Shown here piece after piece: positions 1-64,000 of a stretch of DNA of 64,000 bases. Made by a program: the position numbers and the translations under genes. Numbering within the stretch: position 1 is the stretch's first letter; the number at the start of each line of letters is the position of its first letter. The notes below the pieces were generated by a model. The model did not search any database and was not told where the DNA came from. It was given only the letters and a program-made list of their open reading frames with translations. This stretch comes from Lepas anatifera (taxonomy: Eukaryota; Arthropoda; Thecostraca; Lepadidae), in the NCBI GenBank assembly GCA_034440635.1, contig JAOTON010000466.1, forward strand, positions 620,001 to 684,000, given 5' to 3'.

Positions 1-180
1 GACACGCTGTTCGCCGTTCGAAAATGTCTTTTGTGTCCTTTGCTGAAGGCCATTCTTGAAGGCTGACCGGTTTTCGTGCAAACCAAGAACCAGAAACCGG
101 CTCAATAAAAAGCAGGGGTGGCTCTTCGAGATTATATGTGTTAATCTCGAGATTAATGTGTCTCGAGATTAATTAATCGT
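1..180. other. Unassigned flank
   Basis: I see no gene here. Positions 125-176 hold repeated TCTCGAGATTAAT segments directly before the TTAA of element A1. A related string (GTTCGAGATTAAATG) lies at 1829-1843 beyond element B1, so the two sides may once have been closer together; this is inference. Confidence 0.4.
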
Positions 181-1206
181 TTAACCCTCGCCCCACCGGG
201 GCCATCGATGGCCCCCCTAAGGTTTTTCCGGGATAGCAGAAAGACGATGAGGCGCAGCACCGTGGTTGAGGGCTCTACCTTTCACTGCATCATTTTCCCA
301 CCATCCCTGAAATTTTTTACCCCGGGTCACCCAAGGTCAGGTCACCAGACGAGTTCAACCAAGGTCACCTCACTTCAGCTTTAGAGCTCTGTAAGAGCTA
401 CATTTCGGAGTCGATCGATTTGAAACTTCCTACACTTTATGACCCCTCCAGGGTCTACAAGGTGTATATCCGGGATTTTTCGATTTCGTGCCCTGAGGTC
501 AGGTCACGAGGTGACCTCTCCCATTGAAAAGCATGGGAAAAGCTGTCTTATGATCTAAAAGTCACAAAAACGATTGAAAATGCTCAGCTTGATCAGAAAA
601 GCGTTTTTGGACACCCTTTCACAGATTCCAAGGGCCATATTTGCCCTTTGACATCCCCAAGGTCATCCAAGGTCACCAGGGGTCAAAAACAGTATTTTGA
701 AAATAACTTTGACCTGTATAAGCTAGAGCGCTGAAACAAACACCATCGTGTTTGTCTCGTCATTGGCTTTCATTTAATATACGGCAAGGTCACTTCCTGA
801 CCTTTTGTGACCTCAGGTCATACTAGGTCACGAGGTGACCTCTGGAGGTCAAACTACTGGCGGGAGGTCTTTACGTTTCCATAGCAGAAAAAGTACTGGC
901 AATTTCCTATCAAATGTACTTTCCCACACCTCAATAGCTCTAAGGGCATAAGAGTTATGCCCAGTTTGCTTAAGCATTGCATATTTGAGTGAAAATAGCC
1001 GATCTTGACCTAATTTGACCTCTGGAGGTCAAACCATTGACCTGAACACTAAAACATGTGAAGTAATTTCTTACTGAATTCACGCGAGCTTTCTAGTGCA
1101 CTTTGCAGATTTGCGCTGACGCCCATATTTTCAGAGTTAGAGGGGGCCATCGATGGCCCCCGGTGGGGCGAAGGTGGCGCCGGACCCCCGGTGGGGCGCG
1201 GGTTAA
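181..1206 (+). mobile_element. TTAA element, family A, full-length copy A1
   Basis: This is a non-autonomous DNA element with no transposase frame. It starts TTAACCCTCGCCCCACCGGG and ends with GGTGGGGCGCGGGTTAA, so the ends are inverted copies of each other and TTAA lies at both borders (181-184 and 1203-1206). A GGCCATCGATGGCC palindrome sits just inside each end. The interior holds about 20 exact AGGTCA or TGACCT hexamers by hand count, against roughly 0.5 expected by chance for this length. Two direct repeats with a 4-nt spacer are visible (AGGTCATCCAAGGTCA near 660 and AGGTCATACTAGGTCA near 820). TTAA targets and CCC after the TTAA recall piggyBac-type elements; that placement is inference. 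Element B1 shares its right TTAA. Confidence 0.9.
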
Positions 1207-1782
1207 CACGCGCATTGACGGGAGGCGGGTACCCGCCCCCCCGTCTGGTTTTTCGGATAGAACATAAAAACGGCGGCGCGTAGCGCCGCCGCACTTGTAT
1301 CCATACGCGTATATTAACAGTAAAAACGCAGTACATGGTAAAACATACACTCCTAACACTAGGCAAAGAAAACTAGGCAGGGGCGCCGCCACGGAATTTA
1401 AGCCATCACACATTTATTAGGTAGGTACTTAACACACTCGGGTTAAAAATAAACTCGGGTTAAAAAACTTGACATACCTTCTCTCATCATTTTTACAACT
1501 TTTGTCAAAATTTTAAGGTTAGGTCATCTCAGGTCAGGTCACCAGTACAGGTCAAGTGACCTGACCTCAAAGTTTAAGACAACATAAGTCGGAACAAAGT
1601 GAACTCATCCGATTGAAGTGACCTGACAAAATGGTTAAAATATTTCGATGGAGAAGCGTATGGGCTACCCAAAGCCGTTTACCATTTTTCACTACCTACC
1701 GTGGTTCTGGAGATTTTAGGGGGTACCCGCGCCCCCCTGTCAAAGCGAAGGTGGCTCAGAGCCCCGTCGATGCGCGTGTTAA
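1203..1782 (+). mobile_element. TTAA element, family B, rearranged copy B1
   Basis: The ends are TTAACACGCGCATTGACGGG and GATGCGCGTGTTAA, inverted relative to each other. A GCGGGTACCCGC palindrome and a GGCGGCGCGTAGCGCCGCC hairpin lie inside the left end. Compared with B2 it has an unrelated stretch at about 1297-1470 and lacks roughly 300 bp of the middle. It uses the same TTAA as the right end of A1, so it probably inserted into A1's target duplication or the reverse. Confidence 0.85.
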
Positions 1783-1828
1783 TCTGGTAAAACAACGAGA
1801 CAAAACGTTAATCCGTACGAGATAAAAC

Positions 1829-2208
1829 GTGTTCGAGATTAAATGTGGCGGTCTCCCAGGGCGGACCACCCTGAGAGACCGCCTGGGCCTTTCACGGCAG
1901 GAGAGTGTGGAGGTGGAGTGCCTGCGCATTGGCCACTCCCTTCTCCTGTGCAGCTACCGAAAGAGGATCGGCCTGAACCCGGAGGCCAAGTTACAGGAAT
2001 GCGACGATGGAGAGGACGAGATCCTCCACCACCTTCTGACCCGGTGCCCTGCGTGCGCTGACCTGCACTGGGACATATTTGGACGGGACGACCCGCCCAT
2101 CCGGGAAGCGCTGGCGGACCCACGACGGCTGGCGATGTTCCTGCGGCGGTTGGGGCGCCTGCAGGGCGCCCCCTCCCATATGGCCGGAACACTCAATCAA
2201 TCAATCAG
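1829..2208 (+). pseudogene. LINE 3' end remnant with (TCAA)n tail
   Basis: A GC-rich island of about 370 bp encodes a peptide (1829-2233) with a stretch RIGHSLLLCSYRKRIG followed by LHHLLTRCP. This resembles the region after the reverse transcriptase or RNase H of R1/I/LOA-type non-LTR retrotransposons, which usually carries a GH...RIG...C..C...H....C arrangement. Here the first CxxC pair is missing (one C in LQECDD). The frame runs into TCAATCAATCAATCA at 2193-2207, a simple repeat tail of the kind found at the 3' ends of such elements. It looks like a strongly 5'-truncated insertion. A GC-rich cellular gene fragment cannot be excluded. Confidence 0.6.
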
Positions 2209-4181
2209 ATTAAATGTGTCCGTCGACATCTAAATCTGTGATATAATTGTAATTCTTTGGTCTCCGGAGAATATAAAAACACGTAGTCTAGAGAACCGGA
2301 GAATAGCTGAATGTGATACGGAAGAATAACTCTTGATATGCGTCAGAACTGGGGAACCAGAGAGCAGCCACCACGATCCTTGGATGAACGAACAAAAGTG
2401 TGGAACGCACCACGAACCCAAACCTGATCACTTTTTGTTTCAGGGGGATCGTTTGTTGTGTGTTGCAGGTTGGAGATGGACTGGCCACCTCACTCCTCTC
2501 TCCGTGGTGGTAGCTCTTTCTAATTTTTTTCGTATATAGATATACAAGATTTAAGAGTACATTGTTTTTTACTTCAAGTTGAGTTAGTTTCTGATCAGGG
2601 CACATCAAGAAAATATACCTCAAAATTATAGCCTGGAACAGTTCGTATTAAATAAAAAGGATTCTATAATTAATCTTAACATTGGTAGTCACAGAGTCTA
2701 AACCTAAGAAGACGCATCGCAGCTTTAAGACAAGCAAGCTGCTAGCCTCATGAATGACATTTGTTTATGAAAATGATAAGCCTTTATTTTTAATACTTCG
2801 GAGTTCGGAAACGGTCCTTTCTCATAATAGAACAAACAATTCCAGAAGCACTTCATATAACATCATATCATTATATAAAATAGTATATTAACCGTTATTT
2901 TTTATTAGATTGTTTATTAGATTATCTACGTTGATAAGATATTTCATGACCAGCCTCCTCGAATCATAGTTCCAAATGGGGCTAATACACTGATAAATAT
3001 TCAGGTACATCCCTTCACCAAAATTATCATAATATAATAGGTGAACACATACATTTTTAGTCAGAGTGCTAGGATAACCTCGAATCGAGTTCCAATATTT
3101 GAATATTCCAGTACTGAACTGCATTATTGCAGCATTCGATTTCCAAATCAGATCTAAATTTCAAGCCTTGGTCACACTATGACCAAAAGTTTTCGCTTAT
3201 TGTATTATGAGGATTCTGACGAGGGGCTGTGCCCGAATATGTGATCACAGGCTCCATTTTGCGTCAAGAATTCGAGAGGCAAAGCCATGAAACATCTTAC
3301 CAATTTATAATCATGCTCCTCGGCTACGCAATGCAAAATTCATCTACTTTTAAAAACCAACAGATATCAGTTGATCAATGAGGCTTATATTCAATCTCAC
3401 AAAAACATGAGAAAATATAACCTACCAGGAAATTACAAGCGAGTCATAACCCTCGGCAGGTGAGAAACGCGTGCAACAATCAGGTCTGCGAGTCCCCAAC
3501 GAGCAGTCTTCCGAGTGCAACGTGGACTAGAGGATATAACTCAGTACGTCAGTGACGGATCCAGGCCAATGTTTTTTGTGGGGGGAGGGGAGGACAGGGT
3601 CCAAAATCGTGAATACACATTTTTTAAAGGTCGGTGAAAATCGCAGAGTTTGGGAGGAAAGTAAATTTTCCCTGAACCCACCAGTGGGTATGCAGCTCCT
3701 AGCTTCCAGTCCTTGAAGTGCACTCTAAGAAGGCTGGGAGCGAACCAAATACTGAGTGTACATCAAAAGCATAACAGATTTTGCATCTGTCCACAATAAG
3801 TGCTGCACGGTTTGATAAAATGTTCACCGCAATAGTCTGAGCACAGAGGTGTCACTTATTATTTTCGCCGACTTTCGCACGTAAGACCACCAACAAAATC
3901 TGACCACTTGGTTTTTTACTATAAAGACCCTTTGCATTACTAATTTTCTTACCTCTAGGCTAAAAAATACTTTTAATGGCATGTTTTACTGAGGTCCTCA
4001 GAGGATTTGCCTTAATATACCGCGATAAACACCACTTAGCACATACATGGCTAGGCTCTTCTTAAATTAGAAGATATTTTCACAGCAGGAACAAATGGGC
4101 CAAATAAAGGGTACAAATAAAATATCACAAGCCCACAATGAAAGCAAACAAGATATCACTGAATCTTGTTTTAAACATATG
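2209..4181. other. AT-rich stretch without a recognised gene
   Basis: I find no coding frame or RNA gene that I recognise. A segment at 3551-3600 (GACGGATCCAGG followed by a G-run) resembles the terminus of the CAG(G/T)GGCGGATCC class of short hAT-like elements seen elsewhere in the window; no matching second end was found. Confidence 0.4.
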
Positions 4182-4242
<61 letters not shown>

Positions 4243-4305
4243 TATTTATATATATATATATAAATATATATATATATGTACATATATATGTATACATATA
4301 TATGT

Positions 4306-4340
<35 letters not shown>
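4182..4340. repeat. (TA)n microsatellite
   Basis: Long TA runs are interrupted by TATATG and TTCATATT variants and end in a TTTATTTATT stretch near 4337-4358. Open frames over this stretch on both strands, rich in Tyr and Ile, are translations of the repeat. Confidence 0.95.
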
Positions 4341-4525
4341 TTTATTTATTTATTTATTCAAGAACAAAGACATCCCCAAAGACGATCTATAGTCTAGATC
4401 ATGGGTTTGTGGAGGGGTCAGGTGGAACCATGCAAATTCATGTTTTTTATAAATTAGAATACATTATTTCAACACTGGCCCACAATAGTGGTTGATTATT
4501 AATCTAAGATAGCCTATGATTCGTA

Positions 4526-4590
4526 TTGTAGCTTAATTTAAAGCTTTAGGCTTTTAACCTAAGAATGGGCCAAAGTTAAATACAGCCCTA
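4526..4590 (+). tRNA. tRNA-Lys-like (UUU) inside the NUMT
   Basis: A perfect 5-bp anticodon stem TTAGG/CCTAA encloses loop CTTTTAA, anticodon TTT. A D-arm (GCTTAATTTAAAGC) precedes it, and GTATT can pair with AATAC as acceptor stem. The T arm is weak. As part of a nuclear insertion it is probably not functional. The identity rests on the anticodon only. Confidence 0.5.
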
Positions 4591-4701
4591 GTGCGGTGTT
4601 AATTCAGTTATATTTGTTATCTATAAAATCTGAATAAAATTTATTTTTTCAGGTCTTTGAATAATTTAAGAGTGTATACTCATAATTAATTTAGGATAAA
4701 C

Positions 4702-4773
4702 TACTGAGGGATTCGAACCGTCATTAAATGTTGTCAAAACATACACTTTCCTGTCAGCCAAGTAGTTTAATAA
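4702..4773 (-). tRNA. tRNA-Ser(UCN)-like inside the NUMT
   Basis: On the minus strand AACTACT pairs with AGTAGTT as a full 7-bp acceptor stem. A GGTTCGAATCC T-loop is present, and stem TATGT/ACATT encloses loop TTTGACA, giving anticodon TGA. Base 37 is C where A is expected, and one stem pair is lost, which would fit decay after transfer to the nucleus. Confidence 0.55.
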
Positions 4774-5079
4774 TTTATTTAATTTTATAATTCTTGTTTA
4801 ATATAGGTCAGAGATATATCAGCGCCATATTATTTACACAAAAAAACATTCAGGTCCAGAATTTTTAAAATGAAAATAAAAGAAGTAAAAAACTAACTAA
4901 CCGAGGATTTTTTTCACTTAAATACAAAATACGTTGTACAATTTTTATTTCCTAAAGGAATTCTTTACCTAGATTTTGGTTTTCATCTCTTTCGGATACT
5001 CTTTGGACTCAAAATTTACTTGGCTATCAAGGGGTATATTCGTTTTCCCAATAATCTAGATGGAGTTTTAGGGAGACCT

Positions 5080-5540
5080 TTTGGAGGATTAATAGTTTCG
5101 CAGTTATATAAAATTGGACGAAATATAATAAACTAATAAAATATAGAAATAATTTATGAAATTAATCATAAACTTATATATTTTTCAATTACACGATCGT
5201 TGTGATCCAAGTTGTAATTTTAGCTATTTTTCTGTTCTACATGTAAATAAAAGTGTGAAACTCTACCTAAACGAAATTTTTAGATAAACACAGTAGTTTA
5301 AACTGGTGTTAAGTTAATCTAGTGCCGGTAAGATAACTTAGAGTAGGTAAATAGCGTGCCAGCAACCGCGGTCATACGCTATTCTCAAGTTTAAAAATTT
5401 TTATAAAACAATTTTGGCAAAATTACATTATGAGTCGGTTCACTAATAGGGTAGAATCTTATAGAGAGTATTAACTAATGATAGCCAAATTATTAGGAGG
5501 TATAAATAACCAGGATTAGATACCCTGCTACAACCTCTAA
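5080..5540 (+). rRNA. Mitochondrial 12S rRNA fragment (NUMT)
   Basis: Two universally conserved small-subunit blocks are present in the right order and spacing: GTGCCAGCAACCGCGGTCAT at 5357-5376 and AACCAGGATTAGATACCCTG at 5509-5528. The gene stops about 12 bases after the second block, so the 3' half is missing. The 5' border is not visible to me; 5080 is approximate. The copy is a nuclear pseudogene. Confidence 0.85.
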
Positions 5541-5563
5541 ATTTCAACACTGGCCCACAATAG

Positions 5564-7759
5564 GAAACAAATATTCAAATTTCAGGTCTATGGGAGAATC
5601 GGTCTGATTGGGTTCATCCCATTCAAACTAACAAACAAAATGATCATACACAAGCTGGTCCATTGGGACGATAGCTTGATGATACACAGCAGCTACAAAA
5701 GACAGGTTTTCTAGTACACAAATTTTCTCTTTGAAGCGACCCGCCTAATCTTTCATATATTCTTCCAGGAAAACACAAAAAATTGCATCACCCAAGACTG
5801 CCCCCCTGTCATTCCTACATGACTATCCATACTCTTTGTTCACAATTATATTGTTGTATTGGGTACACTCCTAGTGTTTCAAATCATAATACATCTTATC
5901 CTAGTTTTCCTTCAGTTCATTTTTAATATCAATTATAAAAAGCATGCAGATGGGCATTTTCAGAGGGCAGATGGATGAATTCATCTGCAGATGGGCATGA
6001 ATGCAGATGGGCATTTTCCGAGGGCAGATGGATGAATTCATGCTACAGTCACTTTCATGTCTGGAAACAAACAGTAGCACTTGAAATATGAGTAAATGGA
6101 TCTGATAAGTAGATAGGAGTACACTGACTACTATGTACTGTATGGTACCAAAATAAATGGAAAATCTGTTTCAATCTGTAAAATTATTCAAAAACATTTT
6201 CATACTTAAAAGAAGGTAAGCTAAGCAGCAAATGCACTAGCATGCACACATTGTGCAGAGCCAGTATTTGTAACAGGTAGAAATTTGTAATTCAAATTAC
6301 AAGCTTGATATAGACTTTTACTAGAGTGCACAAATATTATAAATATAAAGTTAGACCAAAAAGAGAGGGAATATGGGCAATTCAAAAATAATATGCTTAA
6401 ATAATCATTGGAGAATTGCCATCACCAAATAATTTTCACCTATTTTGGTACACAAGTTCACCTGTGCAACAATAAAATGAGGACTTTTTGGCATTGACAC
6501 TGCTCATAAGCCTTGTTCCGTCTGCCAGCACAGCCTTATCCGCGAGCCCTCGAGCCTTTCCTCTAGAAAAGAAATACCACAACTGGCTCTAGTATGTGCT
6601 ATGGCTAATCAGACAAAAATGAACTAGAATACTTATCTACCAATCACAAAAAAGTATGCTACCACTGTTGTGCTGTTACTGTTTTTCCAGCAGCACCACA
6701 GCAGGTAGCCAGCCTGTAAATCTAAGATTGGTTCTAAGATTGGTTCTCAGGGAGAGGCTATAGCCATGTGACATAGACTCAATCCAGTGTGCAAAGTATG
6801 GCATTTTCAACGAGATCTCGTCAGGGTGAGTGCCCTAGGAGACAAGAGTGAGTGGTGTGAAGTTCATCAACCTGGTGTGAATTTCCCAGACTGGTGCAAG
6901 GAAGGTGACACTGAAAACCAAACAAATAATGACTGAATGGTTATAAAGACACAGGAGGGGACCTTATAACAAGTATTTAACTAACTAATACAAGAGGTAG
7001 CATTGCATTGTGTGGGTAGGAAAGGGTGCATTTTTCTCTATCGTATATAGCAGTTTGGTGTGAATTTTTGGTGTCTGGCAGTGCAATGATTTTAGATGGC
7101 TGGTGTGACTCGTCTAGCCTGCTGCCATACTTTGCAGACTGGGACTCAATGCTGCTCGCTGATTGGTGTTGACAGACGAAACGAGACCACAGCTTTAACA
7201 GTGGGCCAAAATGAATAGTTATCAATTAAGCATACAATTTCCTTTTTGGCAACTTCATGAACCTAATTAATGCAGAACAGAAACATTAAATGCATTGCCC
7301 ATACTTGATAGGATTAGTGTTTGACTAACTCACTACACTCACTAAACAAAACCTCAATAAGCATTGGTGGCCAGCAAAGATGGATGGCAAAAATTCAAAT
7401 TGTTTCATTAACTTTTCACGCATAGATTTTTTACCTCTAAGAAAATCTCAACTGACCACATCAAAGGCTCAAAATATTATACGTGCAGATTACCGACGAT
7501 ATGTTGATCCACGAGACCGGAGAGGCGACAATCTCCTCGTCCGAAAAACCACCCAAAGCTTTCTTCATGCCTCAAAGGAGGCTCTTCTGGATCGCGCTAC
7601 CCGTATCTTTTTATTGTATCATTTTAGCTGCAATGCAATCATGCAATAACGAACAATTATTAATTATAATCTTTAGGGTATTCGGGCCTGACCGCAGCGC
7701 TAATTAGTGTTCTAGAATTTGTATTCATATCTTCGCGTTTGCCGCGGTTTTTGAAATGG
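5564..7759. other. No recognised gene
   Basis: No supported gene. Positions 6775-6805 (TGCAAAGTATGGCA) and 7118-7140 (TGCCATACTTTGCA) form an inverted repeat about 330 bp apart around several TGGTGTGAA(T/G)TT strings, which may be a small inverted-repeat element. Frames at 6977-7225 and 7380-7707 match nothing I know. Confidence 0.35.
5942..6052. repeat. Tandem repeat, 57-bp period, two copies
   Basis: The unit begins ATGCAGATGGGCATTTTC, contains GAGGGCAGATGGATGAATTC and recurs after 57 bases (5944 and 6001) with one A/C difference in the core. Confidence 0.85.
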
Positions 7760-8193
7760 TGAATATCGATAGTTCATTGATAGCCATGATGACATCACAT
7801 TGATGTAAGATAAGCCCACGTGACCAGATCCTATAAGGACTGGGCTTCTGATTGGTTGATGGTATTTCTTTAAAGTCCTATATTTCTCTTCCAAAAGCGT
7901 ATTGGAAATATACTTTCATAGAATAATTTTTGATGTTATAGGTTTTAGCTACTGAACTGCTTTAAAAGAAATATTTGACATTTTTCATATATAAATTGAT
8001 AGCTATAGCCGGGTCTGCGTCACTTTATTGTTACCATAAGGACTCGGTAAAGTCGTCTATAAATGTTGACTTTGAGGCCGATTTTCAGGCATTTTGAGCC
8101 TGAATTTGCAAAAATGAGGATATGACTTCTGAAACAACTTTTTGTAACCTTTTGATCTAGCCAATAAAAATTTTTGCGACAATGTCCCTTTAA
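7760..8193 (+). mobile_element. TTAA element, family F, copy F1
   Basis: The right part (about 7985-8193) matches F2 at 56860-57044 over blocks such as GGTAAAGTC, TTGACTTTGAGG and CTTTTGATCTAGCCAAT, and ends CCCTTTAA. The left part holds TGATGACATCA, CACGTGACC and TGATTGGTTGATGG, like F2. The left terminus is not clear and 7760 is approximate. Confidence 0.6.
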
Positions 8194-8340
8194 CTGGTTC
8201 TGTTTGAAGTTGAAAGTTGAAGCACCAAAATCTTGTTTATAAACTAAAAAGGAGGTCGACCACATTGGGGGAAAACATAGTTTTGCCCCTAGCTTTTCTG
8301 TTTGGGAAGAAAATGCCTTTTTGCCCCCCCTTGGATCCGC

Positions 8341-9370
8341 CACTGCCCGGGAGACGGCAGTGATGAACTAGGGGCGGCAGTTATCAGCCACGGGGCCGCA
8401 GTTATCAGTCTGGGGGCGGCAGTGATCAGCCAGGGGCGGCAGTTATCAGCCAAGGGCCGGCAGATTTCAGTCAGGGGGCGGCAATGATCAGCCAGGGGGC
8501 GGCAGTGATCAGCCAGGGGCGGCAGTGATCAGCCAAGGACGGAAGTTATCAGGCAGGGGGTGGTAGTGATCTGCCAGGGGGCGGCAGTTATCAGCCAAGA
8601 ACCGACAGTTTTCAGTCAGGGGGCGGCAATGATCAGCCAGGGGGCGGTAGCGGTCAGTCAGGGGAGGCGGTTAGCAGCCAAGGGGCGGTAATAGTCAGCC
8701 AGGGCGCGGCAGTAGTCAGCCAGGGGCGGCACTTAGCATCCAGGGGGCGGCAGTTATCAGTCAGTGGGCGGCAGTGGTCTGCCAGGGGGCGGCATTGGTC
8801 TTCCAGGGGGGCGGAACTTATCCGCCAGGGGCGGCACTTAGCAGTCAAGGGGCGGCAGTTACCAGTCAGGGGCGGCAATGATCAGCAAGGAGGCGGCAGT
8901 GATCAGCCAGGGCGGCAGTGGCGAACGAGGGGCGGCAGTGATCAGCCGGGTGCGGCAAAGATGATTCGGTGGGCGACAGTGACTTACCAGGAGGGGCAAG
9001 CATATGGGTGTTAAAATAAACCGGGGTGTTTAGCCACGGGCGGCAGTGATAAACCAGGGGTGTCAGTGATCAGCCAGCTGATCAGTGATGAACAAAAGGC
9101 GGCAGTAACCATCCGGAGGGGGGCGGCAGTGATTAATTGCTGGCGACAGTGATCGGGCGGGGGCGGCAGTGATGTGGCATCATAAATCAGGGGACAATGA
9201 TAAGTCAGGTGGCATTGATTAGCTAGAGGCGGAACCAATCAGAGTGGAAGTAATGAGTCCGGGACGGGAAAAACTTGTGAGGGGCAGCACGAATCAGGGT
9301 GGCAGTGATGAGATAGGGTGACACTCTTCAGGGTAGTGGTGATAAGCCAGGGGCGGCACATGTATTAGGG
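8341..9370. repeat. G-rich minisatellite, ~20-bp unit
   Basis: Roughly 45 degenerate tandem copies of a unit like GGGGCGGCAGTGATCAGCCA are present. Most copies keep GGGCGGCAGT and many keep TGATCAGCCA. The array decays towards 9370. Frames over it give repeated GAAVIS or RPLADHC peptides, which are artefacts. A GGATCCGCCACTG string at 8332-8344, like a short hAT-type terminus, directly abuts its start. Confidence 0.9.
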
Positions 9371-10837
9371 GTGCTCAGCACATGATTAGGGTGCTCGAAT
9401 TAGGATTGGGGGTGCTCGGGCACCCCAAAGAGATAGAAAATTACACCCCTGATATCGACTATATAAATAACTTCAGGTAGAAGTGCTCTTCTCTTCATAG
9501 ATTGGTATTTGACAAGAGGTACTTCAGAATCTCTCATTTTCCTGGCAACGTATTCCTATAATTTTAGTCGCCGCTGTTTGAAACGGCATCGCAAGCAGGC
9601 AATACTAGTCCCGCGAAGGCACTCTTCATGATACCAAAATCCGCCCCAAAGGCGGCAAGTTATCCGCCACCCCTTTAAAGAAATTCTGGAATCATCCCTG
9701 GGTACATTCGAGCATGCTATTTATAGTTATCTAGCCACAACCGCAGTGTGGAACTCGCTCGGAGTAGCTCTCTCTCGAGACCCACTTCTATCGACGCAGC
9801 GTCTCACAGTAAATGGAGATGAAATGTATCTCTGAGAGCCTGAGAGGCAGTTTACTGCTCGAACGTAAAATGACAGGACTGCCCATGGCACAGCGAAAAG
9901 TGAAATTGCAGATTTGATTAAAAAACCGCCGGAAGAATTATTTAGACATTTTTTGAGCACTGCAAACCTAGCAAGGTATATGTTTTACATTACTGTGATC
10001 TGGACTTAACGCAGCAACAGTTTTCGTGGTGATATTTCCCAAATAAATTCGTATCGATGCGTATAGATAGTAGTGTAATTCGTGCACCAAATGTTAGACA
10101 TGAGAAACGAAATCAAACAAGCTATTCTATTTTTTATCGTAAATCTTCAAATGTTGAGCCCAAAGCCAATGAAGCTTTTTTTAGGGAGTCGAAGTCAAAC
10201 TTTTTCCCCAGCAATCTTTGCATGACGGTACCTTAAGTATGAAGCTTATGGATCGGGCATCCCTGTAGGAGATATGGACTTAGGCCCAAAATTTATTCAT
10301 AGGCTAGTAAGTTATCAGGATAAAACATTTCTGTTCCGTTACATTTCACGAAAATTTGATCTAATCAAATATGATTTATTTTTACCTATGATGAGGCTTG
10401 ATTCAAACTGTTCGTTCCGGTATAAAATTACAAATGCATTTTAAGGTGAAAGACCTCAAAGCAAACAACATTGCCCCTGATATGTTGCAGTTGGTTTCTA
10501 TGAAAGAACCCTTCAGAGGACCATTGGCCCTTTCATCAAACCTTTTGTCTTTTGTTTCGTGAAGTTTGCATGGACCGTCAATTGTCGAGAACCGCCAAGA
10601 CAGGTTTTTGAGGGACATAAGTGTTTGACAAAAACACTGACCGTGATGAGAATTGCGCTGGCAGACGCGCTAGCGAGCTGTCCGCTCAGCACTTGTAGGG
10701 TTGCCTCATTTGTGGGTGGTGCGTCCGACCCTGGCACAGTGCCACATTGTGTGTCAGCGGAGACGTGCCCTGCCCCGTGACTACGGCACAATTGTCTGGC
10801 AGCGCAGCCGCTGCATCACTTCCAACCCAGGAGGAAC
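9371..10837. other. No recognised gene
   Basis: I see no supported gene or repeat family. The frames at 9727-9960 and 10403-10868 overlap on both strands without familiar motifs. A GTGCTCGGGCACC hairpin lies at 9412-9424. Confidence 0.35.
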
Positions 10838-11190
10838 ATAGCACCAACACGCACCAGGGGTCAACCATTGAATTGATTGACTGAGTGGTATTGCGCTAAC
10901 ACTCGCCAGGGACACTATTTGATCGAATTTCAGGAGTACCATAGCGCCAACACTCGTCAGGGGTCCACTGTTTGAGTGACTGATGGAGTGGCATAGCCCA
11001 ACACTCGCCAGGGATCAACTTTTGAATTGATTTACGAAGTGGCACAGCCCAACACTCGCCAGGGGTCCACTATTGGATTCGCTGATGGAGTTTCATAGGG
11101 CCAACACTTGCCAGGGGTCCACTATTGGATTCACTGACGGAATTTCATAGGGTCAACACTCGCCAGGGGTCCACTATTGGATTAGCCAGC
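10838..11190. repeat. Minisatellite, ~51-52-bp unit, seven copies
   Basis: The string CAACACTCGCCAGGGGTCCA or a close variant starts at 10844, 10897, 10948, 10999, 11050, 11102 and 11154. Spacings are 51-53 bases. Copies nearest the right end are most alike. Confidence 0.9.
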
Positions 11191-11344
11191 AACTTCGGAG
11201 TGTCAAATTTAGGATGGGCCAGCCATTTTTGAACCATCATAGTATCTGCAGCTAGCTCAGTTGGACAGTTATCAGAACTGAACGCTGCTGTTAACGAAAT
11301 CAGTGGACTGTTTTCAAGAGAATCCTCTACTTTTCTAAAGGATT

Positions 11345-13603
11345 TTAAACCATTAACGCCCAGCGGGTCATTTTTGTCCTCTGACTTTGGCAGGCTGCAG
11401 AATCGGTACCAGTGAAGTGATCTTCATGTTTATGATATGTATGTGTGTTTCAGAGCGTGGCTAAGCTGGAAATATATGTTTGAAAATTCTAGGTTTTTAT
11501 GAGACGATTTTGGTGGAACTTATTTTAGCGAGGTTTTGGTCAGCGTGAGATAGCTCTGCAAATTTTGTATCTCGCAATAACATATGGAAAGCTGAAAAAG
11601 TTTTGCATGATTGACATTAAGCCAAGACCACTAGGAGTCAGATGGTGAAGAAGCAGTAAGATTTTCTTGAACGGCTTTGCCATGAGATATCGTCAAATAT
11701 GAAGCGGACAAAAATGACCCGCTGGGCGTTGCGGACATCTGCGGGCCGCTGAAAATGAGGAAAAGGATGTGTCCTGTCCTCCCGTGTAGTGTGTTAGGTG
11801 CATAATGTTACCTAGAGGGAAGGGAGGCATTGTGGGTCCTGCGAATGCAGGGTTGCCATTTTAGATATTTTTCATCAAATCTGAAGATTTTTAGTGCCAT
11901 GTCGTTACCTTTGGAAACTTTGAAGTTCATGAAATGCTTCCTAACATTTTCGGGTTCTGTCTTCTTTTGGGAATGATTATCGCATATTTTTAACGGAAAC
12001 ATGCAAGATGGTTCCAGTATTTTGTAAAGGCGTTATTAAATACAATTTTCAGGGGTTTTGAAAACTTATCGAAATTTTAGCACTGACTTCACTGTTAAGC
12101 TAGCAGAGCCTTGTCTTTTCCCATTGATGGATTGTGTGTAGTGGATAGAGAGGATAGAGAACAGTAGCGGATTGAGGACTTCATTGGGTGGTGGGGGGGG
12201 GGTTAGGGATCTAGATCCTCCCCGCCATGGCCTCGGAACAGCCCTCAGTAATGCATTTAGGTACTATAGGCACACTGACATTTCGGTAGGGGGGGGGTTA
12301 AGCCTTCCTAGCCCCCTTGTGTCCACTACTGATTGAAAGCCAATGACCAGCTGACGAAATGAGTTAGAAATTATCGCGGCCGCCACGCTGGTTTGTTTTG
12401 ACAAGATAGTGTAGTGTCAAACGTCCGGAGCAGTTTGAAATGGGTGAAAGCATGGGAAGTTCTAGAAATTCTGTCTAAAACGCAACTAGCACTATTGCGG
12501 CTTGGTTCTAGTCAAGTGAAACTATCATGAGTGAACATCCCGGGGAGGAGGAGGAGGTCAAGACCCGCCTGGATTTTTTGTCTCCCACAGATTTGTCTAG
12601 GGCTTGGGTTGCAGTGCTAGCGTTAAACCATCCAGAACCCCTCCTGGATCGAGAGGAAATCTCCAGCAATGGAGACATAAATATATCGAAAGCATAGTTG
12701 TTAGCAATGCCACAGATCAAATGTTTTGCAGGAAAAGAAGCAAAATAGGTTGTTCTAAGTGCGCAAGATAGCGGAGCGGATCAGGTGCATATCATCATCA
12801 TACCTTCACAAAATACATTAGTCATGAGGATGAGAAAGATGATGTGCTGACCAGCGTTACAATGACCAGTGGCGTGCCTGGAAATGTGGAGGTTCACATT
12901 GATGCAACTATGGAGCGCGCTACTTGCTCCAAAGAAAAGTTGGAAAGATGGAAATGGACCCGTTTGTAGATTTGGAGATTAATCAAGCAAATGTACACCG
13001 GGTGGGGGGAGATAACGGATTGAGTTTTCAAAACTTTTCATCCATATGCTGAATATTACGATGACTCGTTAAAAGCTTAGTGAGCATCAGTCACAAAGTC
13101 TGGGAGGCAGAGGAGGAAGGGGGTAGAGACAAGAGAAACGGTTTCCAAAAACCTTTGATATTCAAAAATTTCTTAAAATACTATGACGTTCACAATTTTA
13201 GTCTATCCCCCGCAAATCATCAGTCTAGGTTAATCACTATTGTATACTATTTGCAAATGCAGTTAGTGTTGTCTTTAATTAAACCTTAAGAGCATAAAAC
13301 CGTCTAAACATTTTACTATGGCCAGTATACAAGAGGAAATAAAAACACTTACAAAACTGCAGTAAAAGCGATGCGCATTGGGCCGCTGAGTGCGGTGACT
13401 GCGCCGCCCGGAAGCCGGCCGCGCAGTGCCAGCCGATGTCCCAAACGCCCAGCGGGTCATTTTTGTCCGGTGTCATATCTCAGAATCTAAAAGTGGTATC
13501 GATTTAAAACTTTCGGGACTTCTTATTGGGCATATTCTAAACATAGGAAAACATTTTTTGCCAATTTGAAAGCTGGAAGTAGGTGCGGGCGTTAATGGGT
13601 TAA
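11345..13603 (+). mobile_element. TTAA element, family D, copy D1 (2.26 kb)
   Basis: The left end is TTAAACCATTAACGCCC and the right end GGGCGTTAATGGGTTAA, with TTAA at both borders. A palindromic block, CGCCCAGCGGGTCATTTTTG or its complement, occurs near 11359, 11710 and 13447. Copy D2 at 50596-52837 is the same element in the opposite orientation and matches over nearly its whole length. A possible decayed frame starts ATGAGTGAACATCC at 12526 and is broken by stops; the matching region of D2 stays open longer. The peptide has a CxxC and acidic patches but I do not recognise it. A nested G element is at 12162-12331. Confidence 0.85.
12162..12331 (+). mobile_element. Short inverted-repeat element, family G, nested in D1
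   Basis: The ends are CAGTAGCGGATTGAGG and GTGTCCACTACTG. The interior contains a G-run, CCCCGCCATGG and ACTATAGGCACACTGACATT. D2 has the same element at the same internal position (51880-52027), so it entered before D1 and D2 separated. Related copies lie at 29582 and 31479. Confidence 0.7.
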
Positions 13604-15059
13604 ATAGAGATAGCGATTCTGTAGAGCGTGTCGAGAAACCACTATTAGCATATTTCATTTCATCCAAAGTTCTCTGTATTAATTTCTCGCGCAATTCAAT
13701 GCACACAGTAAAGGACACTAAGGCTCTTACTTACATCACGATTTTGATTTCTATCTGGTTGCAACAATTTGAATGTTAAAATCCTAGGCCCGTCCCAAGT
13801 ATTGAAAATGACATGCTATCCAGTTAGCCATCCTTACCACATGCTTGCTGTACTTCTTAGTTTACAACTCACACGTGTTGGTGTTGGACTCCGAAGAGAA
13901 TAGTACAGAGATTTTTGTTGATATTGTTGATATGTAATTGATATTTTTGTTGAATGAAACGAAAATAATAATGTTATTTGTATTTTACGGTGTTTTTAAA
14001 GAAAACATGGATTAAATAAAGAGTATTCAGTTCTAATTTGTCAGTCTATGTTCTGTCTATGATCAAAGCTAGCATCCTGTATAAGCGCTGAAAACATGCA
14101 GTTTTGATGACATCATAATTTGTAAAAATGAAATTGTTACAGTCATTAAGTGGAAAAAATCGTCCTTTGCAAAGTTCCGGACCTATTTGGTCCGTTAGTT
14201 GTCCTTTTTAGAATTTTGATAAAGTCATTCATTCCCCTTCAGCACATGGAATATATTTCTGAAGAGAATCATTATAGCTGCACCGTGCCGGGAATACATT
14301 TAGAATATTTGAAGCCATACACGTTTATTATTACACAGACACACACACATACACATACACAGTTCCGTTAAAAAGAGCTTGAAAACATTTGAGGACGGAG
14401 CTCGCTACAAGGCAAGACAGGAAATTAATAAGATAGTTCTCACATGATTTTAGCCGATGATGTTTGCCTTAGTATAGTAACCATGACCTATATTGTATCC
14501 ATACAAACACTTTTTGACGATGCAATTATCCAAAAAAAGAGCCAGTTTGTGCATTCCACTGGCTCAGTGCTTCCACCACTGGTATAACCAGCTGTAAACC
14601 TGTAGCATCTGGTAGCTGAGCTCAAGAGGACAAGAAGTCTGGGCTGGAGAGCCTGCCTTTGATGCTGGATCGAGACAACATGTCGAGGTTTCGAGACCTG
14701 CGCCCAGTGATGGAGAGAAAGTCTATGAGGGAATACTCGTTTTGCTTCTCTGTGTTGTGGAGTGAGCGGATAAAGGCAGAGGATCTTCTGTTCCTTCTCT
14801 TCCTAGAAGCACTACTCTTGTTTGAAACACTTGCTCCATGTTCTCCCAGATTTCCTGCCGGTTGACCTCAAGGGCAACTCATGCCACTGCTTGGGTGGCC
14901 CACCACAGACGTGGCGCCACCTATCGGCGCTATGACGGAGTGGTAGGCATATCGACAGCGAGTCAGCGCCACCAGGGCCAGTAGATTCGATGGACAGCGA
15001 GTACAATCCTAGGCTAGTTGAGATTGGAGTGCATTGATACTTCTGTTTGCACCGTCTTC
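13604..15059. other. No recognised gene
   Basis: There is an ACACACAC microsatellite at 14332-14361 and no coding frame I recognise. The lower part (about 14800-15059) may be 3' flank or 3' UTR of the LINE that follows on the minus strand. Confidence 0.35.
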
Positions 15060-15366
15060 ATATTAAGAATTAGCCCTTGATATAGCTGATAGCAATTAAG
15101 ACAAGGAGGGCAAGAAGCAGAGCTTGAAGGGCATCCTGCTTGTCTGTGCACATTTTGAAGTCAAAACGTAAGACTATTTAATATATTGAGAAGGGTGTTT
15201 AATCCCATGGAACTGGTGCAAGCAGTGTGAGATATCATAAGTAGCTTTGGTTAAATAAGATGTTAATAGTTGGCGGCCTTAAATCTTATTGTAGAATCTA
15301 CGGGCGATAGGAATGGTGAGATGCGAAGAAGCAAATATTGTAGCAAATCTGTCCGGAACAATTATC

Positions 15367-15691
15367 CTAATAGGTGTCTAAAAATATACGCTTAGTAACA
15401 GTCTTGAAAAACGATCGAGAGACAGGAACGTCATCTAGAGACCGTATATTTGGGACGTTTATATCATTCCAGGTGATTGGAGCAGCTATGAAGAGTGAGA
15501 AATTGCGATAATTGGTGGGAGCGAATGGAACCGTAAAGTGATTTCTGGTTCTCATGACTCTGTCATGATTTGATTGGGTGATTGTAAATTTTTCAGCTAG
15601 AGGAAGGGGGAGAGTATTTGCAAGGTGTGAGTGGAGGATGAGGAGAAGCGAATGTTTAACAAGATCCTGAAGTTTCAGAATTTTTAATTCC
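15367..15691 (-). pseudogene. LINE ORF2, C-terminal segment
   Basis: The peptide beginning KELKILKLQDLVKHSL and ending RSFFKTVTKRIFLDTY is the usual end of CR1/L2-type ORF2 proteins: a leucine-rich helix after the thumb, an R-T-R-N patch (MRTRNHF), and a terminal FK..K..F...Y. It continues directly from the 16727-16872 piece once A2 and one TTAA are left out, with no change of frame. Confidence 0.85.
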
Positions 15692-16726
15692 TTAACCCTC
15701 GCCCCACCGGGGGGGCCATCGATGGCCCCCCTAAGGTTTTTCCGGGATAGCAGAAAAACGACGAGGCGCAGCACCGCTGTTGAGGGCTCTACCTCTCACT
15801 GCATCATTTTCCCATCATCCCTAACATTTTTTACTCCGGGTCACCCAAGGTCAGGTCACCAGACGAGGTCAACCAAGGTCACCTCACTTCACCTTTAGAG
15901 CTCTGTAAGAGCTACATTTCAAAGTCGATCGATTTGAAACTTCCTACACTTCATGACCCCTCCAGGGTCTACAAGGTGTATATCCGGGATTTTTCGATTT
16001 CGTGCCCTGAGGTCAGGTCACGAGGCGACCTCTCCCATTGGAAAAGCATGGGGAAAAGCTATTTCATGATATAAAAGCCACAAAAATGATTGCAAATACT
16101 CAGACTGCTCAGAACAACGTTTTTGGACACCCTTTCACGGATCCCAGGAGTCATATTTGCCCTTTGACTTTTCCAAGGTCATCCAAGGTCACCAGAGGTC
16201 AAAAACAGTATTTTGACAATAACTTTTGACATAATTGAGCTAGAGCGGTGAAACAAACACCATCGTGTTTGTCTTGTCGCTGGCTTTCATTTGATATACA
16301 ACAAGGTCACTTTTTGACCTTTCGTGACCTCAGGTCATATTAGGTCATGAGGTGACCTCTGGCGGTCAAACCACTGGCGGGAGGTCTTTACGTTCCACAT
16401 AGCGAAAAAAGTACTGGCAATTTGCTATCAAATGTACTTTACCAGGCCTCAATAGCTCTAATGACATAAGAGTTATGCCCAGTTTGCTTAATCATTGCAT
16501 ATTTGAGTGAAAATAGCCGATCTTGACCTAATTTGACCTCTGGAGGTCAAACCATTGACCTGAGCACTAAAACATGCGAAGTAATTTCTTACTGAATTCA
16601 CGCGAGCTTTCTATTGCACTTTGCAGATTTGCGCTAACACCCATATTTTCGGAGTTAGAGGGGGGCCATCGATGGCCCCCCGGTGGGGCGAAGGTGGCGC
16701 CGGACCCCCGGTGGGGCGCGGGTTAA
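15692..16726 (+). mobile_element. TTAA element, family A, copy A2, inside the LINE
   Basis: It is full length (1,035 bp), from TTAACCCTCGCCCCACCGGG to GGTGGGGCGCGGGTTAA, with TTAA at 15692-15695 and 16723-16726. The internal plan is that of A1, including the GGCCATCGATGGCC palindromes and many AGGTCA hexamers. It lies inside the LINE ORF2. The frame before it (…SNLF) and after it (KELK…) join without loss or gain when the element and one TTAA are removed. This fixes both borders and shows TTAA as the duplicated target. Confidence 0.95.
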
Positions 16727-16876
16727 AAAGATTCGATGTGTGATCACGAACGCCGACCTTAGCAATTATTCTCACTATCTTCTTTTGGAGAGTTATAAGT
16801 CTAGTCAGCCGAGAGGAATACGTTACTCCCCAGAGTTCGGAGCAGTAATTAAGATATGGGAGTATAAGTGAATTAT
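16723..16876 (-). pseudogene. LINE ORF2, thumb-region segment between two insertions
   Basis: On the minus strand these bases read SLILPYLNYCSELWG, then LITLQKKIVRII. This is the conserved block after the palm of CR1/L2-type reverse transcriptases, where LP.L.YC...WG and LQK...R.I are typical. It is an isolated fragment between B2 and A2 and too short for ordinary gene finding. Its recognition is what shows that the two elements entered the same LINE separately. Confidence 0.9.
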
Positions 16877-17722
16877 CACGCGCATTGACGGGGGGCGGGT
16901 ACCCGCCCCCCTCGGGTTTTTCGGAGATAGTAGAAAAACGGCGGCGCGTAGCCCCACCGTACTTGGTATACCTGTTCCCTCATCATTTTTACAACTTCTG
17001 TGAAAATTTTAAGGTTAGGTCATCTCAGGTCAGGTCACCAGTACAGGTCAAGTGACCCGACCTCAAAAAAAGTTTAAGATAGCATAAGTCGGAGCAGGGT
17101 GAACTTATCCGATTGAAACCCATATCACATAATGGCCCCACCGAGTTCTCTAACATATGTTCCGGTATTTTTGATATCGATGACCTAAGGTCAGGTACGA
17201 GGCATGACCTCTCCATTGGAAATACATGGGAAAAATGGTTTTTACGGAATAACTCAGTAATGGATGGTGATAGAGCATTTATTTTAGCTGCATTAGACTC
17301 GCCTAGGCTTTGCGGTTCTAATGATATGCATTTTATATAATTTGACCCTGACCTGACCTCAGGTCAGGTCAAATCCTTGATTTGACCTAGCAAGGTCAAA
17401 TTATATATCATTCGATTCGGCTTGCTAAGAGGATTCATATAGTTTAAGTCGTTTTGCTCTATCTTTACTTGTTCAGATGTAATGCCCGAAAAACTGAATT
17501 TTACATGTTATCCCTATGACGGGCATGTTTTGACCTCTCGTGACCTTAAATGTGACCTGACAAAAAAATGGTTCAAATGTTTTCGATGGAGAAGTGGATG
17601 GGCAGCCCAACGCCGTTTACCGTTTTTCGCTACCTACCGTGGTTCTCGAGATCTTAGGGGGGCGGGTACCCGCCCCCCGTCAATGCGAAGGTGGCTCAGA
17701 CCCCCGTCAATGCGCGTGTTAT
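16873..17722 (+). mobile_element. TTAA-type element, family B, copy B2, with TTAT duplication
   Basis: The 850-bp element has inverted ends CACGCGCATTGACGGGG and CCCCGTCAATGCGCGTG, GCGGGTACCCGC palindromes at both ends and about 16 AGGTCA/TGACCT hexamers. At both borders the flanking four bases are TTAT (16873-16876 and 17719-17722), not TTAA. Removing it with one TTAT rejoins the LINE frame MLYN|SLILP exactly. The target duplication is therefore four bases and TTAA is preferred rather than required. Confidence 0.95.
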
Positions 17723-18837
17723 AGAGCATGAGGATGTATCTTGAATCCAGAATGTATTTGATACGGTTTATAAGCCCAGTGTTCCGGGCGATCGTGTGTT
17801 CTGTGTTTTTTATATGAGATTTCCACTTAAGGTCCTCGTCAATAGTTATCCCAAGGTATTTAGCACTAAAACATCTTTGTATGATGGTATTATTAATTGA
17901 AATCTGAATCTGAGAGGCAGGTTCAGAGTAATGGTATACCTGGTAGACAGATTTATTAGCGTTCAGCGTGAGACGATTTCCCACCAGCCAATTATACACT
18001 TCTGGAAGGCTATTTGTAGTTATACTTTGTAGTTGGTCAATATTGTCAGCTGTATATACGAGAGCAGTATCATCAGGGAAGAGTAAAAATTTAGGGGTTT
18101 GCGAGCTGAGATGTATGTCATTAATATAAAGGAGAAATAGGAGGGGCCCAAGAACAGATCCCTGTGGTACACCCATTCTTAGTGTGAGACGATTTTGTGA
18201 ACAGGTATTGTTGAATTTCACTGTCTGTGTCCTGTTTTTAAGATAGGATGACAGGAAATCATTGGACAAATCCTGAAAGCCATAAAAATGTAGCTTTTTG
18301 AGCAGAATGCCATGATTTACAGTGTCAAAAGCCTTCGAAAGATCCAGGTAAATTGTTGCACAAACTTTTTTGTTTGCAAGAGAAGAGGTTATAAGATCGT
18401 AAAGAAGAGCGATCGGCATGTAGGTACTGTGCTTTCTCCTGAACCCAAATTGATGGGAGTACAAAATGTTGTGCCAATTCAGAAAGTTAACCATCTGATA
18501 ATAAACAATTTTTTTCGAATACTTTTGAGATAGTACTCAAAAGGGCAATTGGTCTATAGTTATTGAAATTTGATGGATCCCCAGATTTGAATACTGGTAT
18601 GATCACTGCATGTTTTAAGCAGGAGAGGAAAATTCCTTGAGTTATGCATTTGTTGAAAATAAAAGCTAAAATTGGAGAGATGATGTCAGAAATTGTTTTA
18701 AGGATTTTAGAACTAAGTCTGTCTTCTCCCCCACCAGTGTTTGTCAAGTCCTTAATTGTGTTGGCTATAGTAAGAGTATTTACTTGTTGGAATTCGAAGG
18801 ATTCAACAGGCTGATGAAGGTTGTGCAGAGTATGCAT
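17723..18837 (-). pseudogene. LINE ORF2, reverse transcriptase domain
   Basis: Reading from 18837 down, one frame gives HAVIIPVFKSGD, NNYRPIALLSTISKVFEK (fingers, RT motifs 1-2). After a frameshift at a run of A near 18510 it gives YLDLSKAFDTVNHGILL (motif 3, first catalytic Asp), GVPQGSVLGPLLFLLYIND (motif 4), LLFPDDTALVY (motif 5) and LGITIDEDLKW (motif 7). The palm motif reads FPDD where these elements usually have F/YADD: both Asp are present but Ala is Pro, likely a later mutation. No RNase H follows, in agreement with CR1/L2 types. Confidence 0.92.
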
Positions 18838-19373
18838 AGGATCTGTGGAGGCACTGGGTAGCTTTGCGTCTAAGGTAGAGCCAATTGTGGCAAAAAATTG
18901 TTAAAGGTATTCGCTATAGCAGAAGGGTCATGAAAGGTTGCATCCTCAGCTTTAAATGTGTCAGGGGGTGGAGGTCTTTGCTTATTTTTGCGAGTAAGGC
19001 CAAGAAGAATCTGCCATAATTTTTGAGGATTAGCTCTGAATTCTTCTATTTTTCTTCTGAAGTAGTCTTTTTTTGCATTTCGGATCACGCTATTGAGAAC
19101 GTTGCGATACTGTTTAAACTTAGTTTCATTTTCAGCAGTAGGGTTATGAATTGATATTTTGTATAGTTTATTTTTCTGATTGATGTAGCTTAGAATATTG
19201 TAAGATATCCATGGCTGGATCGGCACTTTTTTCCTATTGATTTTTTTATAGTTAACTTAGATAATTCTTCCTTAATTGTGTTTATTAGGAAGGCTGCAGC
19301 CTCCTCCGCACCATCGATCGCATATACTTGTGCAAGTTTCGGAATAAGGTTTTGCCTCAGGGGATCTGTTTTC
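18838..19373 (-). pseudogene. LINE ORF2, linker between endonuclease and RT
   Basis: The minus-strand frame contains PWISYNILSYINQKNKLYK and FRRKIEEFRANPQKLWQIL, typical of the basic helical linker that joins endonuclease and reverse transcriptase in CR1/L2 ORF2 proteins. Single-base shifts near 19383, 19222 and 18900 break it into pieces that continue in another frame each time. Confidence 0.8.
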
Positions 19374-20141
19374 CTAAAGGTTGCTAGTTTGGAGTTTTTT
19401 ATTTGGATTGATGTAGTTTATATTAACGGTAATTGAAATCGGCAAATGATCACTGATATCGGACAGCAGAACGTTGTTCTGGGTGATGATGGATAGGTCA
19501 TTACTAATAAAGTTGTCGATCAGGGTATTGGAAGTTGCTGTTATTCTAGTAGGGAGGGATATGCATGGAAAACAGCCGGCAGCGGATACCATATTGAAAA
19601 ATTGGGCGCTGCTTTCAGATGTGTCTAATTTTAGTAGATCGATGTTGTAATCGCCCCCTAGTATGGCATGTTTTGGCTCCCTGCCTATTTCTTCAAGAAG
19701 GTTTTCGAAATATTCAATGAATTCAAGGGTTTGATATGAGGGAGAGCGGTAAAGCCAACCAATGATTGCATTTCTGGACTTTCTTGGCTGAATTTGAATC
19801 AAAACAGATTGAAAATGGGCGTTGCTCAGCTCAAGAGCATTTCGCCTAGTATAAGGAATGTCATTGGAAATATAAATAGCTGCTCCCTTACCTCTAGACC
19901 CACTCTGGTTCGAAGTTTCAAGTCGGTAGTTATCAATCTGATATGATGATGTAAGTGAAGGGTCTAACCAGGTTTCAGACACTAGAATAATATCAGGCTT
20001 CACATTTAGTTGATTGAGCAACAGGACAAGAGAGTCATAATTCTTCTGCAAGGAGCGAATATTAACATGAATGATATTAATACCTTTATTTTCATGATGT
20101 AATTGTGCACTTATATCGATATACTTGCATTTATCAAGCAC
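19374..20141 (-). pseudogene. LINE ORF2, endonuclease domain
   Basis: The 255-residue frame carries the motifs of an exonuclease-endonuclease-phosphatase fold: HVNIRSLQKN near the N-terminus, SETWL (metal-binding Glu), GAAIYIS, GDYNIDLL (catalytic Asp/Asn pair) and SDHLPI (catalytic Asp-His) at the end. In LINEs this domain nicks target DNA to prime reverse transcription. The start at 20141 is simply the first ATG; the true start could lie upstream. Confidence 0.92.
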
Positions 20142-20638
20142 AGCATGTAACGAGTCAGATAGTGGGTTAGAATTAATGTCAGTAGAAGCATACTGAGGAG
20201 AAAATCTAGCAATGTTGGTAGTAGTATGAGGTAAAAAAACAATATAAAATTGAATCTGGAATTCGATTACAGAGGCTTGAAGGGCAGACTCGGAAGAAAC
20301 TCGTTAGCAAGATACAAGAACTAACGAAGCTTACGGACTAATGAGAGAAAAGGTGTTAACTCTTAATCTATAAACCCTACAGAACGTTACAGAGAAGACA
20401 AAGAACTAAACTAATTTTAGTTTGTTTCTTTTACAGGGACAGACGGACCAACCAACCAATACATGTTCTAAGACATATGGAGCAGAAAGTAACAAAAATA
20501 TTTTATACGGCTGACAACATCAATGTCAGCCTCAGGATAGAAGGGAACATGATTATAGGATACGGAAAGGAAAATAAATACCGATATGAGAGAAACAGTT
20601 CTGGTGATATGAACAGAGGGTTAGACAGATACACATGT

Positions 20639-21969
20639 TTACAGGTTAGAAGTCTTGAATTTACTTCTAGTCTGCACTGGTGCAGAGGATGACTCATGAG
20701 AGATCGTCGCTACACACAGATCTGGTCGATGAGTGTTGGAAGGACCGGGAGGGAGCTCCTCAGATATCTTAGCTGATCTAATATCACTGAAGGATGGAGC
20801 GTCTGCCATACCACAGGCAGTCTGGGTCTTGTTTGTACCAGCAGAGATAGCAGCTGGGACAATCTTACGCCCCCCATTAGAATCGGGCAGCGGAGTGGGC
20901 ACATTTACAACACCCCCCGCAACAGAAACTGCACCAAGTCTGTCACCTAAGAGTTTTGAGGGTGCCCTTGCATTCGATGTGGGAAGCCAGCTCCCAACAC
21001 CGATCCACCAGTCAGGGAGCGAAGAGAAGCGTCAGCAGATTTCACATGAGTCTCTCCACTATCAGGGAGTGGGTTGGAGGTGACAATTGGCCTAGGGTTG
21101 TCAGCTTTTTCTCCCACAGGACTAACCCTGCTACCCTGGTTTTGAGAGGGGCTAGACTTGTGTTGACCCACAGGCAGTTGCCTGTTAGGGGCTGAATTAT
21201 AATTTCCCTTGTTGGTTATCCCTGGGCATAGGGCGAGGATGTCTGCCTTGGTAGCACCCACTTCCACTTCCACGGCTTGAGTGGAGCCTTTAGGTCTGAT
21301 GAAGATTCTTCCCTGGCTAGTGTAATGGGTGAGGAAAGGAGATTGTTCTTTAGGGTAATGCATCTCTTTGATCAATTTCACTACAGCTAACCTACTGGAG
21401 GTCAGGCTTTCATGGACTAGGAGACCATGCTTCACTGGAGAGATACGTTTTCGATACACCGCCTCCCGTTCATCCTTGTTTGCAAAGCGCACAAGGACGG
21501 TACCCCTGTTCCTAAGTCTATGGCAGGCTGTGACATCTAAGGGATGGATACTGATCCCCAGGTATTCCTGAATGACCCAGAGAATCATGTGTTTGGTGTT
21601 TTCTTCAGCTCTAAACTCGGGAATGACTGCCCCTGATAATAGAAGGGTTCCCATACGGGAGTATTGACACTGAAGCTCAAGTATTGTACTAAGTTCATTG
21701 TGCTTACCGGCAAGTGTCGAGCATCTCTCATGTACACCAGCTAGATCATTGGCTAGTGTGGAGCACTTCGTGTCTACAGATGCTAAGTTGGTCTCGACTG
21801 CTTCCCGTCTCTCGATGTTTTCAGACACTAGAAACTGAAGTTCCTCGAAGCCCGCTTTCATATTTGTAAATTCTTCTCTAAGATCCCATAGTTCCTTTTT
21901 TAGTTGTTCATTTTCTTGAGTGAGCCTTTCAAATCGGTTGTCAATATATTTAACTGAAACTGGTGCCAT
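20639..21969 (-). pseudogene. LINE ORF1, coiled-coil RNA-binding protein
   Basis: The main frame (21969-20947, 340 residues) starts MAPVSVKYIDNRFERL and runs through about 90 residues of heptad-like coiled coil. A central domain follows with LLLSGAVIPEF and GTVLVRFANKDEREAVYRKR, like the RRM-type core of L1-like ORF1 proteins, and then a Pro/Ser-rich tail. Around 20900-20950 the frame shifts; a continuation to 20639 (…TRSKFKTSNL) has similar composition and is probably the original C-terminus. ORF1 proteins coat the LINE RNA. Confidence 0.75.
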
Positions 21970-23264
21970 GTTATCCGAATTTGTTATAGGGTCTGTAAAA
22001 TTAAGATTGGGTATTAAGTAATATCCTATTTAACCACTAATGCAGATCATAGTATTGCAATGATTGGTCCGCCCGAAGGGTAAGAGTTAGCTTGACCACA
22101 TAATTAGAGTAGAAAGCAGGAAGAAACCACAAACCTGAGAAACCGAAGTTATCGGGACTAACAAAGTGTTTAAAACTATTTACATTATACCTCACATTTC
22201 ATGCACCAGCTATTCATTAGTTTAATAAAGAAATGAGCTTAAAATTTTGATGTACACAGGTTTCACAGAACACTCTTGATAACTCTATGAACACTCTTGG
22301 AGCCCTTTTTCATCCCAAACTTGCACCACACACTGAAATATTCTTCCTTCCTTGCTTTTCTTCTTTTCTTAACTGAGATTTCGTTGAGTTTTTCACTAAT
22401 GCACAGAGGTGTTCTCGAGGAGGTTCATTCTAGTAATAATGTCTCGCGCGGTACGCAGGAAATCAAACAATGTTATGAAAAATTACACGTTGGTAAAATG
22501 TCTGGATTCTCAATTTTTTTCTAAATCTTCAAACTTCTTTCACTTTGTTCTTTGTGATATGCTGATCAAGTCAGCATAAATTTAGGATTGCTAGAAAGAA
22601 AATTAAATTCCCTCACTGTAGAGCTCACTTTTGACCAGTGAGACTCCGTTATAAGTGGAGAATTAGCCTCTTTTCAGGAGCCTGAAAAACACGTCTTGCC
22701 CCTACAAAGAACAGACAAGGAATGACAGACAGGAATATTTGCCTCCGATCAGCCTAAAGGGACTACCCCTGGGGATGCTGTGGCGTCAAGGAAGCTTATT
22801 TATCCTCCGTGCCGCTGACCTGGGCTCAAATCCCGGGCGGGTATTCCAGTCTAATAATACCCAACACGGATGAGAGATTGCAACGTTCTATGACATCAGC
22901 TGTCGTTGCGCCGTATAGCTGAGTGGGCTACCCTTCTGCATTGGCGTAGTCCGCAGTGCGATCTCGAGGCATCGGTTCATTGGCCCTTTTTTCGTTTTGG
23001 TTCCCATGCATGGTTATGTGCGTGCTGACAGCTGACTTTGGTTACCATGCACTAGCTCTCCTCAATGAATTTCTATAGCTATGTCTCTAGTTGAAAATAG
23101 CCAGCCGAGCCTCAAAGCTGAAACGGAATACCTGAAACCCTAATTAGACTTTGATAGCAGCAGGTTTTTCTTGTGTGCGGCCAATGAGGACTTCATAATA
23201 CCCAACTTGAGGGCTTATGATGACATACAGAGCTTAAGCCGAAACAGATTGTGCTATGCGTATG
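21970..23264. other. LINE 5' flank and unassigned DNA
   Basis: The part nearest 21970 may be the LINE 5' UTR. At 22770-22860 an A-box-like TGTGGCGTCAAGGA and a B-box-like GGCTCAAATCC are spaced as in a tRNA-derived SINE head, but I cannot complete a fold. No other gene is seen. Confidence 0.35.
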
Positions 23265-24271
23265 TTAACCCGCGCCCCACCGGGGGCCATCGATGGCTCC
23301 CCCCTCTAACTCCGAAAATATGGGCGTTAGCGCAAATCTGCAAAGTGCAATAGAAAGCTCGCGTGAATTCAGTAAGAAATTACTTCGCATGTTTTAGTGC
23401 TCAGGTCAATGGTTTGACCTCCAGAGGTCAAATTAGGTCAAGATCGGCTATTTTCACTCAAATATGCAATGATTAAGCAAACTGGGCATAACTCTTATGT
23501 CATTAGAGCTATTGAGGCCTGGTAAAGTACATTTGATAGAAAATTGCCTGTACTTTTTCCGCTATGCGGAACGTAAAGACCTCCCGCCAGTGGTTTGACC
23601 GCCAGAGGTCACCTCGTGACCTAATATGACCTGAGGTCACGAAAGGTCAAAAAGTGACCTTGCCGTATATCAAATAAAAGCCAGTGACAAGACAAACACG
23701 ATGGTGTTTGTTTCACCGCTCTAGCTCAATTAGGTCAAAAGTTATTGTCAAAATACTGTTTTTGACCTCCGGTGACCTTGGATGACCTTGGAAAAGTCAA
23801 AGGGCAAATATGACCCCTGGCATCCGTGAAAGGGTGTCCAAAAACGCTTTTCTGAGCAGTCTGAGTATTTGCAATCATTTTTGTGGCTTTTATATCATGA
23901 AATAGCTTTTCCCCATGCTTTTCCAATGGGAGAGGTCGCCTCGTGACCTGACCTCAGGGCACGAAATCGAAAAATCCCGGATATACACCTTGTAGACCCT
24001 GGAGGGGTCATAAAGTGTAGGAAGTTTCAAATCGATCGACTTTGAAATGTAGCTCTTACAGAGCTCTAAAGTGAAGTGAGGTGACCTTGGTTGACCTCGT
24101 CTGGTGACCTGACCTTGGGTGACCCGGGGTAAAAAATTTCAGGGATGATGGGAAAATGATGCAGTGAGAGGTAGAGCCCTCAACCGCGGTGCTGCGCCTC
24201 GTCGTTTTTCTGCTATCCCGGAAAAACCTTAGGGGGGGCCATCGATGGCCCCCCGTTGGGGCGAGGGTTAA
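23265..24271 (-). mobile_element. TTAA element, family A, copy A3 (inverted)
   Basis: This is a full-length copy (1,007 bp) in the minus orientation, with TTAA at 23265-23268 and 24268-24271. Its left end TTAACCCGCGCCCCACCGGG is the complement of the usual right end, and the internal sequence matches A2 closely throughout, with the same AGGTCA pairs. No transposase frame is present. Confidence 0.92.
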
Positions 24272-24552
24272 GGCCAAATTGATATAACATGATTATATTA
24301 AACATTTGCTCATTATATAGTTCAACGTTTTGCTGTATCAGTTTCATCGGAGGCTTAAGATGGGTACATACAATTTCATCCATAATACTCTGATACGTTT
24401 GGCTCAGGTTAACATCACCTTTTGATTACCTACAGACTGGATCTTCGTCTGCGTATTTTGAATTCCGAATAACGACAACATATGAAAACAGGAAATCACA
24501 GTTCTGACCGTAGGAGACTTATCAAGAGCATGGGCGATGCGTTGCCAAGTAC

Positions 24553-25326
24553 CGCGTAGCGCCGCCCTACTTGGCATACCTTTTCTCTCATCATTTTTAC
24601 AACTTCTGTGAAAATTTTAAGGTTAGGTCATCTCAGGTCAGGTCACCAGCACAGGTCAAGTGACCCGACCTAAAAAAGTTTAGGGTAGCATAAGTCGGAG
24701 CAGGGTGAACTTATCCGATTGAAACTCATTTCACATGATGGCCCCAACGAGTTCTCTAAAATATGTTCCGGTATTTTTTATATCGATGACCTAAGGTCAG
24801 GTACGAGGCATGACCTCTCCGTTGGAAATACATGGGAAAAATGATTTTTACTGTATAACTTAGTAATGGACGGTGATAGAGCGTTTATTTTAGCTGCATT
24901 AGACTCGCCTGGGCTTTGCGGTTCTAATGATATGCGTTTTATATCATTTGACCCTGACCTGACCTCATGTCAGGTCAAATCCTTGATTTGACCTAGCGAA
25001 GTCAAATTATATATCATTCGATTCGGCTTGCTGAGAGGATTCATATAGTTTAAGTCGTTTTGCTCTATCTTTACTTGTTCAGATGTAATGGGCGAAAAAC
25101 TGAATTTACATGTTATCCCTATGACGGCATGTTTTGACCTCTCATGACCTTAAATGTAACCTGAAAAAAATGGTTCAAACTTTTCGATGGAGAAGTGGAC
25201 GGGCAGCCCAACGCCGTTTACCGTTTTTCGCTACCTACCGTGGTTCTCGAGATCTTAGGGGGAGGCGGGTACCCGCCCCCCCGTCAATGCGAAGGTGGCT
25301 CAGATACCCGTCAATGCGCGTGTTAA
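24553..25326 (+). mobile_element. TTAA element, family B, left-truncated copy B3
   Basis: It starts inside the left hairpin (GTACCGCGTAGCGCCGCCCTACTTGG in B2 terms) and lacks about 75 bp of the left end. The rest matches B2 in order, including the AGGTCA pairs, and ends GTCAATGCGCGTGTTAA at 25326. Confidence 0.88.
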
Positions 25327-26037
25327 CATCGTAACATGGTAGCTTGTAGACATGCCCAACCACGAATATGACCCTGAAATCGCAATATCAAGAACAGCTG
25401 TAGCCGTGGCGGGTACAAGGGTCCTCGAAATGTCCGAGTGCCTATAGTTAATGCACAGGCGGAGGCTGTTCCGAGGCAATGACGGGGGAAGATCAAGCCA
25501 CGAATAGCTCGGTCGAGGGCTGTAACGTCTCTCGGGACTAACACCGTTTCGTCTCGTAACATCTTGGCTTTGCATCGCGAAGCTACGCGAAACGCTTTAG
25601 GCTATAGTCAGGTAGTCAGTACGTGATCTCGGTGGCCAGCGGAGGCTCTTGGTGGCCAGCTGAGTACTTTACTCTCCTAGTCGCCGCATCGCCTGCCATT
25701 TGAAAAGGAGAAACGTGGCATTACTCGTCAAGACACAGTCTAGTTTACGAAAAATATGCTTGCCGTAAATGAAAATGCTTGGGTAAATACTTCTGTCATT
25801 GTTTGCACTCCTTATTCTTTTCAATGAGGCCTTTTGCGTCAATGCAAGTTGATGTAACTTTGCCTTGTGCGGCCATCCCATAATATTTTCTGCGGCGATC
25901 TTTTCCATCTTCAGTGCTTAGAAACATGTCTTTATTCCAGGTGTTGATGCTACAGATCCAGCTTGTAAAATTGGAAAATGCACTCATGGTTCTATCTTAC
26001 GTTATACCTTCTCGGAAATATTTTACCCACTCTAATA
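25327..26037. other. No recognised gene
   Basis: Frames on the minus strand here (25300-25575 and 25669-25987) show no familiar motif. The segment could hold ordinary non-coding DNA; I see no repeat. Confidence 0.35.
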
Positions 26038-26213
26038 ATTGTTGGGGCTTAAGAATGCACCAACTGCCAGAGATATTACGGCATCTTCAATCTCTTTCTG
26101 TTGGGAGAGGTTTTATGGATCAGATCTGCTTATTCAGAGGCTCTGCCGGGACTTGAATCTGGCATTGGTGGCTTAGGGGTTGTGGTGCTATCCACTAAGC
26201 CACCCTCCGACAA
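26038..26213 (-). mobile_element. tRNA-derived SINE
   Basis: On the minus strand the head reads GGTGGCTTAGTGGATAGCACC (A box TGGCTTAGTGG) and, about 35 bases later, ATTCAAGTCCCGG (B box). A body follows and ends in AAGCCCCAACAATT. A second, better-preserved copy lies at 52910-53075, and body fragments at 40081-40200 and 41878-41960. Confidence 0.8.
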
Positions 26214-27445
26214 TTTTACTCACTCCTAACGAGATACTTGGTTTTTTATATTTTATGGATGCTGTTTTTTAGGAGACATCTGTTAACAACGTTGGTAATA
26301 ATTATCGACGGCAATGCATTCTGATCCTCGGAAAGCAATCAGCATAGTTTTTTTGGCCGAGGTAATGAATGAGGGACAGACATTCGAACACCCGGGGTCA
26401 TTACTGAGCGGACGCTCACCGTCGGCGAAGTCTTCCTCTCACTTATTATAAAAATTACCTATGACCCGACCCGGCCGTACCAACGCTTTTGGCGGCGCAT
26501 GACCTGTCGTAGGAAAATATATACAATTGGCTCCATCCGGCAACTGCATCAAATCGATTTCGTGCATTGTATTTTCAAGCAAGACTGCTACCGTATATAC
26601 CAGAGGCGTGCATTTCCTCGAGACCTTGCAACATCCTCAATCATCCCCAAAAGCAATGGTGGGGTAGCCTCGATCCCCCTAGGCCCCCGAAATGAAGTCC
26701 TGGATTTGCCTCTGGTCTCATATTTTTCAGGCTTCATAGATTCCAGTTAAGAACGATTAATATAGATAATAAGTTAATTTATAAAAGCAGATTGTGTTTC
26801 TTTTGTATGTACGTTTCGTACTTTCTTAGACGCTGTATAGCAGGACAAACCAGCTTTTTCTTAACATTAATCGTTCTGTGACAGCCTTGGCATTTTTGCC
26901 GCTCCTTCACCGAAATAAACCCGTTTCCTTCATAATGCAATAAAGGCCAACATCAAAGCTATTCTGAATCTGAACTTAAACCATGAAGCGTCTCTTCGAA
27001 GCCTGGTGACGTTCGGTCACGAGTCCCCTCCCCCTTCCCCCGAGGCGCTTGCCTTGGCGACAATAAGTGTCTCGGGGTTGTTACAGAGTGACCTTTGCAA
27101 AGTTCGCCTGACCTTGCGCGCACAGCTAGCGGAATTGCCAGCGAGCAGCATCAAAAGCTTTGAGTTGAGATCGTATTATAGGTGCTCCCCATGCTCGCTA
27201 ATTGATTCTCGCCCTATTGCGTTGTGGAGTATTGCTAGTTCCGGGGGAAATAATTTTGTCTCCTGTCAACTGAAAAAATACATTCGTTTCTGCGACACCC
27301 GTAGGTACAAATGTTTTAGAGTTAAACCATCAAACAGCGACGTGCTGGTATTGTAAACCCGAAACTGTTGCAAACTTTAGACGGTCTTAGAAACTCTTCT
27401 GCCCTTAGATGACGACTCTTGAATCTATGCTTCCGGCGTGGGGTC
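26214..27445. other. No recognised gene
   Basis: No supported gene. A G/C-rich string at 26650-26712 (CCCCCTAGGC…GAAGTCCTGGAT) resembles one end of the family G short elements. The plus-strand frame at 27006-27356 has no motif I recognise. Confidence 0.35.
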
Positions 27446-28292
27446 TTAACACGTGCATTGACGGGGGTCTGAGCCACCTTCGCTTTGACGGGGGGCGGGT
27501 ACCCGCCCCCTCCTAAGATCTCGAGAACCACGGTAGGTAGCGAAAAACGGTAAACGGCGTTGGGCTGCCCATCCACTTCTCCATCGAAAAAATTGGAACC
27601 ATTTTTTGGTCAGGTCACATTTAAGGTCACGAGAGGTCAAAACATGCCGTCATAGGGATAACATGTAAATTAAGGTTTTCGGCCCTTACATCTGAACAAG
27701 TAAAGGTAGAGCAAAACAACTTGAGCTGTATGAATCCTCTCAGCAAGCCGAATCGAATGATATATAATTTGACCTTGCTAGGTCAAATAAAGGATTTGAC
27801 CTGACCTGAGGTCAGGTCAGGATCAAATTATATAAAATGCATATCATTAGAACTGCAAAGCCCAGGCAAGTCTAATGCAGCTAAAATAAATGCTCTATCA
27901 CCATCCGTTACTGAGTTATTCCGTAAAAACCATTTTTCCCATGTATTTCCAATGGAGAGGTCATGCCTCGTACCTGACCTTAGGTCATCGATATCAAAAA
28001 TACCGGAGCATATTTTAGAGAACTCGGTGGGGCCATTATATGATATGAGTTTCAATCGAATAAGTTCACCCTGCTCCGACTTATGCTATCTTAAACTTTT
28101 TTTGAGGTCGGGTCACTTGACCTGTACTGGTGACCTGACCTGAGATGACCTAACCTTAAAATTTTCACAGAAGTTGTAAAAATGATGAGGAAAAGGTATA
28201 CCAAGTACGGCGGCGCTACGCGCCGCCGTTTTTCTACTGTCTCCGAAAAACCCGAGGGGGCGGGTACCCGCCCCCGTCAATGCGCGTGTTAA
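27446..28292 (-). mobile_element. TTAA element, family B, copy B4 (inverted)
   Basis: This is a full-length copy (847 bp) in the minus orientation, with TTAA at 27446-27449 and 28289-28292. The ends are TTAACACGTGCATTGACGGG and GTCAATGCGCGTGTTAA. The GGCGGCGCTACGCGCCGCC hairpin is at 28209-28227. It abuts element E1. Confidence 0.92.
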
Positions 28293-28874
28293 CGTGATTT
28301 TAACTGAGATAGCCAAGTTGTAAAGCAAGTCGGAACACCCGGTACTCCATATATGATTTGTCTTGCTTTTTTTTAGGAAGGTTGGTTTTAGTTTTTTCTA
28401 CGGAAATATCGAGTTTATTGTTTATCGTTTATTGTTTATTTGTGCCATGGGCAACAGGCTGTAATTGGGGGCAACCTGTTGCTCATGACACAAATAAACA
28501 ATAAACAATAAACAATAAACTCGATATTTCCGTAGAAAAAAACTAAAACCTACCTGACACCTACCCCTCATCTACCCCGCGCCGGGCGGCCATTGTTGTG
28601 AGCTGCTGGTGTGACGACATATGCTGACGTCACGATGAGCATTAACCAATCAAAGCCCTTGAAGCATTTCAAGTATGCTAGTGGTTGCCAGATCATGACA
28701 TCATCCAGAGGCAGATATTTATTTATTTTCCCAGAGGAGTATTTTTAAAAACAAAATATTGAGCTTATTGAACATTTTTCAGAGAAATCATTAGTGGTTT
28801 CATTAATTTTGGCTAAAAGTACGCCTAATTACACTAAATTCCAGTATTCGACCAAGGTACCACATTCCCTTTAA
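28293..28874 (+). mobile_element. TTAA element, family E, copy E1 with an inverted duplication
   Basis: It matches E2 (32687-33143) on the opposite strand from TGATTTTAACTGAGAT to the right end CCACATTCCCTTTAAG. The left terminus is missing at the B4 border. It contains TGACGTCA at 28625-28632, CCAAT (AACCAATCAAAG) and ATGACATCATCC. A hairpin absent from E2 is inserted at about 28386-28548. Confidence 0.8.
28386..28548. repeat. Long near-perfect hairpin in E1
   Basis: Two arms of about 75 bases are inverted copies with only a few mismatches. Each contains CTACGGAAATATCGAG, tandem GTTTATT units and GTGCCATGGGCAACAG. About ten bases separate the arms. The outer part repeats the neighbouring E sequence in reverse, so it looks like an inverted duplication. 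Confidence 0.9.
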
Positions 28875-31061
<2,187 letters not shown>

Positions 31062-31478
31062 TAAGATAACGGTCATCACTAGATTGGGAGACAGAGTCAG
31101 TGTCTTCCCCGGATACCATATCAATTCGCCCCTGGATATGTTGCAACATAACCTATCTATGCCATGGCAGCGGCCAGGGTTGTCGCCACCGAATTTTGCC
31201 TGGGGGCGGACCCCGGAGTACCGATTATTGGGAGAGTGAGAGGGGAAAGACGCGGGTATGAGAAGACGAAGTTGAAATATATTGGCTCTTTGAAAATACT
31301 ACCGATGTACATACTCACCATTAGAATAGATAACTTTTACAGAAGGGAAAATCGACCAACATGGACACCGTGAAAGGTTTCCACGCCGCTTTCGACGTCA
31401 ATGGTAGCGGCTTCTGGTTGTTTGTAATCGTCAAGAACGGTGCCACCAACAAAGAAGGGGTGGTGGGGGGGGGACGCG

Positions 31479-31643
31479 CAATGGCGGATGCAAGGGGGCT
31501 AGGGGCTCAAGCCCCCATCCCCACATGTCAGAGTGCCTACAGTAAATGCATAGGCGGGGGCTGATCTGAAACAATGGCGGAGGAGGCTCAAACCCCCTAG
31601 GAGGCTCAAACCTCCCACCCAAATTAAGTCCTGGATCCGCTAC
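31479..31643 (-). mobile_element. Short inverted-repeat element, family G
   Basis: It starts CAATGGCGGATGC and ends CTTAAGT-like AAGTCCTGGATCCGCTACC on the plus strand. The middle has CATGTCAGAGTGCCTACAGT, the complement of the core of the copy at 29582. Confidence 0.65.
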
Positions 31644-32686
31644 CATCCAGAACCGAAACCTATACCATCTGGAGGCGTCTTTTGTGTATTCTGAGAGGCA
31701 TACAAAGGGCTTGGCCTCCCGAATTTTCAAAAAACAGTTTCTAGATTTTAACCAATTTAAATAAAATAAAATGAAATGTTTTTGTTTGTAACCAGTGTGC
31801 CAGAAATGCAACCAGAACCAAAATTCTACGAGTTTTGTTTCTAAAGAGGGAAGTTTCTTGTAATCGGGAGGTTGAAGATTCACTGACCCCTCACCTTTTC
31901 GTTGGCAGAGAAGCGTCCTCCGTTGGCAGTGTTTTGGCGTTATTAGTCTGTGAGTGTCTTGAACGTTTGACTGGATAGTAGCGAAGCAAATTTGGTCAAA
32001 GGAACGCAGTCTGGAGAGGGGCCCCACAAGTAGTAGAACGGGAGCCTGTGGCTGGCAGTGGACTGGCGGCAAACATTGAGAAATGCAAGAAAACGAGACA
32101 CCTCTGCCAATGTCACCTTCTAAAGTCAACTGTAAGATATCTGGACCGCCCAGTTCATGTGTTTTAATGACGTCGAGGGCGCCCAGCCTGCAAAGGGGTG
32201 GGATTAGGTGCGACTATCAGCGTCCTTGGCCAGCTGTTCTAACGCGTGCAATAGAGGGAACCCAGCAATTACGTGCATTTGTAGGGGAACAAAATTACAT
32301 TTCCTCTGTGATCTCAGTAGACTTGGGTTTCCAGGTTAAATTATTCTGGTCTGGGGTACAAATGCCGACTACGTTTGGACCCAATTGTTTGTCTATTTAA
32401 AGAAAATTGGATAATAGAACAACTAGCGGATTATGAATGATGCAAGGAGTTGTGGTCGCGGACAGCCGGTCGATTTGGTATGGGCTAAAATCGGGGGCGT
32501 TGGCACTAAACCCAAATTTATTGGAAACTTATACGATTGGGGAAGGGGGAGGGGGTGCTGCAAAGTTGGAAAGTGCTCAAGGTATGCTTGGAGAAAATGT
32601 AAATGGTTTTCTCAAATAAGATTTTGAGAAAACATACTTGGGATCGAAGGATATGTGCTAGTGTGGATGAGAGGAAGAACATTTAT

Positions 32687-33143
32687 CTGAAAGGGAATGT
32701 GGCACCTTGATCGAATCCTAGAATTTAGTGTAATTAGGCGTACTTTCAGCCGAAAATAATGGAACCACTCATGATTTCTCTGAAAAATGTACAATAAGCG
32801 CATTATTTTTCTTTTTAAAATACTCGCCTAGGAAAAGAAATAAATATCTGTCTGTGGATGATGTCATGATCTGGCAACCACTACCATACTTGAAACGCTT
32901 CAAGGGCTTCAATTGGCTGATGTTCATCGTGACGTCAGCATATGTCGTTACACCAGCAGCTTACAACAATGGCCGCCCGGCATGGGGTAGATGAGGGGTA
33001 GGTGTCAGGTAGGTTTTAACTTTTTTCTACGGTAATATCGAGTTACAAGACAGATGATATATGGAGTACTGGGTTTTCCGACTTGCTTTACAACTTGGCA
33101 TCTCAGTTAAAATCACTTTATGAAGGCACCACATTCCTTTTAA
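32687..33143 (-). mobile_element. TTAA element, family E, copy E2
   Basis: The 457-bp element has inverted ends CTGAAAGGGAATGTGGCACC and GGCACCACATTCCTTTTAA, with TTAA at the right border and a mutated CTGA at the left. Like E1 it keeps TGACGTCA (32930-32937), the CCAAT complement ATTGGCTGATG, and GATGATGTCATGATC. No coding frame is present. Confidence 0.85.
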
Positions 33144-34271
33144 GTTAGCTCGAAAATGTTTGGGCTAGTTATTTAGCTATTTCAGATTTAGGGTGCACCA
33201 ACTTGGCATAGTTATATAGCGCCTATAAAATACTTTGGAACTGGAGACATTCCCCAAGGTGGACGAGGATGTAACCGTTTTGGGAGGTTAAACCTCAATA
33301 TCGTGCAAAACAGGCCCCTAAAACGGATGAAAATTGGTAGGTTCAGGTAAACAAGTGAGAAGGGGCCAGCCGCCACATCTGTGAACTCTGGGGAGGGGGA
33401 TGACTTTCCTTCTGTCATTCTCACGCCCTTGCTGGAGGACTATGAATTACTGTTATACGAGCCCATTATTTAAAATTATGCTCAGAATTTTTTTCAGCTG
33501 ATTTTATGGAGGCTTGGAAAATGTCATGGCTTTAAACAGGTCCTGTTTCTGGAGAGGTGGTTAGCAAATCCAGGAGGCTGGCTGTCAGGAGGTTGGGGGG
33601 GAAGGGGACGGGAGAGTGTGCTTCCTCCAAACTTGTAACCCAGGGAAACATCCCCAAAAATATATATTCTCGACTGATTAAATTTGTGACCATTTCTCCT
33701 GCCAGTCTCCGTCGACCCACGCAAATATTCTAAAGTTGGTTGTAGACGAGCTGCCGCGATACCTCTCTCCTACACGGTATTTAAGCATGTGGCTTCGTCT
33801 CCCCCTCGTTATTTGATGTTGAGCTTTGCACCCGCCCCAGCCCTCCGGGTAAAAGCCTGTGGCGATGCTCCTGGGGGAGTTGCTATTTCCCCGTTTAGTA
33901 TGTTTGTCAGGGTTATTTCAAAGCATTCGACGCGTTAGAGCACCCGCTCAAAAACTCAAATGCACACTGTTGACTGAGGGTCTCTGGAACGCATCATAAT
34001 CGACCAAGAATCAATCAGGTTCACCGAGCTGTGGATGTGTTACCCCGCGATCCTCTACCGGTGTCCGGATCCCTAGTACCCGGGTAAGGCCGAGAAAGCC
34101 GGCGAAAGCTGCAGTACACTAGGTGGCAGCGCTATCGCCCCGCTAGGTGTCGTCTACCGCGCACTGGAGTAATTGGTGGAAGACGAGTGAACGTGTTTTA
34201 TCATTACACTTCTCCATTTATTTAACCATGGTCTTTTTTATCTTTTGCTCATTCAACCTTAGGGAATATGA

Positions 34272-34841
34272 GAGGTCACCTTTTCCTTTTCCCAATGCTT
34301 TGTCAATGGGAGAGGTCACCTCGTGACATGACCTCAGGTCACGAAATCGAAAAATCCCGGATATACACCTTGTAGACCCTGGAGGGGTCATGAAGTGTAG
34401 GAAGTTTCAGATCGATCGACTTCGAAATGTAGCTCTTACAGAGCTCTAAAGTTGAAGTGAGGTGACCTTGGTTGACCTCGCCTGGTGAACTGATCTTGGG
34501 TGACCCGGAGTAAAAAATTTCAGGGATGGTGGGAAAATGATGCAGTGACAGGTAGAGCCCTCAACCGCGGTGCTGCGCCTCGTCGTTTTTCTGCTATCCC
34601 GGAAAAACCTTAGGGGGGACATCGATGGCGCCCCGGTGGGGCGAGGGTTAACTTGACCTCTGGAGGTCAAACCATTGACTTGAGCGCTTAAACATGCCAG
34701 TAATTTCTTACTGAATTCACGCGAGCTTTCTGATGCACTTTGCATATTTGCGCTAACCCACATATTTTCTGAGTTAGAGGGGGCATCGATGGCTCCCGGT
34801 GGGGCGAAGGTGGCGCCGGACCCCGGTGGGGCACGGGTTAA
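34272..34841. mobile_element. TTAA element, family A, rearranged copy A4
   Basis: Positions 34272-34651 are the left third of family A in reverse orientation, ending GGGGCGAGGGTTAA. Positions 34652-34841 are the right end of family A in forward orientation, ending GGGGCACGGGTTAA. The two pieces point away from each other and the middle of the element is missing, so this is an inversion-deletion product or two separate insertions meeting at TTAA (34648-34651). Confidence 0.85.
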
Positions 34842-35839
34842 GTCTTCAATGTTGATTCATTTTCAACGAAGACTTCGTCAAAAATATGGTACATATAGCC
34901 TCTTTAAACAAGATACCTACTCAGGATCAAGCTACGGAGCTCATTCTAAGCTCAAAATTTGTTTTTATTATTATTTATTATTAGTTTACCGTTCAGTGCA
35001 TGCCGTAACAGTGTTCTTACCGTAACTTTGCGATAAAACTCCTTTGCTTTTTCGCGAGTTTTTTTTTAAGAAATAAACATTTATTGGTCTTAAAGAGTAA
35101 ATATTTTTCTCGGGAGAGAAAACAATCCCGGTCAAACAAAAGTGATATTCAGTTTTCCCTTAAGTGCACCAGTATTGAGAACATGAATATCTAATTCCAT
35201 TGCCCTCTGAATTTTTTTTTAGTTTCCTTCAACAATTGAATTTATCCCAATTTCGTCGAAATATCTCCAAATGTAATATTTCCTGCCCTTATTCTGCGTA
35301 CACTTTGTTAAAAATTGGTCTCGCCATCAAACTTGTTACTTGAAGTTCCCGGGAAAATCTTCGGAGCTTATTATGTTTCAAACTGGAGCATTGGGTGGAT
35401 ATATTCTTGCAACGTTCTGACTATTGTTACCTTAAAATACTGACGGCTGTCTGTTAACAGAAACAATATGTGTGGCGAATAGATTTGGATCAATGTAATT
35501 TGTTCTTACAACACCTGATGGTCGGTCACAATAACGAATGCTCAATATTGTTGAAGCCCTTAACATTCTGTGCGATATTCGGTTAACGAATCGTCGACAC
35601 TTCAACTCAAAATGGTAAAATGCCACTCCTGAAAAACATAGGAATCAAACCAACGAAACAATCCTCTCACTTTATAAGAAAACCGCAAACTAACGCAGTT
35701 AAGTATCATGCTGACTTGATAATCAATCACAGCAGTCGCCTCTGATATGCACCTGATCCGACTTCCTACTACATCGTTCACTATTGTTGGCACGTTGTTG
35801 ACGCGTGTGAAAAGCCGGCGAGACCCAGTCTTCACCTGA

Positions 35840-36049
<210 letters not shown>

Positions 36050-36615
36050 TGAGGGTTGCGTGTGGAATGGAGAAGAAAGTATATGGATGTTGACTGGCAA
36101 ACATGCGTATATGAATGGCTGTTAAATTGTCCCCTGTTTTCATGAATTAAGCCGGTCTCAGCTGTTGGTGCATCATTAGGCCTTATTTTAAGGACGACTT
36201 GTGGTGGATTTCACTATGTAATTATAAATCAATGGAACTGAAACATACTTTATAAATATCTACTTTCTACATACTTGAATCGCAGTAAAGTCGTAGGGAA
36301 AGTCCATGCAAGTGTACTCACTTAAATTTCTAAAGGCTTTCATTTTTATCCTTTATGTCTAACAGCAACAAATTGTATATGTTTTTTTAGCTTGAAGAAT
36401 TATCTATGAATGGTCCATGTTTCAACTCGATGCAGGGCATTTTTTAAGAAAATGTCAGTGGGGGGGGGGCATTTCTTGTGCTGGCCATTATGTGTCTTCA
36501 GGGGATCAACACCCCATTGGGGGGGGGCGCGTTAATTAAACTTAGAAGCGCTAGTGTTAAAAAATTTTGCCCAATTTTTGTGCCTCTCCATCTTCTAGAG
36601 ATTATAGATGCTGCC

Positions 36616-38473
36616 CAGGGCTGCCAAATTTTTCAGCAGAAAAGTGCCAAAGCGAGTTAGAAGCAGGGTCAAAAAAGGACAAAATTTTATTTTCACTAAA
36701 ACAGCCAAATAAATATCACAGAAGTCAGATTTCAGACTAAAACTACCCCTCACAGTAGTCATAAACTCACAGAATACAACTTGTATCACTGTTTAAAACA
36801 AATTTTTGACAGTTTAATCTTGGCTTGACGCAATATTTTTTTAGTGCACTGCCCATTTAACCTTCGTCCCACTGGGGGAACAATGATGGCCCCTAAGGTT
36901 TTTTTTTCAGAATAACAGAAATAGGACAAGGTGCAGCACTGTGGTTGAGGGGTCTACTCCTCAGCCCATCGTTTTCCCATCCTCGCTTAAAAATTTTATC
37001 CCGGGCCACAATAGGTCAGGTAATCAGGCAAGGTCAACCAAGGTAACCTCACGTCAACTTTTGAGCTCTACATTAACTACATTTCTAATCTGATCGATTT
37101 GAAACTATTTACACGTAATGACCCTTCCAGGTTCTACAAATTGTATATCCGGATTTTTTTTATATTTGGTGACCTGCGGTCAGGCCAGAAGGGGACCTCT
37201 CCCATACAAAAAGCATGGGAAAAGCTCTCTTATGATGTAAAAGTCGCAAAAATTGTTGCAAATTCTCAGATTTCTCAGAAAAGCATTCTTGGCTACCCTT
37301 TTACGGATTCCAGGGTCGATATTTTCCCTTTGATGTAGCTGAGGTCATCACAGGTCACCAGGGTAAAACACAGTATTCTGACAATAACTTTTAACCTTAT
37401 CAAGCTAGAGAGCTGAATTAAACGTCATCGTGTATGTCTCATCAATGGCTTCCGTTTGATATACGGCAAGGTCACTTTCTGACCTTTGGTAACCTCAGGT
37501 CATGTTAGGTCAAGAGGTGCCCTCTGGAGGTCAAACCATTGGCAGGAGGTCATTATGCTCGACGTAGCAGAGAAAGTACTGGCACTCCTCTATCAAGCGT
37601 AATATAGTAAATTTCAATAGCTTTATTGGCATGAGAGCCATGTCCAGGTTTCTTAAGCATTGTATATTTTAGTGGAAATAGCCTATCCTGACCCAACCTC
37701 TGGAGGTCAAACCATTCTCCTGAGCGCCTAAACATGTGAAGTAAAATCATACTGAAGTCGCATGAGCTTCCTAATGCACTTGAAGATTTGCGCTAACCCC
37801 CATATTTTCGTAGTTAGAAAGGGGCTCATCGATGCCCTCGTTGGGGCGAAGGTGGCGCCGGACCCCCGGTGGGGCGCGGGTTAATAGGAGGCCAGGAGTG
37901 CCCCTTCCATCCTGCGCGGCTATCAAATGATTTTATCCGCATAACCATAAATTTTGTTAACATTATCAATTATCTTACCAGCACCACTCCCCGCTAACAT
38001 TTAATATTTTTCCTGCTTTTCCAACTGTGAGCTATTTGCTCTTTCAACAGTGGTGGGTATAGGATTTTGGTAAGTGGGAGGGGAGGGTGAAGCCTCAAAG
38101 CGCACTTTACCATCGAATTTCCACCCAAAGGGCGCGTATAGTATCGTATCCTTCGCGTCTGGTTTTCGGTGGCTATCATGTTTTGGATCGTGTTTTTTCA
38201 CAGAGTTCTCCTCCCACTGACAAAGCAGTTTTCTACTGCTCCGATCCTGCATTGGTGTCAGAATATCTTATTCAAGCCTGGAAAAGGTCAAGAGAAGCCA
38301 TATTTATACAAGGGACAAACCAAAAAAGAGCTTAGGAGCCAGCTGCCAGAAAAAGGCCCAAAGAAGGCCTTATTCCAAGAGAGGGCCAACCGAAAAAAAT
38401 CGCGAGGCCAAACACGACAAAAAAGACCAAATTTGAAATATTTTGCCACAAAATGACCAACCTGGCAGCCCTG
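36616..38473 (+). mobile_element. hAT-like element with nested A5
   Basis: The ends are CAGGGCTGCCAAAT and ACCTGGCAGCCCTG (inverted). The flanking 8-mers are ATGCTGCC (36608-36615) and ATTCTGCC (38474-38481), seven of eight alike, as expected for an 8-bp hAT target duplication. Without A5 the element would be about 830 bp. No transposase frame is visible. Confidence 0.7.
36857..37884 (+). mobile_element. TTAA element, family A, diverged copy A5
   Basis: The copy is full length (1,028 bp), with TTAA at 36857-36860 and 37881-37884. It differs from A2 at many positions (left end CCTTCGTCCCACTGGGGG) but keeps the pair AGGTCATGTTAGGTCA with 4-nt spacing. It is nested in the hAT-like element, so it is the younger of the two insertions. 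Confidence 0.9.
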
Positions 38474-38481
38474 ATTCTGCC

Positions 38482-41400
38482 GCAATGTATTCGAAATGAA
38501 TTAACTATTTTCTTATTTTTCTTTATGAGTATAGCAAGATAAGTAAATTCTTAAAGTATCGAACACATGTGGTTTATAGTCTAAGTCGAGACAAGTTTTT
38601 ATGTACATACCTACTATGATGTGTGGCTGTTACTGTCAAAATAATCTAGGAAATGTAGTGCAAAAATGCAGTTCCAGCTGCGACGTCCAATGCTGCCGCC
38701 CGTATCTCCATATACACAATCATTGATGAGGAAACCAGCAACGGAGAACCGGTCCGGCGAGGCGAAGCGATCGATGGAGGGGGATGACACGAGGAAGGCG
38801 ACTGCGCTGTCTATGGAGGAGGCCTCTTCTAGGGATGGGGTGAAGTCATGATACTCTTCCTAACCACGCGCCGATTTCTTCAGTTATGACTTTCCGGTAC
38901 GCCGTCGTTCGGCAATGACTGACTGCCCTGCTGTCAGTATCAGGAAATCCCGACATCAAGTTGCCATATTGGACTGTCCTGATGGAGTAGATCTAACATG
39001 AGCATTGATGAAGTACGATTAAGATGTGAAATATGGCAACTAGTCTCGCATCAAAGTGCCGCGTATAGATTCATCTAACAGTGTTGCATAGAGCGTGGTG
39101 AGAAATTGCTGAAGAGCACTGGTATTCATTGCTGTATCTGACCGACTCCGCTTTCTAAAGCCACATCTGCGGATCCACTTATTACAATTGTTTTTATCGT
39201 ATGCATGCGACTATTAGAACAGAGGTGAACTTATCACGAATTTCGCATAAACTGCAGGGACTATCAAGTCCACAATTTCATCGTCGATTAATATTTTGAA
39301 TCATGTAAAATTGTCTGATGAGAGCTCACTAGTCAATGAGAGCTCATTAAGGTGTCCGGATTTAGGGTAGCAGTATCGAATGTAACTGGTGACTTAGCGG
39401 TCGTGGTGTTCCGTGCGTCGCGGCGGCGCGGCGTGGCGTCCTCGCTGGCGGCGGGGGAGGGTCCGTGCAGGGACCCGCCAGTCCTTTGTGCGGGCCCCCG
39501 CTGGCGGTGGGGGCGTTCTCGGCTTGTAGGGGCACCACAGCTGGCGGGTTGTGGTTCTCCTGCTGGTCGGCCTGCCGCTGGGGGACGACAGGTAGCGAGC
39601 CTGTGGTTTTCACTTGGCAGAGTGTGATATGGGTTGGCTGTGGATTGGAGATCCTGACGTGTTCTCGGGCTGCTTCTCCTTGCCTGGTTCTACTATCGTC
39701 GCAGTGAGACGTTTCGGTGCTCTGATCTCATATATATATATATATGTGTGTATGTATATTTTTAGGGTACCGTTGACTCGTAGTGATTTCTTGATAGGCG
39801 GGGTGGGTGCAATTTATGGACCAGCAGCGGGAATGTCAATGATTGTCGATGTTATCCGTACAATGACCCGTCGGCGATCGACGTCCTCGACTGACCCTGG
39901 TGTCAAGCATGATGCCAATGATGATGCCAAGCAGAGTTTTTTCTATAGGTTTTTGATGGAGGGCGGGAGCGGCTATTGGGGGACGATCACGTTTCTCGCC
40001 TTTTTAACGGGTTTTATGTATGTGCGTACATGTGTGTGTGTGTGAAATACACGTGTTTGACTGGACTTGAAAAAAGTTAATAATTTTTGGGGCTTATCGA
40101 CGCACCAACTGTCAGGGTCATATGGCGTCGCCAACTCTTTTCCCTGTTAGAGGGGTTTCTCGGGAGCCAGCTTTGATTCTGACGAAGGGCTGGCCCAATA
40201 TATAATCTCTCCCTATTTACAGCATCAAAGAATCGATGAGAAGGGCCAACTAACAACTTATCAACTTACAGAAAAAAACATGCAGCGATCTCACCATAAC
40301 GTTTATCAATGCTACCACCACAATAATACATAAATAGGCTAAGCATTTTGCAACACCACACCGGCAACCAGTCTGACGCGCTGTGACTACATGGGGTCCC
40401 GCTTATCCACGAACGAGCTCTGAGCGCTGACAACTACCCGCGTGTGAAATGAGAGCATCTTGCAATCCCCTAGTACTGGCTGGGCTTCCAGTCGGATATA
40501 ACACGATGTTTGATTGGTTGTAGCCTATCTCCAGCGTTGTGATTAGTTGGTGCTGAGGCTGCCTTGCCGGGATTTCCCGTAACTACGCGCGTTGTTTCGT
40601 TTTTGCACGATGGAGTAGACAGCCACTGGTGGAAATTTTAACACAATTTTTGTGGATTGCTAATTTGGGATGAGCAATAGAACAAAATTGTTATTATCGG
40701 GTGGTGTTTTGTCTTATTTTCGTCAGGTCAGGTTGCGTTTGTTCGATTTTACGTCATCTGTCTATTTCACTGGGGGGCCAATTTCCAGGCACTGGGGGGT
40801 GTATTTTGGTCGACTGGGGGGCAAATGGCCCCTCAGATAACGTGTTAAAAAATGGCCTGACTCGATGTCTCTGAAAAGAACTCACCATAAGCGCATCAAA
40901 AATAAAAAGTCACGTGCGTACTCTTGCCGAAGTGGGTCGGTAAGAGTACGCAAAAGAGGGGGCTGGAGTACGCAATGATACCCCGCTGTGCTTTAGGTGC
41001 ATAGGCCATGTCGCGAAGTTTTTTGTCACCAAAATAGATCGGCAATTGTATGATATTATAACGTTCTTAATATACAATAACTATGTTGCAACGTTTGGTT
41101 TTCTAAATAAGAGTTACGGACTCTGTCCCGAGCGAAAATTATATTTTCCTATCTCATAAGCCTGCGTACTCTTGCACAATGGTTTACTGCGTGCTCTTGC
41201 CGGACATGCTCCCTTGGGAAGAAAGTCTTCATAAACATGTTGGTAGGCGTTTTAGCGTGAGCTCCGGTCCTACAGCTTAGTCCCAGCTGAGCTTTCTTAC
41301 TGATGACAGACCGTAATACAATACTTTTGATAAAAGAAGCATGGTCTACAAGTTTACCTAGTTAAGAAATATTACATCAAGGGTGCCCAGAAACTTATTT

Positions 41401-42064
41401 TGCTCTGTGCTCCCGTGGAAAGAACAGGAACACGTTGATTTTTTTGTGTAACCTAGGCACTGACCTTGCTTTTTATACTAGGGTATCCACCATCTCAGCG
41501 GTTGCTAAGCAACCAAAACAGCTGCTGCGTACTCTTATCTCTTGCGTACTCTTACCCGCCCTTACCTGAATCGGGGAGGCTCCGTCCTCATTGATTGCTC
41601 ATTTGAGATGAAGGGTTGCCAGATCTCTGCGGCCATAGAGCAACCTCGTTGTTATTTACTCGTCTAATTTCACAATGTCGTTGAATAAAGCTCAGGAAAT
41701 TATTAAACAATGCCAAAAGTGTGTTCTAATCGGAGTTGAATCAGAAATTGGAGGTCTCTAACATGATTTTCTGAATCAGACGGTCTCAAATTGCACTCTA
41801 GGAAACATTATTTACTGTACGCAATTGAATTTTACTGCCGTTCCTATTGCATCACCCTTGAGAAATGAATCATTGATTGGGTTTGGCAACGCACCAACTG
41901 CCAAGGTTATATGGCGTCGCCAACTCTCACCCTGTTGGGAGGAATTCGAGGGACCAATTCAAGATGATAACATATAAAACGAATATTCTCTGTTTGGTTC
42001 ATGGCTTTGGTGAACGATATTATTGAAAGTTTTAGTGCTACGCAAAGCCAAAGGTTGTATTTGT
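38482..42064. other. Unassigned intron DNA with SINE fragments
   Basis: No exon is seen. SINE body fragments lie at 40081-40200 and 41878-41960 (CGCACCAACTG…ATGGCGTCGCCAACTCT). Between 40915 and 41575 the string GCGTACTCTTGC or its complement occurs several times on both strands, suggesting a further inverted-repeat element. A GC-rich patch at 39405-39620 has overlapping frames on both strands without motifs. Confidence 0.4.
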
Positions 42065-42068
42065 TGTA

Positions 42069-42115
42069 CGACCGGTTTCGGGGCCATCTCGGTCCCATTA
42101 TCAAGTAAAAGAACA
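42069..42115 (-). ncRNA. Hammerhead-ribozyme-like motif
   Basis: The minus strand reads CTTGATAATGGGACC, a short loop, then GGCCCCGAAACCGGTCGTAC. TTGATAA stands where the core CUGAUGA would be, GGG/CCC can form stem II, and CGAAAC supplies the GAAA core followed by GTC. Penelope-like elements are known to carry minimal hammerheads in their terminal repeats. The CUGAUGA box has two changes, so this copy may be inactive. Confidence 0.5.
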
Positions 42116-42252
42116 AGATAAAATCACACACAATACATAGTTATATAAAACGCATTTCAGTAAACTCGATGGAACATGGAACAATCTTTGTCGTGCTACT
42201 AGTTGTTTAAATATTCGACATCATGACGCGTGAGTGTTTTCCTCCATGGTCC

Positions 42253-42690
42253 TCATTGTCGCTTGAGTAGGTCGAGCCAGCCTTGGTACAATACGTATTT
42301 GCCTATATTTCTGTTTACTTTTTCTCTTGCTGTTGTTTGAATTTGGATGGCTTCTTTAATTTGGCGTTGTTTTGTTCTGGATTCGAAAGTGATCACTTTG
42401 GCGTCCCAATCAATAGTGTGTCCGGTTTCGTACGAATGTTCGGCTGTGGCTTCTGGTTGTCGGTCGGTTAGGGTCATCTCCCTCAGGGCTTTTAGAGACT
42501 TTTGGTGTTCAGCAGTCCTAACCGACATCATTCTCCCGCTTTCTCCTATATAAATTTTGCTGCAATCCGTGCACTCGATTTGGTAGATGGGGCCAGGTTT
42601 CTTCGCAAATGGAATTTTGTCCTTTGGTTTAACCAAAAGTTGCCTGAGAGTTTTTTGCGGCTTAAAGTACAGACAACGACGACGAGACCG
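42253..42690 (-). pseudogene. Penelope-like GIY-YIG endonuclease
   Basis: The frame from 42636 contains GPIYQIECTDCSKIYIGESG and R.AEHQKSL, a GIY-YIG fold with the CxxC and GExGR features of Penelope-like elements. H..ETGHTIDWD and KEAIQIQ follow. In another frame about 50 bases upstream the protein continues towards the RT part (LRQLLVKPKDK), showing a frameshift near 42640-42690. The enzyme nicks DNA to start target-primed reverse transcription. Confidence 0.9.
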
Positions 42691-42699
42691 GAAAAACTG

Positions 42700-43452
42700 T
42701 CAGAATAGAAGCCGTTTCTTACTTCGTTCGTCACCGGCTTCTGACGTTCTAATCTTGTATTTTGCGCATACTCTTCTTATCTGTTCCGATGTTCCTTCTT
42801 GATATGGTATTACAAGAGTCTTCATTCGTTCTTCAGCGTTGGTGGGTTGGGTGTCTGGTTTTTCATGGTTAGGTCCATTGCATCTCTTAACTCTCTTGAT
42901 TTGCGAGTTCACGAACTCTTCTGGATATTTATTATCCTCCAGCATAGATCTGATGTTTTTGAGCTCTTTCTCACGTGCTGTCACCTCTTCGCAAACGTTG
43001 AAAGCCCGCTGGGCTGGCGTTTGCACGACCGTTCTTTTGTGAGCCTGTGGATGGTGGCTCAGATAGTTTAGGTATTGACCGCTTGTAGTCGTTTTGTAGT
43101 AAACATCCGTTGTAATGCGTCCTTCCAGTGAACGGGATAGAGTCATGTCCAAGAAGGGCAGCTTTCCTTCCTTTTCCGTTTCCACCGTGAACTTTATGGA
43201 TGGATAAAAGGATTTCAGGTGTTTAAGAAAAGGTTCGATATCTCCAGCGGGCATCGAAGCGAGTATGTTATCCATATATCGATGCCAGATGTAAGGTGGT
43301 TTTGGATAGGACATGATGGCTTCTTCTTCCAGATGTTCCATGAAGATATCTGCTACCGCCGGAGCCACTGGAGAACCCATCGGAGCCCCAAACAATTGTT
43401 GGAAGGATTTTACGTTGAACTGGAAAAACGTAGTTCTGAGGATGAAGTTCAA
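42700..43452 (-). pseudogene. Penelope-like reverse transcriptase, C-terminal part
   Basis: The 250-residue frame has QLFGAPMGSPVAPAVADIFM (RT motif 4), RYMDNILA (motif 5) and LPFLDMTLSR (motif 6/7). AHKRTVVQTPAQRAF and a helical linker lead to the endonuclease. Motif 5 normally reads YxDD; here it is YMDN, so one catalytic Asp is replaced by Asn. The fingers region is absent. Confidence 0.92.
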
Positions 43453-43504
43453 CAGGCTTGAAATATCACCAGGCTCTCTCTCTCTTTTCTCTCTCTCTCT
43501 CTCC

Positions 43505-50530
<7,026 letters not shown>

Positions 50531-50595
50531 GTGGGACTCAAGGTGTTCGCTCGTTGGAGGGCTGGTTTGTTGTGAAGCAGGTGTGGTATGTGCTC

Positions 50596-52837
50596 TTAAC
50601 CCATTAACGCCCGCACCTAGTTACAGCTTTCAAATTGGCGAAACAAATGTTTTCCTATGCTTAGAATATGCCCAATAAGATGTTCCTAAAGTTTTAAATC
50701 GATACCACTTTTAGATTCTGAGATATGACACCGGACAAAAATGACCCGCTGGGCGTTTGGGACATCGGCTGGCACTGCGCGGCCGGCTCCCGGGCGGCGC
50801 AGTCACCGCACTCAGCGGCCCAATGCGCATTGCTTTTACTGCAGTTCTGTGAAGTGTTTTTATTTCCTCTTGCATATAGGCCATAGTAAAATGTTTAGAC
50901 AGTTCTATGCTCTTAAGGTTTAATGAAAGACAACACTAACAGCATATTTTCAATTAGTATACAAACGTGGTTAACCTAGACTGATGATTTGCGGGGGATA
51001 GACTAAAATTGTGAACATCATAGTATTTTAAGAATATTTGTGAATATCAAAGATTTTGGGAAACTGTTTCTTTTGTCTCTACCCCCTTCCTTCTCCGCCT
51101 CCCAGACTTTGTAACTGATGCTCACTGAGCTTTCAACGAGAAATCGTAATATTCAGCATACAGATGAAAAGTTTTGAAAACTCAATCCTTAGCTCCCCCC
51201 ACGCGGTGCACATTAGCTTGATTAATCTCCAAATCTCCAAACGGGTCCATTTCCATCTTTCCAACTTTTCTTTGGAACAAGTAGCGCGCTTCATAGTTGC
51301 ATAAATGTGAACCTCCACATTTCCAGGCACGCCACTGGTCGTTGTAACGCTGGTCAGCTCATCATCTTTCTCATCCTCATGACTAATATATTTTGTGATG
51401 GTATGATTATGATATGCACTTGATCCACTCCGCTGTCTTGCGCACTTAAAACAACTTATTTTGCTTCTTTTCCTGCCAAACATTTGATCTGTGGTATTGC
51501 TAACAACTATGCTTTCGATATTTTTATGTCTCCATGGCTGGAGATTTCTTCTCGATCCAGGAGGGGTTCTGGATGGTTTAACGCTGGCACTGCAATCCAA
51601 GCCCTAGACAAAGTCTGTGGGAGACAAAAAAATACAGGCAGGTCTTGACCCCTCCTCCTAACCCCCGGGATGTTCACTCATGGTAGTTTCACTTGACTAG
51701 AACCAAGCAAAAATAGTGCTAGTTGCGTTTTAGACAGAAGTTCTAGAACTTCCCAAGCTTTCACCCGTTTTATACTGCTCCAGACATTTGACACTGCACC
51801 ATCTCGTCAAAACAAACCAGCGCGGCGGCCGCGATAATTTCCAACTCATTTTTGTCAGCTGGTCATTGGCTTTCAATCATTAGTGGACACAAGGGCGCTA
51901 GGAAGGCTCAAGCCCCCCCTACCGAAATGTCAGTGTGCCTATAGTACCTACAGTTCCGAGGCCATGGCGGGGAGGCACGAGACCCCTAACCCCCCACCAC
52001 CCAATGAAGTCTTCAATCCGCTACTGTTCCCTATTCTCTCTATCCACTACACACAATACATCAAGGGGAAAAGACAAGGCTCTGTTAGCTTTTAGTCAGT
52101 GCTAAAATTTCGATAAGTTTTCAAAACCCCTGAAAATTGTATTTGATAACGCCTTTACAAAATACTGGAACCATCTTGCATGTTTCCGTTAAAATTATGT
52201 GATAATCATTCCCAAAATAAGACAGACCCCGAAAACGGTAGGAAGCATTTCATGAACTTCAAAGTTTCCAAACGTATCGACATTGCACTAAAAATCTTCA
52301 AATTTGATGAAAAATATTTAAACTGGCAACCCTGAATTCGCAGGACCCACAATGCCTCCCTTCCCTCTAGGTAACATTGTGCACCTAACGCACCAGACGG
52401 GAGGACAGGACACATCCTTTTCCTCATTTTCAGCGGCCCGCAGATGTCCACAACGCCCAGCGGGTCATTTTTGTCCGCTTCATATTTGACGATGTCTCAT
52501 GGCAAAGCCGTTCAAGAAAATCTTTCTCCTTCTTCACCATCTGACTCCTAGTGGTCTTGGCTTAATGTCAATCATGCAAACCCTTTTCAGCTTTCCATAT
52601 GTTATTGCGAGAAACAAAATTTGCAGAGCTATCTCACGCTGACCAAAACCTCGCCAAAATAAGTTCCACCAAAATCGTCCCATATAAACCTAGAATTTTC
52701 AAATACATTTTTCCAGCTTGTTCACGCTCTGGAACACACATCCATATCATAAACATGAAGATCACTTCACTGGTACCGATTCTGCAGCCTGTCAAAATCA
52801 GAGGACAAAAATGACCCGCTGGGCGTTAATGGGTTAA
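50596..52837 (-). mobile_element. TTAA element, family D, copy D2 (inverted)
   Basis: The 2,242-bp element is in opposite orientation to D1, with TTAA at 50596-50599 and 52834-52837 and ends TTAACCCATTAACGCCC and GGGCGTTAATGGGTTAA. A minus-strand frame at 51133-51600 (155 residues) includes CFKCARQRSGSSAYHNH and HEDEKDDELTSV. The same stretch in D1 has stops. I do not recognise it; it may be a decayed piece of a transposase gene or chance. Confidence 0.88.
51880..52027 (-). mobile_element. Short inverted-repeat element, family G, nested in D2
   Basis: It is the counterpart of the G copy in D1 (12162-12331) at the same place within family D, with ends TTAGTGGACACAAGGG and CTTCAATCCGCTACTG. 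Confidence 0.7.
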
Positions 52838-52909
52838 TTTTCGAAATAAAACAGGATGTAAATAGAAATTGGTTGAGTGCACATGCTTCGATCTAGTCAA
52901 TAATAGTAA

Positions 52910-53075
52910 TTGTTGGGGTTTAACGACGCACCAGCTGCCACGGCGTCGCCAACTCTCACCCTGTTGGAAGGGATTTTGGCGATCCGATCGACTTATTCAG
53001 AGGCTCAGCTGGGACTTGAACCCGGGACTGGTGGCTTAGAAGGCAAGGGTGCTGTCCACTAAGCCACCTCATCCC
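52910..53075 (-). mobile_element. tRNA-derived SINE
   Basis: The minus strand begins GAGGTGGCTTAGTGGACAGC (A box), then GGGTTCAAGTCCC (B box) at the normal distance. A body with GTTGGCGACGCC follows, and the end reads GTCGTTAAACCCCAACAATT. It is the best-preserved copy of the family. Confidence 0.85.
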
Positions 53076-53563
53076 CGTTTAATCTAGTCAGTTTCCACCC
53101 AATCTAAATTCTGATCATATAGTCACCCTGAGAAAGGGAAGTTCAGAACTACAGGAATGTCTGTCATAAAACCATGGCCACAGAGCGAATGCTATTACAG
53201 GCAGATAATTTTCTGTATTTAAAACTTGTCATGGCGCCATGTTGAGAACTATCGCAATGGCTCAGTCTCTCTGAAGGTACATTTTAAGAACATCATGCCC
53301 CAGCACATAGTAATACTCCACACAGCCTGTTCTTGAAGTGTGCTTGCTAGATAGCAAAGTAATGCCATCTTCTTTCACCTGCTAAACCTTGTAACGCCCC
53401 GAACCTCATGTTGTGCTAATGTGAAAACATCAGTTGGTCACGGGACAAAGTTAGATCGAATGCTCCCGCTCCTTCGGATCTCCCTAGAAATGGTGCAGCT
53501 TCAATAGAAGAGAGGTGACAGCTCTACGGTTGGCGAGTTGACCTAGCCTGAACCCTGTTTAGC

Positions 53564-53915
<352 letters not shown>

Positions 53916-54902
53916 TAAAAACTTACAACTCCAAGAAGGAACCAAATAAAGCACAGTTGTTCATCCGAGAATAATAGAAAGAATTCTAGGTAGGAAGCAG
54001 TGAAAAGGCAGAACACTTTCTATACGTTCAAGGAGTTTGATCGGGTCCTTACAGTTTTCACCAGAATGGGTTTATGAAGATTTTGGCTGCTGACAATTAT
54101 GAGTACTGTAGCTTTCCTTTATTCACCATTTCCAAGTTTATTTGCCTCTCGATTGAGAGTAGATCTCAGGAGGCTGGGATAGCCTTCTCCCAGAAGTTAA
54201 TGCAGCCTTCAGAACTTGCACTTGTTTCGCACAAATTGCATAAAATGCAGACTTCAGGCTTGCAGATGTCCCACATCACATCATATTGATAACTTTACTC
54301 AATGGTGAAAATGTTTGTTGGTATCATGTCCTCTTCTTTGCTGTTGCAAATTTTGAAGTAATTCACCCGAAAAGCATTCGACAAAAGATCCCTGCGTCAA
54401 AAGGATTTCAGGGTAGCAAGTACTTTGCTGCAAAAAGAAAATCGAAGACCAAGGCTCTTCACCTTTTAAGTGAGGCACAGTAAGTTGTTTCCTCGGAAGA
54501 CCTAAAGTGCATGTCAGCATTTGGACGAAGCAGCGGCCCGTGGGTACTCGTTATGAACGACCGTGTGTGCTAGCTGCTACGGAGTTACGTCCATAACTAG
54601 AAGGATTACTTCAACCAACACATTGGTCCACTCACGGTACTTGCAAGCCCCCTGTAACCACTTAAGCGGACCTAGCACCAGCTGGGGTCCTTTGTCACGG
54701 AAAACTACAGTCGTACCCCTTATGATTAGCTGGGACCACCCCTTTGGGAGTCCGAGGTCCCCGCAGACTCATCTCAGCGGCCAATGACAATCGCGGGCAT
54801 ACTGTTGAAATACTATGATCTCCCCCTGTAGACAGCTTGGGGCCTCTTGTGACCAAAGCCATACCCACTATCAATCTAAATATCAATGGAGTCAACTAGA
54901 CC

Positions 54903-55112
54903 TTTCCTGTCGGCAGTGGGGCATCCTGGTGTCAGCTGGGAAATTCCTGTGGGTGATAGGGTACCCTGGTGTCAGCTGATGACTTTCCTCTGGGCAGTGG
55001 GGCACCTTAGTGCCAGCTGGGGACTTTCTTTTGGGCAGTGGGGTACCCTGGTATCATCTGGGGAATTCTTTTGGGCGATGGGGCACCTTAGTGCCAGATG
55101 GGGGGTTTTTCT
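54903..55112. repeat. Minisatellite, ~41-bp unit, five copies
   Basis: The unit is like GGGCAGTGGGGCACCTTAGT followed by GCCAGCTGGGGACTTTC. The period of about 41 is not a multiple of three, so the frame over it is not a coding repeat. Confidence 0.85.
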
Positions 55113-55689
55113 GTGGTCAGTCATCATCTCTGTGGTAACAACTGGGATGATGGTAGCTCATCGCGGCAGTTGCAAACTTCTTGCAGTGAGGCAGGTACTT
55201 CCCTTCCGTGGCGAGCTGAGCTCTCGTATGATAATTGCGGGCCTTCGTGGGCATAACTGTCCTGCACCGGGGAGAAGTGAGGACTCCTCACTCAATCTTC
55301 AACCTGCTGCTGACAAGAAACTTTCCTCCCAAGAATCAATACTCGTCGGATTGGGGCTTGTTGATGGCTTCCACACTTGCTGCTTACACGATTTTCAGAT
55401 TTTTACTCAATTAAAAAAAAACAAATGGATAAAAATTGGGGGGGGCACATCCCTTTCTCATCCCCTCTTTCCGACGCGTATATCTGTGGTTACTGGAAGT
55501 CATTTTTTACCAATAGGACTGTGCTACCAGCTGTTGCACATTTAGTTATGAAATCTGCTGATATTTTTATCGGCCCTACCGTGCAAACTGGGACCCCGGT
55601 GTCCCCAGCAAATCATGTGATGCAACTTTACCCTGAAATGTTGTCATACATGTTGGCTTGTGGTGGATATTAGATCGCGCGGAAAGGTG

Positions 55690-56090
55690 AACTCAGCATT
55701 ATCAGAGACAGCTTCTCCGAGTTAGGGGATGTGATCTTAAGTTTTACTTTTCTTCTTCGCTCATTAGTCAGAAACTATAGATGGTAGCTGAACTCAACCT
55801 TCTCCGCACGGTGCAGCCTGTAATGGCGCTCTTGCTGCTTTGTCATTTTATAGAACGTTTTGGCCGGATTTTTTAAAAGAAAATTTACACAAACAGCAGC
55901 AGCCTGCTCAGTCAAACCGGGATGTATATTTCCGAAAATATCTTCTGGTGATAATGGGCATCAGTGCGTCAAATCGGCAGCCATGTATGATTTATGTACC
56001 AGCTACACGATGCAGATAAAACTGTGAGGCACGTGCCAGCCCTGAGGACAGTTCAATCAAAGGCACTGTCAATTTGTGGATTACACACCG
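55690..56090 (+). repeat. Diverged repeat, copy 1
   Basis: It shares TGTGAGGCACGTGCCAGCCC (here at 56023), TAGGGGATRTGATC and CTATTGATGGTAGC-like strings in the same order with 57935-58350. The family is unknown to me; a duplicated intron segment is as likely as a mobile element. Confidence 0.65.
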
Positions 56091-56274
56091 TATCGGCTAC
56101 AAATCTCAAGTGAATATTGGCGAGGAGACGCAATAATAGCATTTGAATTATTACAGCCGTTGGGATATTTTTTAATTCATACCTAATTTGGTACCACGAC
56201 CAATAACTTTGAAAACGTATGCGAAGTGAGTGAAACCCGAGCTTTTTATTTGGACGGTTGATTCTTTATTGAAT

Positions 56275-57044
56275 TTAAAGGGAGATACGCGAAAAAAATT
56301 ATTATTGTGGTTTCTTGCTATTTGAAAAATCATGATTACGAAACTGTCAATTATTTTTGTATCTTCGGCAAAATTTTGGGAGGCTACTCACTTATTATCG
56401 AAATAGGTTAACAGTTCCAATAAAATGCTAAGACCTTCACCCATCACTTACTTTTCGAAAACTATTTAAAGTTGAAAAGTAATTTTTGTAATACAAATGT
56501 CTGTCCTCATTTTTTGTATTTGAATTAATTTTACAAAGCCTTAAAAAAACAAAATGAATTAGTTTGCGCCAGAAATGGAAAAATATAATTACTCAAGTCT
56601 TCAGCCGTTTCGTACATCGGGTCTTGAGGCGTTTTCTGCTTCAGCCCCAGAATGACGTAACTTTTGCGTCAGAAAGGTCACGTGACCCCCTATGAGGTGG
56701 CTGTATGTTCTGATTGGTCAATTGTGATTTCTTGAAAGTCCTATATTTTTTATATTATTTTGGCTGTAGCTTTTTAAAATAACTTTTTATCTAATAGTTT
56801 TAAACTTTCAAGTCACTGCTTAGGAAAAATTGGACCGGTTTTTTAGAGACTTTGACAGCCTTAGCCGGGGATACATCATTTACATCGATAAGAGTTGTAC
56901 CGGTAAAGTCTTCTAGAAATATTGACTTTGAGGGCAATTTTAAGGCATTTTCAGGCCGAATTCGCAAAAATGAGAATAGGACTTCTGAAACTTTTTGTGA
57001 CCTTTTGATCTAGCCAATGATTTTTTTCGTGTATCTCCCTTTAA
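56275..57044 (+). mobile_element. TTAA element, family F, copy F2
   Basis: The 770-bp element has inverted ends TTAAAGGGAGATACGCGAAA and GTGTATCTCCCTTTAA, and TTAA at both borders. It contains ATGACGTAAC, TCACGTGACC and TGATTGGTCAATTG close together (56650-56740). F1 is a partial relative. No coding frame. Confidence 0.85.
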
Positions 57045-57934
57045 AACATTTTTGTCAGTTGTTTTGCTCCGAAAATATTATGTTAAAAATGTCGGAACCG
57101 GGAGTTACATACGCATAACTATATTTATACTGGAGCTAAAATATTTCCTAAGCTGTGAGCGATGTGCAGATTTCATCACAAGGTTATTTCTAGAACTGCA
57201 AAGCAGCTTCAGTGTTATCGATATCACGCATTCAATGAAAATATTTCGTTTTTAGCGTCATCCGCTTGGAGGTTTTGTCCGATATGTTTTAACTTCAATT
57301 TTGCGATGTTATTTGCAAGCTCGGTTTTCGACCCCAGATGTGTCTCACAGGAAATATTTGTGATGGGCTACAGGGTGGTGGGGGTGGTGAGACAAAAGCC
57401 GTTCGTCAGTTGAAAAATGATTTGTTTGTCCGTTAATAACTTGGTCATGTAGTTAAATAATACAAGAGCGAGTCAAATTATTAAATGTATCGGGTACTTA
57501 TTGCCGCAGTCATTTTTATCTTTAAAATATACAAATGACAACAGTACGATAGTTGTTGTTGATTAAGCAGGGAATGTGCACGGAATAGGTGTTGCGTGGC
57601 GTCTGGGACACACTCCCATTTCCTTCTTTGTTTACCCGGTTCTATTTTTGCTTCCTTTAAAGTTCCCTCCTAAAATGGTTCATGATTTCGGCACTACGCT
57701 AAGTTTAGGTAATCATTCCAGGTAGACGGAAGCACTAGAGCAATGTCTCACGTGAGCACGCGCACGCTTCCTCAATAATAAAAATACGAAATTTTAAGGG
57801 AAATTCAAGATGTGCCACAGCATCCAAAGCAGATGCTCTGGCGTAAAATAATTCATTTGTACGAACTGATATGATTATATTTGTAATAAATGTTATAAAT
57901 AGTTGCTATATGGTGGATACAAAATCGTGTGGGC

Positions 57935-58350
57935 ACGCATGTTCAACATTAACATAAACAGGTTCTCTGGGATAGGGGATATGATCCTAGATTTTATGTT
58001 CTTTGCCCTTTACTCGAAAACTATTGATGGTAGCGACACAAAATTTGGCATATGGTTCTGACTTCACCGCAGTGTGCAGAGTCAACTGCCACACTATGCT
58101 GTGCCAATGTAAATATATATTGGGCTGAATATATGTGCATACCGAAAAAAACTACAAAGTATTATGGACACTGTTGAACTCAAACCAGTGTGTGTATTTC
58201 CACAATTCGATGCGCGATCACGGGTACCAGGAAAGCAAATCGGCACCCATGCAGTGTCTGCACGATACAAATACAATCAACGCTCTGTGAGGCACGTGCC
58301 AGCCCTGAGAACAGTTCAGGCAAGTTACTGTCAAGCCGTGTTTACACAAA
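57935..58350 (+). repeat. Diverged repeat, copy 2
   Basis: Partner of the repeat at 55690-56090, in the same orientation, with TGTGAGGCACGTGCCAGCCC at 58285. Confidence 0.65.
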
Positions 58351-58394
58351 CTATTAGATTTCATTCGGAAATATTTTATTTGAAAACAACTTAT

Positions 58395-58512
58395 TGAATC
58401 AGTTTAAGGTTGATCGGAAATATGATGGTGAGCGTGGAATCGAGGAGGCTCTTTGAATCAGTTTAAGGTTGATCGGAAATATGATGGTGAGCGTGGAATC
58501 GAGGAGGCTCTA
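58395..58512. repeat. 59-bp tandem duplication
   Basis: Two adjacent 59-bp copies starting TGAATCAGTTTAAGGTTGAT (58395 and 58454) differ only in the last base, so the duplication is recent. It ends 8 bases before the border of C2. Confidence 0.97.
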
Positions 58513-58520
58513 CTTCTCTC

Positions 58521-59722
58521 TTAACCCTTGCCCCGGTGGCGGGTACGAGCCACCTTCGCCCTGGTGGGGGGCTAAAAACACCCCCCACGATCTAAAAAAC
58601 TAAGAGAGCTAGAAAAAAGCGCAAAACGGCAATCGAAAGCTCTTCGAAAATGATATCGAAAATACTTCGGTCATTTTTTCTTGTCAGGTCAATATCAAGG
58701 TCACTAAAGGTCAAAATAGGTCAAAATCGCTAATATGAGGTGTACTAAGAAAACCTAATATATCTCAGAAACTATGATAGCTAGAAACATTTTTCTAACA
58801 CCATTCGAAAGCTCTTGAGATGCACTTTCATTAGAGTGGAATTCATTTTCGTGTCAGGTCAAAGCCTAGGGAGCTACAGGTCACTAAATATTGGGCATAT
58901 TCTTGGGAATGTCCATAGCCACCCATGCATAAGGGCGTTTACTTTTTCGCTAATAGCTTCCAAACCAAAACAAGATACAGCCATAGTTTATGCACCATTG
59001 CAATCCTCTCGTCAATACCAATCCAATGATATATGATATTGCTATGCCAGATCAAATTTAAGAATTTGACCTGACCCAGGTCAACGGTCTGACCCAATTT
59101 GACCTGGTATAGTCATGATGTATATCATTTGTCTTCCAGTGACTATACAAACACTTTGGTGACAAAATAAAAGCTCTATCTTAGTTTATTCAAAATTTAT
59201 AGAGAAAACACCAAAAAATGCTTATTTGACCTAAGGTGACCTTTTAAAGGTCACAAGTCAAAAATTTTGGCATCAGCTTCAAAAATGGGCTAAGAGCAAG
59301 TCGCAACCGATGTTTGAAGTTGATTCCATCCATACTTACTGAGAAAAGCTCATTTCGTGATTTTCCCCATGTATTGACAATGGGGAGGTCATGCTCTGCA
59401 CATGACCTTAGGTCACCAATGTAAAAAATCCCGGAACAAATATTGTAGCTCCTGGTGGGCCCAATATGTGGTATGAGTTTCAACTTGATCGATTAACCTT
59501 TCTTTTAGTTATGCGGTCCTAAGTATTTTTTGAGGTGAGGTCACTTCACCTGGCCTGGTGACCTGATCTGATATGACCTTGAGCCAAAATTTTCAGGAAA
59601 GATGTAAAAAGGATGAAGGAACAGCTAGACCAAGTTTGGCGGCTGCGCGCCGCCGTTTTTTGGTCACTTTGGAAAAACCCGAGGGGGGTCTAAAGAGAAA
59701 CCCCCACCCGGGCGAAGGTTAA
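58521..59722 (+). mobile_element. TTAA element, family C, copy C2
   Basis: A full-length 1,202-bp copy from TTAACCCTTGCCCCGGTGGC to CCACCCGGGCGAAGGTTAA, with TTAA at 58521-58524 and 59719-59722. It aligns with C1 along the whole length by eye with few differences. Confidence 0.93.
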
Positions 59723-59988
59723 TCATAGATCATTCACATCAGGTGCATGCTATTGATACAGGGTAGCATCCGCTTTGCAGGAACCCTGCTGACCAGTGAG
59801 GAATCCCCCGCCGCCGTGGGCGTACTGGATGCTGGAATTAATGCGTCCCTCCTCCAATCAGACCTGCTTAAATTCTTACACCTCTGCATATGAGTACACG
59901 CGGAGACTTGATACACAAACAACATGCCAAGCATAAGTACATTATAAAAAACAGACGGGATTTTCTTATCAAAACTTTTTTCTAAAAA

Positions 59989-60003
59989 TGAGAGAGAGAG
60001 AGA

Positions 60004-60047
<44 letters not shown>

Positions 60048-60050
60048 GAG
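59989..60050. repeat. (AG)n microsatellite
   Basis: About 30 AG units with three GGG interruptions. Confidence 0.97.
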
Positions 60051-60609
60051 CAGATGAACCGCCGACCTCGACTATAATCTGGCATTCAGTGTTATGGTGG
60101 TTAGCGCGACCTCCGCCGCTATCTGGCCGCGCGGCCGTTTCTATGTCGCTTGATTGCGCTGGGGTACCACTGCCACGTGCAGAAACGCCGTAATCTTGCC
60201 GCGTCGCTCTGCATATGGATGCGACGAGTGCTCACAAAGCTCTGACCCCGAGCGAGTTTTGCCGCGGACACATCGGTGGTGGCTGCTGAGAGCGAGTTTA
60301 TCCGACCATAAGTGCCAGCTGTCTGCCCAACAGCTCCGCCACCATTGGGTCTACCGCCCACCTGGGAATTGATTCAGACAATATCCACGCAGACGGCGGT
60401 GGTATTCGCGCTGTAGATATGAAACTTTGCTCTGCAATGCGCAACTTCTTGGTCGTAGGCAGATAGTAGCTGGGCGCCCCACGGTCCACCCGCAACCTGG
60501 GTGTCCGAGTGCTGAAGGGCCTGTGAGATTTGCATGCAATACCGCCAACCACCCTTCATCGTCAGCAGTTCTGCTTTGCTGGGCTTGTGGAACGTGGACG
60601 ACGGACAGC

Positions 60610-61327
60610 TTAACCCTCGCCCCACCGGGGCCATCGATGGCCCCCTAAGGTTTTTCCGGGATAGCAGAAAAACGACGAGGCGCAGCACCACGCTTGAGGG
60701 CTCTACCTCTCACTGCATCATTTTCCCATCATCCCTGAAATTTTTTACCCCGGGTCACCCAAGGTCAGGTCACCAGACGAGGTCAACCAAGGTCACCGGA
60801 AGTCAAAAACAGTATTTTGACAATATCTTTTGACCTAATTAAGCTAGAGCGGTGAAACAAACACCATCGTGTTTTTCTTGTCACTGGCTTTCATTTGATA
60901 TACGCAAGGTCACTTTTTGACCTTTTGTGACCTCAGGTCATATTAGGTCACGAGGTGACCTCTGTAGGTCAAACCACTGGCGGGAGGTCTTAACGATATA
61001 CATAGCGGAAAAAGGACTGGCAATTTGCTATCAAATGTACTTTACCAGACCTCAATAGCTCTAATGACATAAGAGTTATGCCCAGTTTGCTTAATCATTG
61101 CATATTTGAGTGAAAATAGCCGATCTTGACCTAATTTGACCTTTGGAGTTCAAACCATTGACCTGAGCACTAAAACATGCGAAGTAATTTCTTACTGAAT
61201 TCACGCGAGCTTTCTATTGCACTTTGCAGATTTGCGCTAACGCCCATATTTTCGGAGTTGGAGGGGGCCATCGATGGCCCCCGGTGGGGCGAAGGTGGCG
61301 CCGGACCCCCGGTGGGGCGCGGGTTAA
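60610..61327 (+). mobile_element. TTAA element, family A, internally deleted copy A7
   Basis: It has normal family A ends and TTAA at 60610-60613 and 61324-61327 but is only 718 bp. The sequence passes from CCAAGGTCACC near 60787 directly to the part that follows a second CCAAGGTCACC about 310 bp further on in A2. The copy has thus lost the segment between two identical 11-mers. Confidence 0.92.
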
Positions 61328-61958
61328 AACATTATTGAATTGTAGGCTCCTGTGAACCTTTGTCATGTTGAGCCTGTTCCTCTCATTTGATTCGAGAAGT
61401 TAATCTCTTGAGTTAGTTTGTTGTGAGTTGTAAAATATATAATTCCTCAGTATGTTTTTGTTGGGTTCCCCATACTTACACCACATTTTCTATTTTTTCC
61501 ATTTATTGACACTACTGAAGATGCGATATTTTTTTCAGGCGTCTTGTTAATATCTCACCGGCCTATTCTCGGTCCATATTCGTACCGTGTCCCTTTTATG
61601 TTTTAATTCGTGTTTTCAAACTTTCCTATGAATAAGCTTAATAAGACGACACGGCCTACACTATGTTGTTCATGGACCCTGTTGGCTTCTTTGCAGTTAT
61701 ATTGTGCATGCGTATAGAATACAAACATGTTGTATCAAATATTGACCGCTTCGTAAAAAAGCTGGCCCATTTGCAAGTTGACCAGAAATTCAGCTCATTT
61801 TTGTAACAGCAGGTCTATTTTTAAAATCGGGAAGTCTTTGAACGGTTTGCAATAAATTGTGTGTTTGAGTTAAAACAGAAGTGTGATTGGGTGATTAGTC
61901 CGTAATAACACACAAGGGCTTAAATAAGAGGACTGCTGCGCATTTCCCAACAAAAGTA

Positions 61959-62080
61959 TTACCCTTCGCCCGGGTCTGGGTCTTCTTAGACCCCCTCGGG
62001 TTTTTCCGAAGTGACCAAAAACGGCGGCGCGCAGCGCCGCCAAGCTTGGTCTAGCTGTTCCTTTTTGCTGCACGTCCTCG
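61959..62080 (-). mobile_element. TTAA element, family C, end fragment C3
   Basis: It reads TTACCCTTCGCCCGGGTCTG, then GGGTTTTTCCGAAGTGACC, the GGCGGCGCGCAGCGCCGCC hairpin and CTAGCTGTTCCTT. This is the complement of the right end of C1, with TTAA changed to TTAC. The rest of the element is absent. Confidence 0.8.
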
Positions 62081-62401
62081 CGAAAAGGGTGCGCTCGCCA
62101 AATCTTATCGCTATCTTATCGCCTCCGAGGCCTCTGTAATCCTATTTGGGCTGCGGTCTTCAATAAAGCATGTTTTGCGTAAGATGATGTTTCTAAAAGG
62201 CCTCTTAGGAATACGAACTCGGTCACAAAAGGCTAGGAAAGTCTGCCTTTTCGTCTTTAAAGCGAGCTTTATTCTTTTAACTTTTCTGACAAACAAACAC
62301 TATTTTTAACGCTTCGGGTCGATGATGTCCGCCGTGCATAGTACGTCCGCAAGCCCAAATATGAAACAAATAAACATAACATTCTACATGTAACTTCATG
62401 A

Positions 62402-62578
<177 letters not shown>

Positions 62579-62840
62579 TAAATCACTGCGCCAGCTCTGA
62601 GCTTGTCAATGGCGTGGGTAAAATACTTTGAATTTATCGAAACTGTAAAGGTGTCGATGTTTTTATCCGAGAAGTTAATTGTTTGCGAAATAAAGGATGG
62701 GACTGGTACGAATTTTGTGGGAAATTTCCTGCTTTCTCTCGGAAATAGAGGAGATCGGTCGTCGCCTTTTTGACATTCCCTCGGCAATACCATTATAAAC
62801 GCACTACACATTAGTTTAGCAGCATTGACAGAGTCGTTAG

Positions 62841-63778
<938 letters not shown>

Positions 63779-64000
63779 AGTAGCCCTCACCCTAGCGGGG
63801 ATTCTTAAACACCCTATGGTTTTCCGAGCAGCAAGAAGACAGCGGTGTGAAGCGCCGCTTCGCCAAGCACACATTGCTCTGGGTCATTTGCCCAACGTCT
63901 CATGAAAGTTCAGGTCTGGGTTGTCTCAGGTCAGGCTTTTTTTGAAGGTCAGATTTCACATCCAAATATTTTCCATGCGATAGGAATGAAAAAGGCACCA
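63779..64000 (+). mobile_element. Partial TTAA-type element related to A/B/C
   Basis: It begins AGCCCTCACCCTAGCGGGG, then GGTTTTCCGAGCAGCAAG, GAAGCGCCGCTTC, GGGTCATTTGCCC and CTCAGGTCAGGC. The order of blocks is that of the family A, B and C left ends, but the sequence differs from all three. It is cut by the window end. The first bases are not TTAA, so the end is mutated or the border lies elsewhere. Confidence 0.6.

Follow-up and report, generated by a model that had tools for sequence, protein, structure and literature searches.

AGGTCA-rich non-autonomous elements with piggyBac-like ends and a ~171-bp modular body in Lepas anatifera

Binding sites are often spread through genomes by transposons, and in many cases one cannot tell who benefits from them: the element, its host or neither. 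A 64,000-nucleotide stretch of the Lepas anatifera genome (contig JAOTON010000466.1, positions 620,001 to 684,000, assembly GCA_034440635.1; hereafter the window) raises this question. Its commonest hexamer pair, with 217 occurrences, is AGGTCA/TGACCT, the classic nuclear-receptor half-site, and the interval 181–1782 of the window alone contains 27 of them, whereas 500 dinucleotide shuffles yielded 0.87 on average and never more than 5. This interval consists of two elements, which we call A1 and C1 (an internally deleted copy of family C), with one TTAA in common. Here we ask what these elements are, how their hexamers are arranged and for whose benefit they might be kept.

Results

Hexamer-rich elements of three families

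Inside related elements totalling 11,797 bp we counted 191 AGGTCA/TGACCT hexamers (16.2 per kb), as against 26 in the remaining 52,203 bp (0.50 per kb). The latter value agrees with the chance background of 0.5 per kb assumed in an earlier, sequence-only reading of this locus, which had proposed a group of related TTAA elements packed with the hexamer. The proposal holds on a larger scale than that reading gave: the window contains 14 copies or fragments from three related non-autonomous families, A, C and D, of 848–1202 bp (seven A, four C and two D copies, and one D end). Its hand counts of 20, 16 and 18 hexamers agree with A1 (20), C2 and C4 (16) and D1 and D2 (18), provided that the families it called B and C are our C and D. 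The copies, with the main features of A1, are as follows.

181..1206, plus strand: A1, family A; 20 hexamers, TTAA at both ends
198..215: left palindrome of A1, GGGGCCATCGATGGCCCC; centre 22.5 bp from the tip
334..1043: five hexamer clusters of A1 (334–367, 496–517, 660–715, 787–851 and 1006–1043)
1142..1161: right palindrome of A1; centre 51.5 bp from the tip
1203..1782, plus strand: C1, family C; left TTAA common to A1, 7 hexamers
15692..16726, plus strand: A2, family A; 19 hexamers, in a CR1-like LINE at TTAA
16873..17722, plus strand: C2, family C; 16 hexamers, in the same LINE as A2, TTAT on both sides
23265..24271, minus strand: A3, family A; 20 hexamers, right end without the doubled tip motif
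24553..25326, plus strand: C3, family C; without left end, 13 hexamers
27446..28292, minus strand: C4, family C; 16 hexamers
34286..34841: A6, family A, rearranged; inverted left part (34286–34651) plus right end to 34841, TTAA joint
36857..37884, plus strand: A4, old family A copy; ~80% identity to the A consensus, 12 hexamers
44215..45071, plus strand: A7, old family A copy; without left end, ~79% identity to the A consensus, 10 hexamers
49331..50530, minus strand: D1, family D; 18 hexamers
58521..59722, minus strand: D2, family D; 18 hexamers
60610..61327, plus strand: A5, family A, with internal deletion; 15 hexamers
61959..62063, plus strand: further D copy, left-end fragment only

The different termini, the common block order and the TTAA ends of the families are confirmed. 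Two copies are internally deleted. C1 lacks consensus positions 245–676 and carries ~170 bp of unrelated sequence at about 1298–1466, an insert that by eye is bordered by ACTTG on both sides; in A5, cluster 1 is fused in register to cluster 3 via a common AGGTCANCCAAGGTCACC. In A6 an inverted left part and a right end meet at the outer TTAA, an arrangement that an aberrant transposition may have left behind. For three of the four C copies, the distance to an A copy is no more than about 300 bp (181–1782, 15692–17722 and 23265–25326), and one of these pairs shares a TTAA.

Matches to exons of an AHCYL-like (S-adenosylhomocysteine hydrolase-like) gene extend along the plus strand from 30930 to 63032, the first clear one at 30930–31034. 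The elements had been placed in the introns of one gene; this holds in part, as those from 34286 onwards sit between AHCYL-like exon matches and those at 181–28292 are upstream of the first clear match. D1 starts 22 bp past the end of an AHCYL-like exon match (junction 49308–49331), where by eye a donor-like GTGAGA follows the match. At 53560–53640, the beginning of the next exon seems to have a degenerate duplicate just upstream of the exon itself; a group of TGACCT hexamers at 53539–53775 overlaps the exon and its degenerate duplicate stretches and by eye is not an element. Elsewhere in the window are minisatellite arrays at 8355–8957 (~21-bp units) and 10830–11183 (~52-bp units), and weak reverse transcriptase and GIY-YIG matches at 42253–43725, both below the Pfam cut-off, which recall a Penelope-type element.

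The elements transposed and have piggyBac-like ends

A2 and C2 interrupt the reading frame of a minus-strand LINE, whose family we take to be CR1 and two ORFs of which match Pfam RVT_1 and Exo_endo_phos. When the flanks were joined with one TTAA (A2) and one TTAT (C2), a single open frame ran through both sites, reading ...RYILMLYNSLILPYLNYC... and ...HTSNLFKELKILKLQ... across the two empty sites. Thus, these elements transposed. TTAA flanks A1, A2, A3, A4, A5, C1, C4, D1 and D2 on both sides, as TTAT does C2; C3, A6, A7 and the D fragment, having no complete end pair, fall outside this count.

Family A begins with CCC and family D with CCT or CCC, as the piggyBac criterion CC[C/T] has it, against which family C begins with CAC. 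In the six A and C copies measured (A1, A2, A5, C1, C2 and C4), palindromes are centred 22.5–25.5 bp from the left tip and 51.5–54.5 bp from the right tip. The centres are at 22.5–25.5 and 51.5–52.5 bp in A1, A2, A5, C2 and C4, and at 24.5 and 54.5 bp in C1, whose arms are shorter. In D1 and D2, which by eye follow the same end plan, the palindrome is imperfect; it consists of a G-run and a C-run, and the exact test missed it. At the right end of A and C, A3 excepted, the tip motif occurs twice, the extra copy being separated by CGAAGGTGGC and a short spacer. Tip motif, right-end copy and palindrome core switch jointly between A and C (ACCGGGG and CCATCGATGG; TTGACGGGG and CGGGTACCCG), and the bodies of the two families are still homologous despite the switched ends.

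The ends thus resemble those of piggyBac, and we take the elements to be, probably, non-autonomous cut-and-paste transposons of the piggyBac type. Taken alone, the TTAA site may also be compatible with membership of the Kolobok superfamily, which likewise targets TTAA. The piggyBac element is described as having a TTAA target, short tips and, in either end, an internal repeat that is palindromic, at bp 17–33 on the left and within the 63-bp end on the right (PMC7351741, PMC11707139). The elements here share the TTAA, the short tips and the position of the palindrome, near the left tip and further in on the right; they differ from piggyBac in the CAC tips of family C, in the AGGTCA clusters ~171 bp apart in the body, and in that no transposase was found. 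The Pfam scan that bears on this covered 17 of the 63 ORFs of at least 100 aa in the window, with no transposase among them; ten of these 17, at 100–135 aa, overlap the elements and gave no Pfam match.

One possibility is that the hexamers bind the transposase that moves the element, or else an accessory protein, in the way that repeated subterminal hexamers do in Ac and Tag1. That the sites are numerous and in both orientations would suit this idea, as would selection during the active phase (see below), which fits a requirement for transposition itself. However, the hexamers are confined to the body: none lies in the outer 143–153 bp on the left or 163–165 bp on the right, and a role as terminal transposase sites is on this account not supported. 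Moreover, the family-specific tips and palindromes already resemble piggyBac transposase sites, whereas the hexamer does not differ between the three families. Because the clusters avoid the ends, we consider transposase binding unlikely.

The hexamers favour DR4 spacing

Across A2, C2 and D2 (3087 bp) there are 53 AGGTCA, six each of the single-base variants GGGTCA and AGGTGA, and 0–3 of the others. Many hexamers occur per element, in both orientations. Direct pairs within 20 bp, counted in D2 and in the A and C consensus, comprise 11 DR4, two each of DR6, DR7, DR9, DR12 and DR14, and no DR0, DR1, DR2, DR3 or DR5. Everted pairs comprise four ER1 and three ER4, with no inverted IR0–IR4, and there are five pairs overlapping by one base, AGGTCAGGTCA.

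RGGTCA half-sites in a fixed direct-repeat spacing characterize nuclear-receptor response elements, and such half-sites were found here. At the level of sequence, the earlier description of the hexamers as nuclear-receptor-like sites therefore stands, on the AGGTCA core and the DR4 spacing. Against a receptor model counts that two receptors would scarcely fit at once on any of the five AGGTCAGGTCA overlaps. Extended monomer sites of the kind known for ERR and FTZ-F1 were ruled out, as the base directly before AGGTCA is mixed.

Each of the 11 DR4 pairs has a spacer of its own; about nine of the pairs are independent, since by eye those in the last cluster look homologous between families in two cases. 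Because all the spacers differ, a short-period tandem origin, one of the two outcomes that had been set against the earlier reading, does not fit, although there is some evidence for duplication of ~171-bp blocks (see below). A decayed (GGTCA)n array as the source of the DR4 pairs was also ruled out by eye, the spacers being unlike GGTC.

Hexamers are spared in shared changes and decay in private ones

Between families, site identity is 0.72–0.85 in hexamers and 0.53–0.66 outside them, a level that a shifted hexamer mask attained in 0–0.3% of shifts. Retention of the hexamers while their surroundings diverge, as the sequence-only reading had it, is thus supported. Whole hexamers were retained in 10/17, 7/21, 9/16, 10/16, 7/15 and 9/12 cases in the comparisons between families, compared with 6–16% for other 6-mers. 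Of the 17 six-mers that occur 20 times or more in the alignments, AGGTCA (52/97) ranked third, behind ACCTGA and CAGGTC, both of which overlap it, and AAAAAC came just below (12/23).

The younger copies (A1, A2, A3 and A5; C2–C4; D1/D2) showed 11 hexamer changes in 860 non-CpG site-comparisons, as against 29.4 expected from base-matched spacers. Fisher tests by family gave P values of 0.15 for A, 0.08 for C and 0.005–0.007 for D. The families being of common ancestry, P values given family by family are not independent. The hexamer deficit in the younger copies fits neutral decay after insertion only if several active sources account for much of the divergence.

The old copies A4 and A7 were scored against the A consensus, with CpG and gapped sites left out. 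Private or multiple changes affected 23/108 positions in hexamers and 174/710 elsewhere (P = 0.55), whereas changes common to both copies affected 1/108 and 49/710 (P = 0.009); compared directly, shared and private changes differed only at P = 0.057. Decay at the spacer rate, the other outcome set against the earlier reading, was therefore seen for private changes and not for shared ones. Because private changes strike both classes alike and shared ones spare the hexamers, we infer constraint during propagation: the hexamers seem to have been protected in the active lineage and then free to decay after insertion. Their preservation is seen between A subfamilies as well as between families.

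These results also bear on whether the copies are hormone-response enhancers kept by host selection on the AHCYL-like gene. Many copies lie in and near this one gene, the classic half-site occurs in DR4 spacing, and more hexamers are intact than spacer identity predicts, both in A4 (10/19 versus 5.6) and in A7 (8/18 versus 3.8). However, this excess arises because the shared changes avoid hexamers; the private changes in the two oldest copies proceed at the spacer rate, copies lie in both orientations, and some are inside a LINE. Maintenance for a host hormone response, as had been suggested, is not supported, and we regard such host use as very improbable.

The body is built of ~171-bp modules

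With a grouping distance of 40–60 bp, the hexamers form five clusters in A, four in C and six in D, the A count depending on the threshold (six at 30 bp, five at 40–60 bp and four at 80 bp). Family length scales with cluster number: divided by the intervals, ends included, it gives 1027/6 = 171.2 bp for A, 848/5 = 169.6 bp for C and 1202/7 = 171.7 bp for D. The clusters are more regular than under random placement with a 60-bp minimum gap (P = 0.003 for A, 0.0001 for C and 0.00065 for D), with single intervals spanning 132 to 216.5 bp. C2 and D2 agree in the lengths of spacers 1 and 2 (122 and 132 bp), although the sequences of these spacers differ; the spacers of A2, at 72, 155, 102 and 165 bp, are unlike them, which counts against the reading that we favour below. 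AT content showed no clear trend across the spacers, and a ~10-bp WW rhythm in them was inconsistent (P = 0.01 at 10, 0.005 at 9 and 0.44 at 10.5).

We compared the spacers in 153 pairs and both orientations, that is, in 306 comparisons. The families are colinear, as 11 of the 12 top scores pair corresponding spacers or ends. The twelfth pairs spacers 5 and 6 of D2, a clear direct repeat with a period of 172 bp (z = 11.2). Homology between other modules is weak: D2 spacer 3 with inverted spacer 4 (z = 6.6), C2 spacer 2 with inverted spacer 3 (z = 4.6), and D2 spacers 2 and 6 (z = 3.3). Tandem Repeats Finder reported no array within the elements. The ~171-bp blocks may thus descend from old direct and inverted duplications, as is clear in one pair and weak in the others.

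Such homology is what one would expect if the elements were a passive relic, in which a transposon captured an ancient ~171-bp satellite with AGGTCA boxes and the boxes persist by recombination or conversion with no protein bound. The 172-bp direct repeat in D2 and the weak inverted homology in C2 and D2 suit this explanation, as does A5 as a product of recombination between clusters; transposons with satellite-like monomers of 140–180 bp are known (PMC7492417). However, conversion should homogenize the spacers and neighbouring sequence too, and yet no two DR4 spacers are the same; few spacers within one element are still alike, with four within-element comparisons above z = 3 when end-to-end comparisons are set aside. 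We judge a passive relic somewhat unlikely overall, although the module homology keeps it a serious rival.

Discussion

Beyond what had been read from the locus before, our analysis adds that clusters recur at a pitch of ~171 bp, that family length is proportional to cluster number, that direct pairs are biased towards DR4 and that the ends have a piggyBac-like anatomy. We tentatively favour a reading in which the element's spread is aided by a phased chromatin array, kept in place by a host protein that binds hexamers of the DR4 type. Such a protein, for which a nuclear receptor is the obvious candidate, would occupy the clusters, and the bound clusters would form the linkers between nucleosomes. 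The array would thereby be kept phased and accessible in cells in which the transposase acts, and copies with intact clusters would propagate better through it. Modules would originate by old duplications, and their number would shift by recombination between clusters, as the deletion in A5 may illustrate. For the nucleosome step, it is the spacing that suggests it.

Several of these features have precedents. Alu copies carry few receptor sites each, and alpha satellite carries a protein-binding box, the CENP-B box, in long tandem arrays, unlike the dispersed transposon described here. Pearl/HINE elements, which are Helentrons, are not known to have TIRs or a TTAA duplication, whereas TIRs and a TTAA/TTAT duplication are both present here. 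Like the elements here, Pearl/HINE of bivalves are non-autonomous and contain short runs of satellite-like units of 140–180 bp; their units are recognizable tandem monomers in Helentron-type elements, whereas here few units are alike, the ends are TIRs with TTAA/TTAT, and the hexamer cluster is the common feature (PMC7492417). The nucleosome-sized unit with a protein-binding box, putative in our case, recalls the 171-bp unit of alpha satellite (PMC13376190). Coral CMITEs are also TTAA elements whose TIRs vary by family around a conserved internal region, a precedent for exchanging the ends while the interior is kept, although they are about 100 bp long with a 75-bp core and the main text describing them does not contain AGGTCA (PMC2872659). 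Alu, as described, is a transposon family that spreads nuclear-receptor sites, with DR2 and DR4 response elements, the DR2 sites arising largely from CpG deamination (PMC1785376). Here the sites are candidates by sequence; A1–A3, C2, C4, D1 and D2 hold 16–20 half-sites each, unlike Alu, apparently maintained during propagation.

Receptor-site-spreading transposons (PMC1785376), piggyBac-type MITEs (PMC2872659) and satellite-like units of 140–180 bp (PMC7492417) are thus known separately. Among the matches listed from the open-licence PMC literature, we found no description of these elements or of this combination of features. Pattern scans of public collections, which may leave out records near the window's own genome, likewise yielded no recognizable relative, whether with the triple DR4 (50 viral-contig stretches), the right-end motif (three stretches) or a phrase from the body (21 genome-contig and two viral stretches, with at most 5 hexamers per kb). 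BLAST of three reference elements against the 53 stretches from the triple-DR4 and right-end scans gave matches of at most 53 bp. Five viral contigs contain 12–20 AGGTCA per kb, their match positions suggesting short arrays with 5- or 10-bp steps.

Taken further, the reading that we favour would describe a transposon with its own chromatin scaffold, in which nucleosome-sized modules with DR4 receptor sites between them are gained and lost as whole units and are selected through the element's own propagation. By parasitizing a host hormone or lipid receptor in reproductive or early embryonic cells, such an element would stay open to its transposase, an extension that we regard as doubtful. In old copies, shared changes date from the time when the element was active and private changes mostly from after insertion; the contrast between the two points to the element itself as the beneficiary of the sites that it scatters. 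The ~171-bp architecture predicts phased nucleosomes with receptor-bound linkers and, if this proves right, transposition could be gated by hormone or lipid signals.
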